64,000 nucleotides of DNA from NCBI RefSeq assembly GCF_936916975.1, contig NZ_CAKZGO010000004.1:496001-560000 (forward strand), given 5' to 3'. Origin of the DNA: an uncultured Dongia sp. Its GTDB lineage: Bacteria; Pseudomonadota; Alphaproteobacteria; Dongiales; Dongiaceae. The stretch's first letter is position 1. Each line of letters starts with the position of its first letter. A program made the translations under genes and the position numbers. The notes beneath the pieces are model-generated. The model saw only the letters and a list, made by a program, of their open reading frames with translations. It was not told the origin of the DNA and searched no databases. This document shows positions 1 through 64,000 of the stretch, one piece after another.

Positions 1-576
1 CCCTCAAAATTCGCCGGCTGGGGTGAGAACCGCTTCAAGGCGGCGGGCTTCCGCGCCGTCCCCGGCGCCATCGTGCGGCAGAGCGCCTATATCGCCCCCA
101 GCGTCGTCCTGATGCCGAGCTTCGTCAATGTCGGCGCCTATGTCGATTCCGGCACCATGGTCGATACCTGGGTGACCGTCGGCTCCTGCGCGCAGGTTGG
201 CAAGAACTGCCACATCTCCGGCGGCGTCGGATTGGGCGGTGTCTTGGAGCCGCTGCAGGCGGGCCCGGTGATCATCGAGGATGATTGCTTCGTCGGCGCC
301 CGCTCGGAAGTGGTCGAGGGCGTCGTCGTCGAGACCGGCTCGGTCATCTCCATGGGCGTCTTCATCGGCGCCTCCACCAAGATCATCGACCGCGCCACCG
401 GCGAAGTGCATTACGGCCGTGTCCCGGCCTATTCCGTCGTCGTGCCGGGCTCGCTGCCGGGGAAGCCGCTGCCGGACGGGACGCCCGGCCCCAGCCTCTA
501 TTGCGCGGTCATCATCAAGCGGGTCGACGAGAAGACCCGTTCGAAGACCTCGATCAACGATCTGCTGCGGGATTGA
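1..576 (+). CDS. dapD: 2,3,4,5-tetrahydropyridine-2,6-dicarboxylate N-succinyltransferase, 5' truncated
   Basis: The frame is open from base 1, so the start lies outside the window and 191 C-terminal residues remain of a protein usually near 280. The enzyme transfers succinyl from succinyl-CoA to tetrahydrodipicolinate in cytosolic lysine and peptidoglycan-precursor synthesis. The visible part is a left-handed beta-helix of hexapeptide repeats ([48 protein letters not shown]) followed by the typical C-terminal segment with [18 protein letters not shown]. The next gene is dapE, which overlaps its stop codon, so the two are probably translated together. Confidence 0.95.
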
Positions 577-1727
577 GCATCTTGGATCCGGTCGCCCTCG
601 CACAAGGCATGATCCAGCGTCCTTCGGTGACCCCGAAGGACGAAGGGGCGCTTAGCGTGCTCGAGGCCGCCTTGGCGCCGGTGGGATTCACCAATCACCG
701 CCTGCCCTTTGCGGCGCCGGGGACGGTCGAGATCCAGAACCTTTATGCACGCCTGAGCGGCGACCGGCCGGGCCGCAACATCTGCTTTGCCGGCCATACC
801 GATGTCGTCCCCGTGGGCCGCGTCGAAAGCTGGACCGTCGATCCCTTCGGCGGCGAGATCGTGAACGGCCAGCTCTATGGCCGCGGTGCCGCCGACATGA
901 AAAGCGCCATCGCCGCCTTCGCCGCCGCGGCAGCGCGCTTCGTGGAAAAGCGCCAGGGCAAGTTCGCCGGCGCCATTTCGCTGCTGATCACCGGCGATGA
1001 GGAAGGCCCGGCGGTCAACGGCACCAAGCCGGTGCTTGATTGGCTGCAGGAGAAGGGCGAAAAGCTCGACGCCTGCATCGTCGGCGAACCGACCAATCCG
1101 ACCAAGCTCGGCGAGATGGCGAAGATCGGCCGGCGCGGCAGCTTTACCGGCCGCCTCACCGTGCACGGCATCCAGGGCCATTCCGCCTATCCGCATCTCG
1201 CCGACAATCCCATTCATCGCCTTTCAAGCATGATCGCGGCTTTGACCGAACCCCTGGACAATGGCTCGGCGCATTTCCCGGCAACCAGCCTGCAATTCGT
1301 GACGGTCGATGTCGGCAATCCCGCCAACAACGTCATCCCCGCCGAAGCGAAGGCGGTGTTCAACTCGCGCTTCAACGATCTGCACACCGCACAGAGCCTG
1401 GAGGCGGAGATCCGCAGGCGCCTCGATACCGTCGGTGGCCGCTATGATCTCACCTGCGAATGCTCCGGCGAATCCTTCCTGACACCGCCGGGCGATCTCT
1501 CAGCGTTGCTGGTCGCAGCCGTGAAGGCCGAGACCGGCTTGACGCCGGAGCTCTCCACCACCGGCGGCACCTCCGACGCGCGCTTCATCAAGAATTTCTG
1601 CCCGGTGATCGAATTCGGCCTCGCTGGCGCCACCATGCACAAGGTCGACGAGCATGTGCCGGTGGCCGATATCATTGCCCTCAGCCGGATTTATGAACGC
1701 GTGCTAGACGCCTATCTTGATGCCTAG
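573..1727 (+). CDS. dapE: Succinyl-diaminopimelate desuccinylase
   Basis: This M20-family zinc hydrolase removes succinate from N-succinyl-LL-diaminopimelate in lysine and cell-wall synthesis. The metal-site signatures are visible: GHTDVVP (His75), GRGAADMK (Asp108) and TGDEEGP (Glu143/Glu144), plus the late [10 protein letters not shown] segment. At 384 aa it matches the family. There is no ATG where the family N-terminus should be. A TTG at 573 overlaps the dapD stop as TTGA and gives the expected [11 protein letters not shown] start. A TTG at 582 is the alternative, and the ATG at 609 would remove conserved residues. Confidence 0.93.
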
Positions 1728-2298
1728 CTGGATCGAGGCGCAGGCGGCATTGAGCGGATTGGGGCGCCTGCTGCGCTTCGATGCCACCTTTGCGCAATGG
1801 TTCGACCGTTCACCGGCCGGCTCGTTGCGGTCGTTCGGCCTGATGATTCCGATGGTTCCGCTGTTCCTGATCCTGCGCTTCACCGAAGGCGATATCGCAC
1901 CCGATGCGATCGCCTTTCGAATCATCAGCGTCACCTTGATCAACTATGCGCTCAGCTGGGTGATGTTCCCGCTGATCCTGATTGTCATCGGCCGCGCGAT
2001 CGATCGCGAAGCCCAAGCGATTGGCGCCATCGGCTGCTACAACTGGTACGGCTTCATGCTGGCGGTCATCGCGAGCGGGCTGGTCCTGCTCAACGCCAGC
2101 GGCATTCTCGGCGGCGCAATGACCCTCATCAGCACCATCTTCGTCCTGGCATCGCTGGTGTACGAAGCCTACATGCTGCGCGTGCTGATGGGCATCGGCT
2201 ATGGCGGCGGCGCCTTGCTCGCGATCCTCGATTACGTGCTGACGTCCAGCCTCTATTTCCTGCTGATGTCGCCAATCATGGTACAGCCACCCGCATAG
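1720..2298 (+). CDS. Small polytopic membrane protein
   Basis: 192 aa starting at an ATG that overlaps the dapE stop by 8 bases, so probably co-translated with it. The protein has a soluble N-terminus of about 35 residues and then four to five hydrophobic segments (about residues 40-55, 65-90, 105-125, 130-150 and 160-185), which suggests an inner-membrane protein. The general look resembles Yip1-type membrane proteins of alphaproteobacteria, but I see no diagnostic motif and give no function. An upstream TTG at 1717 is also in frame; ATG is preferred. Confidence 0.7.
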
Positions 2299-2304
2299 CT
2301 GCGC

Positions 2305-3810
2305 TTATTTCACCGAGAAGCTGGCGCCAGCGAGGCGCATATAGGCGTCGTCGCGCATCAATCGCACGTCATACTCGCCCGCCGGCAAGGCGTCGCCCAG
2401 CATGTCCTTGTCGAGCACCAGCGACCCACTCACCGCTGAATTCACATAGAAGAAGTGCTGGTAATTGTCCTCGGCCGGATCGTCCTTGGCAAAGATGCCC
2501 AGCCAATCGAAACGGTTGCCGGGCGCATCGGCCCAGGTGACGGTGATCGCCTCGCCACTGGCATAGGACGTCTTGTCGGTGGCGACACTGGGCCTCGTGC
2601 CGGTAGCACGCACCCAGAACGGTGCCCGCGCCAACTCCTTGCCGTCCTTGTCGACCAGCGCCGCGTCATAGGCGCCGGGCGCCAGCGTGGATGAGCCGAA
2701 GCTCATCAGGCTCGCCCGGTCGGTGCCGTTATTGGTGTAGAGCGTTGCCAAAGGCGCTGCGACATCACCACCCACCGGCAGGATGGCGACGCGTCCGTCT
2801 TCGATGCGGCCATCCTCGGTGGCGCCGTGAAAGCGCACATCGACCGCATCGCCTACGATGACGCCACGCTTCAACGGCGACACCATCGCCGGCGCCGGAC
2901 CTGGCGTCACCTCCAGCGTCGCCACCACCGCCCGGTGATCGGACGGCCAGGGCGAGATCGCGATATCGGTGTCCGGCATCGCCGGATCGCCCAGAATCTC
3001 CGCGGCAATCGCCTTCACCGGCCCGCTGATCTGGATGAGGTCGATCCGGTCCAGCGCCTCATTGGCGTCGAGATGTGGAAACGGATAGCCATAGCTCCAG
3101 GTGATGCCGGGCTTCGCCACCGGGTCGGGATGCACGTCGCGATAGGCATCGGTGAAGCCGGCATCGGCCAGCGCCTTGGTCACCGGCCACTCGATCGCCG
3201 CGGTGATCTGCGCCCGCTTGCCGACCATCGCCGCCGTCCAGTCGAGATGCGAGGGCGCATTGAAATCGCCGACGATCACGACCGGCGTGCCGCCATCGGC
3301 CAAGGCCTTCATCGGCGCGATATAGGCTTCCATCGCCGGCAGGCGCGTTTCCTTTTCCAGCGTGATGATCTCCTCGACCGACTTTCCTTCATCGCGCAAG
3401 GCATAGGGGCCGTAGGGGTCGGAGGGCAGATGCACATCAGCAACTGCTACGAACTTGCCGGGGCTTACTTCGGCAAAGACATAGTTGAGATCGTTGCCGT
3501 CCGGGCCGATCGCCGTAGGTGGCGCAAACAGCGGCACGCGGGCGAGGATGTTGCGGTTGGCGGCGGTATAGGGCCAGCCCAGCAATGCGGCGATTTCCGC
3601 CGTGCGGCCTTCGGCTTCCTGCAGGCAGACGATGTCGGCGCCCGATGCCTTGATCGCCTCGATCACCTTGGCGAAGTTCACCTGATCGCCGCCGAGGAAG
3701 ATGTTGAAGGTCATGACCTTGAGCGGGATCGGTGCATCGGCGGCAAAAACCTGCCCCGGAAAAATCCCCAGCACGCACAGCACAACCAGACGCCGAAGCC
3801 AAACGACCAT
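2305..3810 (-). CDS. Exported endonuclease/exonuclease/phosphatase-family protein
   Basis: 501 aa with an N-terminal signal peptide (Arg-Arg, then VVLCVLGIFPG, with cleavage likely after VFA at about residue 25). The first two thirds carry the exonuclease III-like metallophosphoesterase fold: VMTFNIFLGG, the metal ligand in CLQEAEG, VIVGDFNAPS and the C-terminal SDHRAVVATL. Substrates of this fold include DNA, phosphoinositides and sphingomyelin, and the sequence does not decide between them. The last 200 residues look like beta-sandwich modules. ATG 3810 is chosen because GGAGG lies five bases upstream; the GTG at 3813 is too close. It looks monocistronic. Confidence 0.85.
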   Translation of the reverse strand: MVVWLRRLVVLCVLGIFPGQVFAADAPIPLKVMTFNIFLGGDQVNFAKVIEAIKASGADIVCLQEAEGRTAEIAALLGWPYTAANRNILARVPLFAPPTAIGPDGNDLNYVFAEVSPGKFVAVADVHLPSDPYGPYALRDEGKSVEEIITLEKETRLPAMEAYIAPMKALADGGTPVVIVGDFNAPSHLDWTAAMVGKRAQITAAIEWPVTKALADAGFTDAYRDVHPDPVAKPGITWSYGYPFPHLDANEALDRIDLIQISGPVKAIAAEILGDPAMPDTDIAISPWPSDHRAVVATLEVTPGPAPAMVSPLKRGVIVGDAVDVRFHGATEDGRIEDGRVAILPVGGDVAAPLATLYTNNGTDRASLMSFGSSTLAPGAYDAALVDKDGKELARAPFWVRATGTRPSVATDKTSYASGEAITVTWADAPGNRFDWLGIFAKDDPAEDNYQHFFYVNSAVSGSLVLDKDMLGDALPAGEYDVRLMRDDAYMRLAGASFSVK

Positions 3811-3980
3811 CACGACCTCCCCCGTTTACTCAGGCGGGAAGTTTCGTTCGGCGTTTCAATAAAGTCAATTATTTCAGTTTTTTAACAGTCTATATCTGAA
3901 CTGTCATTCAATACATTTGGCGCGGAATCAAATGGTTGGATATACGAACCTCAAGAATTTCTTTCCGTCATATCGACCTA
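3811..3980. other. AT-rich intergenic region
   Basis: This gap is clearly richer in A and T than its surroundings and lies upstream of the exported phosphatase-fold gene (minus strand), so it probably holds that gene's promoter. The facing gene on its other side ends here. I see no coding potential and no convincing -35/-10 pair. Confidence 0.5.
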
Positions 3981-4457
3981 TCAGCAATCCTGCGCCAAGG
4001 TCAGCGCCTGGCTCTTCATGTCGATGCCGAAGGTACATTCATAGGGCTCATCCGGAGTCGTGCCGTCGCCATTGGCGCCGTAGCAGACCATGCCGTTGCC
4101 GTATTTCGACAGGCGGCCGACGCATTCATCCTCGACCGGTTCCATCGGGAAGGCGTCCCACATCTTCTGCGCCGGGGCACCGGTCACGTAGAAGACGGCG
4201 ACGCTCTTGGGCACCGTGTCTTCCTCCCCCAGCGGCACCATCATGTCGAACTCGCCCGCGAGCGGCACGGTGGTCTGCTCCTGCGCCTCGGCCAGCGTGT
4301 GGTCGAACGGCCCGAAGAACGCGACACCGCCCGCCAGCGCCGCCACGACGGCAAGGTAGACGGCGCATTGCTTGCCGACATTCAAGACCGGCTCCATCCG
4401 GTTCATCTGCGATGGCTGGGTGGTGGTGGATGGGCTGTTGTCAGGAGTAAGCGACAT
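3981..4457 (-). CDS. Uncharacterised single-span membrane protein
   Basis: 158 aa. The start ATG at 4457 shares its A with the mltG stop (TGATG), which implies coupling to mltG. A polar N-terminus rich in Ser, Thr and Gln is followed by one hydrophobic segment near residues 29-48, and then a soluble, probably periplasmic domain with cysteines near the C-terminus (DECVG, MVCYG, YECTFG, AQDC) that could form disulfides. I do not recognise the family. Its place at the end of the fab-mltG operon suggests an envelope role, which is inference only. Confidence 0.65.
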   Translation of the reverse strand: MSLTPDNSPSTTTQPSQMNRMEPVLNVGKQCAVYLAVVAALAGGVAFFGPFDHTLAEAQEQTTVPLAGEFDMMVPLGEEDTVPKSVAVFYVTGAPAQKMWDAFPMEPVEDECVGRLSKYGNGMVCYGANGDGTTPDEPYECTFGIDMKSQALTLAQDC

Positions 4458-5458
4458 CAGTTGGCCTGCTTGTTCTGTTTCTGGAGTTTGCGCCATTTGG
4501 CGACGTTCTTGAGATGGCCGTCCATGGTCTCGGCGAAGGCATGCCCGCCTGTCCCATCCGCCACGAAATAGAGTTCCTTGGTGGCCTTGGGATGCAGCAC
4601 CGCCTTGAGCGCCGCCTCGCCCGGATTGGCGATCGGTGACGGGGGCAGGCCGGCCACGACATAGGTGTTGTAGGGACTGTCGAGCTTGAGATCGGCATAG
4701 GTGAGGTCGCGCCCGAGCGGCGCCTTGCCGAGCGTCACGGCATAGATCACGGTCGGATCCGATTGCAGCGACATGCCCTTTTTCAGGCGGTTGTGGAACA
4801 CTGCGGCGACACGGGCGCGCTCGTCCTTGAGGCCGGTTTCCTTCTCGACGATCGAGGCCAGGATCACCGCCTGGAGCGGGCTTTCCAGATCGACCTTCGG
4901 ATCGCGCTTGGCCCAGAGCCGTGCCAGCGTCTCGCTCATATTGCCCTTCATGCGCTCGACCAGCGCACCGCGGCTGTCGCCCCGCACGAAGAAATAGGTT
5001 TCCGGCAACAGCGTGCCTTCGGCGGGCGGTGGCGGCAGCGGACCTTCGAGCAGCGGCGAGGCCTGCAGCACGTCGAACACCTCGCGCACCGTCCAGCCTT
5101 CGGCGAGCGTAATGCGGTGGAGGACGGATTTTCCCTCGATCAGCACCTGCATCGCGCCGCGCGGGGATGCTGCCGGCGGAAATTTGAATTCACCGGCATG
5201 GAGCGGCTGCTCTTTGGCAAAGAACTTGACACCCAGCTTGAACACCAGCGGGTTCTGGATGACGCCTTCTTTCGCGAGGAGGTCGGCGATGGCGTTGACG
5301 CCACTGCCTTTGGGAATGACCAGCACGGTTTCATCGCGCAAGGGACCGCCGGTATTGAAGGCGTTCCAGAACCAGGCGGCAGCTCCACCGCCGATCAGCA
5401 CGATGATGAACAGGAAGCCGCCGATGATCTCGGCGAGGGTCTTGCCGCTCAGCTTCAT
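4457..5458 (-). CDS. mltG: Endolytic murein transglycosylase MltG
   Basis: 333 aa inner-membrane lytic transglycosylase that cleaves nascent glycan strands and helps set their length. One N-terminal membrane helix (about residues 10-32) is followed by a LysM-like region and the YceG catalytic domain. The hallmark ILASIVEKET, with the catalytic Glu in residues 203-208, and SDPTVIYA are present. MltG directly after the fatty-acid genes is a common arrangement in this group. It is probably transcribed from the fab operon. Confidence 0.95.
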   Translation of the reverse strand: MKLSGKTLAEIIGGFLFIIVLIGGGAAAWFWNAFNTGGPLRDETVLVIPKGSGVNAIADLLAKEGVIQNPLVFKLGVKFFAKEQPLHAGEFKFPPAASPRGAMQVLIEGKSVLHRITLAEGWTVREVFDVLQASPLLEGPLPPPPAEGTLLPETYFFVRGDSRGALVERMKGNMSETLARLWAKRDPKVDLESPLQAVILASIVEKETGLKDERARVAAVFHNRLKKGMSLQSDPTVIYAVTLGKAPLGRDLTYADLKLDSPYNTYVVAGLPPSPIANPGEAALKAVLHPKATKELYFVADGTGGHAFAETMDGHLKNVAKWRKLQKQNKQAN

Positions 5459-5477
5459 GGCGTCACGGCCCGGCTGC

Positions 5478-5561
5478 TCAAGATCTGAGCGCCAGATAGA
5501 TCACGACCATGACGGCCATCGCCACGATCGGCCCCTGGGTGATCATCTGCTGGATGAACAT
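5478..5561 (-). CDS. Candidate 27-aa membrane peptide between fabF and mltG
   Basis: A 27-codon ORF fills most of the 130-base gap between fabF and mltG. It opens with MFIQQMITQG and then runs as one hydrophobic stretch (PIVAMAVMVVIYLAL) ending in Arg-Ser, which would make a single membrane helix. There is no clear ribosome binding site, so this could be chance. The hydrophobic composition and the tight fit between two cotranscribed genes are the reasons to list it. Confidence 0.3.
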   Translation of the reverse strand: MFIQQMITQGPIVAMAVMVVIYLALRS

Positions 5562-5588
5562 GGGCGGCCAGCCGGCGCGGCGCTTACG

Positions 5589-6851
5589 TCAGTTCACGCC
5601 GGTGAAGATGACGCTGGCATTGGTACCGCCGAAGCCGAAGGAATTCGACAGCACATTCTTGATCTTGCGCGGCTTGGCCTGCTTGGCGGCAAGATCGAGA
5701 TCGCAGCCTTCCGACGGATTGGTGAGATTGAGCGTTGGCGGGGCCACCTGGTCGCGGATGGCAAGGATCGAGAAGATCGCCTCGACCGCCCCGGCCGCCC
5801 CCAGCAGATGCCCGGTCGCCGATTTGGTCGACGACATGGTGAGCTTGTAGGCGTGATCGCCGAACATCCGCTTCACGGCATTCAACTCGATCTCATCGCC
5901 GAGCGGCGTCGAGGTGCCATGGGCGTTGATGTAATCGATGTCGTCGGGATTGAGCTGGGCCCGCTTCAACGCTGCCTTCATGGCGCGGAAGCCGCCATTG
6001 CCGTCCTCGGACGGGGCGGTGATGTGATAGGCATCGCCGGACATGCCATAGCCTATGACTTCGGCATAAATCTTGGCGCCGCGCTTCTTGGCGTGTTCGT
6101 ATTCCTCGAGCACCACCATGCCGGCACCCTCACCCATGACGAAGCCGTCGCGGTCCTTGTCCCAGGGACGCGAGCCCTCGGTGGGCGAATCGTTGAAGTT
6201 GGTCGACATGGCGCGCGCCGCACAGAAGCCGGCAAAGCCGATGCGGCCGATGGTGGCTTCGGCACCGCCCGCCACCATGACGTCGGCATCATCGAGCATG
6301 ATCATGCGCGCGGCATCGCCGATGGCGTGAGAGCCGGTGGCACAGGCCGTCACCACGGAATGGTTGGGACCGCGGAAGCCGTATTTGATCGAGACATGGC
6401 CGGAAACGAGATTGATGAGACAAGACGGCACGAAGAATGGGCTGACGCGGCGCGGGCCCTTTTCCTTGAGGATGATCGCCGTGTCGTAGATGCCGTTCAA
6501 GCCACCGATGCCCGACCCGATGAGAACGCCGGTGCGGTCCAGTTCTTCCTGATCGGTGGGCGCCCAGCCGCTGTCAGCCACCGCTTCGGTGGCAGCAGCG
6601 ACGCCCATGATGATGAACGGCTCCATCTTCTTCTGGTCTTTGGTGGAGACGTATTCGTCCGGATTGTAATTGCCGAACGCCTTGTCGCCGAGCGGCACCT
6701 GGCCCGCGATCTTGCACGGCAGATCGGAGACATCGAAGCTCTGGATTCCGCTGATGCCGGATTCGGCTTTCAGGAGCCGCTTCCATACATGTTCCACACC
6801 AACACCCAGGGGCGATACGATGCCCATTCCGGTGACGACCACGCGACGCAT
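5589..6851 (-). CDS. fabF: Beta-ketoacyl-ACP synthase II
   Basis: 420 aa cytosolic condensing enzyme that extends acyl-ACP with malonyl-ACP in type II fatty acid synthesis. The Cys-His-His triad is complete: Cys170 in VTACATGSHA, His311 in NAHGTSTPLGD and His348 in SATGHLLGAAG. The start MRRVVVTGMG at 6851 is preceded by an AGGA-type ribosome site. Longer in-frame starts would add residues absent from the family. It sits downstream of acpP with a hairpin in the 195-base gap. Confidence 0.97.
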   Translation of the reverse strand: MRRVVVTGMGIVSPLGVGVEHVWKRLLKAESGISGIQSFDVSDLPCKIAGQVPLGDKAFGNYNPDEYVSTKDQKKMEPFIIMGVAAATEAVADSGWAPTDQEELDRTGVLIGSGIGGLNGIYDTAIILKEKGPRRVSPFFVPSCLINLVSGHVSIKYGFRGPNHSVVTACATGSHAIGDAARMIMLDDADVMVAGGAEATIGRIGFAGFCAARAMSTNFNDSPTEGSRPWDKDRDGFVMGEGAGMVVLEEYEHAKKRGAKIYAEVIGYGMSGDAYHITAPSEDGNGGFRAMKAALKRAQLNPDDIDYINAHGTSTPLGDEIELNAVKRMFGDHAYKLTMSSTKSATGHLLGAAGAVEAIFSILAIRDQVAPPTLNLTNPSEGCDLDLAAKQAKPRKIKNVLSNSFGFGGTNASVIFTGVN

Positions 6852-6952
6852 GATGTCCTCGCTCACTCTTTGCCGTTGACTCACTTAAACGCCGGCCGGC
6901 GACGAAATTGCGCTTCGCGCCGACCAGTTTTCGCATCGACTAGAAATCGTTT

Positions 6953-6972
6953 GGGCCCCGAATCCGGGGCCC
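6953..6972 (-). terminator. Hairpin between acpP and fabF (possible attenuator)
   Basis: GGGCCCCG and CGGGGCCC form a perfect 8-bp stem around the loop AATC. On the minus strand the stem is followed by AAACGATTT with only a weak U tract, so partial termination or an mRNA-stabilising 3' end of the acpP message is more likely than full termination. Confidence 0.45.
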
Positions 6973-7046
6973 GCACGGGAATTCTACACGCCCCAATCGA
7001 CACGTTGGATCAATTGCTTGATCAACCGCATCGGTCGGAGATGACC

Positions 7047-7283
7047 TTAGGCAGACTTCGACTTGATGTAGTCGATGGCGTCTTTCACGGTCAGGATCTT
7101 CTCAGCCGCGTCATCGGGGATTTCGCAACCGAATTCCTCTTCGAACGCCATGACCAGCTCGACCGTATCGAGGCTGTCCGCGCCCAGATCGTCGATGAAA
7201 TTCGCACCTTCGGTAACCTTGGCTTCTTCCACGCCGAGGTGCTCGATCACGATCTTCTTCACGCGCTCAGCAACATCGCTCAT
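7047..7283 (-). CDS. acpP: Acyl carrier protein
   Basis: 78 aa acidic protein that carries growing acyl chains on a phosphopantetheine arm. The attachment site is Ser37 in [18 protein letters not shown], which is the canonical helix II. Length and charge fit AcpP. It lies between fabG and fabF with unusually long gaps on both sides (202 and 195 bases), which fits separate high-level expression of ACP. A GGAAG ribosome site precedes the ATG. Confidence 0.98.
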
Positions 7284-7485
7284 CTCTGTCTTCCCTTGTT
7301 TGAGCCGGCCATTGATCCTGGCCGACGGTCCTTGCAGTTATTACCCGAATTCCGCACCCGAATATTGGTTCCGTCCCGTTATGTCAGGTGAATCAGATGG
7401 CTTCAGTCAGCGGTCACTTAACACAACTCTGCGGGACTTGACCAGTAGCGCCCGCACCCACTTGGCCGATCACATAAAAATGTAA

Positions 7486-8226
7486 TCAGATCATGGCCAT
7501 ACCGCCATTCACATGGAGCGTCTGGCCGGTCATGTAGCCGGCCTCGTCGCTGGCCAGATAGACCACCGCCGCGGCGATCTCATGGCTTTGGCCCATGCGC
7601 CCCATCGGGATCTTGGGCAGCAACTGGCTGTGCTGCTCCTCATTGAGGGCACCGGTCATAGCCGTTTCAATGAAGCCAGGCGCCACGCAATTCACTGTAA
7701 TGCTGCGGCTGGCCAGTTCCTGCGCCAGCGCCTTCGACATGCCGATCATGCCGGCTTTGGCAGCGGCGTAATTAGCCTGGCCGGGATTGCCGGTGACGCC
7801 GACGATCGAGGTGATGCCGATGATGCGGCCGAAGCGGCGCTTCATCATGCCGCGCATGGCGGCCCGCGCCAGGCGGAAGCCGGCGGTGAGATTGACGTCC
7901 AGCACCTTCTGCCACTCCTCGTCCTTCATGCGCATGGCGAGGTTGTCGCGGGTGAGGCCGGCATTGTTGACCAGGATGTCGAGCTTGCCGAGCGCTGCCT
8001 CCGCTTCCTTCACCAGCCCCTCGGTCGAGGCGGCGTCGGAGAGATCCGCCACCACCACATGAACACGTTCCTTGAGCTCGGCCGCCACGGCATCCAGCGC
8101 CTCGCGACGCGTACCAGACAAGGCCACCGTGGCGCCTTGAGCATGCAGCGCCTTGGCAATAGCGCCGCCGATGCCACCGGAAGCGCCCGTCACGAGCGCG
8201 GTCTTGCCGGTCAAATCGAACATCAT
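7486..8226 (-). CDS. fabG: 3-oxoacyl-ACP reductase
   Basis: 246 aa NADPH-dependent short-chain dehydrogenase that reduces 3-oxoacyl-ACP. The dinucleotide motif TGASGGIG (13-20), NNAG and the catalytic Ser140-Tyr153-Lys157 set (GQANYAAAKAGM) are intact, and the C-terminus ends in TGQTLHVNGGMAMI as in FabG. Two ATGs stand together. The first (8226) has AAGGAG nine bases upstream and is chosen. fabD ends 14 bases upstream. Confidence 0.97.
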   Translation of the reverse strand: MMFDLTGKTALVTGASGGIGGAIAKALHAQGATVALSGTRREALDAVAAELKERVHVVVADLSDAASTEGLVKEAEAALGKLDILVNNAGLTRDNLAMRMKDEEWQKVLDVNLTAGFRLARAAMRGMMKRRFGRIIGITSIVGVTGNPGQANYAAAKAGMIGMSKALAQELASRSITVNCVAPGFIETAMTGALNEEQHSQLLPKIPMGRMGQSHEIAAAVVYLASDEAGYMTGQTLHVNGGMAMI

Positions 8227-8240
8227 GGGTGTCAGCTCCT

Positions 8241-9188
8241 TCAGCTTAAGATCTTGAGGGCGGCTTCGATATCGGCGGGCTGGCCGACCGACTGGCTCTC
8301 GATTTCCTTGTCGATGCGCTTCACCAGGCCGGACAGCACCTTGCCGGCACCCAGTTCGAAGACGCGCGAAACACCCAGCACTTTCATGGTCTGCACGCAT
8401 TCGCGCCAGCGCACGGTGCCGGTCACCTGTTGCACCAGCAGATCGCGAATGGTGGCGGGATCCGAGACCGGCTGCGCCGTCACATTGGCGATGACCGGCA
8501 CGACCGGCATCACGATATGGGTCTTGGCCAAGGCTTCCGCCATGGCATCTGCGGCGGGCTGCATCAGCGGGCAATGAAAAGGCGCCGAGACCGGCAGCAT
8601 GACCGAGCGCTTGGCACCGGCTTCCAATGCGAGCACACCTGCACGTTCGACGGCAGCAAGCGCGCCGGAGACGACGACCTGTGAGGGATCATTGTCATTG
8701 GCTATGGCGCAGACGAGTTTGGTTTCTTCCGCCGCCTGCGCCGCCACCTTCTGCGCGCGCTCGAGATCAAAATTGAGGAGCGCCGCCATGGCGCCCTCGC
8801 CCACCGGCACCGCCTTCTGCATCGCCTGGCCGCGCAGCTTGAGGAGGCGCGCGGTATCGGCCAGCGTGAACGCACCGGCCGCCGCCAGCGCGGAGTACTC
8901 GCCCAGGCTATGGCCGGCGACGAAGCTCGCCTTGTCGGCGAGGCGGAAATTCCCTTCCGTCTCCAGCACGCGCAAGACCGCGAGTGAGACCGCCATCAGG
9001 GCCGGCTGGGCGTTCTCGGTGAGGGTGAGGTCGCTTTCCGGTCCCTCGAACATCAGCTTGGAGAGCTTCTGCCCGAGCGCCTCGTCGACTTCCTCGAACA
9101 CCAGCCTGGCCGATGTAAATGCCTCGGCCAGGGACTTGCCCATGCCGACGGCCTGCGACCCCTGGCCCGGGAATACGAAAGCGCGCAT
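8241..9188 (-). CDS. fabD: Malonyl-CoA:ACP transacylase
   Basis: 315 aa. It moves malonyl from CoA to ACP, supplying FabF. The serine nucleophile Ser94 in GHSLGEYSALAA and His205 in SAPFHCPLM are present, as is the N-terminal FVFPGQGSQ. ATG 9188 is used because GGGAGGGATCTTG precedes it; an ATG at 9203 would lie in front of that ribosome site. First gene of the fabD-fabG-acpP-fabF-mltG run, so the main promoter should lie in 9189-9293, shared divergently with the GFA gene. Confidence 0.96.
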   Translation of the reverse strand: MRAFVFPGQGSQAVGMGKSLAEAFTSARLVFEEVDEALGQKLSKLMFEGPESDLTLTENAQPALMAVSLAVLRVLETEGNFRLADKASFVAGHSLGEYSALAAAGAFTLADTARLLKLRGQAMQKAVPVGEGAMAALLNFDLERAQKVAAQAAEETKLVCAIANDNDPSQVVVSGALAAVERAGVLALEAGAKRSVMLPVSAPFHCPLMQPAADAMAEALAKTHIVMPVVPVIANVTAQPVSDPATIRDLLVQQVTGTVRWRECVQTMKVLGVSRVFELGAGKVLSGLVKRIDKEIESQSVGQPADIEAALKILS

Positions 9189-9293
9189 CAAGATCCCTCC
9201 CATAAAGAGTGCCGGGCTTAGACCTCAACTGGCCCCCTGCCGTCAACCCGGAAGGGGTTATATAGTCGTGACCAGTCAATGGGAGGGAAAATC

Positions 9294-9638
9294 ATGCAAA
9301 AAGGCAGCTGCCATTGCGGCCAGGTGAAATTCGAGGTCGAGGGGACCTATGGCGACGTGATCGAGTGCAATTGCTCGCATTGCAGCCGGAAAGGCTATCT
9401 GCTGTGGTTCGTGCCCAAGGACAAGCTACGCTTGGCCTCGCCGGAAGTGCAGCTCGGCACCTACAAGTTCAATAAGCATGTGATCGACCACCATTTTTGC
9501 CCAACCTGCGGCTGCGCGCCCTTCGGTTTCGGGAAGGCGCCGGATGGCTCGGCCACGGCTGCTGTCAACGTGCGCTGCCTGGAGGGGATCGATCTCACCA
9601 CATTGAAGCGCATTCCCTATGACGGGCGGAGTTCGTAG
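9294..9638 (+). CDS. GFA-family zinc-binding protein
   Basis: 114 aa protein of the GFA/CENP-V fold. Zinc-binding cysteine groups are visible: CHC near the N-terminus, CNCSHC in the middle and CPTCGC further on. Members are annotated as glutathione-dependent formaldehyde-activating enzymes, but true activity varies and is not shown here. GGAGG eight bases before the ATG sets the start. The stop codon lies inside the first copy of a 26-bp tandem duplication. Confidence 0.85.
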   Translation: MQKGSCHCGQVKFEVEGTYGDVIECNCSHCSRKGYLLWFVPKDKLRLASPEVQLGTYKFNKHVIDHHFCPTCGCAPFGFGKAPDGSATAAVNVRCLEGIDLTTLKRIPYDGRSS

Positions 9639-9670
9639 TTCCAAATGACGGGCGGAGTTCGTAGTTCCAA
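9619..9670. repeat. Perfect 26-bp tandem duplication over the GFA stop codon
   Basis: Two identical 26-base units (9619-9644 and 9645-9670) begin ATGACGGGCGGAG and end GTTCCAA. The first copy contains the last codons and stop of the GFA gene; the second is extragenic. Perfect identity suggests a recent slippage event. Confidence 0.95.
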
Positions 9671-9671
9671 A

Positions 9672-9719
9672 GGCCCCCTCTCCCCAACGTGGGGGAGGGT
9701 TAGAGAGAGGGGGTCTATC
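9672..9719. repeat. GC-rich extragenic palindrome, single copy (family A)
   Basis: A hairpin-forming unit with CCCCTCTCCCC, a short loop and GGGGGAGGG, followed by a GGGGGTCTATCC tail. The same core and tail recur at 18252-18299 and 44432-44476, and inverted at 18145-18184 and 44326-44370. This copy stands alone. Confidence 0.8.
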
Positions 9720-9965
9720 CACCACCCCATATCCCGCCCAATCCCCAGCATTTCCCGGCCTTGTCTTATGGGGGCCCCCTGTGTATAACCCGCCCTTCCA
9801 TAGCCCTGCCGACCCTCCGTCACTCTCCTGAGTGCCACCCGCTGACGGTGTGAGGGGATCGGCTAGGTCCGTGAAATGATTGGGTTTTCCAGTCAGATCA
9901 GCTGATGCGTTGCCGATCGTCGGCAGACCAGCAGCGGGCCGCTAAGAGCCAAAGGGAGTTGCTTA
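9720..9965 (+). promoter_or_regulatory. Leader region of rpsF, possible S6:S18 autoregulatory RNA
   Basis: About 245 bases without a gene. At 9911-9925, TGCCGA and TCGGCA form a perfect 6-bp hairpin with loop TCG about 40 bases before rpsF. Many bacteria carry an S6:S18-binding leader at this place, with a conserved CCG element. I cannot confirm that motif by eye, so this is a candidate only. A ribosome site AGGGAG precedes the rpsF ATG. Confidence 0.3.
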
Positions 9966-10496
9966 ATGCCGTTCTACGAGAACGTCTTTATTGCGCGCCA
10001 GGACGTCACTGCCCAGCAGGTCGACGTATTGGCCGAAACCTTCACCGGCATCGTCACCGCCCAGGGCGGCCAGGTGCTGAAGAAGGAATATTGGGGCCTC
10101 AAAGGCCTCACCTACCGCATCAACAAGAACCGCAAGGGCCATTACGTGCTCTTGAACATCGAAGCCCCGGCCGGTGCCATCGCCGAAGTTGAGCGCAACA
10201 TGCGCCTCAACGAAGACGTGCTGCGCTACCTGACCGTGCGCGTCGACGAGCTCGAAGCCGGTCCCAGCGCCATGCTGCAGTCCAAGGGTCGTGATCGCGA
10301 AGGCCGTGAAGGTGGTCGCGAAGGCGGCCGCGAGGGTGGTCGCGAAGGCGGCCGCAGCTTTGGTGGCGGTGGCCGCGATCGTGACGATCGTCTGCGTCCC
10401 GGCCGCGATGGCCCGCGTGAAGGTGGTTTTGGTGGCCGTGACCGTGGCGAACGCCCGGCCGCTGTCGCTGCCGAAGGTGAAGGAGACCGTTCATGA
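9966..10496 (+). CDS. rpsF: 30S ribosomal protein S6 with long Gly-Arg-Glu-rich tail
   Basis: 176 aa. Residues 1-105 are the normal S6 fold ([44 protein letters not shown]), which binds S18 in the platform of the 30S subunit. From about residue 108 a low-complexity extension begins with tandem GREGG units (about 113-130) and runs on in Gly, Arg and Asp to the end. S18, encoded next, has a matching repeat at its N-terminus. The stop overlaps the rpsR start as ATGA. Confidence 0.96.
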
Positions 10497-10825
10497 GCGA
10501 GTTTGATCGTGGCGGCCGCGATGGCGGAGCCGGTCGTGAAGGTGGTCGCGAAGGCGGCCGCGATGGTGGGCGTGAGGGTGGTCGTGGCGGCGCAGCCGGT
10601 GGCCGTCGTCCGTTCTTCCGTCGCCGCAAGTCGTGCCCGTTCTCGGGCCCCCAGGCACCGAAGATCGACTACAAGGATGTGAAGCTGCTTGGCCGCTTCG
10701 TGTCCGAACGCGGCAAGATCGTGCCGAGCCGCATCACCGCGGTCAGCAACAAGAAGCAGCGTCTGCTCGCCCAGGCGATCAAGCGCGCCCGCTTCCTTGG
10801 CCTGCTGCCCTACGTGCTGAAGTAA
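10493..10825 (+). CDS. rpsR: 30S ribosomal protein S18 with Gly-Arg-rich N-terminal extension
   Basis: 110 aa. Residues 1-38 are almost only Gly, Arg, Glu and Asp ([17 protein letters not shown]), like the S6 tail. The S18 core follows ([49 protein letters not shown]). S18 forms a heterodimer with S6 in the 30S subunit. The start overlaps the rpsF stop, so the two are translationally coupled. About 75 residues is usual for S18, so the extension is the odd part. Confidence 0.96.
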
Positions 10826-10838
10826 GGAGAATAGGATC

Positions 10839-11414
10839 ATGGAAATCATCCTGCTCCAACGCGTCGAAAAGCTGGGTCACATCGGCGACATCGTCAATGT
10901 GAAGCCGGGTTTCGCCCGCAACTTCCTGCTGCCGCAGAAGAAGGCGCTCCGCGCCACCGAAGAGAACAAGAAGCGTTTCGAGACGCAGCGCGCGCAGATC
11001 GAAGCCAACAATCTGAAGCTCAAAGACGAAGCGCAGAAGATTGCCGGCAAGGTCGACGGGCTGAAGGTGGTGCTCATCCGCCAGGCCTCGGAAACCGGCA
11101 TCCTGTTCGGTTCGGTTTCGAGCCGCGACATCGCCGAAGGCGTCACCAAGGCCGGCTTCACCGTGGAACGCCGCCAGGTGGTCCTCGACAAGCCGATCAA
11201 GACCTTGGGTCTGCATCCGGTCCGTGTTGCACTCCATCCTGAAGTCGTCGTCACCGTCACCGCGAACGTCGCGAAGTCGGAAGACGAAGCCATCGGGCAG
11301 GAAAAGGCCGGTGGTTACGTCGCCAAGAACGAGGACGACGCGACCCCCGATCTCGACAAGCTGCTGGCCGAGGCTGCCGAAGCCGCGGGCGAAAGCACGT
11401 CGGAAGAAGCCTGA
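10839..11414 (+). CDS. rplI: 50S ribosomal protein L9
   Basis: 191 aa. The N-terminal domain has the L9 signature ([24 protein letters not shown], then [11 protein letters not shown]), followed by the long connecting helix and the C-terminal domain ([30 protein letters not shown]). L9 projects from the L1 side of the 50S subunit. An acidic tail of about 40 residues extends past the usual end. AAGGAG precedes the ATG. It is the last gene of the rpsF operon and a terminator follows. Confidence 0.97.
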
Positions 11415-11450
11415 GCCTAAACCGGATCTTCGGATCCGGCAGTTATCGGA

Positions 11451-11495
11451 AACGGCCGTCCCCCAAGAAATCTCTGGTGGGCGGCCGTTTTTGTT
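11451..11495 (+). terminator. Rho-independent terminator after rplI
   Basis: AACGGCCG (11451-11458) pairs with CGGCCGTT (11482-11489), and a run of T follows directly. A second small hairpin (CGGATC TTCG GATCCG) lies at 11423-11438. Confidence 0.85.
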
Positions 11496-11572
11496 TGGGC
11501 ACCTGGGACAGCCGGTCGCGGGCGCTTTGCTTGCCGGCCGACCGGCCGCGGCATTACACTGCCGCCAACGAC

Positions 11573-12019
11573 ATGAAACATCTGCTGAAGCTCTGCCCCG
11601 GAATGAAGCCGGCCCCCACGACCCGCCGCTGGATTATTCTGGCCGCGGGATTGGTGGCCTTGTGCCTGCAGGTGATGGCGCAAGTGATGCCGGCCGATGC
11701 CATGCAAAACGCTATGCGCGTGGCGGCCCTCACCACCGAGGAAGCGCAGAGCTTTGCCGCGACATGTCTCGGCTTCGGTCCGCGCGAGGGTGGGTTGCGC
11801 AATGACGGACAGCCAGCCAAGCCCGGCAACCACGCCAGCTGCCCGGTCTGTTTCACCCTGGCGCAGACCCACGGCTTTGCCCCCGCCCCGGTCGATCTGC
11901 CGGCAACGACAGCCTGGGCGCTGCCGATCTCAGCCGAGATGTCGGCCGCTCAGCCCGCTCAGTCGCTGGCTGCGGCCGCCTTCGCCTCGCGCGCACCGCC
12001 GGCAGTCTCCATCGCCTGA
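11573..12019 (+). CDS. DUF2946-like exported protein
   Basis: 148 aa with a signal-like hydrophobic stretch near residues 20-40 (WIILAAGLVALCLQVMA), a central CPVC motif preceded by His (NHASCPVC), and an Ala/Pro-rich C-terminus. The layout fits DUF2946, small exported proteins often found beside copper or cytochrome-oxidase genes; the paired Cys and His suggest metal binding. Next come a SCO protein, a PCuAC chaperone and a cytochrome c, which supports a copper role. ATG 11573 is chosen; ATG 11603 is possible. Confidence 0.65.
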   Translation: MKHLLKLCPGMKPAPTTRRWIILAAGLVALCLQVMAQVMPADAMQNAMRVAALTTEEAQSFAATCLGFGPREGGLRNDGQPAKPGNHASCPVCFTLAQTHGFAPAPVDLPATTAWALPISAEMSAAQPAQSLAAAAFASRAPPAVSIA

Positions 12020-12072
12020 CCACCGCACCGGCGCTTTGCGCCGGCCAGATTGTTCATTCGAGGAGATATCCC

Positions 12073-12657
12073 ATGAACCGGCGCGCCTTGCTGGTTTCCG
12101 CCGTGGCCGTTGCGGCCGCTGCGGGCATCGGCGCCAGCTACGTTCTCAACAACAAGCAAGTGACCGAGACCCTCTCGGTGGGCGGCCCCTTCAAGCTCAT
12201 CGGCACCGATGGGCAGGAAGTGACCGAAGCCGCGGTGAAGGGGAAATATTCCCTGTTCTTCTTTGGCTTCACCTTCTGCCCGGATGCCTGCCCCACCGCC
12301 CTCAACACTTTTTCACTCGTCCTGAGCAAATTGGGACCGGATGCCGACAAGATCCAGCCGGTCTTCGTCTCGATCGACCCGGCGCGCGATACGCCGCAGG
12401 TGCTCAAAGACTATCTCGCCTCCTTCGACCCGCGCATCATGGGCCTGACAGGAACGCCTGAGGAAGTTGCCGAAACGGCGAAGGCATTCCGCGTTTATTT
12501 CGCCAAGCAGGGCGAGGGCGAATTCTATCTCATGGATCACAGCACGGCGATCATCGTCATGAATCCCGATTACGAATATGCCGGGGTGCTGGCCGGCAAC
12601 ATGCAGCCGGACGAAATGGTTACCCGGCTCAAAGAAATCATCGCCGAAGGAGCCTGA
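12073..12657 (+). CDS. SCO1/SenC-family copper chaperone
   Basis: 194 aa thioredoxin-fold protein anchored by an N-terminal hydrophobic segment (residues 6-25). The copper ligands are complete: CPDAC (Cys69, Cys73) and His156 in LMDHSTAII. SCO proteins deliver copper to or reduce the CuA site of cytochrome c oxidase. It stands three bases before the PCuAC gene, which acts in the same process. GAGGAGATATCCC precedes the ATG. Confidence 0.93.
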   Translation: MNRRALLVSAVAVAAAAGIGASYVLNNKQVTETLSVGGPFKLIGTDGQEVTEAAVKGKYSLFFFGFTFCPDACPTALNTFSLVLSKLGPDADKIQPVFVSIDPARDTPQVLKDYLASFDPRIMGLTGTPEEVAETAKAFRVYFAKQGEGEFYLMDHSTAIIVMNPDYEYAGVLAGNMQPDEMVTRLKEIIAEGA

Positions 12658-12659
12658 TC

Positions 12660-13130
12660 ATGAAGCGCCTTGCCGCCTTTTTTGTCGCCTTGTCGCTTTC
12701 TCTCATGGCCTTGGGCTCTCTCGCCGCCGCCCATGAACAGAAAGTCGGCGATCTCGTCCTCCACCACGCCTGGTCGCGGGCCAATCCGGCCGGTGCCAAG
12801 AGTGGCGCCGTCTTCGTCACCATCGAGAATACCGGCGATACACCCGACCAGTTGCTGAGTGTCGCCTCCGACGTCGCCGCGATGACCGAGGTCCATGAGA
12901 TGTCGATGGCGAATGACATCATGACCATGAAGCCCGCCGGCATCCTCGACATTCCGGCCCACGGCAAGGTCGAACTGAAACCCCATGGCCTTCACATCAT
13001 GCTGATGGGCCTGAAGCAGCGCTTTGCCGAAGGCGATACCTTCGCGGTCACCCTCACCTTCGCCAAGGCCGGCACTGTTGTCCTGCAGGTGGTGGTCGAC
13101 AAGGTCGACGCCATGGGCGCCCATCACTAA
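12660..13130 (+). CDS. PCuAC-type periplasmic copper chaperone
   Basis: 156 aa with a signal peptide ending near AAAHEQK. The PCuAC copper motif is visible: VHEMSMANDIMTM, then KPHGLHIMLMGL, giving the spaced His and Met ligands of the cupredoxin-like fold. Such proteins hand Cu(I) to SCO or directly to CuA. The C-terminal HH may add a ligand. It lies between SCO and a cytochrome c gene. Confidence 0.92.
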   Translation: MKRLAAFFVALSLSLMALGSLAAAHEQKVGDLVLHHAWSRANPAGAKSGAVFVTIENTGDTPDQLLSVASDVAAMTEVHEMSMANDIMTMKPAGILDIPAHGKVELKPHGLHIMLMGLKQRFAEGDTFAVTLTFAKAGTVVLQVVVDKVDAMGAHH

Positions 13131-13140
13131 AGGCGAAACA

Positions 13141-13653
13141 GTGCTGCAGGATCGTTCGTGGGCGTGGGCGCCGGCACTGCTCTGTGCCGGCGCCTTGCTC
13201 TTTGCGCTCTATCGCAGTGCGATGGCGGCATTGGATGCCTATGGCGTCGAGAAGGGCGCATCGCTCTACGCTGTGCATTGCGCGTCCTGCCACGGCGGCA
13301 TGCTCGCCGGTCAGGAGGGCTGGCAGATGGGCAGTGCAGCATTGCAGGGCTGGCGCGCACCGCCGCTCGATGCGTCTGGACATGCCTGGATGCATGATGA
13401 CCGGGCGTTGTTCCAGCATGTGAAGAACGGCGGTGGCATCTCACCCATGCCGGCCTTTGGCGAAAAATTATCCGATAACCAGATCTGGCAGGTCTTCGCT
13501 TTCATCCGCAGCACCTGGCCCGAAAGCGTGCAGGACTTTCAGATGAACGGCGACCCCTATGCGCTGTTGCCCGCAGATCTGCCGGCGGGGTGGACCTATC
13601 CGCCGGCTTGCGAGCCGGGTGCTGCACCTGGTGCTTTGACGCCGCGTCTTTGA
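13141..13653 (+). CDS. Class I cytochrome c, membrane-anchored or exported
   Basis: 170 aa from a GTG at 13141. An N-terminal hydrophobic segment (about 9-30) serves as signal or anchor. The heme site is HCASCHGG (Cys47, Cys50, His51), and the distal Met is probably in SPMPAFGEKLS. IWQVFAFIRSTWPES is the usual last helix. It is probably an electron donor linked to the copper/oxidase genes before it. The start is uncertain because only a weak AAGGCG lies upstream. Confidence 0.85.
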   Translation: MLQDRSWAWAPALLCAGALLFALYRSAMAALDAYGVEKGASLYAVHCASCHGGMLAGQEGWQMGSAALQGWRAPPLDASGHAWMHDDRALFQHVKNGGGISPMPAFGEKLSDNQIWQVFAFIRSTWPESVQDFQMNGDPYALLPADLPAGWTYPPACEPGAAPGALTPRL

Positions 13654-13672
13654 GCTTTAGATACCAACCGTC

Positions 13673-13710
13673 ATGCCCGGCCCCCTTTTGAACCAACGCT
13701 GGCCGGGCAT
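13673..13710. repeat. Extragenic palindrome (family B, CGTCATGCCCGG type)
   Basis: ATGCCCGGCC (13673-13682) and GGCCGGGCAT (13701-13710) form a 10-bp stem downstream of the cytochrome gene. There is no T run. Related CGTCA...TGACG palindromes occur at 22739, 28576 and 33977. Confidence 0.7.
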
Positions 13711-13740
13711 CCACGAGTTCGCTTCGCGCGAAACGAGGTC

Positions 13741-13783
13741 AATAGAAAAAAACTCGTGCGCGCCGACACAGAGCGCGCGCACG
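13741..13783 (-). terminator. Intrinsic terminator on the minus strand, no known gene in front
   Basis: Read on the minus strand, CGTGCGCGC (13783-13775) and GCGCGCACG (13763-13755) form a 9-bp stem followed by AG and seven T. It would stop a leftward transcript, yet no minus-strand gene lies between it and dnaB. Confidence 0.6.
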
Positions 13784-13800
13784 ACGATCGCAAATCTGTG

Positions 13801-13875
13801 ATTTCCACATTGTCAATCCAGTGATTTGCGACTCGCAGATAATGTTATCATCCCCGTTATCCACAGCTATCCACA
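13801..13875 (+). promoter_or_regulatory. DnaA-box cluster upstream of dnaB
   Basis: TTATCCACA at 13857-13865 matches the DnaA box exactly. CTATCCACA follows at 13867-13875 with one mismatch, and ATTTCCACA at 13801-13809 has two. All point the same way, ending 48 bases before dnaB. DnaA control of dnaB transcription is the simplest reading; no AT-rich unwinding element is evident. Confidence 0.55.
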
Positions 13876-13922
13876 GGTGATGGTGCGCGCTATCGCCGGA
13901 AGCCTCTGTTAGGGTCGCCGAC

Positions 13923-15413
13923 ATGGAAGCAACACAACAGACCAATGTCACGAGGCTGCGCGGCGCTGATGGCACCACGCCGACGCGCACGCCTCCCGTC
14001 AATTACGAAGCCGAGCAGGCGCTGCTCGGCGCCGTGCTCGCGAACAACCTGGTCTATGACCGGGTCAACGAATTTCTGCGCCCGGAACATTTTGCCGATC
14101 CGTTGCATGGCCGCATCTTCGCTGCCATCGGGAAGCTGATCGAACGCGGACAGATCGCCAACCCGGTGACGCTGAAGAATCTGTTCGACCAGGACGGTGC
14201 GCTCGCTGAAATCGGCGGCGCCACCTACCTTGTGCAATTGGCACAGGCCGTCGTCACCGTCATCAATGCCGAGGATTACGGCCGCACCATCCATGATCTC
14301 TATCTGCGCCGGCAGTTGATCGATCTTGGCGAAGTGACGGTCAACGAGGCCTTCATTCACGATACCGACGTCACAGCCTTGCAGCAGATCGAGCAGGCGG
14401 AATCGAAGCTGTTCGCCTTGGCCGAAACCGGCCAGGTTGAAGGCGGCCCGAAGGAATTCCGCAGCATCGTCATCTCTGCCCTGCAGATGGCGGAAGCGGC
14501 CTATAAGCGCGACAGCCATTTGACCGGCGTCACCACGGGCCTGACCGATATCGACCGGAAACTGGGCGGTTTGCAGCCCTCCGATCTCGTCATCCTCGCC
14601 GGCCGCCCCTCCATGGGCAAGACGGCACTCGCCACCAATATGGGCTTCAATGCCGCCTCCGCCTTCAAGGAAGGCGATACCGGCACGCGCTACAAGGTCG
14701 CCTTCTTCTCGATGGAAATGTCTTCCGAACAACTCGCACTTCGCATCATGGCGGAGAAGTCGGGCGTGTCATCCGACCGCATCCGCCGCGGCGATATCAA
14801 GGGCGATGAGGAATTCATCCGGGTCGTCGAATCGGCCAATGAGATGAGCTCGGCCGGTTTCTTCATCGACGATACGCCGGCGCTTACCATCCCGGCCTTG
14901 CGCACCCGCGCGCGCCGCCTCAAGCGCCAGCATGGTCTCGACCTCATCATCATCGACTATTTGCAGCTGATGCGTTCGGCGAACAATCGCGGCTCGGAAA
15001 ACCGGGTGCAGGAAATCTCCGAAATCACCCGCGGCCTCAAGGCCATCGCCAAGGAATTGAACGTGCCCGTGGTGGCGCTGTCGCAGCTCAGCCGCGCCGT
15101 CGAACAGCGCGACGACAAGCGTCCGATGCTCTCGGATCTCCGTGAATCGGGGTCGATCGAACAGGACGCCGACGTGGTCATGTTCGTCTACCGCGAAGAA
15201 TATTACCACGAGCGCCGGAAGCCCGGGGATCACGAGACCGACAAGATGCAGGAATGGCAGCGCGAGATGGAGCGCGTTCATAACGTGGCCGAAGTGATCA
15301 TCGCCAAGCAGCGCCATGGCCCGATCGGCACCGTGCCGCTGCAGTTCGAGGGCATGCTGACCAAGTTCAGCGATCTGCTGCGCAACGATTACGTCCCGGC
15401 ACAGACCGAATAG
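13923..15413 (+). CDS. dnaB: Replicative DNA helicase
   Basis: 496 aa hexameric helicase that unwinds DNA at the replication fork. An N-terminal DnaG-interacting domain (NYEAEQALLGAVLANN, around 27-120) is followed by the RecA-like motor with Walker A GRPSMGKTA (227-235), LDLIIIDYLQLM as Walker B, and SQLSRAVEQRDDKRP. The length is normal and no intein is present. It begins a plus-strand run with alr, mlaE and mlaF. Confidence 0.97.
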   Translation: MEATQQTNVTRLRGADGTTPTRTPPVNYEAEQALLGAVLANNLVYDRVNEFLRPEHFADPLHGRIFAAIGKLIERGQIANPVTLKNLFDQDGALAEIGGATYLVQLAQAVVTVINAEDYGRTIHDLYLRRQLIDLGEVTVNEAFIHDTDVTALQQIEQAESKLFALAETGQVEGGPKEFRSIVISALQMAEAAYKRDSHLTGVTTGLTDIDRKLGGLQPSDLVILAGRPSMGKTALATNMGFNAASAFKEGDTGTRYKVAFFSMEMSSEQLALRIMAEKSGVSSDRIRRGDIKGDEEFIRVVESANEMSSAGFFIDDTPALTIPALRTRARRLKRQHGLDLIIIDYLQLMRSANNRGSENRVQEISEITRGLKAIAKELNVPVVALSQLSRAVEQRDDKRPMLSDLRESGSIEQDADVVMFVYREEYYHERRKPGDHETDKMQEWQREMERVHNVAEVIIAKQRHGPIGTVPLQFEGMLTKFSDLLRNDYVPAQTE

Positions 15414-15427
15414 GGTTGGGCGGAACG

Positions 15428-16567
15428 ATGCCCGATTCCTTTGCGCCGGTGCTGACGGTCGATCTTGGCGCCATCCTGGCCAATTACCGCCTGCTCTGCA
15501 CACAGGTGAGGCCGGGGCTTTGCGGCGTCGCCATGAAGGCCGATGCCTATGCCGTGGGTGCCGCCATGGTGGCGCCCCATCTCAAACGCGCCGGCTGCAA
15601 CCATTTCTTCGTGGCGACGGTGGATGAGGGCCTGGCGCTGCGGCAGGTCCTGCCCCAGTTCGATGGTGGCGCCCGGATCTATCTGCTCAATGGCCTGCCG
15701 CCGGGGGCGGAGCGCGACATCGCCGGCGGCGACCTTATCCCGATCCTGAATTCCATGGCGGAGATCGAGCGCTGGCAGGCCTTCGTGCGCGCTGCCGGCT
15801 CCCGCCCCGCCGGCCTGCAATTCGACACCGGGCTCAACCGCCTCGGCCTCGGCCGTGATGACTCCCTGCGCCTGATCGGCGACCCGCATCTGCTGAACGG
15901 GCTCGACATCGCCGTCGTCATGAGCCACCTCGCCTGCGCCGATGATCCGGAGCATCCGGCCAACCGGCTGCAGCTCGACCGGTTCAGGGAGATCGCCGAT
16001 AACCTGAAAGCACCCAGCTTGGTGACGGGCGGCAGGACCAGGCCCCTCCTCTCGCTCGCCGCCTCATCGAGCATCTTTCTCGGTGCCGATTATCATTTCG
16101 ACCTCGTCCGCCCGGGGGCTGCCCTCTATGGCATCAACCCGGTCCTGGGTGCCCCGAATCCGCTCCAGCCGGTCGTGCGCTTGCAGGCAAAAATCCTGCA
16201 ATTACGCGAGGTTGACTTGAATATGACCGTTGGTTATGGTGCCTCGCATCAGGTTCGGGGGCCGACTGTCCTGGCCACAATCGGGGTCGGGTATGCAGAC
16301 GGGATTTTCAGGTCGCTGGGTAGTCGTGGGGCGGTTTACGTGGCCGGCCAGCGGGCCCCGATCGTGGGGCGCATCTCGATGGATTTAATCACGGTCGATG
16401 TTGGTCATCTGCCTGCCTCTGTCTGTCAGCCGGGCATGAGCGTCGATTTCATCGGCCCGGATCAGTCGATCGACGATCTGGCACGTGACGCCGGCACCAT
16501 CGGTTATGAACTCCTCACCCATCTCGGCACCCGCTTCCAGCGTCGCTATGTCGGTGCCGGCGCATGA
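15428..16567 (+). CDS. alr: Alanine racemase
   Basis: 379 aa PLP enzyme that makes D-alanine for peptidoglycan. The PLP lysine is Lys37 in VAMKADAYAVG; LQFDTGLNRLG, RPGAALYGINP and the catalytic Tyr near 270 (TVGYGAS) are in place, as is GRISMDLITVDV. ATG 15428 is taken; a TTG at 15416 is also in frame. The stop overlaps the mlaE start. Confidence 0.95.
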   Translation: MPDSFAPVLTVDLGAILANYRLLCTQVRPGLCGVAMKADAYAVGAAMVAPHLKRAGCNHFFVATVDEGLALRQVLPQFDGGARIYLLNGLPPGAERDIAGGDLIPILNSMAEIERWQAFVRAAGSRPAGLQFDTGLNRLGLGRDDSLRLIGDPHLLNGLDIAVVMSHLACADDPEHPANRLQLDRFREIADNLKAPSLVTGGRTRPLLSLAASSSIFLGADYHFDLVRPGAALYGINPVLGAPNPLQPVVRLQAKILQLREVDLNMTVGYGASHQVRGPTVLATIGVGYADGIFRSLGSRGAVYVAGQRAPIVGRISMDLITVDVGHLPASVCQPGMSVDFIGPDQSIDDLARDAGTIGYELLTHLGTRFQRRYVGAGA

Positions 16568-17343
16568 GCGTGCCTGTGCTGCAGCCGATCGGCCGCACTT
16601 TTCTCGGCAGTCTTGAAGCCATTGGCCGTTTGGCGCTGTTCACGCTCCGCGCTGTCCTCCATTGCGTGACGCCGCCTTTTTATCCGCGCCTGATCTTCAA
16701 GCAGATGATCGAGATCGGGTTCTATTCCCTGCCCGTGATCGGCATGACCGCGGTTTTCACCGGCATGGTGCTGGTGCTGCAGACCTATGTCGCTGTCTCG
16801 CGCCTCAACGCCGAAGCCACCATCCCCTATGTCGTGGTCATCTCATTGACCCGCGAATTGGGCCCGGTGCTGGCGGGCCTGATGCTCGCCGGTCGTGTCG
16901 GCGCTGCAATGGCGGCCGAGATCGGCACCATGCGCGTCACCGAACAGATCGACGCGCTGCGCACGCTCTCGACCAATCCGTTCAAATACCTCATTGCCCC
17001 CCGCCTCATCGCCGCTGTCCTGATGCTCCCGATCCTGGTCGGCATCGCCGACATCATCGGCGTGTTCGGCGGCTATCTGGTCAGCGTGTTCAAGCTGGAT
17101 TTCAGCCCGTCGATCTACTTGAAGAACACGGTCGATTTCGTCGAGACGATCGACATCGTCTCCGGCCTGGTGAAGGCCGCGGCCTTCGGCTTCATCGTGG
17201 CGCTGATGGGCACCTATAACGGCTTTCAGTCGCGCGGCGGCGCCCAGGGCGTCGGCAAGGCCACCACCGATGCGGTGGTCGGCGCCTCGATCCTGATCCT
17301 CGCCGCCAATTTCATCATCACCGGGATTTTCTTCAGCCGATGA
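16564..17343 (+). CDS. mlaE: MlaE-family ABC lipid transporter permease
   Basis: 259 aa with five to six membrane segments. The MlaE signatures VISLTRELGPVLAGLMLAGR and AAEIGTMRVTEQIDAL are present. In Gram-negative bacteria this permease works with MlaF and the MCE protein MlaD to move phospholipids between membranes. Its start overlaps the alr stop (ATGA) and its stop overlaps mlaF. No mlaD follows here, so the substrate-binding partner must be elsewhere. Confidence 0.93.
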   Translation: MSVPVLQPIGRTFLGSLEAIGRLALFTLRAVLHCVTPPFYPRLIFKQMIEIGFYSLPVIGMTAVFTGMVLVLQTYVAVSRLNAEATIPYVVVISLTRELGPVLAGLMLAGRVGAAMAAEIGTMRVTEQIDALRTLSTNPFKYLIAPRLIAAVLMLPILVGIADIIGVFGGYLVSVFKLDFSPSIYLKNTVDFVETIDIVSGLVKAAAFGFIVALMGTYNGFQSRGGAQGVGKATTDAVVGASILILAANFIITGIFFSR

Positions 17344-18113
17344 CCGATTTGAAGATCAAAGTGCGCGGGTTGAAGAAGGCGTTCGGCCCCAAGCAGGTGC
17401 TGAACGGCGTCGATCTCGACGTGCCGCGCGGTGAATCGCTGGTCGTGATCGGCGGGTCCGGTTCCGGCAAATCGGTCCTCATCAAATGCATTCTGGGTCT
17501 GGTTGAACCCGATGCCGGCTCGATCGAGATCGATGGCGAGGAAACGGTCGGCATACCTGCCGCCAAGCGCGAAGAGATCATGCGCAAATTCGGCATGTTG
17601 TTCCAGGGTTCAGCGCTGTTCGACAGCCTGCCGGTCTGGGAGAACGTCGCCTTCGGCCTCATTGCCGGCCGCGGCATCGACCGGAAAGCAGCGAAGGACG
17701 TGGCTTTGCGCAAGCTAGCCGCCGTAGGCCTTGGGGCCGAAGTGGGCGAACTTGTCCCCTCGGAACTATCGGGGGGCATGCAGAAGCGCGTGGCCCTGGC
17801 TCGCGCCATCGCCGCCGAGCCGGAGATCATCTTCTTCGATGAACCGACCACCGGTCTTGATCCGATCATGGCCCAGGTGATCAACGAGCTCATCGTCAAA
17901 TGCGTGACCTCGCTGGGCGCCACCGCCCTCTCCATCACCCATGACATGCATTCGTTGCGCGCGATCGCCGACCGCGCCGCCATGATCTATGAAGGCCGCA
18001 TCATCTGGTCGGGCGATGCCAAGGATATCGACCAATGCGGCAACGCCTTCGTCGACCAGTTCGTCCAAGGCCGCGCCGAAGGCCCCATCCGCATGCCCGT
18101 CCGGCCGCTTTGA
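17340..18113 (+). CDS. mlaF: MlaF-type ABC transporter ATPase
   Basis: 257 aa nucleotide-binding subunit. Walker A GGSGSGKS (38-45), the ABC signature LSGGMQKR (143-150) and Walker B IIFFDEPTTGLDP are complete. The methionine in SGGMQKR is typical of the MlaF/Ttg2A group. It pairs with the MlaE permease and overlaps it by four bases. It ends before a paired palindromic repeat, after which radA starts. Confidence 0.93.
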   Translation: MTDLKIKVRGLKKAFGPKQVLNGVDLDVPRGESLVVIGGSGSGKSVLIKCILGLVEPDAGSIEIDGEETVGIPAAKREEIMRKFGMLFQGSALFDSLPVWENVAFGLIAGRGIDRKAAKDVALRKLAAVGLGAEVGELVPSELSGGMQKRVALARAIAAEPEIIFFDEPTTGLDPIMAQVINELIVKCVTSLGATALSITHDMHSLRAIADRAAMIYEGRIIWSGDAKDIDQCGNAFVDQFVQGRAEGPIRMPVRPL

Positions 18114-18144
18114 GCGCGGCGTCGGTGACAGTCTTCGTGGCATC

Positions 18145-18299
18145 ACCCCCTCACCCCGCCCCTCTCCCGCAAGGGGAGAGGGGGATTCGATCGAGCTTGT
18201 GCACAGGGCATTACTCCTTGCGGCTTGAAGATTATTGCCACCTGCGCTCCAGGCCCCTCTCCCCTCGCGGGAGAGGGGTTGGGGTGAGGGGGTCTATCC
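18145..18299. repeat. Inverted doublet of family A palindromes (REPIN-like)
   Basis: A unit on one strand (18145-18184: CCCTCACCCCGCCCCTCTCC, then CGCAAGGGGAGAGG) faces an inverted unit (18252-18299: CCCCTCTCCCCTCGCGGGAG, then GGGGTTGGGGTGAGGGGGTC). A 67-base unrelated spacer lies between. The same arrangement and nearly the same spacing occur at 44326-44476. It fills the mlaF-radA gap of 189 bases and no gene is seen there. Confidence 0.85.
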
Positions 18300-18302
18300 G
18301 TC

Positions 18303-19784
18303 ATGGCTAAGACCCTCCGCAACTACGTCTGCCAGTCCTGCGGCTCTGCCTTTCCGAAATGGGCCGGCAAATGCGAGGCGTGCGGCGCCTGGAACTCGAT
18401 CGTCGAGGAACCGACCGGCGGCGGCGATGTGCCCAAGGGCCTGTCCGGCAAGCGCGGCAAGGGCGTCACCTTCGTGGCGCTCGATGGCGACGTGCCGCAG
18501 ACGATCCGCCGCGCCACCGGCATGGCGGAGTTCGACCGCGTCACCGGCGGCGGCCTGGTGCGTGGCTCGGCGGTCCTCATCGGTGGCGATCCCGGCATCG
18601 GCAAATCGACCTTGATGCTGCAGGTGGTAACCACGCTCCGCGGCATTCGCGCCGCCTACATCTCCGGCGAAGAAGCGGTCGAGCAGGTGCAGCTGCGCGC
18701 ACGGCGTTTGGGCCTGGGTCCCGATGGCAGCACGCCCTCGGCCAAGACGCCGGAAGGTGAGGTGCAGACCGAGCTTGCCGCCGCAACGTCCTTGCGCGAC
18801 ATCATGGCGAGCCTCGACCGGCCGGATGCCCCACAGGTCGTCGTCATCGATTCCATCCAGACGCTCTATCTCGACAGCCTCGATTCAGCGCCGGGCACCG
18901 TGGCGCAGGTGCGTACCTGTTCGGCCGAACTCATCCGCCTCGCAAAATCCCGCGGCTTCACCTTGCTGCTGGTAGGCCACGTGACCAAGGAGGGCCAGAT
19001 CGCCGGCCCGCGCGTGCTCGAACACATGGTCGATACCGTGCTCTATTTTGAGGGCGAGCGCGGCCATCACTTCCGCATCCTGCGCTCGGTCAAGAACCGC
19101 TTCGGTCCAGCCAATGAAATCGGCGTCTTCGAGATGACCGACCGGGGTCTGGCCGAAGTACCCAACCCTTCAGCCCTGTTCCTCGCCGAGCGCCACGGCA
19201 ATATTTCCGGTGTCTCGGTCTTTGCCGGCATCGAGGGCACGCGGCCGGTCCTCGTTGAAGTGCAGGCCCTGGTCTCGCCCTCGCCGCTCGCCACGCCGCG
19301 CCGCGCCGTGGTCGGCTGGGACAGCGCGCGCCTCGCCATGACCTTGGCCGTCCTCGAAACCCGCTGTGGCCTGGGATTGGCCGGCAGCGAAGTCTATCTC
19401 AACATTGCGGGCGGCCTGCGCATCACGGAGCCGGCTGCCGACCTCTCGGTGGCCTTGGCGCTCATCTCCTCGCTCTCCGACCGGCCGGTGCCCTCTGACC
19501 TCATCGCCTTTGGCGAGATCGGCTTGTCCGGCGAGGTCCGCATGGTGACCCAGGCCGAGACCCGCCTCAAGGAAGCCGCCAAGCTCGGCTTCAAGCGCGC
19601 GATCCTGCCTAAGCGCCTCAGTCAGCCCAGCGGCAAAAAGCTGAAAGTCGAGGGGCTGGAGCTCATTGAAATCGGGCATCTCCAAGAAATGATCGATTGG
19701 CTCTATAATGAGGTCCGTTCGAACGCGCTGCAGGCCACAGTGACAGCCAGCCGGCAGCAGCATGCTGGAGATAAGCCGCGGTGA
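18303..19784 (+). CDS. radA: DNA repair protein RadA
   Basis: 493 aa. N-terminal C4 zinc finger (Cys10, Cys13, Cys24, Cys27), RecA-like ATPase with Walker A GGDPGIGKST (94-103), the RadA-specific KNRFGPANEIG motif, and a C-terminal Lon-protease-like domain (PAADLSVALALISS, AFGEIGLSGEVR). RadA drives branch migration during recombination. Its GTG-started neighbour cvpA overlaps the stop. Confidence 0.96.
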   Translation: MAKTLRNYVCQSCGSAFPKWAGKCEACGAWNSIVEEPTGGGDVPKGLSGKRGKGVTFVALDGDVPQTIRRATGMAEFDRVTGGGLVRGSAVLIGGDPGIGKSTLMLQVVTTLRGIRAAYISGEEAVEQVQLRARRLGLGPDGSTPSAKTPEGEVQTELAAATSLRDIMASLDRPDAPQVVVIDSIQTLYLDSLDSAPGTVAQVRTCSAELIRLAKSRGFTLLLVGHVTKEGQIAGPRVLEHMVDTVLYFEGERGHHFRILRSVKNRFGPANEIGVFEMTDRGLAEVPNPSALFLAERHGNISGVSVFAGIEGTRPVLVEVQALVSPSPLATPRRAVVGWDSARLAMTLAVLETRCGLGLAGSEVYLNIAGGLRITEPAADLSVALALISSLSDRPVPSDLIAFGEIGLSGEVRMVTQAETRLKEAAKLGFKRAILPKRLSQPSGKKLKVEGLELIEIGHLQEMIDWLYNEVRSNALQATVTASRQQHAGDKPR

Positions 19785-20506
19785 ATTTCCTCGACCTCAT
19801 CATCCTCGGCGTCATCGGCCTCTCCACGCTGCTCGCCTTTTCGCGCGGCTTCATCAAAGAGATGCTCTCGATCCTGGGCTGGATCGGCGCCGTCATTGCG
19901 ACCGTCGCCTTCTTTTCCCCGGTCCGCGTCATGGTGCGACAATATATCCCAAATGAGCTGCTGGCCGACATCACCGCCGGGATCGGCATTTTCGTGGTGA
20001 CGCTGGTCCTATGCGGCATGCTCAACCACTGGATCTCCGCCAAGGTGCGCGGCAATGGCCTCGGCGCCCTCGACCGGTCGCTGGGCCTGGTCTTTGGGCT
20101 GGTCCGCGGGGCGGTGGTGGTCTGCGCCGCCTTCATCCTGCTGACCTTCTTCCAGCCCAACCGGGAAGAGCTTCCCACTGTCGTCAAAGAAGCGCGAATG
20201 CTCCCCACGGTCGAGCGGGGTGCTGCCTTCATCCTGACCCTCCTGCCCGACGACATCCTCAAAACCGGCGAAGATGCCATCAACCAGAGCCTGAAAGCGG
20301 TTGAACAGGGCCAGGCCATCGGTGAGACCTACCAGTCGATCCTGCCGGATTCGTCGAATACGAATAGCACCAATGCAACCGGCACAGGGCCAAGCAGCAC
20401 AAACGGAGGTGCTGCAGTGCAAGAACCCGGTGGACAAGATGACGGATCGGGGTATAAGGACGCCGAACGCAACGACCTAAACCGACTCATCCAGGGTTCC
20501 GAATAA
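19781..20506 (+). CDS. cvpA: CvpA-family membrane protein
   Basis: 241 aa starting at a GTG that overlaps the radA stop (GTGA). Four membrane segments cover about residues 1-125, with the family pattern FLDLIILGVIGLSTLLAFSR and LDRSLGLVFGLVRGAVVV. The last 60 residues are low in complexity (Ser, Thr, Asn, Gly). CvpA commonly stands before purF, as here. Its exact function is not settled; links to colicin V production and envelope stress are reported for the family. Confidence 0.92.
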   Translation: MNFLDLIILGVIGLSTLLAFSRGFIKEMLSILGWIGAVIATVAFFSPVRVMVRQYIPNELLADITAGIGIFVVTLVLCGMLNHWISAKVRGNGLGALDRSLGLVFGLVRGAVVVCAAFILLTFFQPNREELPTVVKEARMLPTVERGAAFILTLLPDDILKTGEDAINQSLKAVEQGQAIGETYQSILPDSSNTNSTNATGTGPSSTNGGAAVQEPGGQDDGSGYKDAERNDLNRLIQGSE

Positions 20507-20525
20507 CCCAGCCGGAAAAAGGTAA

Positions 20526-21989
20526 ATGCCGATGCTCACGACGAACCCCTTCGATGACGACAAATTGAAGGAGGAGTGCGGCATTATCGGCATTTTTGGT
20601 GTCGAAGAAGCCGCCACCCGCACCGTTCTGGGCCTCCATGCCCTGCAGCACCGTGGCCAGGAAGCCGCCGGCATCGTGTCCCACGATGGCGATGACTTTC
20701 ACGCCCACCGTGCCATGGGCCATGTTGCCGATAATTTCTCGCATCATGACGTGGTCGGCCGCCTCAAGGGCCGTGCCGCCATCGGTCATGTGCGCTATTC
20801 CACCACAGGCGAGACGGCGCTGCGCAACGTACAGCCGTTCTTTGCCGAATTGGCCTTCGGCGGCATCGCCATCGGCCATAACGGCAACCTCACCAACGCC
20901 GCCGCGATCCGGCGCGAGATGGTGAAGCGCGGCTCGATCTTCCAGGCCTCCTCCGACACCGAAGTCATCCCGCATCTGATGGCGACACATCTGCGCGGCA
21001 ACGTGGTCGACCGCCTGATCAACGCGCTCCACCAGGTCGAAGGCGCCTATTCGATCGTCGCCATCGCCAAGGACATGGTGATCGGTGTGCGCGATCCGCT
21101 GGGCGTCCGGCCGATGGTGCTGGGCAAGCTCGGCGACGGCTACATCCTCGCCTCCGAAACCTGCGCGCTCGACATCATGAGCGCCGATTACATCCGCGAT
21201 GTCGAAGCGGGCGAGATGGTGATCCTCGACAAGAACGGCGTCACCTCGCTGCGGCCCTTCTCACCGGCGAAGCACCGCTTCTGCGTGTTCGAATACATCT
21301 ATTTCGCCCGGCCCGATTCCGTCATGGAAGGTGTCAGCGTCTATGATGCGCGTAAGCGCATCGGCGCGGAGCTTGCCAAGGAAGCCGGCGTCGATGCCGA
21401 TGTCGTCATCCCGGTGCCGGATTCCGGCGTGCCGGCGGCGCTGGGTTACGCCGAAGGCTCCGGCATCCCGTTCGAATACGGCATCATCCGCAATCACTAT
21501 GTCGGGCGTACCTTCATCGAGCCCACCGACCAGATCCGCCATCTCGGCGTCAAGCTGAAGCACAATGCCAACCGCGCCAAGGTCAACGGCAAGCGCATCA
21601 TCCTGGTCGATGATTCCATCGTGCGCGGCACCACCTCGAAGAAGATCGTCGAGATGATGCGTCAGGCGGGTGCCACCGAGGTGCATATGCGCATCTCCAG
21701 CCCACCCACCTCCTATTCCTGCTTCTACGGCATCGACACGCCGGAGCGCAGCAAGCTGCTGGCCGCGCGCATGGACATCCAGGAGATGGCCGAATTCATC
21801 GGCGCCGACAGTCTCGCCTTCATTTCGCTGGACGGCCTCTACCGCGCCATGGGCCATACTGAGGGCCGCAACAGCAAGTCGCCGCAATATTGCGACGCCT
21901 GCTTCACCGGCGATTATCCGACCGAACTCACCGACCAGAGCACCGAGAACGTCACCCAGCTGTCGCTGCTCGCCGAAAAGAGCGCTTAA
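20526..21989 (+). CDS. purF: Amidophosphoribosyltransferase
   Basis: 487 aa first committed enzyme of purine synthesis, making phosphoribosylamine from PRPP and glutamine. The catalytic Cys18 in EECGIIGIFG lies behind a 17-residue propeptide as in the class that is processed. The type I PRTase loop ILVDDSIVRGTTSKK is present. The length is typical. It follows cvpA by 19 bases and an SDR gene follows three bases after the stop. Confidence 0.97.
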   Translation: MPMLTTNPFDDDKLKEECGIIGIFGVEEAATRTVLGLHALQHRGQEAAGIVSHDGDDFHAHRAMGHVADNFSHHDVVGRLKGRAAIGHVRYSTTGETALRNVQPFFAELAFGGIAIGHNGNLTNAAAIRREMVKRGSIFQASSDTEVIPHLMATHLRGNVVDRLINALHQVEGAYSIVAIAKDMVIGVRDPLGVRPMVLGKLGDGYILASETCALDIMSADYIRDVEAGEMVILDKNGVTSLRPFSPAKHRFCVFEYIYFARPDSVMEGVSVYDARKRIGAELAKEAGVDADVVIPVPDSGVPAALGYAEGSGIPFEYGIIRNHYVGRTFIEPTDQIRHLGVKLKHNANRAKVNGKRIILVDDSIVRGTTSKKIVEMMRQAGATEVHMRISSPPTSYSCFYGIDTPERSKLLAARMDIQEMAEFIGADSLAFISLDGLYRAMGHTEGRNSKSPQYCDACFTGDYPTELTDQSTENVTQLSLLAEKSA

Positions 21990-21992
21990 GCC

Positions 21993-22721
21993 ATGACGGC
22001 GTCGGCTGCGACAACCGGCAGATTGGCCGGGCGGATTGCCCTTGTCACCGGTGCCTCGCGCGGCATCGGCGCCGCAATTGCCCGCGCTTATGCCAAAGAA
22101 GGCGCCGAACTGATCCTGACTGCGCGCACCACCGGCGGGCTTGAGGAACTCGATGACGAGGTCCGGACCTTGAGCGGCAAGACCAGCCTGCTGGTGCCCT
22201 TCGACCTCAAGGATTTCGACGCCATCGACCGCTTGGGCGCTGCCCTCTATGAGCGCTATGGCAAGCTCGACGTATTGGTCGGCAACGCCGGCGTGCTCGG
22301 CACCCTCTCGCCGCTGGGCCACATCTCGCCCAAGGAATTTCAGGAAGTCATCGACATCAATCTCACGGCGAATTGGCGGCTGCTGCGCTCCCTGGATCCG
22401 CTGCTGCGCCAATCCGAGGCCGGCCGTGCCATCTTCGTCAGCTCCGGCGCCGCGCGCGGTCCCCGCGCTTATTGGGGCACCTACGCCATCACTAAAGCGG
22501 CGCTCGAGATGATGGTCGGCATCTACGCCCAGGAAATCCTGCAGACCAATGTCCGCGCCAATATGATCGACCCCGGCCGCACCCGCACCCGCATGCGCGC
22601 CAAGGCCTATCCCGGCGAAGACCCGCAGAGCCTGAAAACGCCGGACGAGATCGTGGCAAAATTCGTCGACCTCGCCACCGCCGACTTCACTGGCAACGGC
22701 GAAATCGTCAAGGCGCAGTAG
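21993..22721 (+). CDS. Short-chain dehydrogenase/reductase, YciK-like
   Basis: 242 aa. The cofactor motif TGASRGIG, GNAGVLG (in place of NNAG) and the Ser-Tyr-Lys set in SSGAARGPRAYWGTYAITKAA (split here by the motif YAITK) are visible. MIDPGRTRTRMRAKAYPGED resembles the YciK group, whose substrate is unknown. It follows purF closely and probably shares its transcript. Confidence 0.85.
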   Translation: MTASAATTGRLAGRIALVTGASRGIGAAIARAYAKEGAELILTARTTGGLEELDDEVRTLSGKTSLLVPFDLKDFDAIDRLGAALYERYGKLDVLVGNAGVLGTLSPLGHISPKEFQEVIDINLTANWRLLRSLDPLLRQSEAGRAIFVSSGAARGPRAYWGTYAITKAALEMMVGIYAQEILQTNVRANMIDPGRTRTRMRAKAYPGEDPQSLKTPDEIVAKFVDLATADFTGNGEIVKAQ

Positions 22722-22738
22722 GCGTCGCTCTCTCTGTT

Positions 22739-22768
22739 CGTCATGGTCCGCCTTCGCGGACCACGACG
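22739..22768. repeat. Extragenic palindrome (family B)
   Basis: CGTCATGGTCCGC, loop CTTC, GCGGACCACGACG: an 8-bp perfect inner stem plus a 4-bp outer arm with one mismatch. There is no T run. It stands after the SDR gene and may mark the transcript end. Confidence 0.6.
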
Positions 22769-22870
22769 GTATTTTTGAGCCGGACTGCCTCTCTTATGCA
22801 CGAAACGATGGGCCGAACCACGATCTAAGCAATTGCCTGGCTGCCCGCGCAGCCCTACCTTCCCGCCATC

Positions 22871-23668
22871 ATGATCCCTGCCCTCGCCCCCCGCCGCTAT
22901 GGCCCCGTCAACTGGATCGGCCTCTGGACCCTCTATCGCAAGGAGGTCCGCCGGTTCCTGGCCGTGGGCACGCAGACCGTGCTGGCGCCGATGGTGACGA
23001 CCCTGCTGTTCCTGGCGGTCTTCGTGCTGGCGCTCGGCCACTCGGTCGAGCTGGTCGGCGGCGTGCCCTATATGGAATTCCTGGCGCCGGGCCTCATCAT
23101 GATGGCGATGACGCAGAACGCCTTTGCCAACGCCTCCTCCTCGCTGATGATCGCCAAGATCCAGGGCAATATCGTCGACCTGCTGATGCCGCCCTTGTCC
23201 GCGCTGGAGATCACGCTGGGCCTGGCCTTTGGCGGCCTCACCCGCGGCATCGTCGTGGGTGTCGCCACCGCCGCCGGCATCTGGATCTTCGTGCCGCTGC
23301 ATGCAGCACACCCGGGCGCCTTGGTGTTCTATGGCGTGATGGCGAGCCTGATGCTGGCGCAGCTTGGTGTCATCGCCGGCATCTATGCCGACAAGTTCGA
23401 CCACATGGCGGCGGTCACCAATTTCATCATCACGCCGCTCGCTTTCCTCTCCGGCACCTTCTATTCGACCGAGCGCCTGCCTGAATTCGGCCGCCTGCTC
23501 GCCCATCTCAACCCGTTCTTCTACATGATCGACGGCTTCCGCTTCGGCATGATCGGCCATGCCGACGGCTCGCTGTTGCTTGGTGCCCTGGCGCTCATCG
23601 GCGTCAACGCGGCCTTGCTCATCGCCAATTATCTCAGCTTCCAGCGCGGCAGCCGGTTGAAGGCATGA
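22871..23668 (+). CDS. ABC-2 type transporter permease (first of a tandem pair)
   Basis: 265 aa with about six membrane segments. The ABC-2 signature is seen in EFLAPGLIMMAMTQNAF and in the C-terminal PLAFLSGTFYS, LNPFFYMIDGFRFGM. The family exports polysaccharides, lipids or drugs. The next gene is a paralogue overlapping by four bases. No ATPase gene is next to either, so the energising subunit is not identified. There is no clear ribosome site before the ATG. Confidence 0.85.
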   Translation: MIPALAPRRYGPVNWIGLWTLYRKEVRRFLAVGTQTVLAPMVTTLLFLAVFVLALGHSVELVGGVPYMEFLAPGLIMMAMTQNAFANASSSLMIAKIQGNIVDLLMPPLSALEITLGLAFGGLTRGIVVGVATAAGIWIFVPLHAAHPGALVFYGVMASLMLAQLGVIAGIYADKFDHMAAVTNFIITPLAFLSGTFYSTERLPEFGRLLAHLNPFFYMIDGFRFGMIGHADGSLLLGALALIGVNAALLIANYLSFQRGSRLKA

Positions 23669-24477
23669 CCGTCGACGCACCGACAGATATCGGCAGGCAG
23701 CGGCGCTTCGGCGCCGTCAACTGGCTGGGCCTCTTCACCCTGGGGCGGCGCGAAGCCAGCCGCGGGCTCAAGGACTATCACTATCAGATCTTCGGGCCGG
23801 TCATCTCCAGCCTGCTCTATCTGGCCGTCTTCCATCTCGCGATCCGCACCACGACCAGCGGCGGCAGCAATGCCGAATTGCTCAACTTCATCGCGCCCGG
23901 CCTCATCATCTTCGTCGCCTGCGAGAAGGCGTTCGAGAATGTCTGCTTCTCCTTCATCTTCGACAAGCATGAGCGGATCATCTCCGACCTTCTCATGGCG
24001 CCGCTCACCGCACTCGAGCGCATCGGCGGCTATCTCGCCGGCGCCTGCCTCTCCGGTCTTGTGATTGGCCTTGCCGTGGCGCTGGTCTCGCTGCTCTTTG
24101 CCGACCTCAGCTTGGCGCAGCCGCTGGCCCTCATCTTCTTCGCGCTCATGGGCACCGTGATGCACGGTCTCATCGGCATCCTGGTTGGCATCTGGGCGGA
24201 GAAGTGGGATTCGTACGCCGCGGTTCACACTTTCCTGCTGCTGCCGCTCTCATTTCTGTCGGGCCTGTTCTACCGCGTCGATCATCTGCCGGCGCTGGCG
24301 CAGGATCTGGTGCGCCTCAATCCCGTCTTCTACGTCATCGACGGCTTCCGCTTCGGCATGACCGGCGAGGCGTCGGCCAATCCCTGGATCGGCGGTGCCG
24401 TCCTGCTGGCGGTCAATGCCCTGCTCTTTGCCCTGGCTTACACCTGGTTCCGCCGCGGCTACCGCCTGAAGCCCTGA
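23665..24477 (+). CDS. ABC-2 type transporter permease (second of a tandem pair)
   Basis: 270 aa, about six membrane segments. FIAPGLIIFVACEKAFEN and PLSFLSGLFYRVDHLP, LNPVFYVIDGFRFGM align with the first copy, so the two arose by duplication and may form a heterodimer. The start overlaps the previous stop (ATGA). A shared N-terminal motif FGAVNWLGLFTL also matches the first protein (YGPVNWIGLWTL). Confidence 0.85.
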   Translation: MTVDAPTDIGRQRRFGAVNWLGLFTLGRREASRGLKDYHYQIFGPVISSLLYLAVFHLAIRTTTSGGSNAELLNFIAPGLIIFVACEKAFENVCFSFIFDKHERIISDLLMAPLTALERIGGYLAGACLSGLVIGLAVALVSLLFADLSLAQPLALIFFALMGTVMHGLIGILVGIWAEKWDSYAAVHTFLLLPLSFLSGLFYRVDHLPALAQDLVRLNPVFYVIDGFRFGMTGEASANPWIGGAVLLAVNALLFALAYTWFRRGYRLKP

Positions 24478-24545
24478 TGTGCCTGAGGCCCTGGGCGCCT
24501 GAAGCCCTGGAGCGCCTTGACCACCCATAGCGTGACTCCCGTTAC

Positions 24546-24574
24546 TTGACCGGGGCGCCTTTCCTTTTTAAGAT
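24546..24574 (+). promoter_or_regulatory. Sigma-70-type promoter
   Basis: TTGACC (24546-24551), a 17-base spacer, and TAAGAT (24569-24574). Transcription should begin near 24580-24582, where an ATG stands. Confidence 0.6.
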
Positions 24575-24580
24575 CGTCGC

Positions 24581-24682
24581 ATGTTCACGCATCTTTCCGC
24601 ATCTGCCCAGCGACGTCGATTCTGCACCCTGGTGCGGAATGGTGAGCTTATCGCGCGAACGGAAAGATCCCCGGGGAGATAA
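24581..24682 (+). CDS. Possible 33-codon leader peptide, Arg-rich
   Basis: An ATG at the predicted transcription start opens 33 codons ending at a TAA that sits in the loop of the 24671-24689 hairpin. Seven codons are Arg (11, 12, 13, 19, 26, 29, 33), and none is CGC, the dominant Arg codon of neighbouring genes; they are CGA, CGT, CGG and AGA. There is no ribosome site, so it would have to be leaderless. Rare-codon content fits either an attenuation peptide or a non-coding RNA. Confidence 0.25.
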   Translation: MFTHLSASAQRRRFCTLVRNGELIARTERSPGR

Positions 24683-24722
24683 CTCCCGGCTTCCGTCGCC
24701 AAAAGCATCCCCTGCCCACCTC

Positions 24723-24747
24723 ACCCGGTCGGCGGGTTTTTTTGTGC
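24723..24747 (+). terminator. Intrinsic terminator upstream of the GNAT gene
   Basis: ACCCG and CGGGT flank the loop GTCGG, and seven T follow. It lies 68 bases before the acetyltransferase start, so it either ends a small RNA or attenuates the gene. Confidence 0.65.
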
Positions 24748-24792
24748 CCCCGCCACTTTATGCCCCCACCATTTTATGCCCGCGCCACTTTA
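24745..24792. repeat. Three tandem 16-bp repeats
   Basis: Units at 24745-24760, 24761-24776 and 24777-24792 follow the pattern TGCCCNCNCCANTTTA with one or two differences each. They lie between the terminator and the acetyltransferase ribosome site. Confidence 0.85.
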
Positions 24793-24814
24793 TATCTGCG
24801 AAGGAGCGTTACGA

Positions 24815-25294
24815 ATGACGACCCATTCCACTTTCGAAATACGACCAGCCCAACCGCACGAAGCCGCGGCGATTACCGATATTGTGAACGCCGCCTACAC
24901 GAAGTGGGTGCCGGTGATCGGCCGGGAGCCGCTGCCCATGCGGACCGACTACAGCCAAGCCCTGCTGGAGCACGACTTTGATGTCATCGTCGAACAGGAT
25001 CGAATCGGCGGCCCGATCGTCGGGTTAATCGAAACCATGCAGCGTGACGATCACCTCTGGATCGAGAATGTCGCCGTCGCACCGACGGCCCAGGGACGGG
25101 GGATCGGGCGGCGCCTTTTGGCCTTTGCCGAGCAGAAGGCAACGGGCGCCGGCTGTTTCGAGATCCGGCTGCTCACAAATGGCGCCTTCCAGGCCAATGT
25201 GCAGCTTTACCAGCGGCTGGGCTATGCCTTGGACCGGGAAGAGGATTTTATGAACGGAACAACCATCTATATGAGCAAGAAGCTTGCGCGATGA
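24815..25294 (+). CDS. GNAT-family N-acetyltransferase
   Basis: 159 aa. The acetyl-CoA loop is visible as VAPTAQGRGIGRRLLAFAE near residues 88-105, followed by the C-terminal YQRLGYALDRE. The substrate is unknown. AAGGAG eight bases before the ATG fixes the start. The gene has its own leader with promoter and terminator, and stands before argD, but argD has a separate promoter, so a role in arginine metabolism is only suggested by position. Confidence 0.85.
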   Translation: MTTHSTFEIRPAQPHEAAAITDIVNAAYTKWVPVIGREPLPMRTDYSQALLEHDFDVIVEQDRIGGPIVGLIETMQRDDHLWIENVAVAPTAQGRGIGRRLLAFAEQKATGAGCFEIRLLTNGAFQANVQLYQRLGYALDREEDFMNGTTIYMSKKLAR

Positions 25295-25326
25295 TGCCCC
25301 CATGACCGCTGCAGCCCCCTCGCCGG

Positions 25327-25355
25327 TTGACAGCGGGGGACCATCTCCCGATAGT
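25327..25355 (+). promoter_or_regulatory. Promoter of argD-argF-hslO
   Basis: TTGACA (25327-25332), a 17-base spacer, and GATAGT (25350-25355), about 50 bases before the argD ATG. Confidence 0.55.
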
Positions 25356-25404
25356 CGCCGCTTTCCGGCCCCCATAAGCCCTTTTTGACCCTTCAGAGGC
25401 AGAA

Positions 25405-26598
25405 ATGACCGTCCAGAAGCCGTCCAGCCTGATGCAGACCTATGCCCGCTCCGAGCTCGCCTTTGAGCGCGGTGAAGGGGCCTATCTCTTCACGGCCGAT
25501 GGGCGACGTTTCCTCGATTTTGCGAGTGGCATTGCGGTGACGGCACTCGGTCACAGCCATCCGCATCTGGTGAAGGCGCTCATCGACCAGGCGCAGAAGC
25601 TCTGGCACACCTCGAACCTCTATCAGGTGCCGAGCCAGACGCGGCTTGCCGAACGCCTGACCGGCGCCACCTTCGCCGACCAGGCCTTCTTCGCCAATTC
25701 CGGCGCCGAGGCGATCGAATGCGGCTTGAAGCTCATCCGCAAATATCAGGACGATTTCGGCGATCCGGCGCGCTACCGCGTCATCGCGTTTGAAGGCTCG
25801 TTCCACGGCCGCACCCTCTCGACCCTGGCTGCCGCCGGCAATGAGAAATACCTCAAGGGCTATGCGCCCAATGTCGATGGCTTCGACCATTGCGCCTTCA
25901 ACAATCTCAACGAAGTGCGCGCCGCCATCGGTCCGGAAACCGCCGCCATCATGATCGAGCCGGTGCAGGGCGAAGGCGGCATGCGTGCCGCCGACATCGA
26001 ATTCCTGCAAGGGCTGCGCAAGGTGTGCGACGAATTCGGCCTGCTGCTGATGTTCGACGAAGTGCAGTCCGGCGTTGGCCGCACCGGCAAGTTCTTCGCC
26101 CATGAATGGGCCGGCGTCACCCCGGATATTGTCGCCACCGCCAAGGGCATCGGCGGCGGCTTCCCCATGGGTGTCTGCCTTGCCAGCAACAAGGTCGCGG
26201 CCGCCTTCGGTCCTGGCAGTCACGGCACCACCTTTGGCGGCAACCCGCTCGCCATGGCGGTCGGCAATGCCGTGCTCGACATCATCCTTGCCGACGGCTT
26301 TCTCGACAACGTCAACAAGGTGAGCGCCCATCTCGACACGCGCATCGACGAGTTGTTGCGACGATTCCCCGGCACATTCGACGGCAAGCGTGGCAAAGGC
26401 CTGATGCGCGGCCTGAAATGCGCGAGCGGAATCGTCAATACGGAGATGGTGGAACGCTTGCGCGGTGTCGGTCTGCTGACCGTGGGTGCCGCCGACAACA
26501 CCATCCGCCTGTTGCCGCCGCTCATTGTCACCAACGCGGAAATCGATTCCGCCATCGATATGCTGGCCACCGTTGCGGCCCAAGCGAAAGCTGCCTGA
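25405..26598 (+). CDS. argD: Acetylornithine aminotransferase
   Basis: 397 aa class III PLP aminotransferase that converts N-acetylglutamate semialdehyde to N-acetylornithine in arginine synthesis. [48 protein letters not shown] and the PLP lysine in [13 protein letters not shown] are all seen. The next gene is argF, two bases after the stop. The same fold can act on succinyl-diaminopimelate precursors, so a double role is possible. Confidence 0.95.
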
Positions 26599-26600
26599 TC

Positions 26601-27548
26601 ATGACTGTCGTCACACCCACCCCGGTGGCCCTGGCCACGCCGAAACATTTCCTCGACCTCGACATCATGTCGGGCGCCGATCTGCGACGCATCATTGAAA
26701 CCTCGAAGGCGGTGAAGGCCAAGGACTTCCCGAACGGCAATGCCAAGCCCTTCGCCGGCAAGGCGCTGGCCATGATCTTCGAGAAGCCCTCGACCCGCAC
26801 CCGGGTCTCCTTCGAGATCGGCATGAAGAGCTTGGGCGGCGACGTTGTGGTGCTCGAGCGCGAAAGCTCGCAGCTTGGTCGCGGCGAAACCGTGGCGGAT
26901 ACCGCCCGGGTGCTGTCCCGCTATGTCGATTGCATCATGGTGCGGACCACGCGCGAACAGAAGCTGATGGAACTGGCGGAACACGCCACGGTGCCGGTCA
27001 TCAACGGCCTCACCGATCGCACCCATCCCTGCCAGCTGATGGCCGACGTCATGACCTTCGAGGAACATCGCGGCCCGATCCAGGGCAAGCGCGTCACCTG
27101 GTCGGGCGACGGCAACAACATGGCGACGAGCTGGATCCACGCCGCCGTGCGCTTCGACTTCGAGCTCAACATCGCCTGCCCCGCCAATCTTGCCCCGCCG
27201 CGCGACGTCATCAATTGGGCGCAAGGCCAGGGCGGCAAGGTCAAGATCTCCGACAACCCGCAGGAAGCCGTGAAGGGTGCCGATTGCATCGTCACCGATA
27301 CCTGGGTCTCGATGGGCGACGCCGATTCATTCGACCGCACCGAACAATTGCGCCGCTTCCAGGTCGACGAGAAGCTGATGAAGCAGGCCAAGCCCGATGC
27401 CATCTTCATGCATTGCCTGCCGGCCCATCGCGGCGACGAAATGACCGCCGCCGTCATCGACGGTCCGCAATCGGTCGTCTGGGACGAGGCGGAAAACCGC
27501 CTGCATGCCCAGCAGGGGATTCTTTATTGGTGCCTCGGTCTGCTTTAG
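26601..27548 (+). CDS. argF: Ornithine carbamoyltransferase
   Basis: 315 aa enzyme making citrulline from ornithine and carbamoyl phosphate. The carbamoyl-phosphate site [24 protein letters not shown] and the ornithine-site [10 protein letters not shown] are intact, as is [11 protein letters not shown]. It starts two bases after argD. The longer in-frame reading upstream belongs to argD in another frame and is not used. Confidence 0.96.
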
Positions 27549-27549
27549 A

Positions 27550-28548
27550 ATGAGCGATATGGAAGTAGCCACCCTGGTCCCGCCCGTCAGCGATTTCGTC
27601 CAACCGTTCCAGATCGAAGGCCATGGCGTACGTGGCCGCCTGATCCGCATCGACCAGGTGGCGAGCGAGATCATCGCCAAGCACGCTTATCCGGAACCGG
27701 TGGCGCATCTCCTGACCGAAATGATGGCGCTGGCAGCCATCCTCGCCGCGACCTTGAAGTATGAGGGCGTCTTCACCCTGCAGGCCAAGGGCAACGGTGC
27801 TGTCCGGGTACTGGTGGCGGACGTGACCTCCGGCGGCAATGTGCGGGGCTATGCCCAGTTCGACGCCGCGGCGGTGGCCGCGATCCCGCCGGCCGCCGTC
27901 AACCTCATGCGCCTGACCGGCGGCGGTTATCTCGCCTTCACGGTCGACCAGGGCGAGCATGCCGAACGCTATCAGGGCATTGTCGAGCTGGAAGGCACCA
28001 GCCTCGTCGAATGCATCCACCATTATTTCCGGCAGTCGGAGCAGCTGCAGGCTGCCTTCAAGCTGGCGGTCGAGCATCATGACGGCGGCTGGCGCGCCGG
28101 CGCCATCATGCTGCAGCGCCTGCCTGCACAAGGCAGCTCGCATGGTGGCTGGACGCCGGACGGCTCCACGCCGCATGACTGGCACGGTCGCAATGCCGAT
28201 GATTTTGATGCCGGCACGGAAGAGGCCGAGGATGCCTGGCGCCGTGCCGTCGCTTTGATGGCCAGTACCCAGGACCGCGAATTGCTGGGGCCGGAGACGG
28301 GCATTAACGACCTGCTCTATCGTCTGTTCCACGAAGACGGCGTGCGCGTCTTCACCGGCCATCCCTTGCAGGCGCAATGCCGCTGCTCGCGCGGCCGGGT
28401 CGAGAATGTGTTGAAGTCCCTGGCCTCCGACGAGCTCCACGACCTCGCCATCGACGGCGCCTTGGTGGTGACCTGCGAATTCTGCAACAGCGAATACCGC
28501 TTCGCCCTCGCCGACGTGACACCCGGCGCAGAGTCCTCGCCGACTTAG
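27550..28548 (+). CDS. hslO: Redox-regulated Hsp33 chaperone
   Basis: 332 aa. Hsp33 is a cytosolic holdase switched on by oxidation of four zinc-binding cysteines; here they are Cys277, Cys279, Cys309 and Cys312 (CRC and CEFC). The N-terminal part has the family's NVRGYAQFD and QGEHAERYQGIVEL. It begins one base after the argF stop. argD-argF-hslO is a known order in this group. Confidence 0.95.
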   Translation: MSDMEVATLVPPVSDFVQPFQIEGHGVRGRLIRIDQVASEIIAKHAYPEPVAHLLTEMMALAAILAATLKYEGVFTLQAKGNGAVRVLVADVTSGGNVRGYAQFDAAAVAAIPPAAVNLMRLTGGGYLAFTVDQGEHAERYQGIVELEGTSLVECIHHYFRQSEQLQAAFKLAVEHHDGGWRAGAIMLQRLPAQGSSHGGWTPDGSTPHDWHGRNADDFDAGTEEAEDAWRRAVALMASTQDRELLGPETGINDLLYRLFHEDGVRVFTGHPLQAQCRCSRGRVENVLKSLASDELHDLAIDGALVVTCEFCNSEYRFALADVTPGAESSPT

Positions 28549-28575
28549 GCGTCATCGAACCCTTGCACTTTCATT

Positions 28576-28595
28576 CGTCAAGCCCGGGCATGACG
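28576..28595. repeat. 20-bp palindrome between convergent genes (family B)
   Basis: CGTCA-A-GCCC-GGGC-A-TGACG is symmetrical except for the A/A positions. It lies between hslO and the facing sensor-kinase gene and may act as a bidirectional stop. Confidence 0.6.
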
Positions 28596-28610
28596 ATTAA
28601 AGGGGATAAT

Positions 28611-30452
28611 CTAGTCTGCCGGAATCGTGGCCGGATCCAAAGCCGCCATCGCCACCGCCGCATGGGCCTGTGGGAAATGCATCCACACGGTCGTGCCCTG
28701 GCCAACGATGCTGTCGATATGAATCTCGCCGCGATGCATTTCGACCAGGCTGCGCACGATCCACAGGCCGAGGCCGAGGCCCTCTTCCTTGCCGGACACC
28801 ATCGGATCCCCGCGCGAAAACCGATCGAAGATGCGCGGTAACATCTCGGCCTTGATACCGGGACCCTGATCCATGATTGACATGAACAGGCCGCCCTCCG
28901 GCGTACGGGCAAGGCGCACGGTCACAATCGTCTCGCGGCCGGAGAACTTGACGGCATTGGCCAGGAGATTGCCGAGAATCTGCAGCGCCGCGCGATGATC
29001 GACCAGCCAGGCCGGCAAATTGGGTGCGGCATCGAGCTGGACCCGAATCTGCTTGGCATTGGCCGTGGGCTGCAGGAACGCAATCGCCTCGCGCGCCACA
29101 GCCACAGCGTCATGGACCTCTTCATGCAGTTCGATCTGGCCACTCTCGATCTTGGCGGTGTCGAACAGATCGTCGATATGCTTCAGCAGCAACGAACCGC
29201 TATCGCTGATGATCTTGACGCATTCGCGCTGCCGCTCATTTTCGATCGGACCGGAAATACCCAGCCGCATCATGTCGGAAAAGCCGATGATGGCGTTCAA
29301 AGGCGTGCGCAACTCATGGCTCATATTGGCCAGGAACTGCGACTTGGCGTGGTTGGCTTGCTCGGCCGCATCGCGTGCCATGGAGAGCTCGACGACATGG
29401 CGGCGGAACATCTCGGCAGCCTGCTTGGCCGTCGCCGACAACGCACGTTCACGCTTGATCTCGTGTCGCGCCAGCAGGAACAGCAGCGCGCACAGCACCG
29501 AGAAACACAGGCCGCCGATCAGCACGGCATTGGCGAGGTTGCGATTGGGACCGCCCTGATAGGTGGGGGCTATCGCCCAGGTCAGCTGCCATTCGGCGCC
29601 GGCATAGACGACGCGCGAGGTCAGCGTCTGCATGGCCGCGACGCGGAACTGGTCGGCTGAGCTTTCACTGGGATCGCCCGGCAAAGGTCGATAGGAGACT
29701 GCAAAGATCTGACCCTCGATCATCGCGCGATGCGCAACAGTGAGGTGCAATCCCGTGGGCACCTTGGCCGCCACGAAAGTGGCGACGATTTCCTCGAGAT
29801 TGAGCGGTGCCACCAACAGCGGTGGCTTTTCGCCGGCCTCAAGGGCCACCATCAGGGCAAAGCGCGGGCCGATCGCGTCGTGAAAGACGGGGACGCGCGA
29901 GAGCAACAGATGCTGGGCCCGCTGCGAAACCTGCTCGGCCGCAGCGGCAAGGCCGGGCCACTGGGTGGGATCGCGGCCGGTCTTTCCATAGCGCTCGAGA
30001 CCAGCGCCGAACGGCATGCGATAGACGCCATCGGCGTCGGCCGCCAGATGGGCGATCGAGATATCGCTGGGCGCCAGGTCATTGGTGGCAAGTGCTGCCA
30101 AGGCGCGGTCGAACTCGGCTTCGGTGACGCTTTCCGATCCCAGGAACAGGCCGGTGATCGCGCGCAACGGCGTTTGTGTCGCGCGCAGGGCATCGGCAAA
30201 GGCGTCGTCCAGGCGTTCGGTCTGATTCTGCGCGATCGCCAGCCAGGCATCGTCGGCACGCCGCGTCAATTCGGCATAGACCGCGTAGCTTGCCAGACTG
30301 CCCACCAGCATGATCGCAAGCGGGATGGCGAGGAGGAGTGGCGTCGCATTGCGGCGCAAGGGTGACGCGACACCGGTTTCGCCAATCACGTCTGGAACGT
30401 GTTGCGTATCACGCGCGCTCTGCGAAACCGACATCAACTGCTTAAGCATCAT
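28611..30452 (-). CDS. CHASE-domain sensor histidine kinase
   Basis: 613 aa membrane kinase. A first membrane helix (about residues 38-60) and a second near 315-340 enclose a periplasmic CHASE-like domain ([20 protein letters not shown]). The cytoplasmic part has the HisKA box [19 protein letters not shown] with the phospho-His, then the HATPase boxes [17 protein letters not shown] and GLGLGLWIV. No response regulator is adjacent. The start is uncertain: ATGs at 30452, 30449 and 30434 all lack a clear ribosome site. Confidence 0.88.
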
Positions 30453-30533
30453 GGCGCGATGATGTCGCACCAATGCTTAAATCATCGATAATGCATTAGG
30501 AACGTTGACATATCTCGAATGGGTACGGCGTCC

Positions 30534-31061
30534 TCAATGGACCGCGAGCGATGGCATCGCGTGCTGATGCATGATCTCGTTTTGCGGCTGCGCGCGCGGC
30601 GCCAGACGCAGATCGGCCTGCGCCAAGGACGCGGCCAGCGTGGCAAGGGATGTGAAGCCGATGCGCGCGGCAGTCGGCGGCATCCATTCGCGCAGTGCGT
30701 TGTAAGCGACGAAGGATTCGCCGTGCTGTGCCGCCGACAAAGCCTGGTGGAAGATCATCTCGTCCGGGCTCACATGCCGGCATTTCAGGCAGCGGATGTC
30801 GATCTGACGGGTGGCCGAGCCGGCGACGATCATGAACAGCGAATCCAGCGCCTGCTCCGCCGGCAGCAGATCCAGTTTTCGGAACGTGTTCCCGCTCACC
30901 GTCTCGAACGGCTGTTCCAGCTTCAGGGCGGTGACCCAGGCGCGCGCCGCCCAGATCGCAAACTGGCTGGCAAAGGGTAGCGACTCGATAAAGGTTTCGC
31001 CGGAATCCTCGCCCAGCAACTGGTCCGGATGATGGGTGCAGGCATTGTCGTTGGCAGCCAT
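30534..31061 (-). CDS. Uncharacterised protein behind a Fur-like palindrome
   Basis: 175 aa, soluble, with a polar start (MAANDNACTHHPDQLLGE) and a single CLKC pair in the middle (IRCLKCRHVSPDE). A central stretch FASQFAIWAARAWVTALKLEQPF is mildly hydrophobic. I do not recognise the family. A perfect 9-1-9 palindrome of Fur type lies 64 bases upstream, so expression may respond to iron or manganese. It is transcribed alone. Confidence 0.7.
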   Translation of the reverse strand: MAANDNACTHHPDQLLGEDSGETFIESLPFASQFAIWAARAWVTALKLEQPFETVSGNTFRKLDLLPAEQALDSLFMIVAGSATRQIDIRCLKCRHVSPDEMIFHQALSAAQHGESFVAYNALREWMPPTAARIGFTSLATLAASLAQADLRLAPRAQPQNEIMHQHAMPSLAVH

Positions 31062-31124
31062 GTAAACAACCTCGTGGCGTGGTGAATCGACCCCCGGAAG
31101 GCACCCTAAAACACCTCGATTCTA

Positions 31125-31143
31125 ATTGCAAATGATTTGCAAT
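31125..31143. promoter_or_regulatory. Fur/Mur-like palindrome
   Basis: ATTGCAAAT-G-ATTTGCAAT is a perfect inverted repeat with the 7-1-7 core TGCAAATGATTTGCA seen in Fur-family sites. It lies between two divergent genes, nearer to the minus-strand one. Nothing else is seen in the 208-base gap apart from the downstream gene's start region. Confidence 0.55.
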
Positions 31144-31269
31144 CGCACCGTTTCGCACCCCTTGCCGGGGCCCTTTGAGGGTGTCAGTTTTGCCCTCCCG
31201 ACCCCCGGAACATAGACGCGTTTCGGAGGTTCTGCTGATGCCCTCCGCCCACCTTTTCAGCGAGTCACC

Positions 31270-31857
31270 ATGACCCTCTCCCGCCTGGCCCCGATCGGGC
31301 TGTTGATCGCGTTCCTCGTCGCCGGCTGCGATACGCCACCGGACCGGCAGCGTTTCCCCGATATCACCTTCCAGCATCTGCCGCCGATCAGGCTCGACGT
31401 GGCGCAGATCGAGATTGGCAGCAATTACCGCAGCAGTGATCACGCAGACGACAACGGCGCCGAATATCCAGCCTTGCCGGAGACTCTGGTGGCCGATTGG
31501 GCGCGCGACCGGCTGCAGGCGGCGGGTGAACGCGGCCAGGCCAATTTCACCATCGTCGAAGCCCGCGCCGTGCGGGTGCCGCTGCCGCGCTCATCCGGCC
31601 TCAATGCAGCGCTGAAGACCGAGCAATCCGACCGCTATGACCTGGCGCTCACGGTCAAACTGGAAGCGGGCAACCCGATCAGCGGCAAATCCGGCGTGGT
31701 CACCGAAACGGTGACAAGGTCGCAGACCGTCCCGGAGAACATGACGCTCAACCAGCGCGAGGCGGTGCTGTTCAATCTCCTCGATGCCGCCATGAAGGAC
31801 CTCAACGCGCGGCTTGAGGCGAGCATTCCGCAATATATGGGTCCGCTGCTGCGCTGA
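31270..31857 (+). CDS. Uncharacterised lipoprotein
   Basis: 195 aa with a lipoprotein signal peptide: LIAFLVAGC places the lipid-carrying Cys at about residue 19, and Asp at +2 hints at retention in the inner membrane if the E. coli rule holds. The mature part has an alpha/beta look ([30 protein letters not shown]) and ends in a helix. No family recognised. Confidence 0.8.
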
Positions 31858-31874
31858 CCGAAAGGAACAATGAC

Positions 31875-32165
31875 ATGATCGCCAAGCTCTCCGATGCGGA
31901 ACGGCAATCGGCCCTTGCCAAGTTGACGGAATGGAAAGCCGTCGCAGGCAAGGAGGCGATCCAGCGCGCCTTCAAGTTCAAGGATTTCATCGAGGCCTGG
32001 GGCTTCATGACCAAGGTGGCACTGCTGGCGCAGGCGCAGGATCATCATCCTGAATGGTCGAACGTCTATAACAGGGTCGAGATCACGCTCACCACCCATG
32101 ACTGCAAGGGCCTGAGTGCCCGCGACGTCAAGCTTGCCGGCGATATCGACAAGCTAGTCGGCTGA
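31875..32165 (+). CDS. phhB: Pterin-4-alpha-carbinolamine dehydratase
   Basis: 96 aa. The family's active-site region [20 protein letters not shown] (residues about 56-75) is present, and the length is typical. The enzyme recycles the pterin cofactor of aromatic amino-acid hydroxylases; no such hydroxylase gene is in this window, although tyrosine degradation genes stand at 60-63 kb. It sits between a lipoprotein gene and an ASCH gene with short gaps. Confidence 0.93.
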
Positions 32166-32178
32166 CGGCGGCGCAGAT

Positions 32179-32658
32179 ATGGGCGCTGACAAATCGGCCT
32201 TGCTGGCCTTCTGGGAAGAAGCGCGCGCGGCGGCACCCTCGCTGCCGGCCGAGATCGCGCGCGATATCTGGTTCTTCGGCGACAGCGAGCGCCTGGCGCT
32301 GTCGCTGGCCGATCTGGTGCTGAAGGGTCCCAAGCGGGCCACGACGGGCTTGGTCGCGGAAATGGCGGCCGACAATCTGCCCTTGCCGCAGCAAGGCGGC
32401 CTCAGCCTCGTCACCGACTTCCATGGCGTGCCGCTGATGGTGCTGCGTTCCATCCGTGTCGACATCATGCCGTTCAACGAGGTCGATGCCGATTTCGCCG
32501 CGGCCGAGGGTGAAGGCGATGGCAGCCTTGCCTATTGGCAGGCAGCGCATGAGCGTTATTTCAAGCGCAGCTGCGACCGCCTCGGCCTCATTTGGCATTC
32601 CGGTATGGAGGTCGTCTGCGAGCGCTTCGAGGTGGTCTATCCCGTCATCACCCGCTAG
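32179..32658 (+). CDS. ASCH-domain protein
   Basis: 159 aa. The ASCH fold is suggested by KGPKRATTGLVAEM, LVTDFHGVPLMVLRSIRVDIMPFNEV and a C-terminal CERFEVVYPV. ASCH domains are thought to bind RNA, and some have RNase or amidohydrolase activity; nothing here decides. Its stop codon overlaps that of the facing MFS gene in the sequence CTAG. Confidence 0.82.
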   Translation: MGADKSALLAFWEEARAAAPSLPAEIARDIWFFGDSERLALSLADLVLKGPKRATTGLVAEMAADNLPLPQQGGLSLVTDFHGVPLMVLRSIRVDIMPFNEVDADFAAAEGEGDGSLAYWQAAHERYFKRSCDRLGLIWHSGMEVVCERFEVVYPVITR

Positions 32659-33842
32659 AGGCTTCGTGGCAATTTCAGCGCCAGGAGCCCGCAGAACAGC
32701 GCGAAGCAGGCGTTGACCAGAAACACCACCGGCAACGGAAAGAAGCTGAGCAATACCGCAAAGATGGCGGGTGGAATGAGGGCCGCCGCGTCGCGGTAGA
32801 TGCTGAACACCATGGTCATCTGCGGCCGTTCCCAGCCGCGCACGGCGCGCAGGAATGTCACCACGGCGACGGAATCCAGCGACACCGCGCCGACTGCCGA
32901 GAGAATCAGCATCCAGCTGGCAAGATCCGGATCATCGCTGAACCACACCACGGCGAAGGTCGCACACGCCACCCAGAGAAAGGCCACGCTGATGAAGCGC
33001 CGCAAGCCCACACGCCGTCCCAGCCAGCCAAGGAACAGGCTGACGAACAACATGGCGGTACATGACGCGATGAGATCGCCGGCTTCGACATCGGGCTTAC
33101 CGGCCTGCACCAGGTAGATCGGCCCATAGGTGAAGAGCGTCACCCACCACATCTCGCGCCCGAAATTCAGCACCCAGGCAAGAGTCAGGCGCTTCTGGCC
33201 GAAATAGCGCTTGATGTTGCGCAAAGGGGCGAAGCCGGACCTGCTCAAGACCGGTGATGGCGCCTGCAGATTGAGCGCCCGGAAATAGAAGAAGAGAATG
33301 ACGGACGCCGCGATCGACACGACGAAGGGCAGCAGTGGGGACATTTCATATAGACGGATCCCGAAGTAGGGTCCGCCGACCCAGGCCGTCGCCGAGAAAA
33401 AGGTGCGCAGGGGTTCCGATTTGGCGAGCGCGCGCTTTTCAATGAAGCCGGCGATATAGATGTTGAGGAGGCCGAGGAGCCCCGCCGCTGCCATCGCCCG
33501 CAGCATCCAGCCGATGCCGAAGCCCGAAACGGTCTGCGATATCATCAGAAGTGAGGCGACGCCCAGCATGCCGATCGCCAGCAGATAGGACGCGCGCGGC
33601 CGCCAGCGATGGATGATGGCGGGAAGCAGCAGCGCCATGACGACGCCGGCAATCCCTACCACGGCCACCGCCACGCTGACATTGCGCGCCGAGCCCAGAA
33701 GCTGCAGCGCCTCCAGCGGGATAACCGGCGCGATGATGGCGCGGGCGATGGAATCGAGGGTGAAGAGGGTCGCGAAGAGCACGGGACCGGGACGCGTCAC
33801 GGGGGCATGCCAGGGGCGGATAGCGAGGGCTACGGTACTCAT
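32655..33842 (-). CDS. MFS transporter
   Basis: 395 aa with about twelve membrane segments and the long loop between the sixth and seventh (NLQAPSPVLSRSGFAPLRNIKRYF). Typical MFS pieces include GIGWMLRAMAAAGLLGLLN. The substrate cannot be read from the sequence. It ends convergently with the ASCH gene, the two stops sharing four bases. Confidence 0.85.
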   Translation of the reverse strand: MSTVALAIRPWHAPVTRPGPVLFATLFTLDSIARAIIAPVIPLEALQLLGSARNVSVAVAVVGIAGVVMALLLPAIIHRWRPRASYLLAIGMLGVASLLMISQTVSGFGIGWMLRAMAAAGLLGLLNIYIAGFIEKRALAKSEPLRTFFSATAWVGGPYFGIRLYEMSPLLPFVVSIAASVILFFYFRALNLQAPSPVLSRSGFAPLRNIKRYFGQKRLTLAWVLNFGREMWWVTLFTYGPIYLVQAGKPDVEAGDLIASCTAMLFVSLFLGWLGRRVGLRRFISVAFLWVACATFAVVWFSDDPDLASWMLILSAVGAVSLDSVAVVTFLRAVRGWERPQMTMVFSIYRDAAALIPPAIFAVLLSFFPLPVVFLVNACFALFCGLLALKLPRSL

Positions 33843-33976
33843 GAGACTGGATGGATCGCTTCAGCGCGAGTGTGATGGACCTGACCACACCATCATAGCG
33901 ATTGCGCCCGCCGGCGCGACGCATGCCTTTGCATAGGGGGTATCTGCACAAGGGGACCCGCAGGTGCTTGCCCCCT

Positions 33977-34008
33977 CGTCATCCCCGGGGCTTGACCCGG
34001 GGATGACG
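33977..34008. repeat. 13-bp stem palindrome (family B)
   Basis: CGTCATCCCCGGG (33977-33989), loop GCTTGA, CCCGGGGATGACG (33996-34008). It lies between the MFS gene's start and the end of hupE. The minus-strand copy has no T run. Confidence 0.75.
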
Positions 34009-34025
34009 GAAAGAAGGAGAGGGTT

Positions 34026-34625
34026 CTAAAGCCCCGCCACCATGGCACCGCCGGCCATCATGGTGAGGAGGCCGACGATCTTCAGCACGGCGGGGCGGGT
34101 GTATTTGAAGGTGACGAAACCGAGGCCCAGGCCGATGACATGGAGCATCGCGGTCGAGAGCACGAAGCCGGCAGCATAGCCCCAGGCCGAGGCCATCGCC
34201 GGCAGTTCGGTGCCGTGGGCATGGCCGTGGAACAGAGCCATAAGCGCCACCAGGGCGCTGGCGGCAGCACTCGGCAGCTTGGTGCCGAGGGAGATCAGCA
34301 GACCGATGGCGATGACCGAGCCGGCAATGCCAAGTTCAACTTGCGGCAGGGGGGAACCGACCAGCGCCAGTCCGGCACCGAGGAGCATGGTGCCGACAAA
34401 GGCCACGGGCACCAGCCAGAGATTGCGGCCGCCCAATTGCGCCGCCCAGATGCCGATGCCGGCCATCACCAGCATATGGTCTAGGCCACTAAATGGGTGC
34501 GATAGGCCGGCGGCAAAGCCGAAGCCATGGAGGCCGGTATGGGCGAAGGCGGGAGTAGCAAGCAGCGTGAGCGCGGGCAGTGTGAGCGCGGCGGGGGCCG
34601 CGAGGCGGGTCAGGGTCCTGGTCAT
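34026..34625 (-). CDS. hupE: HupE/UreJ-family metal permease
   Basis: 199 aa with a signal-like start and six membrane segments. The family signature HPFSGLDHMLVMAGIGIWAAQ and the second motif ALFHGHAHGTE, both His-rich, are present. HupE proteins carry nickel or cobalt; next to cobalamin genes cobalt is the more likely. ATG 34625 has GAGG seven bases upstream. It lies downstream of cobB on the same strand. Confidence 0.9.
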   Translation of the reverse strand: MTRTLTRLAAPAALTLPALTLLATPAFAHTGLHGFGFAAGLSHPFSGLDHMLVMAGIGIWAAQLGGRNLWLVPVAFVGTMLLGAGLALVGSPLPQVELGIAGSVIAIGLLISLGTKLPSAAASALVALMALFHGHAHGTELPAMASAWGYAAGFVLSTAMLHVIGLGLGFVTFKYTRPAVLKIVGLLTMMAGGAMVAGL

Positions 34626-34746
34626 GATCGTCCTCGGCAACAGGATGAAGATTGCCTCGTGACAGATCCGCCTGCGCCATTATCCCTGACAGCGTGTTTT
34701 TTGGTCGCAGCGCGTCTCAATCAACTGAGGGGTCCAAGGTGCATGA

Positions 34747-34771
34747 AACCGCCCGCCCTTGGCAAGCGGTT
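34747..34771 (-). terminator. Hairpin at the end of cobB
   Basis: AACCGC (34747-34752) and GCGGTT (34766-34771) pair across the last codons and stop of cobB. The following minus-strand T run is short, so termination before hupE would be partial. Confidence 0.35.
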
Positions 34772-36108
34772 CAGTCGGCCACCCGGTCAATGAGATGCAT
34801 GAAGGATCCCATGACGCTGCCCTGGCGGCGGCCGACGGGGCCGAGATCGCGGCCGCGTGAGTCCGTGGCCTGGAACAGGGCCGGGCCAGCACCCTCGCTG
34901 ACGATGCTGGCATAGTGGAATTCGTGGCCGCGGAATTGGCCGCCCGCTGCGCCAAAGGGTGCCGCATCTAGGAGCGTTGCCTGGCGATAGCCGAGATGGA
35001 GCTTCCGCGCAGCGAAGCTGGTTTCGACCGGCAGCAGCCCGGCCATGGCGTGGCGCGCACCGGCGGCATCCACCATCCCGGCGCCCAACGTCATGTAGCC
35101 GCCGCATTCGCCATAGATGAGCGCGTTGCGGGCGGCTGCCCGGCGCAGGCCGTCCATGAACGTCGCATTGCCGGCGAGCAGGCCGGCATGGAGTTCGGGG
35201 TAGCCGCCGGGGAGATAGATCGCATCAGCATCAGCGCGTGGTGTTTCATTGGCGAGCGGCGAGAAGGGGATGATTTCGGCGCCCGCTTTTGCCCAGGCGG
35301 CAAGATGGAAGGGATAGGCGAAGGCAAAGGCCGCATCATCCGCCACCGCAATGCGCTGGCCCAAGGGCGGCAGGAGCGGTTTGAGTGGCGCATCGCCGAC
35401 AGTGATTGAGCCCGCCGCTTCGACAATGCCGTCGAGATCGAGGTGATCGATGAAGGCATCGCGCGCCGCTGCGAAGAAGTCGTCGAGGCCTTCATGTTCG
35501 CGGGCCTGCACCAGACCGAGATGGCGCTCCGGCATCTTGAGGGCGGCGACACGCGGCAGATAGCCCAGCACCTTGATGCCAGCCGTTGCCGCCGCGTCGG
35601 CCAGAATTTCGCGGTGCACGCCACCGCCGACATTGTTGAAGATGACGCCCGCGAAGTTGAGCGCAGGGTCGTGGCGCATCAGCCCTTCGAGCACGGCACC
35701 TGCCGTGGCACCCTGGCCCTTGGCATTCACCACCAGCAGGATCGGAAGGCCCAGATGGCGGGCGAGCTGTGCGCTCGACCCGTTATCGCGGCCGCCCTTG
35801 CCGGGCACGCCGTCGAACAGGCCCATGACGCCTTCGACGATGACGAGATCGGCCAAGGCCGCTTGATGCGACAGCAAATTGCCGAGCGATGCTTGCCGCA
35901 TCGCCCAGATGTCGAGGTTGAAACAGTCAAGGCCCGTGGCGGCGGCGTGAAATTCCGGATCGATGTAATCGGGTCCGGCCTTGCAGCCGACAACCTTAAC
36001 ACCGCGTGCCTTCAGCAGGCTGAGGAGAGAGAGTGTGACGAGGGTCTTGCCGCTGCCCGAAGATGGTGCGGCGATGATCAGGCCCCGAGCCCGAACTTGA
36101 TTCGACAA
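34771..36108 (-). CDS. cobB: Hydrogenobyrinic/cobyrinic acid a,c-diamide synthase
   Basis: 445 aa ATP- and glutamine-dependent enzyme that amidates the a and c side chains. P-loop APSSGSGKT (about 14-22), DYIDPEFHAAATG and the C-terminal glutaminase with the Cys in YGECGGYMTLG are present. In the CobN-type pathway the substrate is hydrogenobyrinic acid. The start is a TTG at 36108, needed to give the family N-terminus; no ATG is near. It follows cobA by 7 bases. Confidence 0.93.
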   Translation of the reverse strand: MSNQVRARGLIIAAPSSGSGKTLVTLSLLSLLKARGVKVVGCKAGPDYIDPEFHAAATGLDCFNLDIWAMRQASLGNLLSHQAALADLVIVEGVMGLFDGVPGKGGRDNGSSAQLARHLGLPILLVVNAKGQGATAGAVLEGLMRHDPALNFAGVIFNNVGGGVHREILADAAATAGIKVLGYLPRVAALKMPERHLGLVQAREHEGLDDFFAAARDAFIDHLDLDGIVEAAGSITVGDAPLKPLLPPLGQRIAVADDAAFAFAYPFHLAAWAKAGAEIIPFSPLANETPRADADAIYLPGGYPELHAGLLAGNATFMDGLRRAAARNALIYGECGGYMTLGAGMVDAAGARHAMAGLLPVETSFAARKLHLGYRQATLLDAAPFGAAGGQFRGHEFHYASIVSEGAGPALFQATDSRGRDLGPVGRRQGSVMGSFMHLIDRVAD

Positions 36109-36115
36109 AGTAAAG

Positions 36116-36955
36116 TCAGCCCGTCTGATCGTGCTGGCGTTTGCCGAGGGGATCTGGCGTCAGCCGCTTGCCGCCGATGGCCCCCAGCCAATCCATGGCG
36201 GCGCGCAATCGCACGACTTCGCCCACCACCACCATGGCCGGCGGTTCGACGCCGGCTTCCGCGACGTCCGCTGCAGCGCGTGCGAGCGTGGTTTCGAGCA
36301 CGCGCTGGTCGGCGGTCGTCGCCTTGGCGATGACGGCGACCGGTTCGCTGCCCGCACGGCCGGCAGCCATCAGGCGTTCGGCGATGCGCTCGATATGCTT
36401 CAAGGCCATGTAGAGCACGATCACCGGCGCACCCTTGGCGAGCGACGCCCAATCGACCGAATCCGGAATCTCGCCGGTGGCGTCATGGCCGGTGACGAAG
36501 GCAACCGCCGCATTGCAATCGCGATGAGTCACCGGGATGCCGGCATAGGCCAAGCCACCGATGCCCGCGGAAATGCCCGGCACGATGCGGAACGGAATGC
36601 CGTGATCGACCAGGGTCAGCGCTTCTTCGCCGCCACGGCCGAAGACGAAGGGGTCGCCGCCTTTCAGGCGGAGCACACGCTTGCCTTCGCGCGCCAGCTG
36701 GACGAGGCGCAGCGAGATGTCGGGCTGTTTTGCGGACGGTTTGCCACCGCGCTTGCCGGCATATTCGAGAACGGCGCCGGGCCTTGCGAGGTCGAGGATG
36801 GATTTGTCGACCAGCGCGTCATAGACGATGACATCGGCACTGCTCAAAGCCTTCACGGCCAGCAAGGTGAGGAGGCCGGGATCGCCGGGGCCGGCGCCGG
36901 TCAGCCAGACCCAGCCCGGTTCCAAATCCGGCAATGTCGCGAATAGCTTATCCAT
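36116..36955 (-). CDS. cobA: Uroporphyrinogen-III C-methyltransferase
   Basis: 279 aa SAM enzyme that methylates uroporphyrinogen III at C2 and C7 to give precorrin-2, the entry to B12 (and siroheme). VWLTGAGPGDPGLLTL, YDALVDKSIL, LRLKGGDPFVFGRGGEE and GIPVTHRD are all canonical. No CysG-type dehydrogenase domain is attached. It is divergent from cbiD with 69 bases between. Confidence 0.95.
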   Translation of the reverse strand: MDKLFATLPDLEPGWVWLTGAGPGDPGLLTLLAVKALSSADVIVYDALVDKSILDLARPGAVLEYAGKRGGKPSAKQPDISLRLVQLAREGKRVLRLKGGDPFVFGRGGEEALTLVDHGIPFRIVPGISAGIGGLAYAGIPVTHRDCNAAVAFVTGHDATGEIPDSVDWASLAKGAPVIVLYMALKHIERIAERLMAAGRAGSEPVAVIAKATTADQRVLETTLARAAADVAEAGVEPPAMVVVGEVVRLRAAMDWLGAIGGKRLTPDPLGKRQHDQTG

Positions 36956-37024
36956 GACGGGTAAATTAGCGGAAGATGGCGCCAGGACTAGCCAGCAAAA
37001 GACATCGGCCCATAAAATAGCGTC

Positions 37025-38158
37025 ATGACCGGTAAAAAAACGACAGAGAGCGACACGCCGCGCAAGCCAGCCCCAGAATCAGGAGGCGAATTGAGGCGGG
37101 GCTGGACCACAGGGTGCTGCGCCACGGCGGCCACAAAAGCTGCTTTTTCGGCCCTTCTGACCGGAACATTCGACCAGAACGTCTCCATTACCCTGCCAAA
37201 GGGCGAAAAACCGACCTTTCCGCTGCTGGAACCGGTGCTAGAGGGTGAGTTTGCCACGGTAGGGATCATAAAAGACGCCGGCGACGACCCGGATGTCACC
37301 CATGGCGCCCATATTCGGGCCACCGTGCGCCGTTTGCCGCCGGGATCCGGGACACTGTTCAAGGCCGGCGACGGGGTGGGCATGGTGACCAAGGCCGGCC
37401 TGCCGATTCCCCCGGGCGAGGCCGCCATCAACCCCGCCCCGCGCGCCATGATGAGTGCCGTGCTGGCCGAGGTGGCGGCCGAACATGGCACCCACGCGGA
37501 CGCCGAAATCACCATCACCGTCATCGGCGGGGCGGAGCTGGCCAAGCAGACCTGGAATCCGCGCCTGGGCATCGTCGGCGGCATTTCGATCCTGGGCACG
37601 ACCGGGATCGTGCATCCCTTTTCCTGTGCCGCCTGGATCGCCTCGATCCATCGCGGCATCGATGTCATCCGCGCGGCGAACCTGCCGCATGCGGCGGCGT
37701 GTACCGGCTCCACCACTGAGGCTGCCGTCGAGAAGATCCATGGCCTGCCCGATTTCGCCTTCATCGACATGGGCGACTTCGCGGGTGGCGTGTTGAAATA
37801 TCTGCGCCATCATCCGATCCCGCGCCTGACGCTCGCCGGCGGTTTTGCCAAGATGGCGAAGCTTGCCGAGGGTCACCTCGATCTTCATTCGGGCCGCAGC
37901 CAGATCGATCTCGGGCGTCTTGCGGAACGTGCGATGGCGTTGGGTGGCGATGCGGATTTGGCCGAGCGGATACGTGCCGGCAACACGGCGATGGAAGCGC
38001 TGGAGTTGTGCACGCAGGCCGGCATTTCGATCGGTGCCGATATCGCCAGGTCAGCGCGCGAGGTGGCGTTGAAAGAATCCGATCACCAGATCGATGTCGA
38101 ATTGCTCGTGTTCGACCGCAAGGGAAATCTGGTCGGCGAGGCCGGGTTCAAGAACTGA
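37025..38158 (+). CDS. cbiD: Cobalt-precorrin-5B C1-methyltransferase CbiD
   Basis: 377 aa. The family hallmark RRGWTTGCCATAATKAA near residues 24-40 is clear, as are GIVGGISILGTTGIV and SDHQIDVELLVFDRKG. CbiD methylates C1 after acetaldehyde loss in the cobalt-early pathway, yet this cluster has CobN, the late chelatase. CbiD may therefore stand in for CobF in ring methylation. Read alone on the plus strand and closed by a long hairpin. Confidence 0.93.
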   Translation: MTGKKTTESDTPRKPAPESGGELRRGWTTGCCATAATKAAFSALLTGTFDQNVSITLPKGEKPTFPLLEPVLEGEFATVGIIKDAGDDPDVTHGAHIRATVRRLPPGSGTLFKAGDGVGMVTKAGLPIPPGEAAINPAPRAMMSAVLAEVAAEHGTHADAEITITVIGGAELAKQTWNPRLGIVGGISILGTTGIVHPFSCAAWIASIHRGIDVIRAANLPHAAACTGSTTEAAVEKIHGLPDFAFIDMGDFAGGVLKYLRHHPIPRLTLAGGFAKMAKLAEGHLDLHSGRSQIDLGRLAERAMALGGDADLAERIRAGNTAMEALELCTQAGISIGADIARSAREVALKESDHQIDVELLVFDRKGNLVGEAGFKN

Positions 38159-38230
38159 AACAGGATCATCATCCCCAGTTTTGACGCAAGAATGGCCGGG
38201 GGATATGGCCGGGGGATGATGATCTGTTTC
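38157..38230. terminator. Long bidirectional hairpin between cbiD and a facing gene
   Basis: GAAACAG-GATCATCATCCCC pairs with GGGGATGATGATC-TGTTTC, about 20 bp with one bulge. Part of the loop is a perfect 13-base tandem duplication (38192-38204, 38205-38217). It separates two convergent genes. Confidence 0.7.
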
Positions 38231-38247
38231 AATTCACCGTCTACAGA

Positions 38248-38577
38248 TCAGGGCTTGCCACCGCGGCCATAGGGTCGTGAGTACGGCGTCGTCGCCGCGG
38301 TGACCGCTTTCTTGACGAGCTGCTTGCGGCTCGGCGCCACCTTGCTCACTTCCTCCACGATGTCACTGGAGAGTTCCGGATGCGCGCGCACTGTGCGCCG
38401 AACGGCCCGGCTGAGATCCCGCTCCGTGGCGTTCTCTATCGTCACACCGTCCGGCAGATTGGCGGACACCGCCTGGAGCGCCCTATCGCCGCCGGCGGGT
38501 GTTTCGGCAAGAGCGGAACCGGTCGCGGCCGAGAGCATCAGCGCCGCACCAGCGATCAACAAAGACATGCGTTTCAT
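38248..38577 (-). CDS. Small secreted protein of unknown function
   Basis: 109 aa. Signal peptide MKRMSLLIAGAALMLSAATG with likely cleavage after ALA near residue 25. The mature part of about 85 residues is helical and basic (RAVRRTVRAHPELSSDIVEE, KQLVKKAVTAA). AAGGA lies before the ATG. An upstream small ORF stops at its start codon, suggesting coupling. No family recognised. Confidence 0.75.
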   Translation of the reverse strand: MKRMSLLIAGAALMLSAATGSALAETPAGGDRALQAVSANLPDGVTIENATERDLSRAVRRTVRAHPELSSDIVEEVSKVAPSRKQLVKKAVTAATTPYSRPYGRGGKP

Positions 38578-38672
38578 ATGACTTCCTTCCAATTGTCCCT
38601 GACCGCCATCCGTGCGGCCATAATCGGCAGTTGGAAATCTCCGCGATGAATTTCCACCATCGCCCCCCGCAT
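38574..38672 (-). CDS. Candidate 32-aa small ORF coupled to the secreted protein
   Basis: The ATG at 38672 has GGGAG five bases upstream. The ORF opens MRGAMVEIHRG, ends in DNWKEVI, and its TGA overlaps the next gene's ATG (ATATGA). The rest of the 370-base gap up to the MFS gene shows no coding; two CATCGATG copies lie at 38709-38716 and 38731-38738. The good ribosome site and the stop-start overlap suggest a translated leader. Confidence 0.4.
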   Translation of the reverse strand: MRGAMVEIHRGDFQLPIMAARMAVRDNWKEVI

Positions 38673-38946
38673 GGCAGCTCCCTGTTTTTGCAGTCCTGAT
38701 TCCGCGCCCATCGATGTGAAACGCGCGACGCATCGATGTTCGCGTCGTGGCGAGGCGGCAAGTGATTGAGCAGCAAAGATTGTCTCGGTACTTCGCCGCT
38801 TCTCTCCTCGTGTCGCGGCGCGACCGCGCGTGTCGCGGAATGACGCAGTATGCGACACAGGCATGAACACTATCGATCTCGCTGATGAACGAGCCTGCGA
38901 GTTATCAGCTGTTTTCGGGCATTTGTGACGATTATGTGACGCGAGA

Positions 38947-40194
38947 TCAGAGCTGGCGCAAGTGGCGCACGTCGGAGAAAAAGGCGACCACGGGCGCAAA
39001 TGCGTAGCCGGCGATGGCGAGCCACATCATCGCATTGAGGCCATAAGCTTCGGCAATGAATCCGGCCAAGGTCGCGGCAAAAGGTAAGGGGCCATCATTG
39101 ACGAGACGGATCGTGGCGCCGGTGCGGGCGAGATGCGAGGCGGGCACACGACGTTGCCGCAGGCTTCGTTCGATCACCACAAAGTAGCCGGTGCTGCTAT
39201 CGCCCAGCAATTGCTGCAGGACGAGGAAGATGATCATCAGCGTTGGCGAGACACCGAGCAGCAGGCCGGCGAGCGGAATGCAGGCGACGCCCAGCGCCTT
39301 CACCGCGAAGGCGACGATGAGGCTGGGGCCGATCGGAAAACGTTGCGCGAGCCACGGTGCCAGGGCCGCGCCGACGAGGCTGGCGGCACCGCCGGTCGCG
39401 ACGATAAGGCCTAATGCCAAAGGCGACAGCTTCAGTTCGCCCACCAGATAGAGCACATAGAAGGGCGCGACCATGCTGACGAAAAAGGCGCGGATAAAAC
39501 GCGCGAACAGCAACGGTCGCAACACGGAGTCGCGCCAGATGATGCGCAGGCCATCGCGGATCTCGGCGCGGAGATCGGGTTTCGCCGTCACGACGGGCGG
39601 TTCTTCCGGCGCCTTGATGCGCAGCAGGAACACCGCGGAGACGAGATAGCTCACGGCATCGAGGAGAATCGTGAGCGGACCGCCGATCGCCTGCACCAGC
39701 AAGCCTCCCAACGGTGGGCCGACGACCTCAGCTGCCGCCGCACTCGCTTCCTTGGCGGCGTTGGCGCCGAGTATCTGGTCGCGGCCGACGAGGCCCGGCA
39801 GGTAGGCCTGATCCGCAATGTCGAAGGCGAGTGTCAGGCCTGAGACGACGAAGGCCACCAGGCAGAGCTGGCCGATGCCGAGCCAACCCAGATAGGCAGC
39901 GATGGGCACGGTGAGCAGCACGAGGAAACGCGCAAGATCGGCCACGATCATGCTGGGCCGGCGGCGGATGCGGTCGAGAAAGGCGCCGGCATGGAGCGCC
40001 ATTAGCAAGGTGGGGAGGCTTGCCGCAATGCTGAGCGACGACATGGCGAGGGGGCCCACGCCCAGTACCAGGACAGCCGTCAGCGGCAAGGCTTCGCGCG
40101 CGAGCTTGGCGCCCAATTGCGAGACGGCGAGTGCCGCCATCAGGCGACGGAAGTCAGCCGAGTATCCGAACGCGCGCCAGATCGACGGCGTCAT
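38947..40194 (-). CDS. MFS transporter of the EntS-like type
   Basis: 415 aa with about twelve membrane segments. The pattern DIADQAYLPGLVGRDQILGANAAKEASAAAAEVVGPPLGG (cut here to its key words DQAYLP and VVGPPLGG) is typical of the MFS_3 group that includes EntS-type exporters. It starts five bases after cobM, so it is probably cotranscribed with cobE-cobM. A role with cobalamin intermediates or unrelated export cannot be told. Confidence 0.85.
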   Translation of the reverse strand: MTPSIWRAFGYSADFRRLMAALAVSQLGAKLAREALPLTAVLVLGVGPLAMSSLSIAASLPTLLMALHAGAFLDRIRRRPSMIVADLARFLVLLTVPIAAYLGWLGIGQLCLVAFVVSGLTLAFDIADQAYLPGLVGRDQILGANAAKEASAAAAEVVGPPLGGLLVQAIGGPLTILLDAVSYLVSAVFLLRIKAPEEPPVVTAKPDLRAEIRDGLRIIWRDSVLRPLLFARFIRAFFVSMVAPFYVLYLVGELKLSPLALGLIVATGGAASLVGAALAPWLAQRFPIGPSLIVAFAVKALGVACIPLAGLLLGVSPTLMIIFLVLQQLLGDSSTGYFVVIERSLRQRRVPASHLARTGATIRLVNDGPLPFAATLAGFIAEAYGLNAMMWLAIAGYAFAPVVAFFSDVRHLRQL

Positions 40195-40199
40195 GCCGA

Positions 40200-40973
40200 T
40201 CAGTCCTTGCGGTAGAGATGCTGGTGCGAGGCTTTGTAGAGCTGGCTGTCGTTGAACTCGCCCCCGCTACCGTCCTTGGTGCCGAAGACGCGGCCGACCA
40301 GGATGAGCGCCGTGCGGGCGATGTCGCTGCCGGCGAGCTTGGCTTCGATGTCACTGAGCGTGCCGCGCATGACTGCTTCATCCGGCCAGGAGGCGCGGTA
40401 GACGACGACGACCGGGCAATCGGCGCCGTAATGCGGCGTCAGTTCGCGCACGACCTTGGTCATGCTTTTCACGGAGAGATGGAGCGCCAGGGTCGCACCG
40501 GCGGCACCAAGGGTCGCCAGGTCCTCGCGCGGCGGCATCGGCGAGGATGCGCCTTGCACGCGGGTGATGACGATGCTCTGGCTGATGCCCGGCAAGGTGA
40601 GCTCGGTCTTCAGCAAAGCCGCGGCGGCAGCGAAAGCAGGCACGCCGGGGATGACGTCGTAAGGAATACCCAGCGCATCGAGCCTACGCATCTGTTCGCC
40701 GATGGCGCCGTAGATGGAAGGATCGCCGGAATGGACCCGCGCGACATCGTGGCCGGCGGCATGGGCGCGTTCCATCTCGGCGACGATCTCGTCGAGATGG
40801 AGGGGCGCCGTGTCGATGACGCGGGCATCCGGCCTTGCAAGCGCCACGATGCCCGGCGGCACCAGGGAGCCTGCATAGAGCACGACCGGTGCCTGTTCGA
40901 TGAGACGCTTGCCTTTGACCGTGATGAGGTCGGGATCGCCGGGACCCGCGCCGATGAAATGAACCATGCTCAT
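40200..40973 (-). CDS. cobM: Precorrin-4 C11-methyltransferase
   Basis: 257 aa SAM-dependent ring methylase. VHFIGAGPGDPDLITVKG, YAGSLVPP, HSGDPSIYGAIGEQ and VIPGVPAFAAAAA are family motifs. It adds the C11 methyl in corrin synthesis. The gene follows cobE by 6 bases. ATG 40973 is chosen; ATG 40967 is two codons later and equally possible. Confidence 0.95.
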   Translation of the reverse strand: MSMVHFIGAGPGDPDLITVKGKRLIEQAPVVLYAGSLVPPGIVALARPDARVIDTAPLHLDEIVAEMERAHAAGHDVARVHSGDPSIYGAIGEQMRRLDALGIPYDVIPGVPAFAAAAALLKTELTLPGISQSIVITRVQGASSPMPPREDLATLGAAGATLALHLSVKSMTKVVRELTPHYGADCPVVVVYRASWPDEAVMRGTLSDIEAKLAGSDIARTALILVGRVFGTKDGSGGEFNDSQLYKASHQHLYRKD

Positions 40974-40979
40974 GATGCT

Positions 40980-41372
40980 TTATCGCCCATCGCCGCCGCG
41001 CCTCGCAATGGCGCAGGTGATTCCCTCTGTCGCGGTCTTGGGGACGATGAGCCGGGCATCCGGTCCGGCAGCCGCCAGGGCGGCGGCTTCGGCGACACCG
41101 TGGCAGCCGACGGCGCGGAAGACCGAATCGGACGGGTTGAGCAGGCGCGGCGTCTCCGCCTCAAGGGTGGCCGCGCTGAAGTACTGCACCGCCCAGCCGA
41201 ACTGCCGGGCGAGGGCGGCAACGATGTCGTCCGCCGCCTTTCTGTCGAGCGAGGCGATCGCTGCGATCTCGGTGGTGTCCAGCCCGGCCTGCCGGCAGCA
41301 TTGCTGCACCAGCGCCAGGGCCGCTGCGATATCGGCGCCGGTCTCGTGGCCAATGCCCAAATAGTGCGTCAT
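40980..41372 (-). CDS. cobE: CobE/CbiG C-terminal-like protein
   Basis: 130 aa. It has the features of the CbiG_C fold: GIGHETGADIAAAL, AIASLDRKAADDIV, GVAEAAALAAAG and a C-terminal ATEGITCAIAR. CobE is essential for the aerobic route in some species, with no settled reaction; CbiG opens the ring lactone in the other route. The length fits the stand-alone CobE. It lies between the GFA gene and cobM. Confidence 0.85.
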   Translation of the reverse strand: MTHYLGIGHETGADIAAALALVQQCCRQAGLDTTEIAAIASLDRKAADDIVAALARQFGWAVQYFSAATLEAETPRLLNPSDSVFRAVGCHGVAEAAALAAAGPDARLIVPKTATEGITCAIARRGGDGR

Positions 41373-41381
41373 CGGATCTGC

Positions 41382-41777
41382 CTATTCGCCGCGATGGCGC
41401 GGTAGATCGTCCGCGGTCTCGAACCAGGGCAGCTTTTCCTCGACATGCCAATGCGCGACGGCGATGAGGTCGTCGGCCTGGTCGAAACAGCCGATGTTGA
41501 GATGAATCTCGTCCGCATATTTTTCGGCCTGGTAGCTGAGCGGCGTGCCGCAGCGGGGACAGAACTTTCTGGTGACGCCGGGGGACGACGCATAGGCGGC
41601 GGGCTCAGCCTTCGTCCAGCGAAAGGTGTCGCTGACCTGGAACGCGGCGAAACTCGCCACCGCAGCACCGGTCTGCCGGCGACAGGAAAAGCAATGACAA
41701 TGAAAGACCGACCGGGGGGTCCCTAAGGCTTCGAAGCGGACGGCACCGCACAGGCAGCCACCTTCATGCCGTGTCAT
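41382..41777 (-). CDS. GFA-family zinc-binding protein
   Basis: 131 aa. Zinc ligands: CLCG near the N-terminus, CHCFSCRR and CPRCG. It is a second GFA/CENP-V member in the window, longer than that at 9294 and not a close copy. It starts the minus-strand run GFA-cobE-cobM-MFS and is divergent from cbiB. Its presence among B12 genes is unexplained. Confidence 0.85.
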   Translation of the reverse strand: MTRHEGGCLCGAVRFEALGTPRSVFHCHCFSCRRQTGAAVASFAAFQVSDTFRWTKAEPAAYASSPGVTRKFCPRCGTPLSYQAEKYADEIHLNIGCFDQADDLIAVAHWHVEEKLPWFETADDLPRHRGE

Positions 41778-41869
41778 TGCAAGTCCCCCTTCGTTCGTGG
41801 CGCAAAATCGGCCATCGGCGACGCCGGCACGCTTGACGGCGCTGCTGCAATCGGCAGGATCGCGATCTT

Positions 41870-42844
41870 ATGTCTGACCAACTTCTGCATCCTGCCGCCC
41901 TCCTCATCGCCGTGCTGGCCGACGCAGCGCTCGGCGAGCCGTTCTGGCTCTATCGCCGGATGGCCCATCCGATCGTGCTCATCGGTGCTGTCATCGCATG
42001 GGCCGACCGCCGGTTCAACCGGGAGAGCGACGGGGACGCCCGGCGCAAGCGGCGCGGCATGATGGTGACGGTGATGCTGGTGGCAGCCGCCCTGGGGCTG
42101 GGCTGCGTGATCCAGGCCGCGCTGCTGTCCCTGCCGCTGGGCCCCTTGTGGCTGGGTCTCGCCATGTCGACGCTGATCGCGCAGCAGAGCCTCTATGTGC
42201 ATGTAGCCGACGTCGCCAAAGCCATGGAGCTTTCCGGCCTTGAAGGTGGGCGCATCGCGGTGGCGCGCATTGTCGGGCGCGACCCGGAGGCGCTGGATGT
42301 GGGTGGCGTCTCCCGTGCCGCGATCGAGAGCCTGGCTGAGAATTTTTCCGATGGAATCGTGGCGCCGATCTTCTGGGGGCTGGTGCTGGGCCTGCCCGGC
42401 ATGCTGGCCTACAAGGTCATCAACACGATGGATAGCATGATCGGTCACAAGACGCCGCGGCATCAGGCCTTCGGCTGGGCGGCGGCCAGGCTGGATGATG
42501 TGGTGAACCTGCCGGCCTCACGGTTGTCGGCGGTGCTGCTGATCGCGGCGGCGGTGGTTCTGCGCGGCGCCAGCCCGCGTGATGCGATGCGCGCCGTGCG
42601 CCGTGACGCCAAGCGCCATAAATCGCCCAATGCCGGCTGGCCGGAAGCCGCGATGGCCGGCGCGCTGGGCTTTGCCATCGCCGGGCCACGCAGCTATCAC
42701 GGCAAGCCGATATCCGATCCCTGGATGAATGATGGCGGGCGCTGGCAGTTGACGGCGGCGGATATCCGGCAGTCGCTGCGGCTCTATTGGCGGGCTTGTG
42801 CGATTTTAGGGGTGGGCGTGCTGACGACGGCGTTAATTGCCTGA
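41870..42844 (+). CDS. cbiB: Adenosylcobinamide-phosphate synthase CbiB (CobD)
   Basis: 324 aa integral membrane enzyme that attaches (R)-1-amino-2-propanol or its phosphate to cobyric acid. [45 protein letters not shown] and [17 protein letters not shown] are family motifs. Named cobD in the aerobic nomenclature. Its end overlaps that of cobQ by 12 bases on the opposite strand. Confidence 0.95.
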
Positions 42845-44296
42845 CCGGGCGATCGCCAGCAGGCGATCCAGATCGACATGCTGTTCCAGATGTACCGCCA
42901 GATCATCCAACGCCTGTTCGACGCCCTGCTCATAGGAGATGCCGGTTTCAGGGCGGGGTCGTAGCTTGCCCAAAAAGGCGCGGCGGAATGCGTCGGCGGC
43001 GAAGAGGCCGTGGACGTAGCAGCCCATGATACGCGCGTCAGCCGAGACGGCGCCATCGGGCCGATTGCCGATGGAAAGAAACGGCCGCGTGCAATCGGGG
43101 CCTTCGCTGACACCGACATGCATTTCATAACCTTGAACATCGTGGCCTGAGGCACGAGCGTGCACCTCGATGAGCGATTTATCGGCGGTGAGCGTCGTGA
43201 CGATGTCGAGGAGGCCCAAGCCGTCGATACCGCCTTTGGGGCCTTCGATGCCGCCGGGATCCTCAACGCGCTTGCCCAGCATCTGGTAGCCACCGCACAA
43301 TCCCATGATGGCGCCGCCGCGACGGTGATGGGCGCGGATGTCGATGTCCCAGCCCGTGTCATAGAGGGCGCGGAGATCGGCGATAGTGGCCTTCGAGCCC
43401 GGCAGCAGGATGAGATCGGCGTCACCCGGGAGAGCGCGGCCGGGGCGCACCAGCTCGACGCTGACATCGGGTTCGGCGCGCAAGGGGTCGAGGTCGTCGA
43501 AATTCGAGATGCGCGGGAGTTGCGGTACCACGATCTTGATCCGTGCCGTCGCGTTGGGGTGGTAACTATCGAGCGCCACCGCATCTTCCGGTGGCAGGCG
43601 GTCGGCGCCAGCGAACCAGGGGATGAGGCCGAGGGCAGCAAGTCCCGTCTTGTCGGCAATCAGCTTCATGCCGTCGGCAAAGAGCGCCGGATCGCCACGG
43701 AACTTGTTGATGAGGAAGCCCTTGATGCGCGCGGCTTCGTCCGGCGCCAGCAATAGGACCGTGCCGAAGATGCTGGCGATGACACCGCCGCGGTCGATGT
43801 CGCCCACCAGCACCACGGGAATGTCGGCGGCCTCGGCAAAGCCCATATTGGCGATGTCGCCGGCGCGGAGATTGATTTCGGCCGGTGACCCCGCACCTTC
43901 GACCAGGACCAGATCAGCGTCGCTCGCCAGATGCCGGTAGCTGTCGAGGACGGCCTCCAGCAATTGCGGTTTCAGCCGGTGATAGTCGGCGGCCTTGGCA
44001 TTGCCGAAGATTCTGCCCTGCACGATCACCTGGGAACCGACATCGCTTTGCGGCTTGAGGAGCACGGGGTTCATGTGCACCGAGCTTGGCACCCGTGCCG
44101 CACGCGCCTGCAACGCCTGGGCCCGCCCGATCTCGCCACCATCGGCCGTGACGGCGGCATTGTTCGACATGTTCTGCGGCTTGAACGGCCGCACCTTGAG
44201 ACCGCGATTCGTGAAAGCGCGCGCGAGGCCGGCGACGATCATGGACTTGCCGACATCGGAGCCGGTGCCCTGGAACATGATGGCGGGGGTTTTCAT
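42833..44296 (-). CDS. cobQ: Cobyric acid synthase
   Basis: 487 aa ATP- and glutamine-dependent enzyme that amidates side chains b, d, e and g. [11 protein letters not shown] (about 9-18), [14 protein letters not shown] and the glutaminase [11 protein letters not shown] are clear. ATG 44296 gives the standard N-terminus; the in-frame stretch before it is a translated palindrome and not protein. A 201-base gap with a repeat doublet separates it from cobO. Confidence 0.95.
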
Positions 44297-44325
44297 GGGA
44301 CGCGCTTTGTGGGAGCGGGCTTGTT

Positions 44326-44476
44326 GCCCCCCCTCACCCCAACCCCTCTCCCGCGAGGGGAGAGGGGCTTGGTGGGCGCTCGGCAATATCGAATTGGTTG
44401 GAACCGGCGCGTTACTGCCAACGCGATCTCATTCCCTCTCCCCTCGCGGGAGAGGGTTAGGGTGAGGGGGTCTATC
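44326..44476. repeat. Inverted doublet of family A palindromes (REPIN-like)
   Basis: The left unit (44326-44370, CCCTCACCCCAACCCCTCTC) and the right unit (44432-44476, CCCTCTCCCCTCGCGGGAG) are inverted around a 61-base spacer, mirroring 18145-18299. It sits inside the cobalamin operon between cobO and cobQ. Confidence 0.85.
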
Positions 44477-44497
44477 GACTGCACAACGATCACAGAA

Positions 44498-45118
44498 TTA
44501 GAACTCAATCCCCGCCTGCGCCTTCACCCCATCGCGGAAGGGGTGCTTCACCATTTCCATCTCAGTCACCAGATCGGCGATGGCGATGATTTCGTCCTTG
44601 GCGTTGCGGCCGGTGACGCAGACATGGAGGTCGGGGCGCTTGTTCGTGAGAAACTCGACCACTTCCTCGACCGGCAGATAATCGTAGCGGAGCGCGATGT
44701 TGATCTCGTCCATCAGCACGAATTGAAAGCTGGGATCGGACATCATGCGCTTGCCTTCGTCCCAGGCAGCGCGGGCGAAGGCGATGTCGCGGGCACGGTC
44801 CTGGGTTTCCCAGGTGAAGCCTTCGCCCAGGGCCTTGATCTCGATCTGGTCGGGGAAGCGCTCGAGGACTGTACGCTCGCCGGTATCCCACTTCCCCTTG
44901 ATGAACTGGATGACGCCCACTTTCATGCCATGGCCGATGCAGCGCATAACCATGCCGAAGGCGGCGGTGGACTTGCCCTTGCCCTTGCCGGTATTGACGA
45001 TGATGAGGCCCTTCTCGCGGGTCTTCTCCGCCATCATGCGGTCGCGGGCTTCCTTGCGGCGGGCGGCTTTTTCATTGGCGCGCTGGTTTGAATCGTCGGT
45101 ATCCGGTTGGTCGGTCAT
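44498..45118 (-). CDS. cobO: Cob(I)yrinic acid a,c-diamide adenosyltransferase
   Basis: 206 aa. Transfers adenosyl from ATP to the cobalt. P-loop VNTGKGKGKST (41-51), QFIKGKWDTGE, and FVLMDEINIALRY are family motifs, with the C-terminal KHPFRDGVKAQAGIEF as usual. The start overlaps the cobN stop (ATGA), so translation is coupled. Confidence 0.96.
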   Translation of the reverse strand: MTDQPDTDDSNQRANEKAARRKEARDRMMAEKTREKGLIIVNTGKGKGKSTAAFGMVMRCIGHGMKVGVIQFIKGKWDTGERTVLERFPDQIEIKALGEGFTWETQDRARDIAFARAAWDEGKRMMSDPSFQFVLMDEINIALRYDYLPVEEVVEFLTNKRPDLHVCVTGRNAKDEIIAIADLVTEMEMVKHPFRDGVKAQAGIEF

Positions 45119-48100
45119 GCTGCTTCGCTCCCTTTCGCCCAGGCATGCAGCTGCAGGCCGGCCGAGTTTGATTTTGCCTGCCAGAGGCCGCGCGTCTGCG
45201 CTTCCAGCAGCCGGTCGGCAATGTCTTTCAGTGCCGCCGGATTGTGCCGTTCGAGAAAGGCGCGGACCTCGTCATCGACCAGATAGGCGTCGAAGACCGC
45301 GTCAAAATGATGATCCGCCACGCAATCCGCCGTGGCGGCGAAGGCGAACAGGTAGTCGACCGTGGCGGCGAGTTCGAAGCCGCCCTTATAGCCATGGCGC
45401 ATGATGCCGCTGATCCATTTCGGATTGACGACACGAGCACGCACGATGCGGGCGATCTCTTCATCCAGCGCCCGCACCTTGGGCGCCTCGGGCCGCGAAT
45501 GATCGTTGTGCCAGACCACGGCACGCTTGCCAGTCAAATGCTTGATGGTGGCCGCCAGGCCACCTTCGAACTGGTAGTAATTGTCGCTGTCGAGGAGATC
45601 GTGCTCGGCATTGTCCTGGTTATGCAAGACCGCCTCGACGCCCGTGAGACGTTGGGCAAACAACTGCTGCTGCGCTTCGCCGCTCGAGCCCAGGCCATAG
45701 GCATAGCCGCCCCAGGCAAGATAGGCGCGCGCCAGATCGCCGGTTTCGGTCCAGCCCTTTTCGTCGATGAGCGATTGCAGGCCCGCACCATAGGCGCCGG
45801 GCTTCGAGCCGAACACGCGGTAGCCGGCGCGGCGCGTGGCGTCGACATCGGACATGCCGTCGGCCATCAAGGATTGGCGTTCGCTGCGGACACGCGCGGC
45901 GAGCGGGTTGAGATGATCCGGCTCGTCAAGTGCCGCGACATCGCGCGCCGCCGAATCGAAGAGATCGATCTGTGCGGGAAAGGCATCGCGGAAGAATCCG
46001 GAGACGCGCAGGGTCACATCGACCCGCGGGCGATCGAGGACGGAGAGCGGCAATATCTCAAAACCGGCAACGCGGCCCGATCCGCCCGGATCCCAGGTCG
46101 GCTTGACGCCCATGAGCGCCAGAGCCTGGGCGATGTCGTCGCCGCCCGTGCGCATGTTGGCGGTGCCCCAGGCGGACAGCACGATGGCCTTGGGCCAGGC
46201 GCCATGTTCCTGACGGTGACGGTCGAGGACGAGCAAAGCCGATTGCCAGCCCAAAGCCCAGGCGGTCGGCGTCGGCACGGAGCGGGTATCGACCGAATAG
46301 AAATTGCGGCCCGTGGGCAGCACGTCGAGGCGGCCGCGCGTGGGCGCCCCGGAGGGGCCGGGGGCGATGAAGCGGCCATCGAGGCCACGCAGGATGGCGC
46401 TGATCTCAGCCGGACCGCAGCCGGCGACGCGGGGGCGCAGATCTTGGTCGATGAAATTCAGCACATCGCGCGTGCGGGTCCACGCTGTGTGGGATGTTTG
46501 CGTGCCGGAGACCAATGCCAGCGCCAGGATTTCCAGCCGCTCGACCGTGTCGCCGTTGAGGCGCCACAAATCTTCGCTGATCTTCTGCAAGGCGGCTGGC
46601 TTGGGGCCGGTCCAGGAATCGCCGAGCCTGGTATTCAGCGGGTCAAAGTCGAGGCCGAGATCGAGGTCGGCGGCGAGCGCGCGGATCAGCGATTGACCAC
46701 GCCCCTCGCCCTTGCCACGTGGCAGGCGCGTCAAGGCCACCAGCAATTCGTCGAGCATGGCGCCTTCCGGCGCCTTCCCAAAGATGTGCAAGCCATCGCG
46801 GATCTGCGCTTCCTTCAACTCGCAGAGATGATTGTCGAGTTTGGCCAGCGCTGCATCGGTATCGTCGGTCGGCAGCACGCCGCAATCGGCAGCAAGGCCG
46901 CTCGACATGGCGAGCTCGAGAATCTGGCGTTTCAAATCGAGGCAGCGCCTTGGGTCGACCTGGCTTGCTTCGAAATACTCGTCCACCAACCGTTCGAGAT
47001 CGCGCAGCGGACCATAGCTTTCCGCGCGGGTGAGCGGCGGTGTCATGTGGTCGATGATCACCGCCTGGGCGCGGCGCTTGGCCTGGGCGCCCTCGCCTGG
47101 ATCATTCACGATGAAGGGATAGAGATGCGGCAGAGGCCCGAAGATCGCCTCCGGATAACAATCCGCCGAGAGCGCCAGGGATTTTCCCGGCAACCATTCG
47201 AGATTGCCGTGCTTGCCCATATGCACGATCACATGCGCGCCGAACTGCCGCCGCAGATAAGCATAGAAGGCGAAATAGCCATGCGGCGGCACGAGATCGG
47301 GATCGTGATAGCTGGTGGTGGGATCGACGTTGTAGCCGCGTGCCGGCTGAATGCCGATCACGACCTGGCCCAATGACATGAGCGGCAGGTCGAAGGCACC
47401 GTCGCTGTAGAGCAGGTCGTCCTTCGGGGCGCCCCAGCGCGTGATGACCGCCGCCTGCATTGCAGCCGGCAGGGTGCTGAAGAAGGCGGCGTAATCGGCG
47501 CCTTCGAGGCGAAAGGCGCCAGCAGGCCGCGCCAGCAGGCGGTTCATCAACTGCTCGCCGTCTTGCGGAATATCGGCGATTCCATAGCTGGCTCCCTGCA
47601 TCGCGCGCAGCACCTCGATCGTGCCGGCCGGCGTATCGAGCCCCACACCATTGCCGATACGGCCATCGCGGTTGGGATAATTGGCCAGGATCAACGCCAC
47701 ATGCCGCTCAGCTGCCGAGGTGCGGCGCAGCTTCACCCAATTGGCGGCAAGATCGCAGGTGAAGGCCACGCGGTCATCGACCGGCTGCGGCGCCACGATG
47801 GTGCATTGCGTCGCCTCGTCATAGCGCGCGGCGGATTTCCAGGAAATGGCGCGGGTGATGATGCGGCCATCCAGTTCCGGCAGCGCCACCTGCATCGCAA
47901 GATCGCGGGGCGATAGGCCGCGCAGGCTGGTCTGCCATTGCGCCTCGCTCTCGCTGGAGAGCATGACCTGCAACACCGGATGATCTGCCGCGTCGAAGGG
48001 CGTCGAGAAATTCGCGGCGCCCGGCTGCGAGATGGCAAAACCGGTGCAGTTGAGCGTGATATCGGGAGCTGTCTCAGCATAGAGAGATCGGATGAGATCG

Positions 48101-48852
48101 GCCGCCACAGCCTCCTTCAGCGAGTTGACGAAGATCGGCATCGGGTTGAGACCACGCGCGGCCAGCGCTTTGATCAGCGCATCGATCGGCGCCAGCGTGC
48201 CCGCCTGAAGAAGTGCTCGGTAGAAGACGATGCCCGCGACGGGTGCTCCCGCTTGCCAATGCGGCGTGAGATCAGTGAGGCTGAGTACCGAGGCGCCCGG
48301 CCAATAGAGGCCAGCCCGCAAAAGGGGCCGTGGTTCCTGCCAGACCGTGTCATAGCCGATGAGACTGGCGGCGTAGTTCAGGAATTCTTCGGCATTGCTC
48401 TTGCCACCATGCACCTGGAACTGCCACAGGCGGTGTGCTGCCTCATCCTCCACAGTCGAGCGGCGCGACAATTCGCTGTCCGGCTGGTCGTCGCCGGATA
48501 GGCAGGCGAACTGGATGTGATGTGCGGCAGTGATCGCCGCCAATTGCTCGACGCCATACGGCCAGTAGCGCTCGCCACCGATGAGGCGAAGGATGACGAG
48601 CTTGGCCGGCGTGCGCGGATCGGCGATCACCTGGTCGAGATAGAGATCGACCGACATATTGTGCTGCAGCTGCAGCAGATTGACGAGACGCAAGGTCGGC
48701 TTGGGCTCGGGCAGTGCCGCATGCGCGGCAGCGAGGGCCGCCAATTCCGTATCCGCCGCACTCAGCACCACGATCTCGGCCGGTGACTGGCCGAGATCGA
48801 CGGCCTCGCCGCCGTCACTGATGGTTCCGGGTTTGGCGGCGAGGAGATGCAT
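45115..48852 (-). CDS. cobN: Cobaltochelatase subunit CobN
   Basis: 1245 aa, the large subunit of the ATP-dependent chelatase that inserts cobalt into hydrogenobyrinic acid a,c-diamide (with CobS and CobT, which are not in this window). Family motifs include GHHVHMGKHGN-like VHMGKHGNLEWLPGKS, FYSVDTRSVPTPTAW and the C-terminal RHGYKGGFELAATVDYLFAF. Length is normal. Two bases separate it from cobW, which is the common order. Confidence 0.97.
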   Translation of the reverse strand: MHLLAAKPGTISDGGEAVDLGQSPAEIVVLSAADTELAALAAAHAALPEPKPTLRLVNLLQLQHNMSVDLYLDQVIADPRTPAKLVILRLIGGERYWPYGVEQLAAITAAHHIQFACLSGDDQPDSELSRRSTVEDEAAHRLWQFQVHGGKSNAEEFLNYAASLIGYDTVWQEPRPLLRAGLYWPGASVLSLTDLTPHWQAGAPVAGIVFYRALLQAGTLAPIDALIKALAARGLNPMPIFVNSLKEAVAADLIRSLYAETAPDITLNCTGFAISQPGAANFSTPFDAADHPVLQVMLSSESEAQWQTSLRGLSPRDLAMQVALPELDGRIITRAISWKSAARYDEATQCTIVAPQPVDDRVAFTCDLAANWVKLRRTSAAERHVALILANYPNRDGRIGNGVGLDTPAGTIEVLRAMQGASYGIADIPQDGEQLMNRLLARPAGAFRLEGADYAAFFSTLPAAMQAAVITRWGAPKDDLLYSDGAFDLPLMSLGQVVIGIQPARGYNVDPTTSYHDPDLVPPHGYFAFYAYLRRQFGAHVIVHMGKHGNLEWLPGKSLALSADCYPEAIFGPLPHLYPFIVNDPGEGAQAKRRAQAVIIDHMTPPLTRAESYGPLRDLERLVDEYFEASQVDPRRCLDLKRQILELAMSSGLAADCGVLPTDDTDAALAKLDNHLCELKEAQIRDGLHIFGKAPEGAMLDELLVALTRLPRGKGEGRGQSLIRALAADLDLGLDFDPLNTRLGDSWTGPKPAALQKISEDLWRLNGDTVERLEILALALVSGTQTSHTAWTRTRDVLNFIDQDLRPRVAGCGPAEISAILRGLDGRFIAPGPSGAPTRGRLDVLPTGRNFYSVDTRSVPTPTAWALGWQSALLVLDRHRQEHGAWPKAIVLSAWGTANMRTGGDDIAQALALMGVKPTWDPGGSGRVAGFEILPLSVLDRPRVDVTLRVSGFFRDAFPAQIDLFDSAARDVAALDEPDHLNPLAARVRSERQSLMADGMSDVDATRRAGYRVFGSKPGAYGAGLQSLIDEKGWTETGDLARAYLAWGGYAYGLGSSGEAQQQLFAQRLTGVEAVLHNQDNAEHDLLDSDNYYQFEGGLAATIKHLTGKRAVVWHNDHSRPEAPKVRALDEEIARIVRARVVNPKWISGIMRHGYKGGFELAATVDYLFAFAATADCVADHHFDAVFDAYLVDDEVRAFLERHNPAALKDIADRLLEAQTRGLWQAKSNSAGLQLHAWAKGSEAA

Positions 48853-48855
48853 GGA

Positions 48856-49926
48856 TCAGGCGGCTTTACCGAGCGATGTCGAGAGCGCGGCGGTGATCGC
48901 CGCGCGGTCGAGGCCCTGCAGACCGATGATGACGATCTGGCCGCGGCGGCCTTCCGATGCTTCCCAGGCCCGGTCGTAATAATGCTGCAGCCGGTTGCCG
49001 ACACCCTGCAGCACCAGGCGCATGTCCTTGCCGGCCACGGCGAGGAAACCCTTCACGCGCAGGATATCGTGCTGTTCGATGACGGGCAGGAGTTTGGCCA
49101 GCAGATCCTGCGGCTGGCCCAGTTCGGCGATGTCGATATGGAAGCTTTCGAAATCGTCGTGGTTGTGGTCCTCGCCTTCCAATTCGTGATGCGAATGGCG
49201 CTGGGCGAGATCGTCTTCGGCGGCGGCATCTAGCCCCAGGAGCACGCGGGGATCAACCTCGCCGAAGCGTGCGGTGATCATCTTGGCCGGGCGCTGCAAT
49301 TCCTTGATGATAAGGGCCTGCGCCGATTCATGCTCGGCCCCCGACATCTGGTCGGCCTTGTTGACGATGATGAGATCGGCGCAGTTGATCTGGTCTTCGA
49401 ACAATTCGGCCAAGGGGCTGTCGTGATCGAGGCCCTCATCCATTTTGCGCTGGTTGTCGACCGCGGCCGGGTTATCGGCGAAACGGCCGGCCGCCACCGC
49501 CGGGCCATCGACCACCGCGATAACGCCATCGACCGTGACACGGGTACGGATTTCCGGCCAGTTGAACGCCTTCACCAGCGGTTTCGGCAATGCGAGGCCG
49601 GAGGTTTCGATGATGATGTGATCCGGCGCGTTCGGCCGGTCGAGCAGCGCCTTGATAGTGGGGATGAAATCGTCGGCCACCGTGCAGCAGATGCAACCAT
49701 TGGCCAGCTCGACGATGTTCTCTTCCGGGCAGCCTTCGATCTTGCAGCCCTTGACGATCTCGCCATCCACGCCGAGCTCACCGAACTCGTTGATGATGAG
49801 GGCGAGGCGCTTGCCGCCGGCATTCTTCAGGAGATGCTGGATGAGGCTGGTCTTGCCCGCACCCAGAAACCCGGTGACGATGGTGGCGGGGATTTTTCCG
49901 GCGGTCTTGGCTGGTGCAACTGACAT
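48856..49926 (-). CDS. cobW: CobW-family metal-trafficking GTPase
   Basis: 356 aa G3E GTPase. Walker A GFLGAGKT (19-26), the metal-binding GCICC (77-81), NKAD for guanine binding, and a His-rich stretch RHSHHELEGEDHNHDD around 240-255. It probably feeds cobalt to CobN. It lies between cobP and cobN. Confidence 0.95.
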   Translation of the reverse strand: MSVAPAKTAGKIPATIVTGFLGAGKTSLIQHLLKNAGGKRLALIINEFGELGVDGEIVKGCKIEGCPEENIVELANGCICCTVADDFIPTIKALLDRPNAPDHIIIETSGLALPKPLVKAFNWPEIRTRVTVDGVIAVVDGPAVAAGRFADNPAAVDNQRKMDEGLDHDSPLAELFEDQINCADLIIVNKADQMSGAEHESAQALIIKELQRPAKMITARFGEVDPRVLLGLDAAAEDDLAQRHSHHELEGEDHNHDDFESFHIDIAELGQPQDLLAKLLPVIEQHDILRVKGFLAVAGKDMRLVLQGVGNRLQHYYDRAWEASEGRRGQIVIIGLQGLDRAAITAALSTSLGKAA

Positions 49927-49962
49927 GACGTTTCCTTAATCGGCTGACGCTGTTTCGCGTCG

Positions 49963-50523
49963 TTATTTCAGAATGAGCGGCAGGCCGGCCGCCACGAACA
50001 GCACATGATCGGCGCGGGCTGCCAGGCGCTGGTTGAGCCGCCCGGCATGGTCGCGGAAATCGCGCGCCAGTTTGTTGTCGGGCACGATGCCGAGGCCCAC
50101 TTCATTGGCCACGAAAATGATCGGCCCGCCGCATTGGCCGAGCGCCTGTTCGAGGGCGGTGCATTCCGCCGCCACGTCACGTTCCGCCAGCATCACATTG
50201 GTGAGCCAGAGCGTGACGCAATCCACCAGGACCGCCGCGCCCTTCTCTGTTTCCGACACCAATGTTTGGGCGAGGGCCAGGGGCTCCTCCACCAGCCGCC
50301 AATCGGGATCGCGCCGGTCGCGGTGCAGCTTCACCCGTTCAGCCATTTCGGCGTCGCGGATCTCGGCGGTGGCGATATAGGTGCGGCGCCCCGTGTGGCG
50401 GTCGAGCAGCTCTTCCGCATAGCGGCTTTTGCCCGAGCGCGCGCCGCCCAGCACCAAGGTGATGGGGGGGAGCGGGGTGATCAAGCCGGTTAGGCCGGCG
50501 CCTGACAAGGGTTGCGTAGACAA
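49963..50523 (-). CDS. cobP: Adenosylcobinamide kinase/guanylyltransferase
   Basis: 186 aa bifunctional enzyme that phosphorylates cobinamide and adds GMP. P-loop LGGARSGKS (25-33) and the guanylylated His (about 67) in VKLHRDRRDPDWR are visible, as is VDCVTLWLTNVM. The start is taken as a TTG at 50523, eleven bases after GGAGG. Longer readings run into the riboswitch. Also called cobU. First gene after the B12 riboswitch. Confidence 0.9.
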   Translation of the reverse strand: MSTQPLSGAGLTGLITPLPPITLVLGGARSGKSRYAEELLDRHTGRRTYIATAEIRDAEMAERVKLHRDRRDPDWRLVEEPLALAQTLVSETEKGAAVLVDCVTLWLTNVMLAERDVAAECTALEQALGQCGGPIIFVANEVGLGIVPDNKLARDFRDHAGRLNQRLAARADHVLFVAAGLPLILK

Positions 50524-50560
50524 GATGACGCGCACCTCCCTCCGAGGTCGTTGCCGAAAT

Positions 50561-50750
50561 CGAACGATCGCCGAGGTTTCCTGGCTCGACCGATCCATCG
50601 GGTCGCCTTCCCAGCTGTCGCCAGCCAGTGGCCCTAACCCATGGTGCCCCAACCCAATATTGAGACAACGGTCCTACAGTTGCGGGGGCAGCGCCGGAAT
50701 CACTGTGTCACCACAGCTGACCGGCTTCCCTCACTACGATCGGGCGACAA
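50561..50750 (-). promoter_or_regulatory. Cobalamin (B12) riboswitch
   Basis: On the minus strand the order of conserved elements is GGGAAGCCGGT, then TCCGGCGCTGCCCCCGCAAC, the B12 box GCCACTGG (50632-50625), GGGAAGGCGA and the 3' GAGCCAGGAAACC. The ends CGATCG (50738-50743 and 50565-50570) can pair as P1. The start of cobP lies about 40 bases after. Binding of adenosylcobalamin would lower expression of cobP and the genes after it. Confidence 0.95.
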
Positions 50751-50969
50751 CCTAACCAAAGCGGTGCGGCATTGCCAGCGGGGTTTTGCCCAGTGGGTTG
50801 CCGGGGGTGATCCAACCGGGATCTTCGCTCTTTAGAATAAACCCAGGAAGATACATAATTGTATGCGCCGGATTAAAGAAATTTACCCGCTGTTATTAAT
50901 CGCCTGTCAATCTACGGGGTATTAGCTATCAATTTCCTGCGCAACCCTGTTTTGCCGGGTGGAGAAGCA
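50751..50969. other. Divergent intergenic region
   Basis: A 219-base gap between the B12 riboswitch (minus) and a sensor kinase (plus). The half nearer the kinase is AT-rich (50840-50930) and probably holds promoters for both directions. I see no ORF with a ribosome site. Confidence 0.5.
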
Positions 50970-52196
50970 TTGCCGCCATCGAGTGACCACGTGTTTCGGC
51001 CTCGTACAGCCTTCCCGCGACAGGGCGCCTCTCTGTCGGCGCAGGATGTTGCGCTGTTGGAAGTGGTGGCGACGCCGATCGTGGTGACGTCTCTCGGGGA
51101 CGTCGATCCGGGCCGGGCCAAGATCCAATATGCCAACAGCGCCGCGCGCCGCCTGTTCGATCAACCGGACGATGGCGCCGAAGCCTACGCCCCGGAACGC
51201 TATTGTGCCAATCCGCAGGCGCGCGCCGAGCTCATTCAGCGGCTGCGGCGCGACGGCGAAGTGATCAACCATGAGATCGAATTCGTCACCCATGGCGGCA
51301 AGCGCTTCTGGGGCTTGCTCTCCGGCCATGTCACCGATTTCGACGGCAGCGACGTGGTGGTGGCCTCGATCGTCGACATTTCGGCGCAGAAGGCGCGCGA
51401 AGTACAGCTGGCCCAGGCGACCGAGCAGCTGCGCGCCCAGGCGACGGCGTCCATGCTGCTCAACCGCGAGCTCAAGAACCAGCGTCAGGTAGCGATCACG
51501 GCCAGTCGCGCCAAGAGCGATTTCCTCGCCCGCATGAGCCATGAATTGCGCTCGCCCTTGAACGCCATCCTCGGTTTCTCGGAAGTCATCGCCGACCAGG
51601 TGTTCGGGCCGGCGGGTGTTGCGCGCTATGAGGAGTATGCGGAGAACATCCACGAGGCCGGCGCCCATCTGCTGGCGCTGATCAACGACATTCTAGATCT
51701 CTCCAAGGTCGAAGCCGGCCAGATGGAACTCTCCCTGGAGCCGATCGAGCTCAAGGAGCTGATCAACAGCTCGGTCCAGTTGATGGCACCGATTGCAGAG
51801 AAGCGCGGCGTGCAGCTGGTGACCGATCTCGGCCGTTCGCCGCTCTCGCTGGTGGCCGACCGGCGACGGCTGCGGCAGATGATTGTCAACGTGGTCAACA
51901 ACGCCATCAAATTCACCCTGGCCGGCGGCACTGTCATGATCACGGCGCATCAGGCCCAGGGCAACATCGTCATCGACATTGCCGATTCCGGCATCGGCAT
52001 GACACCGGACCAGATCAAGATCGCGCTGCAGCCCTTCGGCCAGGTCGCGACCGACAGCCCCTATGCCCAGGTCGGCACCGGCCTCGGCTTGCCGATCGTC
52101 GATTCGCTGGTCGCCTTGCATGGCGGCACGCTCGACATCCAGTCGACGCCCAATGTCGGCACTACGATCACGCTGACCCTGCCGAAAGTGCGTTGA
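50970..52196 (+). CDS. PAS-domain histidine kinase, soluble
   Basis: 408 aa without membrane segments. A PAS domain (about 20-130), a coiled-coil (RELKNQRQVAITASRAK), then HisKA DFLARMSHELRSPLNAILGFS and HATPase NVVNNAIKFT, DSGIGM and GTGLGLPIV. No regulator gene is adjacent. The start is TTG 50970 because GGAG stands five bases before; another TTG lies at 50952. Confidence 0.88.
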   Translation: MPPSSDHVFRPRTAFPRQGASLSAQDVALLEVVATPIVVTSLGDVDPGRAKIQYANSAARRLFDQPDDGAEAYAPERYCANPQARAELIQRLRRDGEVINHEIEFVTHGGKRFWGLLSGHVTDFDGSDVVVASIVDISAQKAREVQLAQATEQLRAQATASMLLNRELKNQRQVAITASRAKSDFLARMSHELRSPLNAILGFSEVIADQVFGPAGVARYEEYAENIHEAGAHLLALINDILDLSKVEAGQMELSLEPIELKELINSSVQLMAPIAEKRGVQLVTDLGRSPLSLVADRRRLRQMIVNVVNNAIKFTLAGGTVMITAHQAQGNIVIDIADSGIGMTPDQIKIALQPFGQVATDSPYAQVGTGLGLPIVDSLVALHGGTLDIQSTPNVGTTITLTLPKVR

Positions 52197-52227
52197 CGGG
52201 ATTTGCGACACCGCTAACCTTCGTCCC

Positions 52228-52482
52228 ATGAAACACGCGACCGGCGATACCTTGGACCGATTGGAGCCGCTGCTCCGGCGTCTGCGCCAGTTCGCTGTGC
52301 TGAAGGAAAAGTCGCGCGGCGCGTTCTATCTCAAATCAAAGAGCCTGCTGCATTTCCACGAGGACCCCGCTGGCCTCTTCGCCGATCTGCGCGTCGCAGA
52401 AGACTGGACGCGCTTTCCCGTCAACACCAAGGCCGAGCAGAATGCCCTGCTGAAGGTCCTGGGCGACATCCTCGACGGTTAG
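52228..52482 (+). CDS. Small conserved protein of unknown function
   Basis: 84 aa. The pattern LKEKSRGAFYLKSKSLLHFHEDPAGLFADL, with charged ends, looks like a compact alpha/beta protein. It stands 31 bases after the kinase. No family name recalled. Confidence 0.7.
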   Translation: MKHATGDTLDRLEPLLRRLRQFAVLKEKSRGAFYLKSKSLLHFHEDPAGLFADLRVAEDWTRFPVNTKAEQNALLKVLGDILDG

Positions 52483-52545
52483 CCTCCGACGCTTGCCGCG
52501 GCGTCGCGGTCGTGCAAGCTTTGCCTCGCATCGAGGGGAGAGGCA

Positions 52546-53310
52546 ATGAACCAGTCGCCACGCATTCTGATCACGGGTGCCGCCTCCGGCATCGGCGCTG
52601 CCACGGCGCGCGCGCTGGCACGGCCCGGCGCTGGCATGCTGCTGCACACGAAGAGCAACCGCACCGGCCTGGAAAAGGTGGCGGCGGAACTTGAAGCCGA
52701 GGGCGTTCGCACGGTCCTCGCCCTGGGCGATCTTGCCGAACCGGCGACGGGTACGCGCCTGGTCGAGACGGCGGTGGAGGCCTTCGGCGGGCTCGATACA
52801 TTGGTGGCCAATGCCGGTTTTCCGTTGCGCCCGCTCATCGGCACGCTGACACGCGCTGAGCTCGATCACACTTACGCTGTGATCGCCGGCGGATTTTTCG
52901 AGCTCGCGAGTACCGCGCTGCCGCATCTCAAAGTAGCCGGCGCGCGCGGTCGGATAGTGGCGATCTCGACCCATAACGCGCATCTGTTTCTGCCGGGTTA
53001 TCTCAACTTCCCGGCCTCCGCCTCGGCGAAGGCAGCGCTTGAGACGTTGGTGAAGTCGCTGGCGCTGCAACTGGCGCCGCACGGCGTCACGGTGAATGCC
53101 ATCGCCCCCGGCCTCATCGCCAAGGACAAGGACAGCGGTGAGCAGACCCTTTCGCCGGAGGATTGGCAGCGCCTCACAGCGCGCATCCCGATGGGCGAAC
53201 TGGGCAAGCCTGCCGATATCGCCGCCACGGTGGCCTTCCTCTGCTCACCCGCCGCGCGCTACATGACCGGGCAGATTCTTCATGTCGATGGCGGGCTGGT
53301 CATCCGCTAA
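52546..53310 (+). CDS. SDR-family protein lacking the usual catalytic Tyr
   Basis: 254 aa. The cofactor loop TGAASGIG and NAG motif are normal, and the end TGQILHVDGG is typical. At the YxxxK site, however, the sequence is SASAK: Lys is kept, Tyr is replaced by Ser, and the Ser-to-Lys spacing is longer than usual. A Tyr in PGYLNF four positions upstream might substitute. Activity is therefore in doubt. It ends face to face with the TetR gene. Confidence 0.8.
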   Translation: MNQSPRILITGAASGIGAATARALARPGAGMLLHTKSNRTGLEKVAAELEAEGVRTVLALGDLAEPATGTRLVETAVEAFGGLDTLVANAGFPLRPLIGTLTRAELDHTYAVIAGGFFELASTALPHLKVAGARGRIVAISTHNAHLFLPGYLNFPASASAKAALETLVKSLALQLAPHGVTVNAIAPGLIAKDKDSGEQTLSPEDWQRLTARIPMGELGKPADIAATVAFLCSPAARYMTGQILHVDGGLVIR

Positions 53311-53982
53311 TTAGCTTGGAGAAAGGCCATCGAGCAGGAAGCCGAGGCCTTTCCGGAAAGCACCATCCCAATCGTCATCCAACAACAGGCGGGAGCGCCC
53401 GATTGTCGGATAGCGCTCGCTGAGATGCTGAAGGCGCTGCTGTGCGGCGGCCCGATCAGCGTCCGAGACGTCGAAGCTCGCCCGGGTAATGGTGGCGCCC
53501 ATCACATAGTTCCAGAGCGACCATATCGCCACGTTGAGATCTGTATCCGCCACGCCGGCACTCGACAGGGCCTTGCTCAGCAGTTCCAGGCGACTGAGTG
53601 TGTTGGGGCCGAGCGCCCGGCGCGGCAACAAAGCTGCCGACCAAGGATGGCGCAGCATGCTGGCACGCCAGTCTTCGAGCACATGGACGATGTCGCTGCG
53701 CCAGTCCTGAGACTCGACCAGTTGTGGCGGGCCGCGATATTCAAGCACCGAGTCGAGCGCCAGATCGAAGACGTCCTCTTTCTTGTCGACATGCCAATAG
53801 AGGCTCATCACGCCTGAGCCGAGGCGATCGGCCAGCCTGCGCATCGTCAATCCATCGACGCCTTGCGCGTCCAGCAGTTCGATCGCGGTCGCCACGATAA
53901 CGTCCCGAGAGAGCGGCGGTTGACTGGTCGGCTCCTGCACCGGAGGCCGTTTACTCCGGGCACCGCTGCGTTTGGCTGTCAT
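53311..53982 (-). CDS. TetR-family transcriptional regulator
   Basis: 223 aa. The N-terminal helix-turn-helix (SRDVIVATAIELLDAQGV, then LTMRRLADRLGSGVMSLYWH) resembles the TetR_C_1 branch. ATG 53982 has AGGA seven bases before; ATG 54012 is possible. It faces the exported RidA-like gene across a region with two palindromes that are likely its operators, so it probably represses itself and that gene. Confidence 0.88.
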   Translation of the reverse strand: MTAKRSGARSKRPPVQEPTSQPPLSRDVIVATAIELLDAQGVDGLTMRRLADRLGSGVMSLYWHVDKKEDVFDLALDSVLEYRGPPQLVESQDWRSDIVHVLEDWRASMLRHPWSAALLPRRALGPNTLSRLELLSKALSSAGVADTDLNVAIWSLWNYVMGATITRASFDVSDADRAAAQQRLQHLSERYPTIGRSRLLLDDDWDGAFRKGLGFLLDGLSPS

Positions 53983-54041
53983 CCGTCTTCCTCGCTGTTC
54001 GGAAACGCCCATTTTAACCAGCAATGCGCCGAATATCGATC

Positions 54042-54094
54042 TTGAACAACGGCCTCGTACGATGTACCATACAACCACTCGTACATTGTACGAG
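54042..54094 (+). promoter_or_regulatory. Promoter and TetR operators upstream of the RidA-like gene
   Basis: TTGAAC (54042-54047), 17 bases, TACCAT (54065-54070) form a promoter. CTCGTACA-T-TGTACGAG (54078-54094) is a perfect palindrome, and CTCGTAC...TGTAC (54054-54067) a decayed one with its centre 24 bases away. Operator overlap fits repression. Confidence 0.65.
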
Positions 54095-54116
54095 AAAGTA
54101 ACGCCAAGAGAAAATC

Positions 54117-54605
54117 ATGTCACGCACAGCTACGCATCTGCTTATCGGAGGGCTGATCATCATGACCATGTGTGTTTCCACCGCGACGAGAGCCAATGAG
54201 GACGATCTCAAGCTGACCATCGTCAATCCGACAAACCTCTACGACCCATCGCCCAACGGCTATAGCACGGTGGTCATTACCCCTGCCGAAGGCCGCATGG
54301 CCTACATCTCCGGTCAGGGTGGCCAAGACAGCAGGGGAGCCTTGTCGCCCGACTTCGCGGTCCAGGTCGAGCAGGCCTACGCCAATCTGCGCACCGCCCT
54401 CGATGCGCTCGGTGCCAAGCCCGATCAAGTCGCCAAGCTCACGGTTTTTGTGGTCGATCACGATATGTCGAAGCTTGAGGTGCTGACCAGGAACGTCAAA
54501 AAAATGTTCGGCGACGCGCTGCCCGCGCAAACTCTCATCCCCGTTCCGAAGCTTGCCATTGACCCCATGCTGTTCGAGGTCGAGGCCATCGTCATTCTGA
54601 AATAA
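54117..54605 (+). CDS. Exported RidA-family protein
   Basis: 162 aa. A signal peptide covers residues 1-26 (HLLIGGLIIMTMCVSTATRA). The RidA fold follows (AYISGQGGQDSRG, NLRTALDALGA, KLTVFVVD, FEVEAIVIL). Usual RidA proteins are cytosolic imine deaminases with an Arg in PARS/T; here it is PAQT, so the catalytic Arg is missing. Under divergent TetR control. Confidence 0.85.
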   Translation: MSRTATHLLIGGLIIMTMCVSTATRANEDDLKLTIVNPTNLYDPSPNGYSTVVITPAEGRMAYISGQGGQDSRGALSPDFAVQVEQAYANLRTALDALGAKPDQVAKLTVFVVDHDMSKLEVLTRNVKKMFGDALPAQTLIPVPKLAIDPMLFEVEAIVILK

Positions 54606-54684
54606 TGGGGCGGCGCAATCCGTCGCGAAAATCCCTATTCTGCGCCTGAATGATTATCAGGTACAGAATAGGGCGCGAACCCAA

Positions 54685-55476
54685 ATGGCGGCGAATCCCG
54701 TGAAGCTTGAGAAGTTCTTCATACCCTCCAACGAGGCGGATGCCCGATTGGAAATTGTTGTCGCCAAGCCTCAACACGAAGGACCGTATCCAACGATCAT
54801 CTTCAACCATGGCTCTACCGGACGAGGCCACAATAGATCCCTCTACTCAAGAACGATGTGTCCGTCTGTCGTGGGGAACTATTTCGTTGAACGAGGCTGG
54901 ATGATCCTCTTTCCGCAACGCCGGGGGAGAGGAAAATCAGGCGGAGGGTACGGAGAAGGGCTTGCTCCAGACGGTTCCGGCTATTCCTGCAATGTCGAAA
55001 TTGCGATTGCGGGCTTCGAGCGCGCCGTTGAGGATGTGGATGCCGTCGTGCGCCATCTGCGCGAGCGGTCTGATGTGGATCAGAGCCAGCTTGCCATCGG
55101 CGGAGTTTCACGCGGCGGCATCTTGTCGATAGCATATGCGGGTATGCGCCCAACTACTTTCCGAGGTGCTATCAATTTCAACGGTGGATGGCTCGGGAGA
55201 GGTTGCACCAGCCATGAAATCGTAAACCCGATTATCTTTGAACGTGGCGCACCGGCCGGAATTTCGACGCTTTGGTTGCACGGTAGTTATGACCAATATT
55301 ATCGAATTGGGCACTGTCGGGGAAATTTCGAAAGGTTTCTGTTGGCAGGCGGACAGGGGAAATTCATTGCTGCGCCAGCAGGCCATGCCTTGCTATTCAA
55401 GCCAGCATTGTGGAAGACCCATCTCGATCAGTACATGAGCGGCATTATTGCATCTGCCCCCTATTCCATCCGATAG
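54685..55476 (+). CDS. Alpha/beta hydrolase, dienelactone-hydrolase-like
   Basis: 263 aa. Oxyanion motif FNHGSTG, nucleophile GGVSRGG (Ser), acid in HGSYDQYY and His in APAGHALL are visible. The substrate is unknown. The reading frame has clearly lower GC and different codon use than the neighbours, which suggests recent transfer. The 79-base gap before it has no clear promoter. It ends overlapping the facing gene by 16 bases. Confidence 0.8.
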   Translation: MAANPVKLEKFFIPSNEADARLEIVVAKPQHEGPYPTIIFNHGSTGRGHNRSLYSRTMCPSVVGNYFVERGWMILFPQRRGRGKSGGGYGEGLAPDGSGYSCNVEIAIAGFERAVEDVDAVVRHLRERSDVDQSQLAIGGVSRGGILSIAYAGMRPTTFRGAINFNGGWLGRGCTSHEIVNPIIFERGAPAGISTLWLHGSYDQYYRIGHCRGNFERFLLAGGQGKFIAAPAGHALLFKPALWKTHLDQYMSGIIASAPYSIR

Positions 55477-56567
55477 GCTGCCTCGCGAAGCCGCTCATCC
55501 ATTTCGGCAGCAGTGCTGGCTGGTCCGCCGGGGACGGTTGCCGTGTAAAATATATAGAAGCCGCCCTGCTTTCTTTGAAAGGCGAACAGATACTTCATGA
55601 TCGATTTGCCGCCGTCGCTACAGCCGGCATAAGCGCGCGGCATGTAGGAACCATGCATTCGCACTGACGAATCGAGATTGCTGACGAACCTTCCGGCACA
55701 ATCCTCGCCCGAGCCCTTCATCATGCTTGCCAGCGACTCTTCGGCGTCTTCTCGGCCACCTTCGGGGACGACGAACAGGGCTCCGACGATGCCTTTCCTG
55801 TCCCGCCAGATCGTGGAGAACCCGGCGATTTCACCCACACCGGCCTTGATCTGGTAATTGGCAATTCCCGCCCGTTGCAGCAGCCTGGTCGTCGTGTCGT
55901 TGGCCTCGGCCTGATAGTCGGCCTTTCCCGCCTGATCCCGTCCCGACTCCGCTGGGCCGCCTACCGGCTCGAACGGATTCACGCTGGGATCGGTCGATTG
56001 TTGCCCAGCCGATTTCTGCCCAGCCGATGACGGCTCAAAGGGATTGGTGTGAGAGGCCGTCCTGACACGCCGGTCGACACAATCGAACAAGGCAAGCAGG
56101 CCGCGCGATGTCCCCTGGAGATTGAAGGTCAGAAGCTCAGCGGAGGTATCGATATAGAGCACGCGGCCGGTGCGCAGCTGGTCGAACAAGCGGTCGTTGC
56201 CTTTCACGTTGATATGAACCCACCGCGTATCGGGTACTTCCGCAACAAGACGCGTCGGCTTCGCGTCATCGACGGTCAACTGGACTTCATATTCATCGCC
56301 GGATTTGAGCCGCCAGCTTTTGCCGACAAGCCGGATGCCCCAATAGAACTCGTTGTCGAGATAGAAGATCAGCGAAATGCCGTCGTCATAGTCCGCACTC
56401 ATCGTGCAATGGCTGAACGCGGTGTCTTCATCGAACGAAAAGGCCTCGATCAACCAGACCCCTTCGTAATGCTCGTCGATAAGATCGGCACGGGCCGTCG
56501 TGCCGCCACTTAAAGACGCGGCAATGATCGCGACGGCGAGTAGCAAGCAACGTAACACACGACCCAT
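55461..56567 (-). CDS. Secreted protein of unknown function with NPFEP repeats
   Basis: 368 aa with a signal peptide (residues 1-29, ending near TTARA). The N-terminal 150 residues look beta-rich (FYLDNEFYWGIRLVGKSWRL); a Gln/Ser-rich linker follows with two NPFEP motifs, and then a C-terminal domain with two Cys (DCAG, AGCSDG). No family recognised. ATG 56567 is used because the signal starts there. Confidence 0.7.
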   Translation of the reverse strand: MGRVLRCLLLAVAIIAASLSGGTTARADLIDEHYEGVWLIEAFSFDEDTAFSHCTMSADYDDGISLIFYLDNEFYWGIRLVGKSWRLKSGDEYEVQLTVDDAKPTRLVAEVPDTRWVHINVKGNDRLFDQLRTGRVLYIDTSAELLTFNLQGTSRGLLALFDCVDRRVRTASHTNPFEPSSAGQKSAGQQSTDPSVNPFEPVGGPAESGRDQAGKADYQAEANDTTTRLLQRAGIANYQIKAGVGEIAGFSTIWRDRKGIVGALFVVPEGGREDAEESLASMMKGSGEDCAGRFVSNLDSSVRMHGSYMPRAYAGCSDGGKSIMKYLFAFQRKQGGFYIFYTATVPGGPASTAAEMDERLREAAYRME

Positions 56568-56659
56568 GGTCAATTCCCCATTTGTTCCATGCGTCCTAAC
56601 GGTACACATATCATTTATTTGCACAACTATTAAAAACACCATTGCCTACTATGTTACTT

Positions 56660-56675
56660 TGGTACATAAGTACCA
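56660..56675. promoter_or_regulatory. Palindrome over the promoter of the RHH gene pair
   Basis: TGGTAC-ATAA-GTACCA, a 6-bp inverted repeat. It overlaps a possible -10 (CATAAG) 17 bases after TTGCCT at 56642. Likely operator for the small DNA-binding protein next to it. Confidence 0.45.
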
Positions 56676-56699
56676 TAGAAAACCAACAAGGGCACGACC

Positions 56700-56948
56700 A
56701 TGGAGACCATTGAACGTGTGCAGACCGGCGTGCGGCTGGAGAAGCGGCTGCTGAAGGTTCTGAAGGCCGTGGCCGAACTCAAGGATATGTCCTTGGGCGA
56801 TCTCCTTGAGGGGATGGCGCTCCATGCCTTTGAGGGGAAATGCGCGTTTGAGCCGGCGACGGTGCAACAGATCGCCGAGCTCAAGAAGGTCTACGGCCTG
56901 ACCCTCACCGCCTCTGTCGCGCACCGCCTGACGGAGAAGGCACGATGA
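56700..56948 (+). CDS. Putative ribbon-helix-helix regulator
   Basis: 82 aa. RVQTGVRLEKRLLKVLKAVAELKDMSLGDLLEGM has the strand-helix-helix pattern of small Arc/MetJ-type proteins. It overlaps the next gene by four bases. Upstream palindrome suggests autoregulation. The two-gene layout resembles toxin-antitoxin operons but the partner is not a known toxin. Confidence 0.6.
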   Translation: METIERVQTGVRLEKRLLKVLKAVAELKDMSLGDLLEGMALHAFEGKCAFEPATVQQIAELKKVYGLTLTASVAHRLTEKAR

Positions 56949-57349
56949 ACGACGACGATTTCCTGCGCGCGCTGGAGGCATGTACGCTGGCACCTGCCGC
57001 CTTCAATCACGCGGCGCATTTGCGGGCCGGCTTTCTTTATTTGCAGCGCCAGGATTTCCCGGAAGCCCTCGGCGCCATGCGCCGTGCGATCAAGGCGTTT
57101 GCAGTCTCGATCGGCAAGGACGGCCTCTATCATGAGACGATCACCACGGCGTTCATGACGCTGATCAATGCGCGACTGGCGATCGAACCTGCAGGAGGCA
57201 GCTGGGAGGACTTCGCCGCGCACCACCGGGACCTCTTCGATGGCACGGCACTCTCGCAACACTATTCGCGCGAGCGTCTCCAGCACAAGCTGGCGCGGCA
57301 GATCTTTCTGCTGCCGGATCGCGTACCGGACGCGAAAGACGCGGCGTAG
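56945..57349 (+). CDS. Uncharacterised helical protein paired with the RHH gene
   Basis: 134 aa. Begins NDDDFLRALEACTL, with a conserved-looking FNHAAHLRAGFLYLQ and YHETITTAFMTL, both with His that might bind metal. Mostly helical. Similar single genes occur widely in proteobacteria without a known role. Coupled to the RHH gene by ATGA. Confidence 0.65.
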   Translation: MNDDDFLRALEACTLAPAAFNHAAHLRAGFLYLQRQDFPEALGAMRRAIKAFAVSIGKDGLYHETITTAFMTLINARLAIEPAGGSWEDFAAHHRDLFDGTALSQHYSRERLQHKLARQIFLLPDRVPDAKDAA

Positions 57350-57356
57350 ATACCCT

Positions 57357-57707
57357 TCACCCCACGATCTCCCAGACCCGCTCTGCCGGGCGGCACAGCA
57401 CGGCGCGGTTGCCGTTCACCACGATGGGTCGTTCGATCAGCACCGGCTCCGCTACCATCTTGGCGATGAGCTGGTCCGGCTTAAGTTTCGCGACATCGCC
57501 CAGCGCCTCATAAGCATCGCCTTTGCGGCGCAATATGTCGGCCGGTGCGGCGCCACCCATGCCTACCAGGATTTTCTTCAGCGCCGCGGCATCGGGCGGT
57601 GTCTTCAGATATTCGACCACCTTGGGCTGATGGCCCTTTTCCTTGAGCCAGCCGAGAACCTTGCGCGAGGTGCCGCAATTCGGATTATGATAGATGGTGA
57701 TGGGCAT
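57357..57707 (-). CDS. arsC: ArsC-family arsenate reductase (glutaredoxin type)
   Basis: 116 aa. The active Cys11 in HNPNCGTSRK and the Arg in ERPIVVNGNRAVLCRP fit the ArsC/Spx fold. It may reduce arsenate or act as a general thiol protein (YffB type); no other ars gene is near. Convergent with the 134-aa gene. Confidence 0.85.
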   Translation of the reverse strand: MPITIYHNPNCGTSRKVLGWLKEKGHQPKVVEYLKTPPDAAALKKILVGMGGAAPADILRRKGDAYEALGDVAKLKPDQLIAKMVAEPVLIERPIVVNGNRAVLCRPAERVWEIVG

Positions 57708-57769
57708 GCGGGACGACCTTTGCATTCATTCCGGTGGAACCCATATAGCCTAGCGGTGCCGGAGGCGTC

Positions 57770-58360
57770 TTGCCAACCACGCTGCCAGATGTCTTCGATA
57801 TCCGCAGTCTTGTGGCCGATCCAAAATTCGGCTCACTGCTGGACTACATCGCAGCGAAGCGGCGCGGGCGTCGCTGGGTGGCGCGTACCGATATCGACGC
57901 CAGTGAAATCCCAAGGCTGATCCCCAATCTGTGGGTGATCGAGATCGAGCCCCGCCCGGCGGACGACGCCGGGCTTGGCGATGCCGAGCGGCCGCGTCTG
58001 CGGGTGCGGCTTGCGGGGACACAGGTCGAGCGGATCTATGGCCGCAGCCTGGGTGGGGAATTCCTGGAAAATATGGCGTGGGGAACTCACTCCGCCCGCA
58101 TCTTTGCCTCGCTCAACCGCATGGCGGATGACGGGCTCAGCCATTTCCTCGATGCCTCGGCGCTGATCCAGCCACGGCTATCGCGGCGTGTGCGCCGCCT
58201 CGGCATTCCGCTCTCTGACGACCAGCAGCGCATCTCGCATCTGCTGCTGCTGGCCTATTACGAATTCGTGGCCGGGCAGCCGGATCATTTCCACGAAATC
58301 TGGCTGGATGCGGAAGAAACTGGACGGAACGCGCCCGCCGTCCTAAATGAAGACTTATGA
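57770..58360 (+). CDS. PAS_5-type protein
   Basis: 196 aa from a TTG, with GGAGG four bases before it. It has the pattern of the alphaproteobacterial PAS_5 family: RRGRRWVARTDIDASEIPRLIPNLWVIEIE, then RVRLAGTQVERIYGRSLGGEFLE. No output domain is present. The stop overlaps moaD as ATGA. Confidence 0.8.
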   Translation: MPTTLPDVFDIRSLVADPKFGSLLDYIAAKRRGRRWVARTDIDASEIPRLIPNLWVIEIEPRPADDAGLGDAERPRLRVRLAGTQVERIYGRSLGGEFLENMAWGTHSARIFASLNRMADDGLSHFLDASALIQPRLSRRVRRLGIPLSDDQQRISHLLLLAYYEFVAGQPDHFHEIWLDAEETGRNAPAVLNEDL

Positions 58361-58608
58361 AACTGCTCTATTTCGCCTGGATCCGCGCCAAGATCGGCAT
58401 GGCCGAAGAAACCGTGACCCTGCCGCCGGAGGTGGGCGATGTCGGCCAGTTGCTCGACTGGCTGGAAACGCGCGGCGCCAATTTCGCGGCAGCGCTCAAG
58501 GAGCGCGGCGTGGTGAAGGTGGCCGTCAATCAAGAATATGTCGGCAAGGACCATAAGCTCGGCACCGGCGACGAAGTAGCCCTGTTCCCGCCCGTGACCG
58601 GCGGCTGA
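58357..58608 (+). CDS. moaD: Molybdopterin synthase sulfur carrier subunit
   Basis: 83 aa ubiquitin-like protein ending in VTGG, whose Gly C-terminus is thiolated to carry sulfur to precursor Z. Sequence start YFAWIRAKIGMAEE is typical. moaE follows nine bases later. Together they make molybdopterin. Confidence 0.93.
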   Translation: MKLLYFAWIRAKIGMAEETVTLPPEVGDVGQLLDWLETRGANFAAALKERGVVKVAVNQEYVGKDHKLGTGDEVALFPPVTGG

Positions 58609-58617
58609 GCAACCGCC

Positions 58618-59082
58618 ATGATCACCATCAAGGTGCAGCGGGAAGACTTCGACATCGGCGTTGAACTGGCAGGCCTCAGTGCCGGCAACACGCAGATAGG
58701 CGGTGTCGCCAGCTTCACCGGCCTGGTGCGCGACATCGCCGCACCTGGTTCAGCAGGTTCACGCATGACGCTGGAACATTATCCCGGCATGACCGAGAAG
58801 CAGCTGCACGCGATCGCCACCCAGGCGACCGAGCGTTGGCCGCTCGACGCCTGTCTCATCATCCATCGCTATGGCGAATTGGCGCCGGGTGATCGGATCG
58901 TGCTGGTTGCCACCGCCTCGGCGCATCGCGAAGCGGCCTTGTCGGCCTGTGCGTTTCTGATCGATTGGCTGAAGACCAAGGCGCCGTTCTGGAAGCTGGA
59001 AGATGACGGCGCCACGCAGCGCTGGGTTGAAGCCAAGGACAGCGATGATGCCGCGGCCGCAAAATGGGCCGACACCAAATAG
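58618..59082 (+). CDS. moaE: Molybdopterin synthase catalytic subunit
   Basis: 154 aa. GGVASFTGLVRD, MTLEHYPGMTEKQL, HRYGELAPGD and the active Lys in DWLKTKAPFWKLE are typical. Forms a heterotetramer with MoaD. Confidence 0.95.
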   Translation: MITIKVQREDFDIGVELAGLSAGNTQIGGVASFTGLVRDIAAPGSAGSRMTLEHYPGMTEKQLHAIATQATERWPLDACLIIHRYGELAPGDRIVLVATASAHREAALSACAFLIDWLKTKAPFWKLEDDGATQRWVEAKDSDDAAAAKWADTK

Positions 59083-59098
59083 GCCGGGAAGCGGTAAG

Positions 59099-59428
59099 TT
59101 ATTTCTTGGCGGTCGAACGCGCCTCTTCCGACACCAGCTTCATCATGATGTTACGCCAGCTGGGCGTTGGCGGCGTATAGCGGATGTCGAGACCGGCGCC
59201 GTCATTCTTGATCACCACGCCATAGGTCGGCAGGCTGCGCTCCCATTCCTTCAGCGTGATGACGAAGGAAAATTCCACGCGTTGGCCAACCGCCATCCAT
59301 TCGGGCATGCCGCTGATCAGCACGTCCTGAATGTTCATGTTGACGATCGGATGCGCCTTGCGATCGATCATCACATGCATGTTCTTGAGTGTCAGCCGTG
59401 GCAGCGGCTGGGTATTCTGCGCCTGCAT
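59099..59428 (-). CDS. PilZ-like domain protein
   Basis: 109 aa beta-rich protein. IVNMNIQDVLISG and QRVEFSFVITL recall the PilZ fold, but the RxxxR and DxSxxG c-di-GMP motifs are not clear, so binding is uncertain. ATG 59428 follows AAGG. Convergent with moaE. Confidence 0.5.
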   Translation of the reverse strand: MQAQNTQPLPRLTLKNMHVMIDRKAHPIVNMNIQDVLISGMPEWMAVGQRVEFSFVITLKEWERSLPTYGVVIKNDGAGLDIRYTPPTPSWRNIMMKLVSEEARSTAKK

Positions 59429-59618
59429 TCTGAAACCTTTCCTGAGCCCATGGAACATTTCCGCGGTCTCGGCTGCGCTCACACTGCATCAAGATGGTTA
59501 GGAAATGGTTTATGACAAGGTCGACATAAGTCGAGAGGCACACACCGCGTTGTCGGCCCGGCACGATTGCAATTGCGGTTGGGCTATTTCCGCTGGAGCG
59601 GTGCTCGGGAATATTGTC

Positions 59619-60434
59619 TTACGCCGATTGAATTCCTGCGGTACCTTTTGCCCGCGCGATGGCGAGGTCAATCTTCCGGGCGGTCGCCCGCATGTCAGCG
59701 AGATGAAGCCGCGCCATTTCGGTGGCCTCGCGCGCTTCCGCCGGCCAGACCAGACTGATGCAGCCTGATGGTGCGCCTTGGGGTGCCAGAGCCACGGCGA
59801 TGTCCATCGGCTCGCGACCGTAATCGGACGAGTCCGGCCAGTAGCCGCCGGCGCGGATGCCGTAGCCGCGCTGTTGCGTGAGGGCGATCTCGGCCGCCAA
59901 TTGCCCGCTGGTGACCGCATGACGTTCGGCCGGTGAATCAGTGCGCATCAGATGCTGCAGATGGCGTGCGCGCAGATCGTCATCGCTGAAAGCCAGCACA
60001 GCGCGGCCTGGCGCGGAGAAAGCAAGCGACGGCCTGAAGCCCGCAACCTTCGGATCGACATGGCCTTCGCCCGCTTGCCGCGTCGAATCGATCACTTCCA
60101 GCACGCCGTCCTCGATCACCCAGATGAGGTCGGCAGCGAGCCCGGTACGGTCCGTCAGCGCCAGGAGGTGCGGCAGGGCTAGGCGCGCCACAGACGCCGC
60201 CACCGCCCGCGCCACAGGATTGGGGAAGGGATCGGGCAAGGTCGCCACATAGCGCCCGTCATTATGGCGGCGATAGATCCAGCCCAGCGTCGCCAGGGTC
60301 TGCAGCAGGCGATAGGCCGTAGCCTTGGGCAGATCGGCATGGCGCGCCAAGGCCGCCAGCGTGTTGGGTCCGCGGCGGATCAGGATTCCGAGGAGCCCCA
60401 TGCCCCGCTCCAGGCTGCGATTGGACTTGATCAT
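59619..60434 (-). CDS. IclR-family transcriptional regulator
   Basis: 271 aa. N-terminal winged helix (LAALARHADLPKATAYRLLQTLATLGWI) and C-terminal IclR effector domain (SLAFSAPGRAVLAF, RGYGIRAGGYWPD). Divergent from the hppD cluster, which it probably controls. Start ATG 60434; a GTG at 60461 is in frame. Confidence 0.88.
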   Translation of the reverse strand: MIKSNRSLERGMGLLGILIRRGPNTLAALARHADLPKATAYRLLQTLATLGWIYRRHNDGRYVATLPDPFPNPVARAVAASVARLALPHLLALTDRTGLAADLIWVIEDGVLEVIDSTRQAGEGHVDPKVAGFRPSLAFSAPGRAVLAFSDDDLRARHLQHLMRTDSPAERHAVTSGQLAAEIALTQQRGYGIRAGGYWPDSSDYGREPMDIAVALAPQGAPSGCISLVWPAEAREATEMARLHLADMRATARKIDLAIARAKGTAGIQSA

Positions 60435-60442
60435 CGAGGATA

Positions 60443-60461
60443 GTGTTTCACCAGGTGACAC
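60443..60461. promoter_or_regulatory. Palindrome at the IclR start, likely operator
   Basis: GTGTTTCACC-A-GGTGACAC is an imperfect palindrome centred on 60453, just upstream of the IclR ATG and about 80 bases from hppD. Confidence 0.45.
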
Positions 60462-60533
60462 GACTGTCTAGGCCGCAATGCGGCCTGGATCTTAGCCTTG
60501 CAGCATGTGTTGGGATCCTTAGGAGACATGACG

Positions 60534-61607
60534 ATGAGCAGCGGCAGCAGCAACCCCATTGGCTTGGACGGTTTCGAATTCGTCGAATTCGCCGCGCCTG
60601 AGCCGGCGCAACTTGACCAGATCTTCCGGCATCTTGGATTCGAGCTGGTGGCGCAACATCGGTCGAAGAATGTGCAGCTCTATCGCCAGGGCGGGATCAA
60701 TTTCATCCTCAACCAGGAGAAGTCGAGCCTTGCGCATTATTTCGCCGAGGAACATGGCCCCTCGGCCTGCGGGATGGCGTTCCGGGTGACGGATGCGCAT
60801 CAGGCCTATGCCGAATTGCTGGCGCGCGGCGCACAGCCGATCGACATCGAACCTGGGCCGATGGAATTGAAGCTGCCGGCGATCAAGGGCATTGGCGGTG
60901 CGCCGATCTATCTCATCGACCGCTATGCGCCGGGTGCCAGCATCTATGACATCGATTTCCGCTATGTGACGGAGGACCGCCAACCCTTCGGCCTCGGCCT
61001 CACCGAGATCGATCATCTCACGCACAATGTCTATAAGGGCCGCATGGCGTTCTGGGCCGGCTATTACGAGCGCCTGTTCAATTTCCATCAGGCGCGCTAT
61101 TTCGACATCAAGGGCGAATATACCGGGCTGCATTCGAAGGCGATGGCGGCACCAGATGGCCGCATCCGCATTCCGTTGAATGAGGAAGCGTCGAAAGAGA
61201 CCGGACAGATCGAAGAATTCCTGATGCGCTTCAACGGCGAAGGCATCCAGCACATCGCGCTTTCGACTGATGACATCTTTGCCACCGTCGATCGCCTGCG
61301 CCAGAGCGGCGTGCCGTTCATGAAGGCGCCGCCAGAGGCTTACTACGACATGCTGGCGGAACGCCTGCCGGGACATGGCGAAGATGTCGGCGCCTTGAAA
61401 TCGCGCGGCCTGCTGATCGACGGCAGCACGGCGAACAACGATCCGCGCATCCTCATCCAGATCTTCACCACGACCTTGCTGGGCCCGGTCTTCTTCGAAA
61501 TCATCCAGCGCAAACGCGAAGAAGGTTTCGGCGAGGGCAATTTTGCGGCGCTCTTCCGCTCGATCGAACGCGAGCAGATCGAGCGCCGCGTGGTCGGACA
61601 GAATTGA
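60534..61607 (+). CDS. hppD: 4-hydroxyphenylpyruvate dioxygenase
   Basis: 357 aa Fe(II) enzyme that makes homogentisate from 4-hydroxyphenylpyruvate. Ligands His161 ([10 protein letters not shown]), His240 (IQHIALST) and Glu322 (VFFEIIQR) are in place. ATG 60534 has AGGAG eight bases before it; ATG 60528 is too close. First of three genes in a row. Confidence 0.95.
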
Positions 61608-61618
61608 CGGAGACCCTT

Positions 61619-62170
61619 ATGAACGCGCCCGGTTTCAAATTAGGCGGCGTCCATCACGTCGCCTATCGCTGCCGCGATGCCAAGGAGACGGTCGAGTGGT
61701 ACGGGAAGCATCTCGGCATGGAGTTCGTGCTGGCGATTGCCGAGGACGAGGTGCCCTCGACCAAGGAACCTGACCCCTACATGCATGTGTTCCTGGATGC
61801 GGGCGGCGGCAATATTCTCGCCTTCTTTGAACTGCCGACCAAGACCGAGATGGACCGCGACCGCAACACGCCGCTCTGGGTACAGCATCTGGCGCTGAAG
61901 GTCGACAGCGAGGCCGAGCTGCTCGCCGCCAAGGCGCGGCTGGAGAGCGGTGGCATCAAGGTCATTGGTCCCATCGATCACACGCTGTTCCTGTCCATCT
62001 ATTTCTTCGACCCCAACGGCCACCGCATCGAACTTGCCTGCGAGACACAGACCGCGGAGATGAAGCGCAAGCTCGACGAGGTCAAATGGCCGATGCTGGA
62101 GGAATGGGCGCGCACCAGGCGGGCACCTCGCCACGCCAATTGGCTGCATGACGGCAGCATGAAGAAATGA
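61619..62170 (+). CDS. VOC-family (glyoxalase-like) protein
   Basis: 183 aa single vicinal-oxygen-chelate unit. GGVHHVAYRCRD, TPLWVQHLALKVDS and FFDPNGHRIELACET give the His, His and Glu metal site. Role unknown; between hppD and the FAH gene it may act on an intermediate of the pathway. GGAG six bases before ATG 61619. The stop overlaps the next start. Confidence 0.85.
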   Translation: MNAPGFKLGGVHHVAYRCRDAKETVEWYGKHLGMEFVLAIAEDEVPSTKEPDPYMHVFLDAGGGNILAFFELPTKTEMDRDRNTPLWVQHLALKVDSEAELLAAKARLESGGIKVIGPIDHTLFLSIYFFDPNGHRIELACETQTAEMKRKLDEVKWPMLEEWARTRRAPRHANWLHDGSMKK

Positions 62171-63171
62171 AACTTGCCAGCTTGAAGAACGGGCGCCGGG
62201 ACGGTGCCTTGCACGTGGTCGATCGCAACCTGAAGCGCGCTGTGCCCGCGACCGAAATCGCGACCTTGCAGATGGCGATCGACGATTGGGCGCATGCCGA
62301 GCCGATCCTGCAGGTTTTGTCGCAACGACTGAATGACGGGCAGCTTGATGGCACGGTCGCTTTCGACCAGCAAACCTGCCTGTCGCCTTTGCCGCGGGCG
62401 TTTCAGTGGGCGGATGGGTCCGCCTATGTCAATCACGTGGCGCTGGTGCGCCAGGCGCGCAAGGCGGAGTTGCCGGACAGCTTCTGGACCGATCCGCTGA
62501 TGTATCAAGGCGGGTCGGATGGGTTCCTGGCACCCCATGATCCCATCCCGTTAATAGACCCGTCCTGGGGCGGCGATTTCGAAGCGGAGGTCGCGGTGGT
62601 GACCGGCGACGTGCCGCTGGGTGCGAGTGCCGAGGTGACAGCGGCGCAGATCCGTCTGGTCATGCTCGTGAACGATGTCTCGTTGCGCGGGCTTATCCCG
62701 GGTGAACTCGCCAAGGGCTTCGGCTTCTTTCAATCGAAGCCGGCGTCCGCTTTCTCGCCGGTCGCCGTGACGCCGGACGAATTGGGTGCGGCCTGGGACG
62801 GCAAGCGCCTGCATCGGCCGCTGCGCTCCACGCTCAACGGCGCATTGTTCGGCTGCCCGGATGCGGGAACCGATATGACCTTCGACTTCCCGACCCTGAT
62901 TGCCCATGCCGCGAAGACCCGCGCGCTATGCGCCGGCACGATCATCGGGTCGGGCACGGTATCCAATCGGGACGCGGATGGCGGCCCTGGAAAACTGGTG
63001 AGCGAAGGTGGGCGTGGCTATTCCTGCATCGCCGAGCGGCGCATGGTGGAAACGATCGCGACCGGCGCCGCGGTGACGCCCTTCCTGGGGAAGGGCGACC
63101 GGGTGCGGATCGAGATGCTGGATGAAGCGGGGGCCTCGATCTTCGGGACGATTGATCAGACAGTCGCCTGA
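62167..63171 (+). CDS. Fumarylacetoacetate hydrolase-family protein
   Basis: 334 aa. The metal and catalytic motifs WGGDFEAEVAVVTG, LVNDVSLRGL, KGFGFFQSKPASAFSPVA and GSGTVSNRD match FAH. It would split fumarylacetoacetate to fumarate and acetoacetate, the last step of tyrosine breakdown. Homogentisate dioxygenase and the isomerase are not in the window. Confidence 0.92.
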   Translation: MKLASLKNGRRDGALHVVDRNLKRAVPATEIATLQMAIDDWAHAEPILQVLSQRLNDGQLDGTVAFDQQTCLSPLPRAFQWADGSAYVNHVALVRQARKAELPDSFWTDPLMYQGGSDGFLAPHDPIPLIDPSWGGDFEAEVAVVTGDVPLGASAEVTAAQIRLVMLVNDVSLRGLIPGELAKGFGFFQSKPASAFSPVAVTPDELGAAWDGKRLHRPLRSTLNGALFGCPDAGTDMTFDFPTLIAHAAKTRALCAGTIIGSGTVSNRDADGGPGKLVSEGGRGYSCIAERRMVETIATGAAVTPFLGKGDRVRIEMLDEAGASIFGTIDQTVA

Positions 63172-63399
63172 TTACTGGTTCGGCGAGCGCTTGATGGTCT
63201 TGATCTTGCCGCGGGACTGGCCGGACATTTCGGCGATCTTGCGGTCCTGTTCTTCGATGAAGGTCTTGGCCGGATCATCGCCATCGAGGCCGCCGAGTTC
63301 CGAACCCGGCACCTTGCGGTTCGAGGTCAGGCGACCGTCTTCGTAGATCACGTCGAACAGCACGGAGCTGGTATCAACGGCTGGTTTCTTGCGCGCCAT
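63172..63399 (-). CDS. Small conserved protein of unknown function
   Basis: 75 aa, basic N-terminus MARKKPAVDTSS, then VLFDVIYEDGRLTSNRKVP and a polar tail ending IKTIKRSPNQ. GGAG six bases before ATG 63399. It looks like short alphaproteobacterial proteins of unknown role. Convergent with the FAH gene. Confidence 0.7.
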   Translation of the reverse strand: MARKKPAVDTSSVLFDVIYEDGRLTSNRKVPGSELGGLDGDDPAKTFIEEQDRKIAEMSGQSRGKIKTIKRSPNQ

Positions 63400-63500
63400 G
63401 GGAAACTCCAGTTTGGCATGAGCTGATGCGCGCGGGACCGCTGCTGTGGCGGTCGAGGGGAGCTCAAAAAAAGTCGGGCAACAAATATCGCAAAAGCAAT

Positions 63501-63524
63501 GGGGCACCAGTTTCCTGGTGCCCC
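63501..63524 (-). terminator. Terminator of the cold-shock gene
   Basis: GGGGCACCAG and CTGGTGCCCC form a perfect 10-bp stem with a four-base loop. On the minus strand ATTGCTTTTG follows. Confidence 0.75.
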
Positions 63525-63563
63525 ATCGTCGTCAGCACTGCCGAAGCAGTGCTAGGCGAAACC

Positions 63564-63773
63564 TTAGACGGCCTTGAGATTCTCGGCCGAGGTCTTGCCG
63601 CGCTTCGGGTCGCGCTGCTCTTCGTACGAGACCTTCTGGCCGTCGTTAAGAGTACCGAGACCAGCGCGCTCGACGGCCGAAATGTGGACGAAAACGTCCG
63701 GGCCGCCGTTTTCCGGCTGAATGAAACCGTAACCCTTGGTGCTGTTGAACCATTTGACAGTGCCGGTGGGCAT
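63564..63773 (-). CDS. cspA: Cold-shock protein
   Basis: 69 aa single OB-fold RNA-binding protein. RNP1 KGYGFI (13-18) and RNP2 VFVHIS (27-32) are intact. It acts as an RNA chaperone, often cold-induced. GGAGGACAGCA precedes the ATG. The upstream region is long, as in cold-regulated csp genes. Confidence 0.96.
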
Positions 63774-64000
63774 TGCTGTCCTCCACGTAAACTAGTTGGG
63801 TGGCGCCGCTCCCCATGAGCAACGCATCAGACTGTGTCTCGATATGACGCGATCTGGGCACCCGGAGGGCGTAGCAGGTCGGCAGCACGAAGCAGAATGA
63901 CCGGCCTAAGATAGAAATTCTTACCAAAGACGCAAGAAGAAAGGCGACATGTCGTCGCGCCGATTCAGTTAAATTACTGTTATTACTTAATTTTTTATCG
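63774..64000. other. Upstream region of cspA
   Basis: No gene in 227 bases; the outer end (63900-64000) is AT-rich and probably holds the promoter. A long 5' leader is likely but no conserved cold-box is recognised. Confidence 0.45.

Follow-up and report, generated by a model that had tools for sequence, protein, structure and literature searches.

A predicted Fur operator accompanies an unnamed family of small helical proteins in Alphaproteobacteria

Results

The window, the whole stretch of 64,000 nucleotides of a Dongia genome analysed here, carries on its minus strand a gene for a 175-aa protein with an ATG start (30534-31061), recognised as an open reading frame and placed by homologue searches in an unnamed alphaproteobacterial family. 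A ribosome-binding-like GAGG can be read 8 bases before the ATG (31070-31073, minus strand). The start codon is separated by 63 bases from the sequence ATTGCAAATGATTTGCAAT at 31125-31143, in which 9-base, fully complementary arms flank a single central base. The initial annotation had described a perfect 19-base palindrome with a 7-1-7 core of Fur type. The arms indeed pair at all positions and the Fur type holds, but the palindrome actually extends to 9-1-9. Based on shuffles, a genome scan and conservation in relatives, we predict this palindrome, ATTGCAAATgATTTGCAAT, to be a Fur operator (no strand assigned). A predicted lipoprotein gene of 195 aa (31270-31857, plus strand) diverges from the common intergenic region. 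It has no Pfam or NCBIfam match and stands beside the family gene only in the window and in L030-L032. Downstream of the 175-aa gene, a histidine kinase gene follows after 60 bases, and such a gene is also next in L030 and L032.

When the window was shuffled, matches to the site with at most 3 mismatches appeared at a mean of 0.01, and two matches in none of the 100 shuffles. Across the genome, which comprises 5,477,478 bases in 47 contigs, the 17-mer TTGCAAATNATTTGCAA with its centre left free has a single exact copy, and the same scan returned 8 more sites at 3 mismatches versus 1 for a reversed control pattern. The 175-aa gene was found in five of the six other genomes of the genus. Upstream of it the 17-mer is exact in four of these five relatives (L015-L018) and shows 3 mismatches in L020; three of the four match the full 19-mer without a difference, and L018 deviates at the final base.

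The 19-mer is identical, at 19 of 19 bases, to the core of the operator co-crystallised with Fur of Magnetospirillum gryphiswaldense (MgFur). According to the report of the MgFur structures with operator DNA, the co-crystal operator is the natural feoAB1 operator with three base changes, which make it near-palindromic, and the affinity of MgFur for this engineered operator is about that for the natural one (PMC4506495). Over the entire 25-mer of the co-crystal, the window matches at 20 positions and the genus relative L015 at 23. Three Fur-family genes are present in the Dongia genome. L012 scores above the Irr cut-offs, while the Zur-like L013 and the Fur-like L011 both stay below curated cut-offs, L011 reaching 98.2 bits with the NCBIfam Fur entry PRK09462 (cut-off 146). 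The top PDB match of L011 is MgFur (4ray, E 4e-61; runner-up 2e-51), and the residues that correspond to the MgFur DNA contacts Lys15, Tyr56 and Arg57 are identical in the alignment, which was read by eye.

Association of the box with the family was scored upstream of family genes over a fixed 15-position Fur core, counting sites with at least 13 of the 15 positions. In set one (38 loci, including 8 from the near-genome search) a box was present in 34, with a best downstream score of 12; sets two to four are the fairer tests, as the core pattern was drawn up after viewing the sites of close relatives. Set two had a box in 24 of 26 loci, 9 of them at 15/15. Among control genes, 22 of 307 reached at least 13 and none 15/15, these controls being the other genes of the set-two loci only, with bfd, bfr and a tandem family copy among them as maybe true Fur targets. 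Only two of seven loci had the box in set three, where three misses come from one genus, which also gave a set-two miss, and a further one is the sole non-alphaproteobacterial match. The remaining, mostly weaker class matches (set four) had it in 47 of 55, with 14 at 15/15. In the class sample of 118 places, 114 family genes could be scored; 100 of these have a box (27 of 30 from set one, plus 24, 2 and 47), and 14 lack it. The 114 are made up of 5 genus and 25 further loci of set one, 26 of set two, 3 of set three and 55 of set four. Left unscored were L190, L191 and L206, with less than 300 bases upstream, and one second fragment of an already scored gene.

Three named members from Azospirillum, annotated as "hypothetical protein", carry a 14/15 box in all three cases scored, and all end in -LLH; L132 (Azospirillum B510), unannotated and with a guessed start, was excluded from the counts. 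The Dongia genome itself has a second, diverged family copy (L069 7732-8262, contig C21) with a 15/15 box at 8300-8316. It ends in His and is divergent from a flavin-dependent reductase gene. The start codons of L009 and of this paralogue were chosen by hand, since the longest open reading frame crosses the site. In the genus that gave the misses of sets two and three (L086 and L140-L142), members of the family are retained together with their final His, but no box of at least 13/15 occurs within 470 bases.

A looser Fur pattern gave 28 sites in the genome, versus 4 for a control pattern, and 27 of them were examined, the window site included (L113 overlaps L112). Nine of the 27 lie at the starts of iron-linked genes or 175-aa family members. 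Similar sites before known iron genes, whose absence the initial annotation had named among the refuting conditions, were thus found (exbB, three TonB receptors and imelysin), and the others of the nine precede an ECF sigma gene beside fecR, a DUF2061 gene, the second family copy and the window gene. Another 12 fall within predicted genes, RNase E included, and may be chance. DUF2061, bfd and several hypothetical genes are reported to be raised by loss of fur in Caulobacter crescentus; the hypothetical genes CC_2367 and CC_2904 respond strongly both to this loss and to limited iron (PMC3751524). The single Nramp/mntH-type gene, the manganese-uptake gene examined, has no Fur-type site upstream, its best score being 10/15; for this reason we favour iron over manganese. 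The initial annotation had proposed an iron or manganese response: the sites at iron genes and the MgFur-like Fur support the iron part, and the siteless mntH speaks against the manganese part. A search with the C-terminal domain of FeoB, which Fur commonly controls, found no such gene in the genome. One of the two single-mismatch sites of the looser pattern lies in the interior of an RNase E/G gene (L109 1501-1517; C20:192285).

The inner half-site of the palindrome, TTGCAA (31126-31131, minus strand), is predicted to serve the 175-aa gene as its -35 element, and TAGGGT (31103-31108, minus strand) as its -10 element, giving the arrangement TTGCAA-17-TAGGGT. This prediction comes from the comparison of 33 family promoters, which are the 34 boxed set-one loci minus L045. 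TANNNT is found exactly 17 bp past the TTGCAA half-site in 14 of the 33. Without the five close Dongia promoters the figure is 9 of 28; these same 28 hold two more occurrences at 18 bp, one at 16 bp and three at other offsets (offsets 8-27 tested). A generic promoter scan with a threshold of 9 out of 12 consensus bases listed no promoter at the site, so that the -10 element is absent from that scan.

Of 48 loci, 7 have a gene for Bfr, Bfd, HemP or a TonB receptor no further than three genes from the family member, and 1 has an iron gene at offsets 4-7; several query proteins were drawn from the counted loci, which makes this count a support and not a clean test. At the family position of two of the 48 loci (L083 and L096) the automatic caller picked another frame. 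An eighth locus, that of the Dongia paralogue, has the flavin reductase nearby, and an imelysin gene lies 4-5 kb from the family gene in two Azospirillum records. Immediately ahead of the family gene, four of the 48 loci (L076, L086, L093 and L099) have a gene from one chemotaxis-receptor-like cluster (read by eye). A contig assigned to an Anaerolineae genome closely resembles an alphaproteobacterial one when their ORFs are compared one by one (L035/L036), a sign that this public genome may have been binned wrongly.

Relatives of the 175-aa protein are present in 16 of 61 near genomes and in 95 of the 385 class genomes sampled, where they occupy the 118 places mentioned above. Under a stricter limit they were found in 41 of 398 phylum genomes, 40 of the 41 being alphaproteobacterial. 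Plasmid searches with L054 and L048 found Azospirillum records, and those with the window protein and L098 gave no match. Neither the window protein nor its relatives have a convincing family in Pfam, NCBIfam, PHROGs or PDB sequences. Weak matches of one to three members, for instance to DUF6628 (E 0.0097) and YnfU (E 0.017), were taken as chance. In the open-licence PMC literature we found no description of the family; the gene may have been listed before as a predicted Fur target. Alphaproteobacterial Fur/Mur regulons were reportedly the subject of a comparative study by Rodionov in 2006.

An AlphaFold2 model built from 65 sequences has a confident, all-helical core, with a mean pLDDT of 89.2 and about 93-98 in blocks of residues 21-150. 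Searches with this model, by Foldseek against PDB and BFVD and by VIA-align, gave no convincing structural relative; the best scores were E 0.23 (Foldseek) and Z 4.6 (VIA-align), a weak result that is no proof of a new fold. Ferritin-like and cobalamin-enzyme entries in the structural results were at noise level. In the alignment of the 65 members, from which L024 was omitted as near-identical to L023 and in which genes present in two loci were entered once, Arg40 and Glu101 are invariant (65/65). The window protein has the CxxC pair indicated in the initial annotation, as CLKC at residues 91-94 (codons 30780-30791, minus strand) in a Cys/His-rich loop. As the defining feature of the family this pair was rejected, being found in only 34 of 65 members. 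C94 is present in 51 of 65, and loop 88-98 holds at least two Cys/His in 53 of 65 members versus about 7% of other 11-residue stretches. Fer2_BFD gave no Pfam match in the window protein or the 65 members, and the hemP domain PF10636 is absent from the same proteins. Bfd and HemP are small iron-linked proteins whose genes adjoin family members in a few loci, but their domains are not those of the family. The seven closest members (window, L015-L020) have an invariant N-D-N motif at the N-terminus, in a low-confidence region of the model.

The window protein ends in A-V-H, and its C-terminal Val-His (30537-30542, minus strand) resembles the end of Lon degrons. C-terminal His is found in 48 of the 65 better matches, the preceding residue being L, V, I, M or F in 47, and in 24 of 54 weaker matches, always after a hydrophobic residue (24/24). 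Among neighbour ORFs, 8 of 460 end in His and 2 of 460 in hydrophobic-His. Just 7 of the 65 end in [LI][LIV]H, the degron in its strict form. Lon is encoded in the Dongia genome. The window also contains a weak second Lon_C match (19428-19625, in a 498-aa frame; 25.5 bits, cut-off 21.1).

Discussion

According to the sequence comparisons, the box travels with the 175-aa gene family across the class, and most of the carriers examined have the family under a Fur box. The observation of the initial annotation and its Fur interpretation stand: Fur very probably targets the 175-aa gene, which would respond to iron shortage, and the unnamed family is probably part of how these bacteria cope with it. 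Since the inner half-site is predicted to double as the -35 element, Fur should repress the gene when iron is plentiful. We hypothesize that, under these conditions, an iron-loaded Fur dimer would occupy the palindrome and, with the -35 element hidden beneath it, prevent transcription. When iron is scarce, Fur would leave the site and the 175-aa gene would be expressed, its product belonging to a family, spread through the class, of small all-helical proteins that would be made in iron shortage. Once iron is back, the hydrophobic-His tail could act as a Lon degron, allowing fast removal of the protein. The sequence comparisons themselves establish the site with its conservation and promoter geometry, the Fur homologue, the family and the frequent final His; Fur binding at this site, repression, turnover by Lon and any biochemical role of the product are what we infer from these features. 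The family, present in 95 of the 385 class genomes and without an entry in the Pfam and NCBIfam copies searched, provides a ready list of genes to be examined for a part in iron shortage.

The proposed control resembles known alphaproteobacterial systems. The feoAB1 operator of M. gryphiswaldense has the same 19-bp core in its crystallised form; three bases set the natural form apart, and what it controls is a ferrous transporter (PMC4506495). MgFur is the closest solved relative of the Fur encoded in the Dongia genome. In Gluconacetobacter diazotrophicus, the Fur box is described as a 19-bp inverted repeat of 9-1-9 form too, a likeness in architecture (PMC9368920). In the Fur regulon of C. 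crescentus, as reported, Fur boxes cover promoter elements of iron-uptake operons, and DUF2061 is a target (PMC3751524); in the Dongia genome the box is likewise predicted to overlap promoter elements, and DUF2061 has a site too.

Regarding the role of the protein, the analysis gives two leads: the tail of Lon type and the loop rich in Cys/His. LarA of Caulobacter, a heat-shock activator of Lon, is described as having a C-terminal His that acts as a Lon degron (PMC10665427). C-terminal Lon degrons of the form x-[LI]-[LIV]-H were reported for a class of Yersinia proteins that resemble the end of SulA, with variation in the degron form being tolerated (PMC11986505). Exchange of His for Asp weakened recognition in both systems (PMC10665427, PMC11986505); the purified His to Asp variant of LarA was still degraded in vitro, with a delay (PMC10665427). 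The window protein shares its hydrophobic-His end with LarA, an alphaproteobacterial stress protein with a V-H end and a transferable degron. By description, LarA is set apart by its 89 residues and heat-shock control (PMC10665427), versus 175 residues, a Fur box and a helical core here. Many family members also have, as the SulA-type degrons do (PMC11986505), a final His after a hydrophobic residue, but the antepenultimate residue of the family is often T, A, S or R. In the available main text of a Lon proteomics study (eLife 2021, PMC8545394), the four Caulobacter hypothetical locus tags of interest are not mentioned.

Considering these likenesses, we tentatively propose that the tail could be a Lon degron and the protein short-lived, an analogy that we hold with less than even confidence, the more so since C-terminal His is found in less than half of the weaker matches. 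The common C-terminal His offers a concrete way of testing whether iron control is connected to the Lon protease. It is tempting to go further and imagine the family as the iron-starvation counterpart of LarA: repressed by Fur, docking to Lon and itself degraded, while meanwhile redirecting or activating Lon, or handing over iron proteins to it. We regard this extension as improbable, and slightly more so in view of the weaker matches. If true, a LarA-like family would let an alphaproteobacterium rebuild its proteome for iron shortage by turnover as well as by transcription.

The second lead would make the protein a carrier of iron or another metal, with the Cys/His loop and the C-terminal His as ligands and the His not serving as a degron. 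The two or more Cys/His residues that most members have in loop 88-98 would suit such a function, and so would the Bfr, Bfd and flavin reductase genes among the neighbours in some loci. However, the family has no invariant ligand pair, its invariant residues being R40 and E101, and the tail is a low-confidence part of the model (pLDDT 64-72 over the last 15 residues) and is variable in length. We thus consider a metal carrier possible but rather doubtful.

As for the regulator, it could act as Mur, a manganese sensor, which would place the 175-aa gene in the manganese response. L011 also matches strongly the Fur-type entries 5fd5/5fd6, which we take to be rhizobial proteins of the Mur group, and the Dongia genome encodes Irr, which occurs in rhizobia that use Mur. 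Nevertheless, the best match of L011 is MgFur, genes for siderophore-type receptors, exbB and imelysin have such sites in front of them, the sole Nramp/mntH gene is siteless, and bacterioferritin, Bfd or HemP genes adjoin some family genes. Together, these observations make a Mur-type regulator quite unlikely, and we keep Fur as the predicted regulator.

It might also be argued that the site chiefly controls the divergent lipoprotein gene at 31270. The site is located in the common intergenic region, with 126 bases to the lipoprotein start codon, and Dongia-type loci keep the lipoprotein gene alongside. It stands beside the family gene in loci of this type only, however, while the box accompanies the 175-aa family class-wide, and the -35/-10 geometry is directed at the 175-aa gene. 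We therefore find this option very unlikely.

That the palindrome is a mere chance match is contradicted by the comparative data, since close relatives have it in the same place and degenerate versions of it are found throughout the class, so that chance can practically be dismissed even if isolated short palindromes do occur and three viral-contig stretches have the exact 19-mer with no link to the 175-aa family. Those three stretches contain one weak family match (E 0.004), which lies away from the site and does not adjoin it; the viral copies look like chance and were rejected as a link to the family.

Going back to Fur as the regulator of the 175-aa gene, Irr is also encoded and may share the control by iron. 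Between the Irr gene and a rubrerythrin-like gene lies a two-mismatch site of the looser pattern (L116 1501-1517; C4:602927; sequence read by eye), a site that Irr rather than Fur may use.
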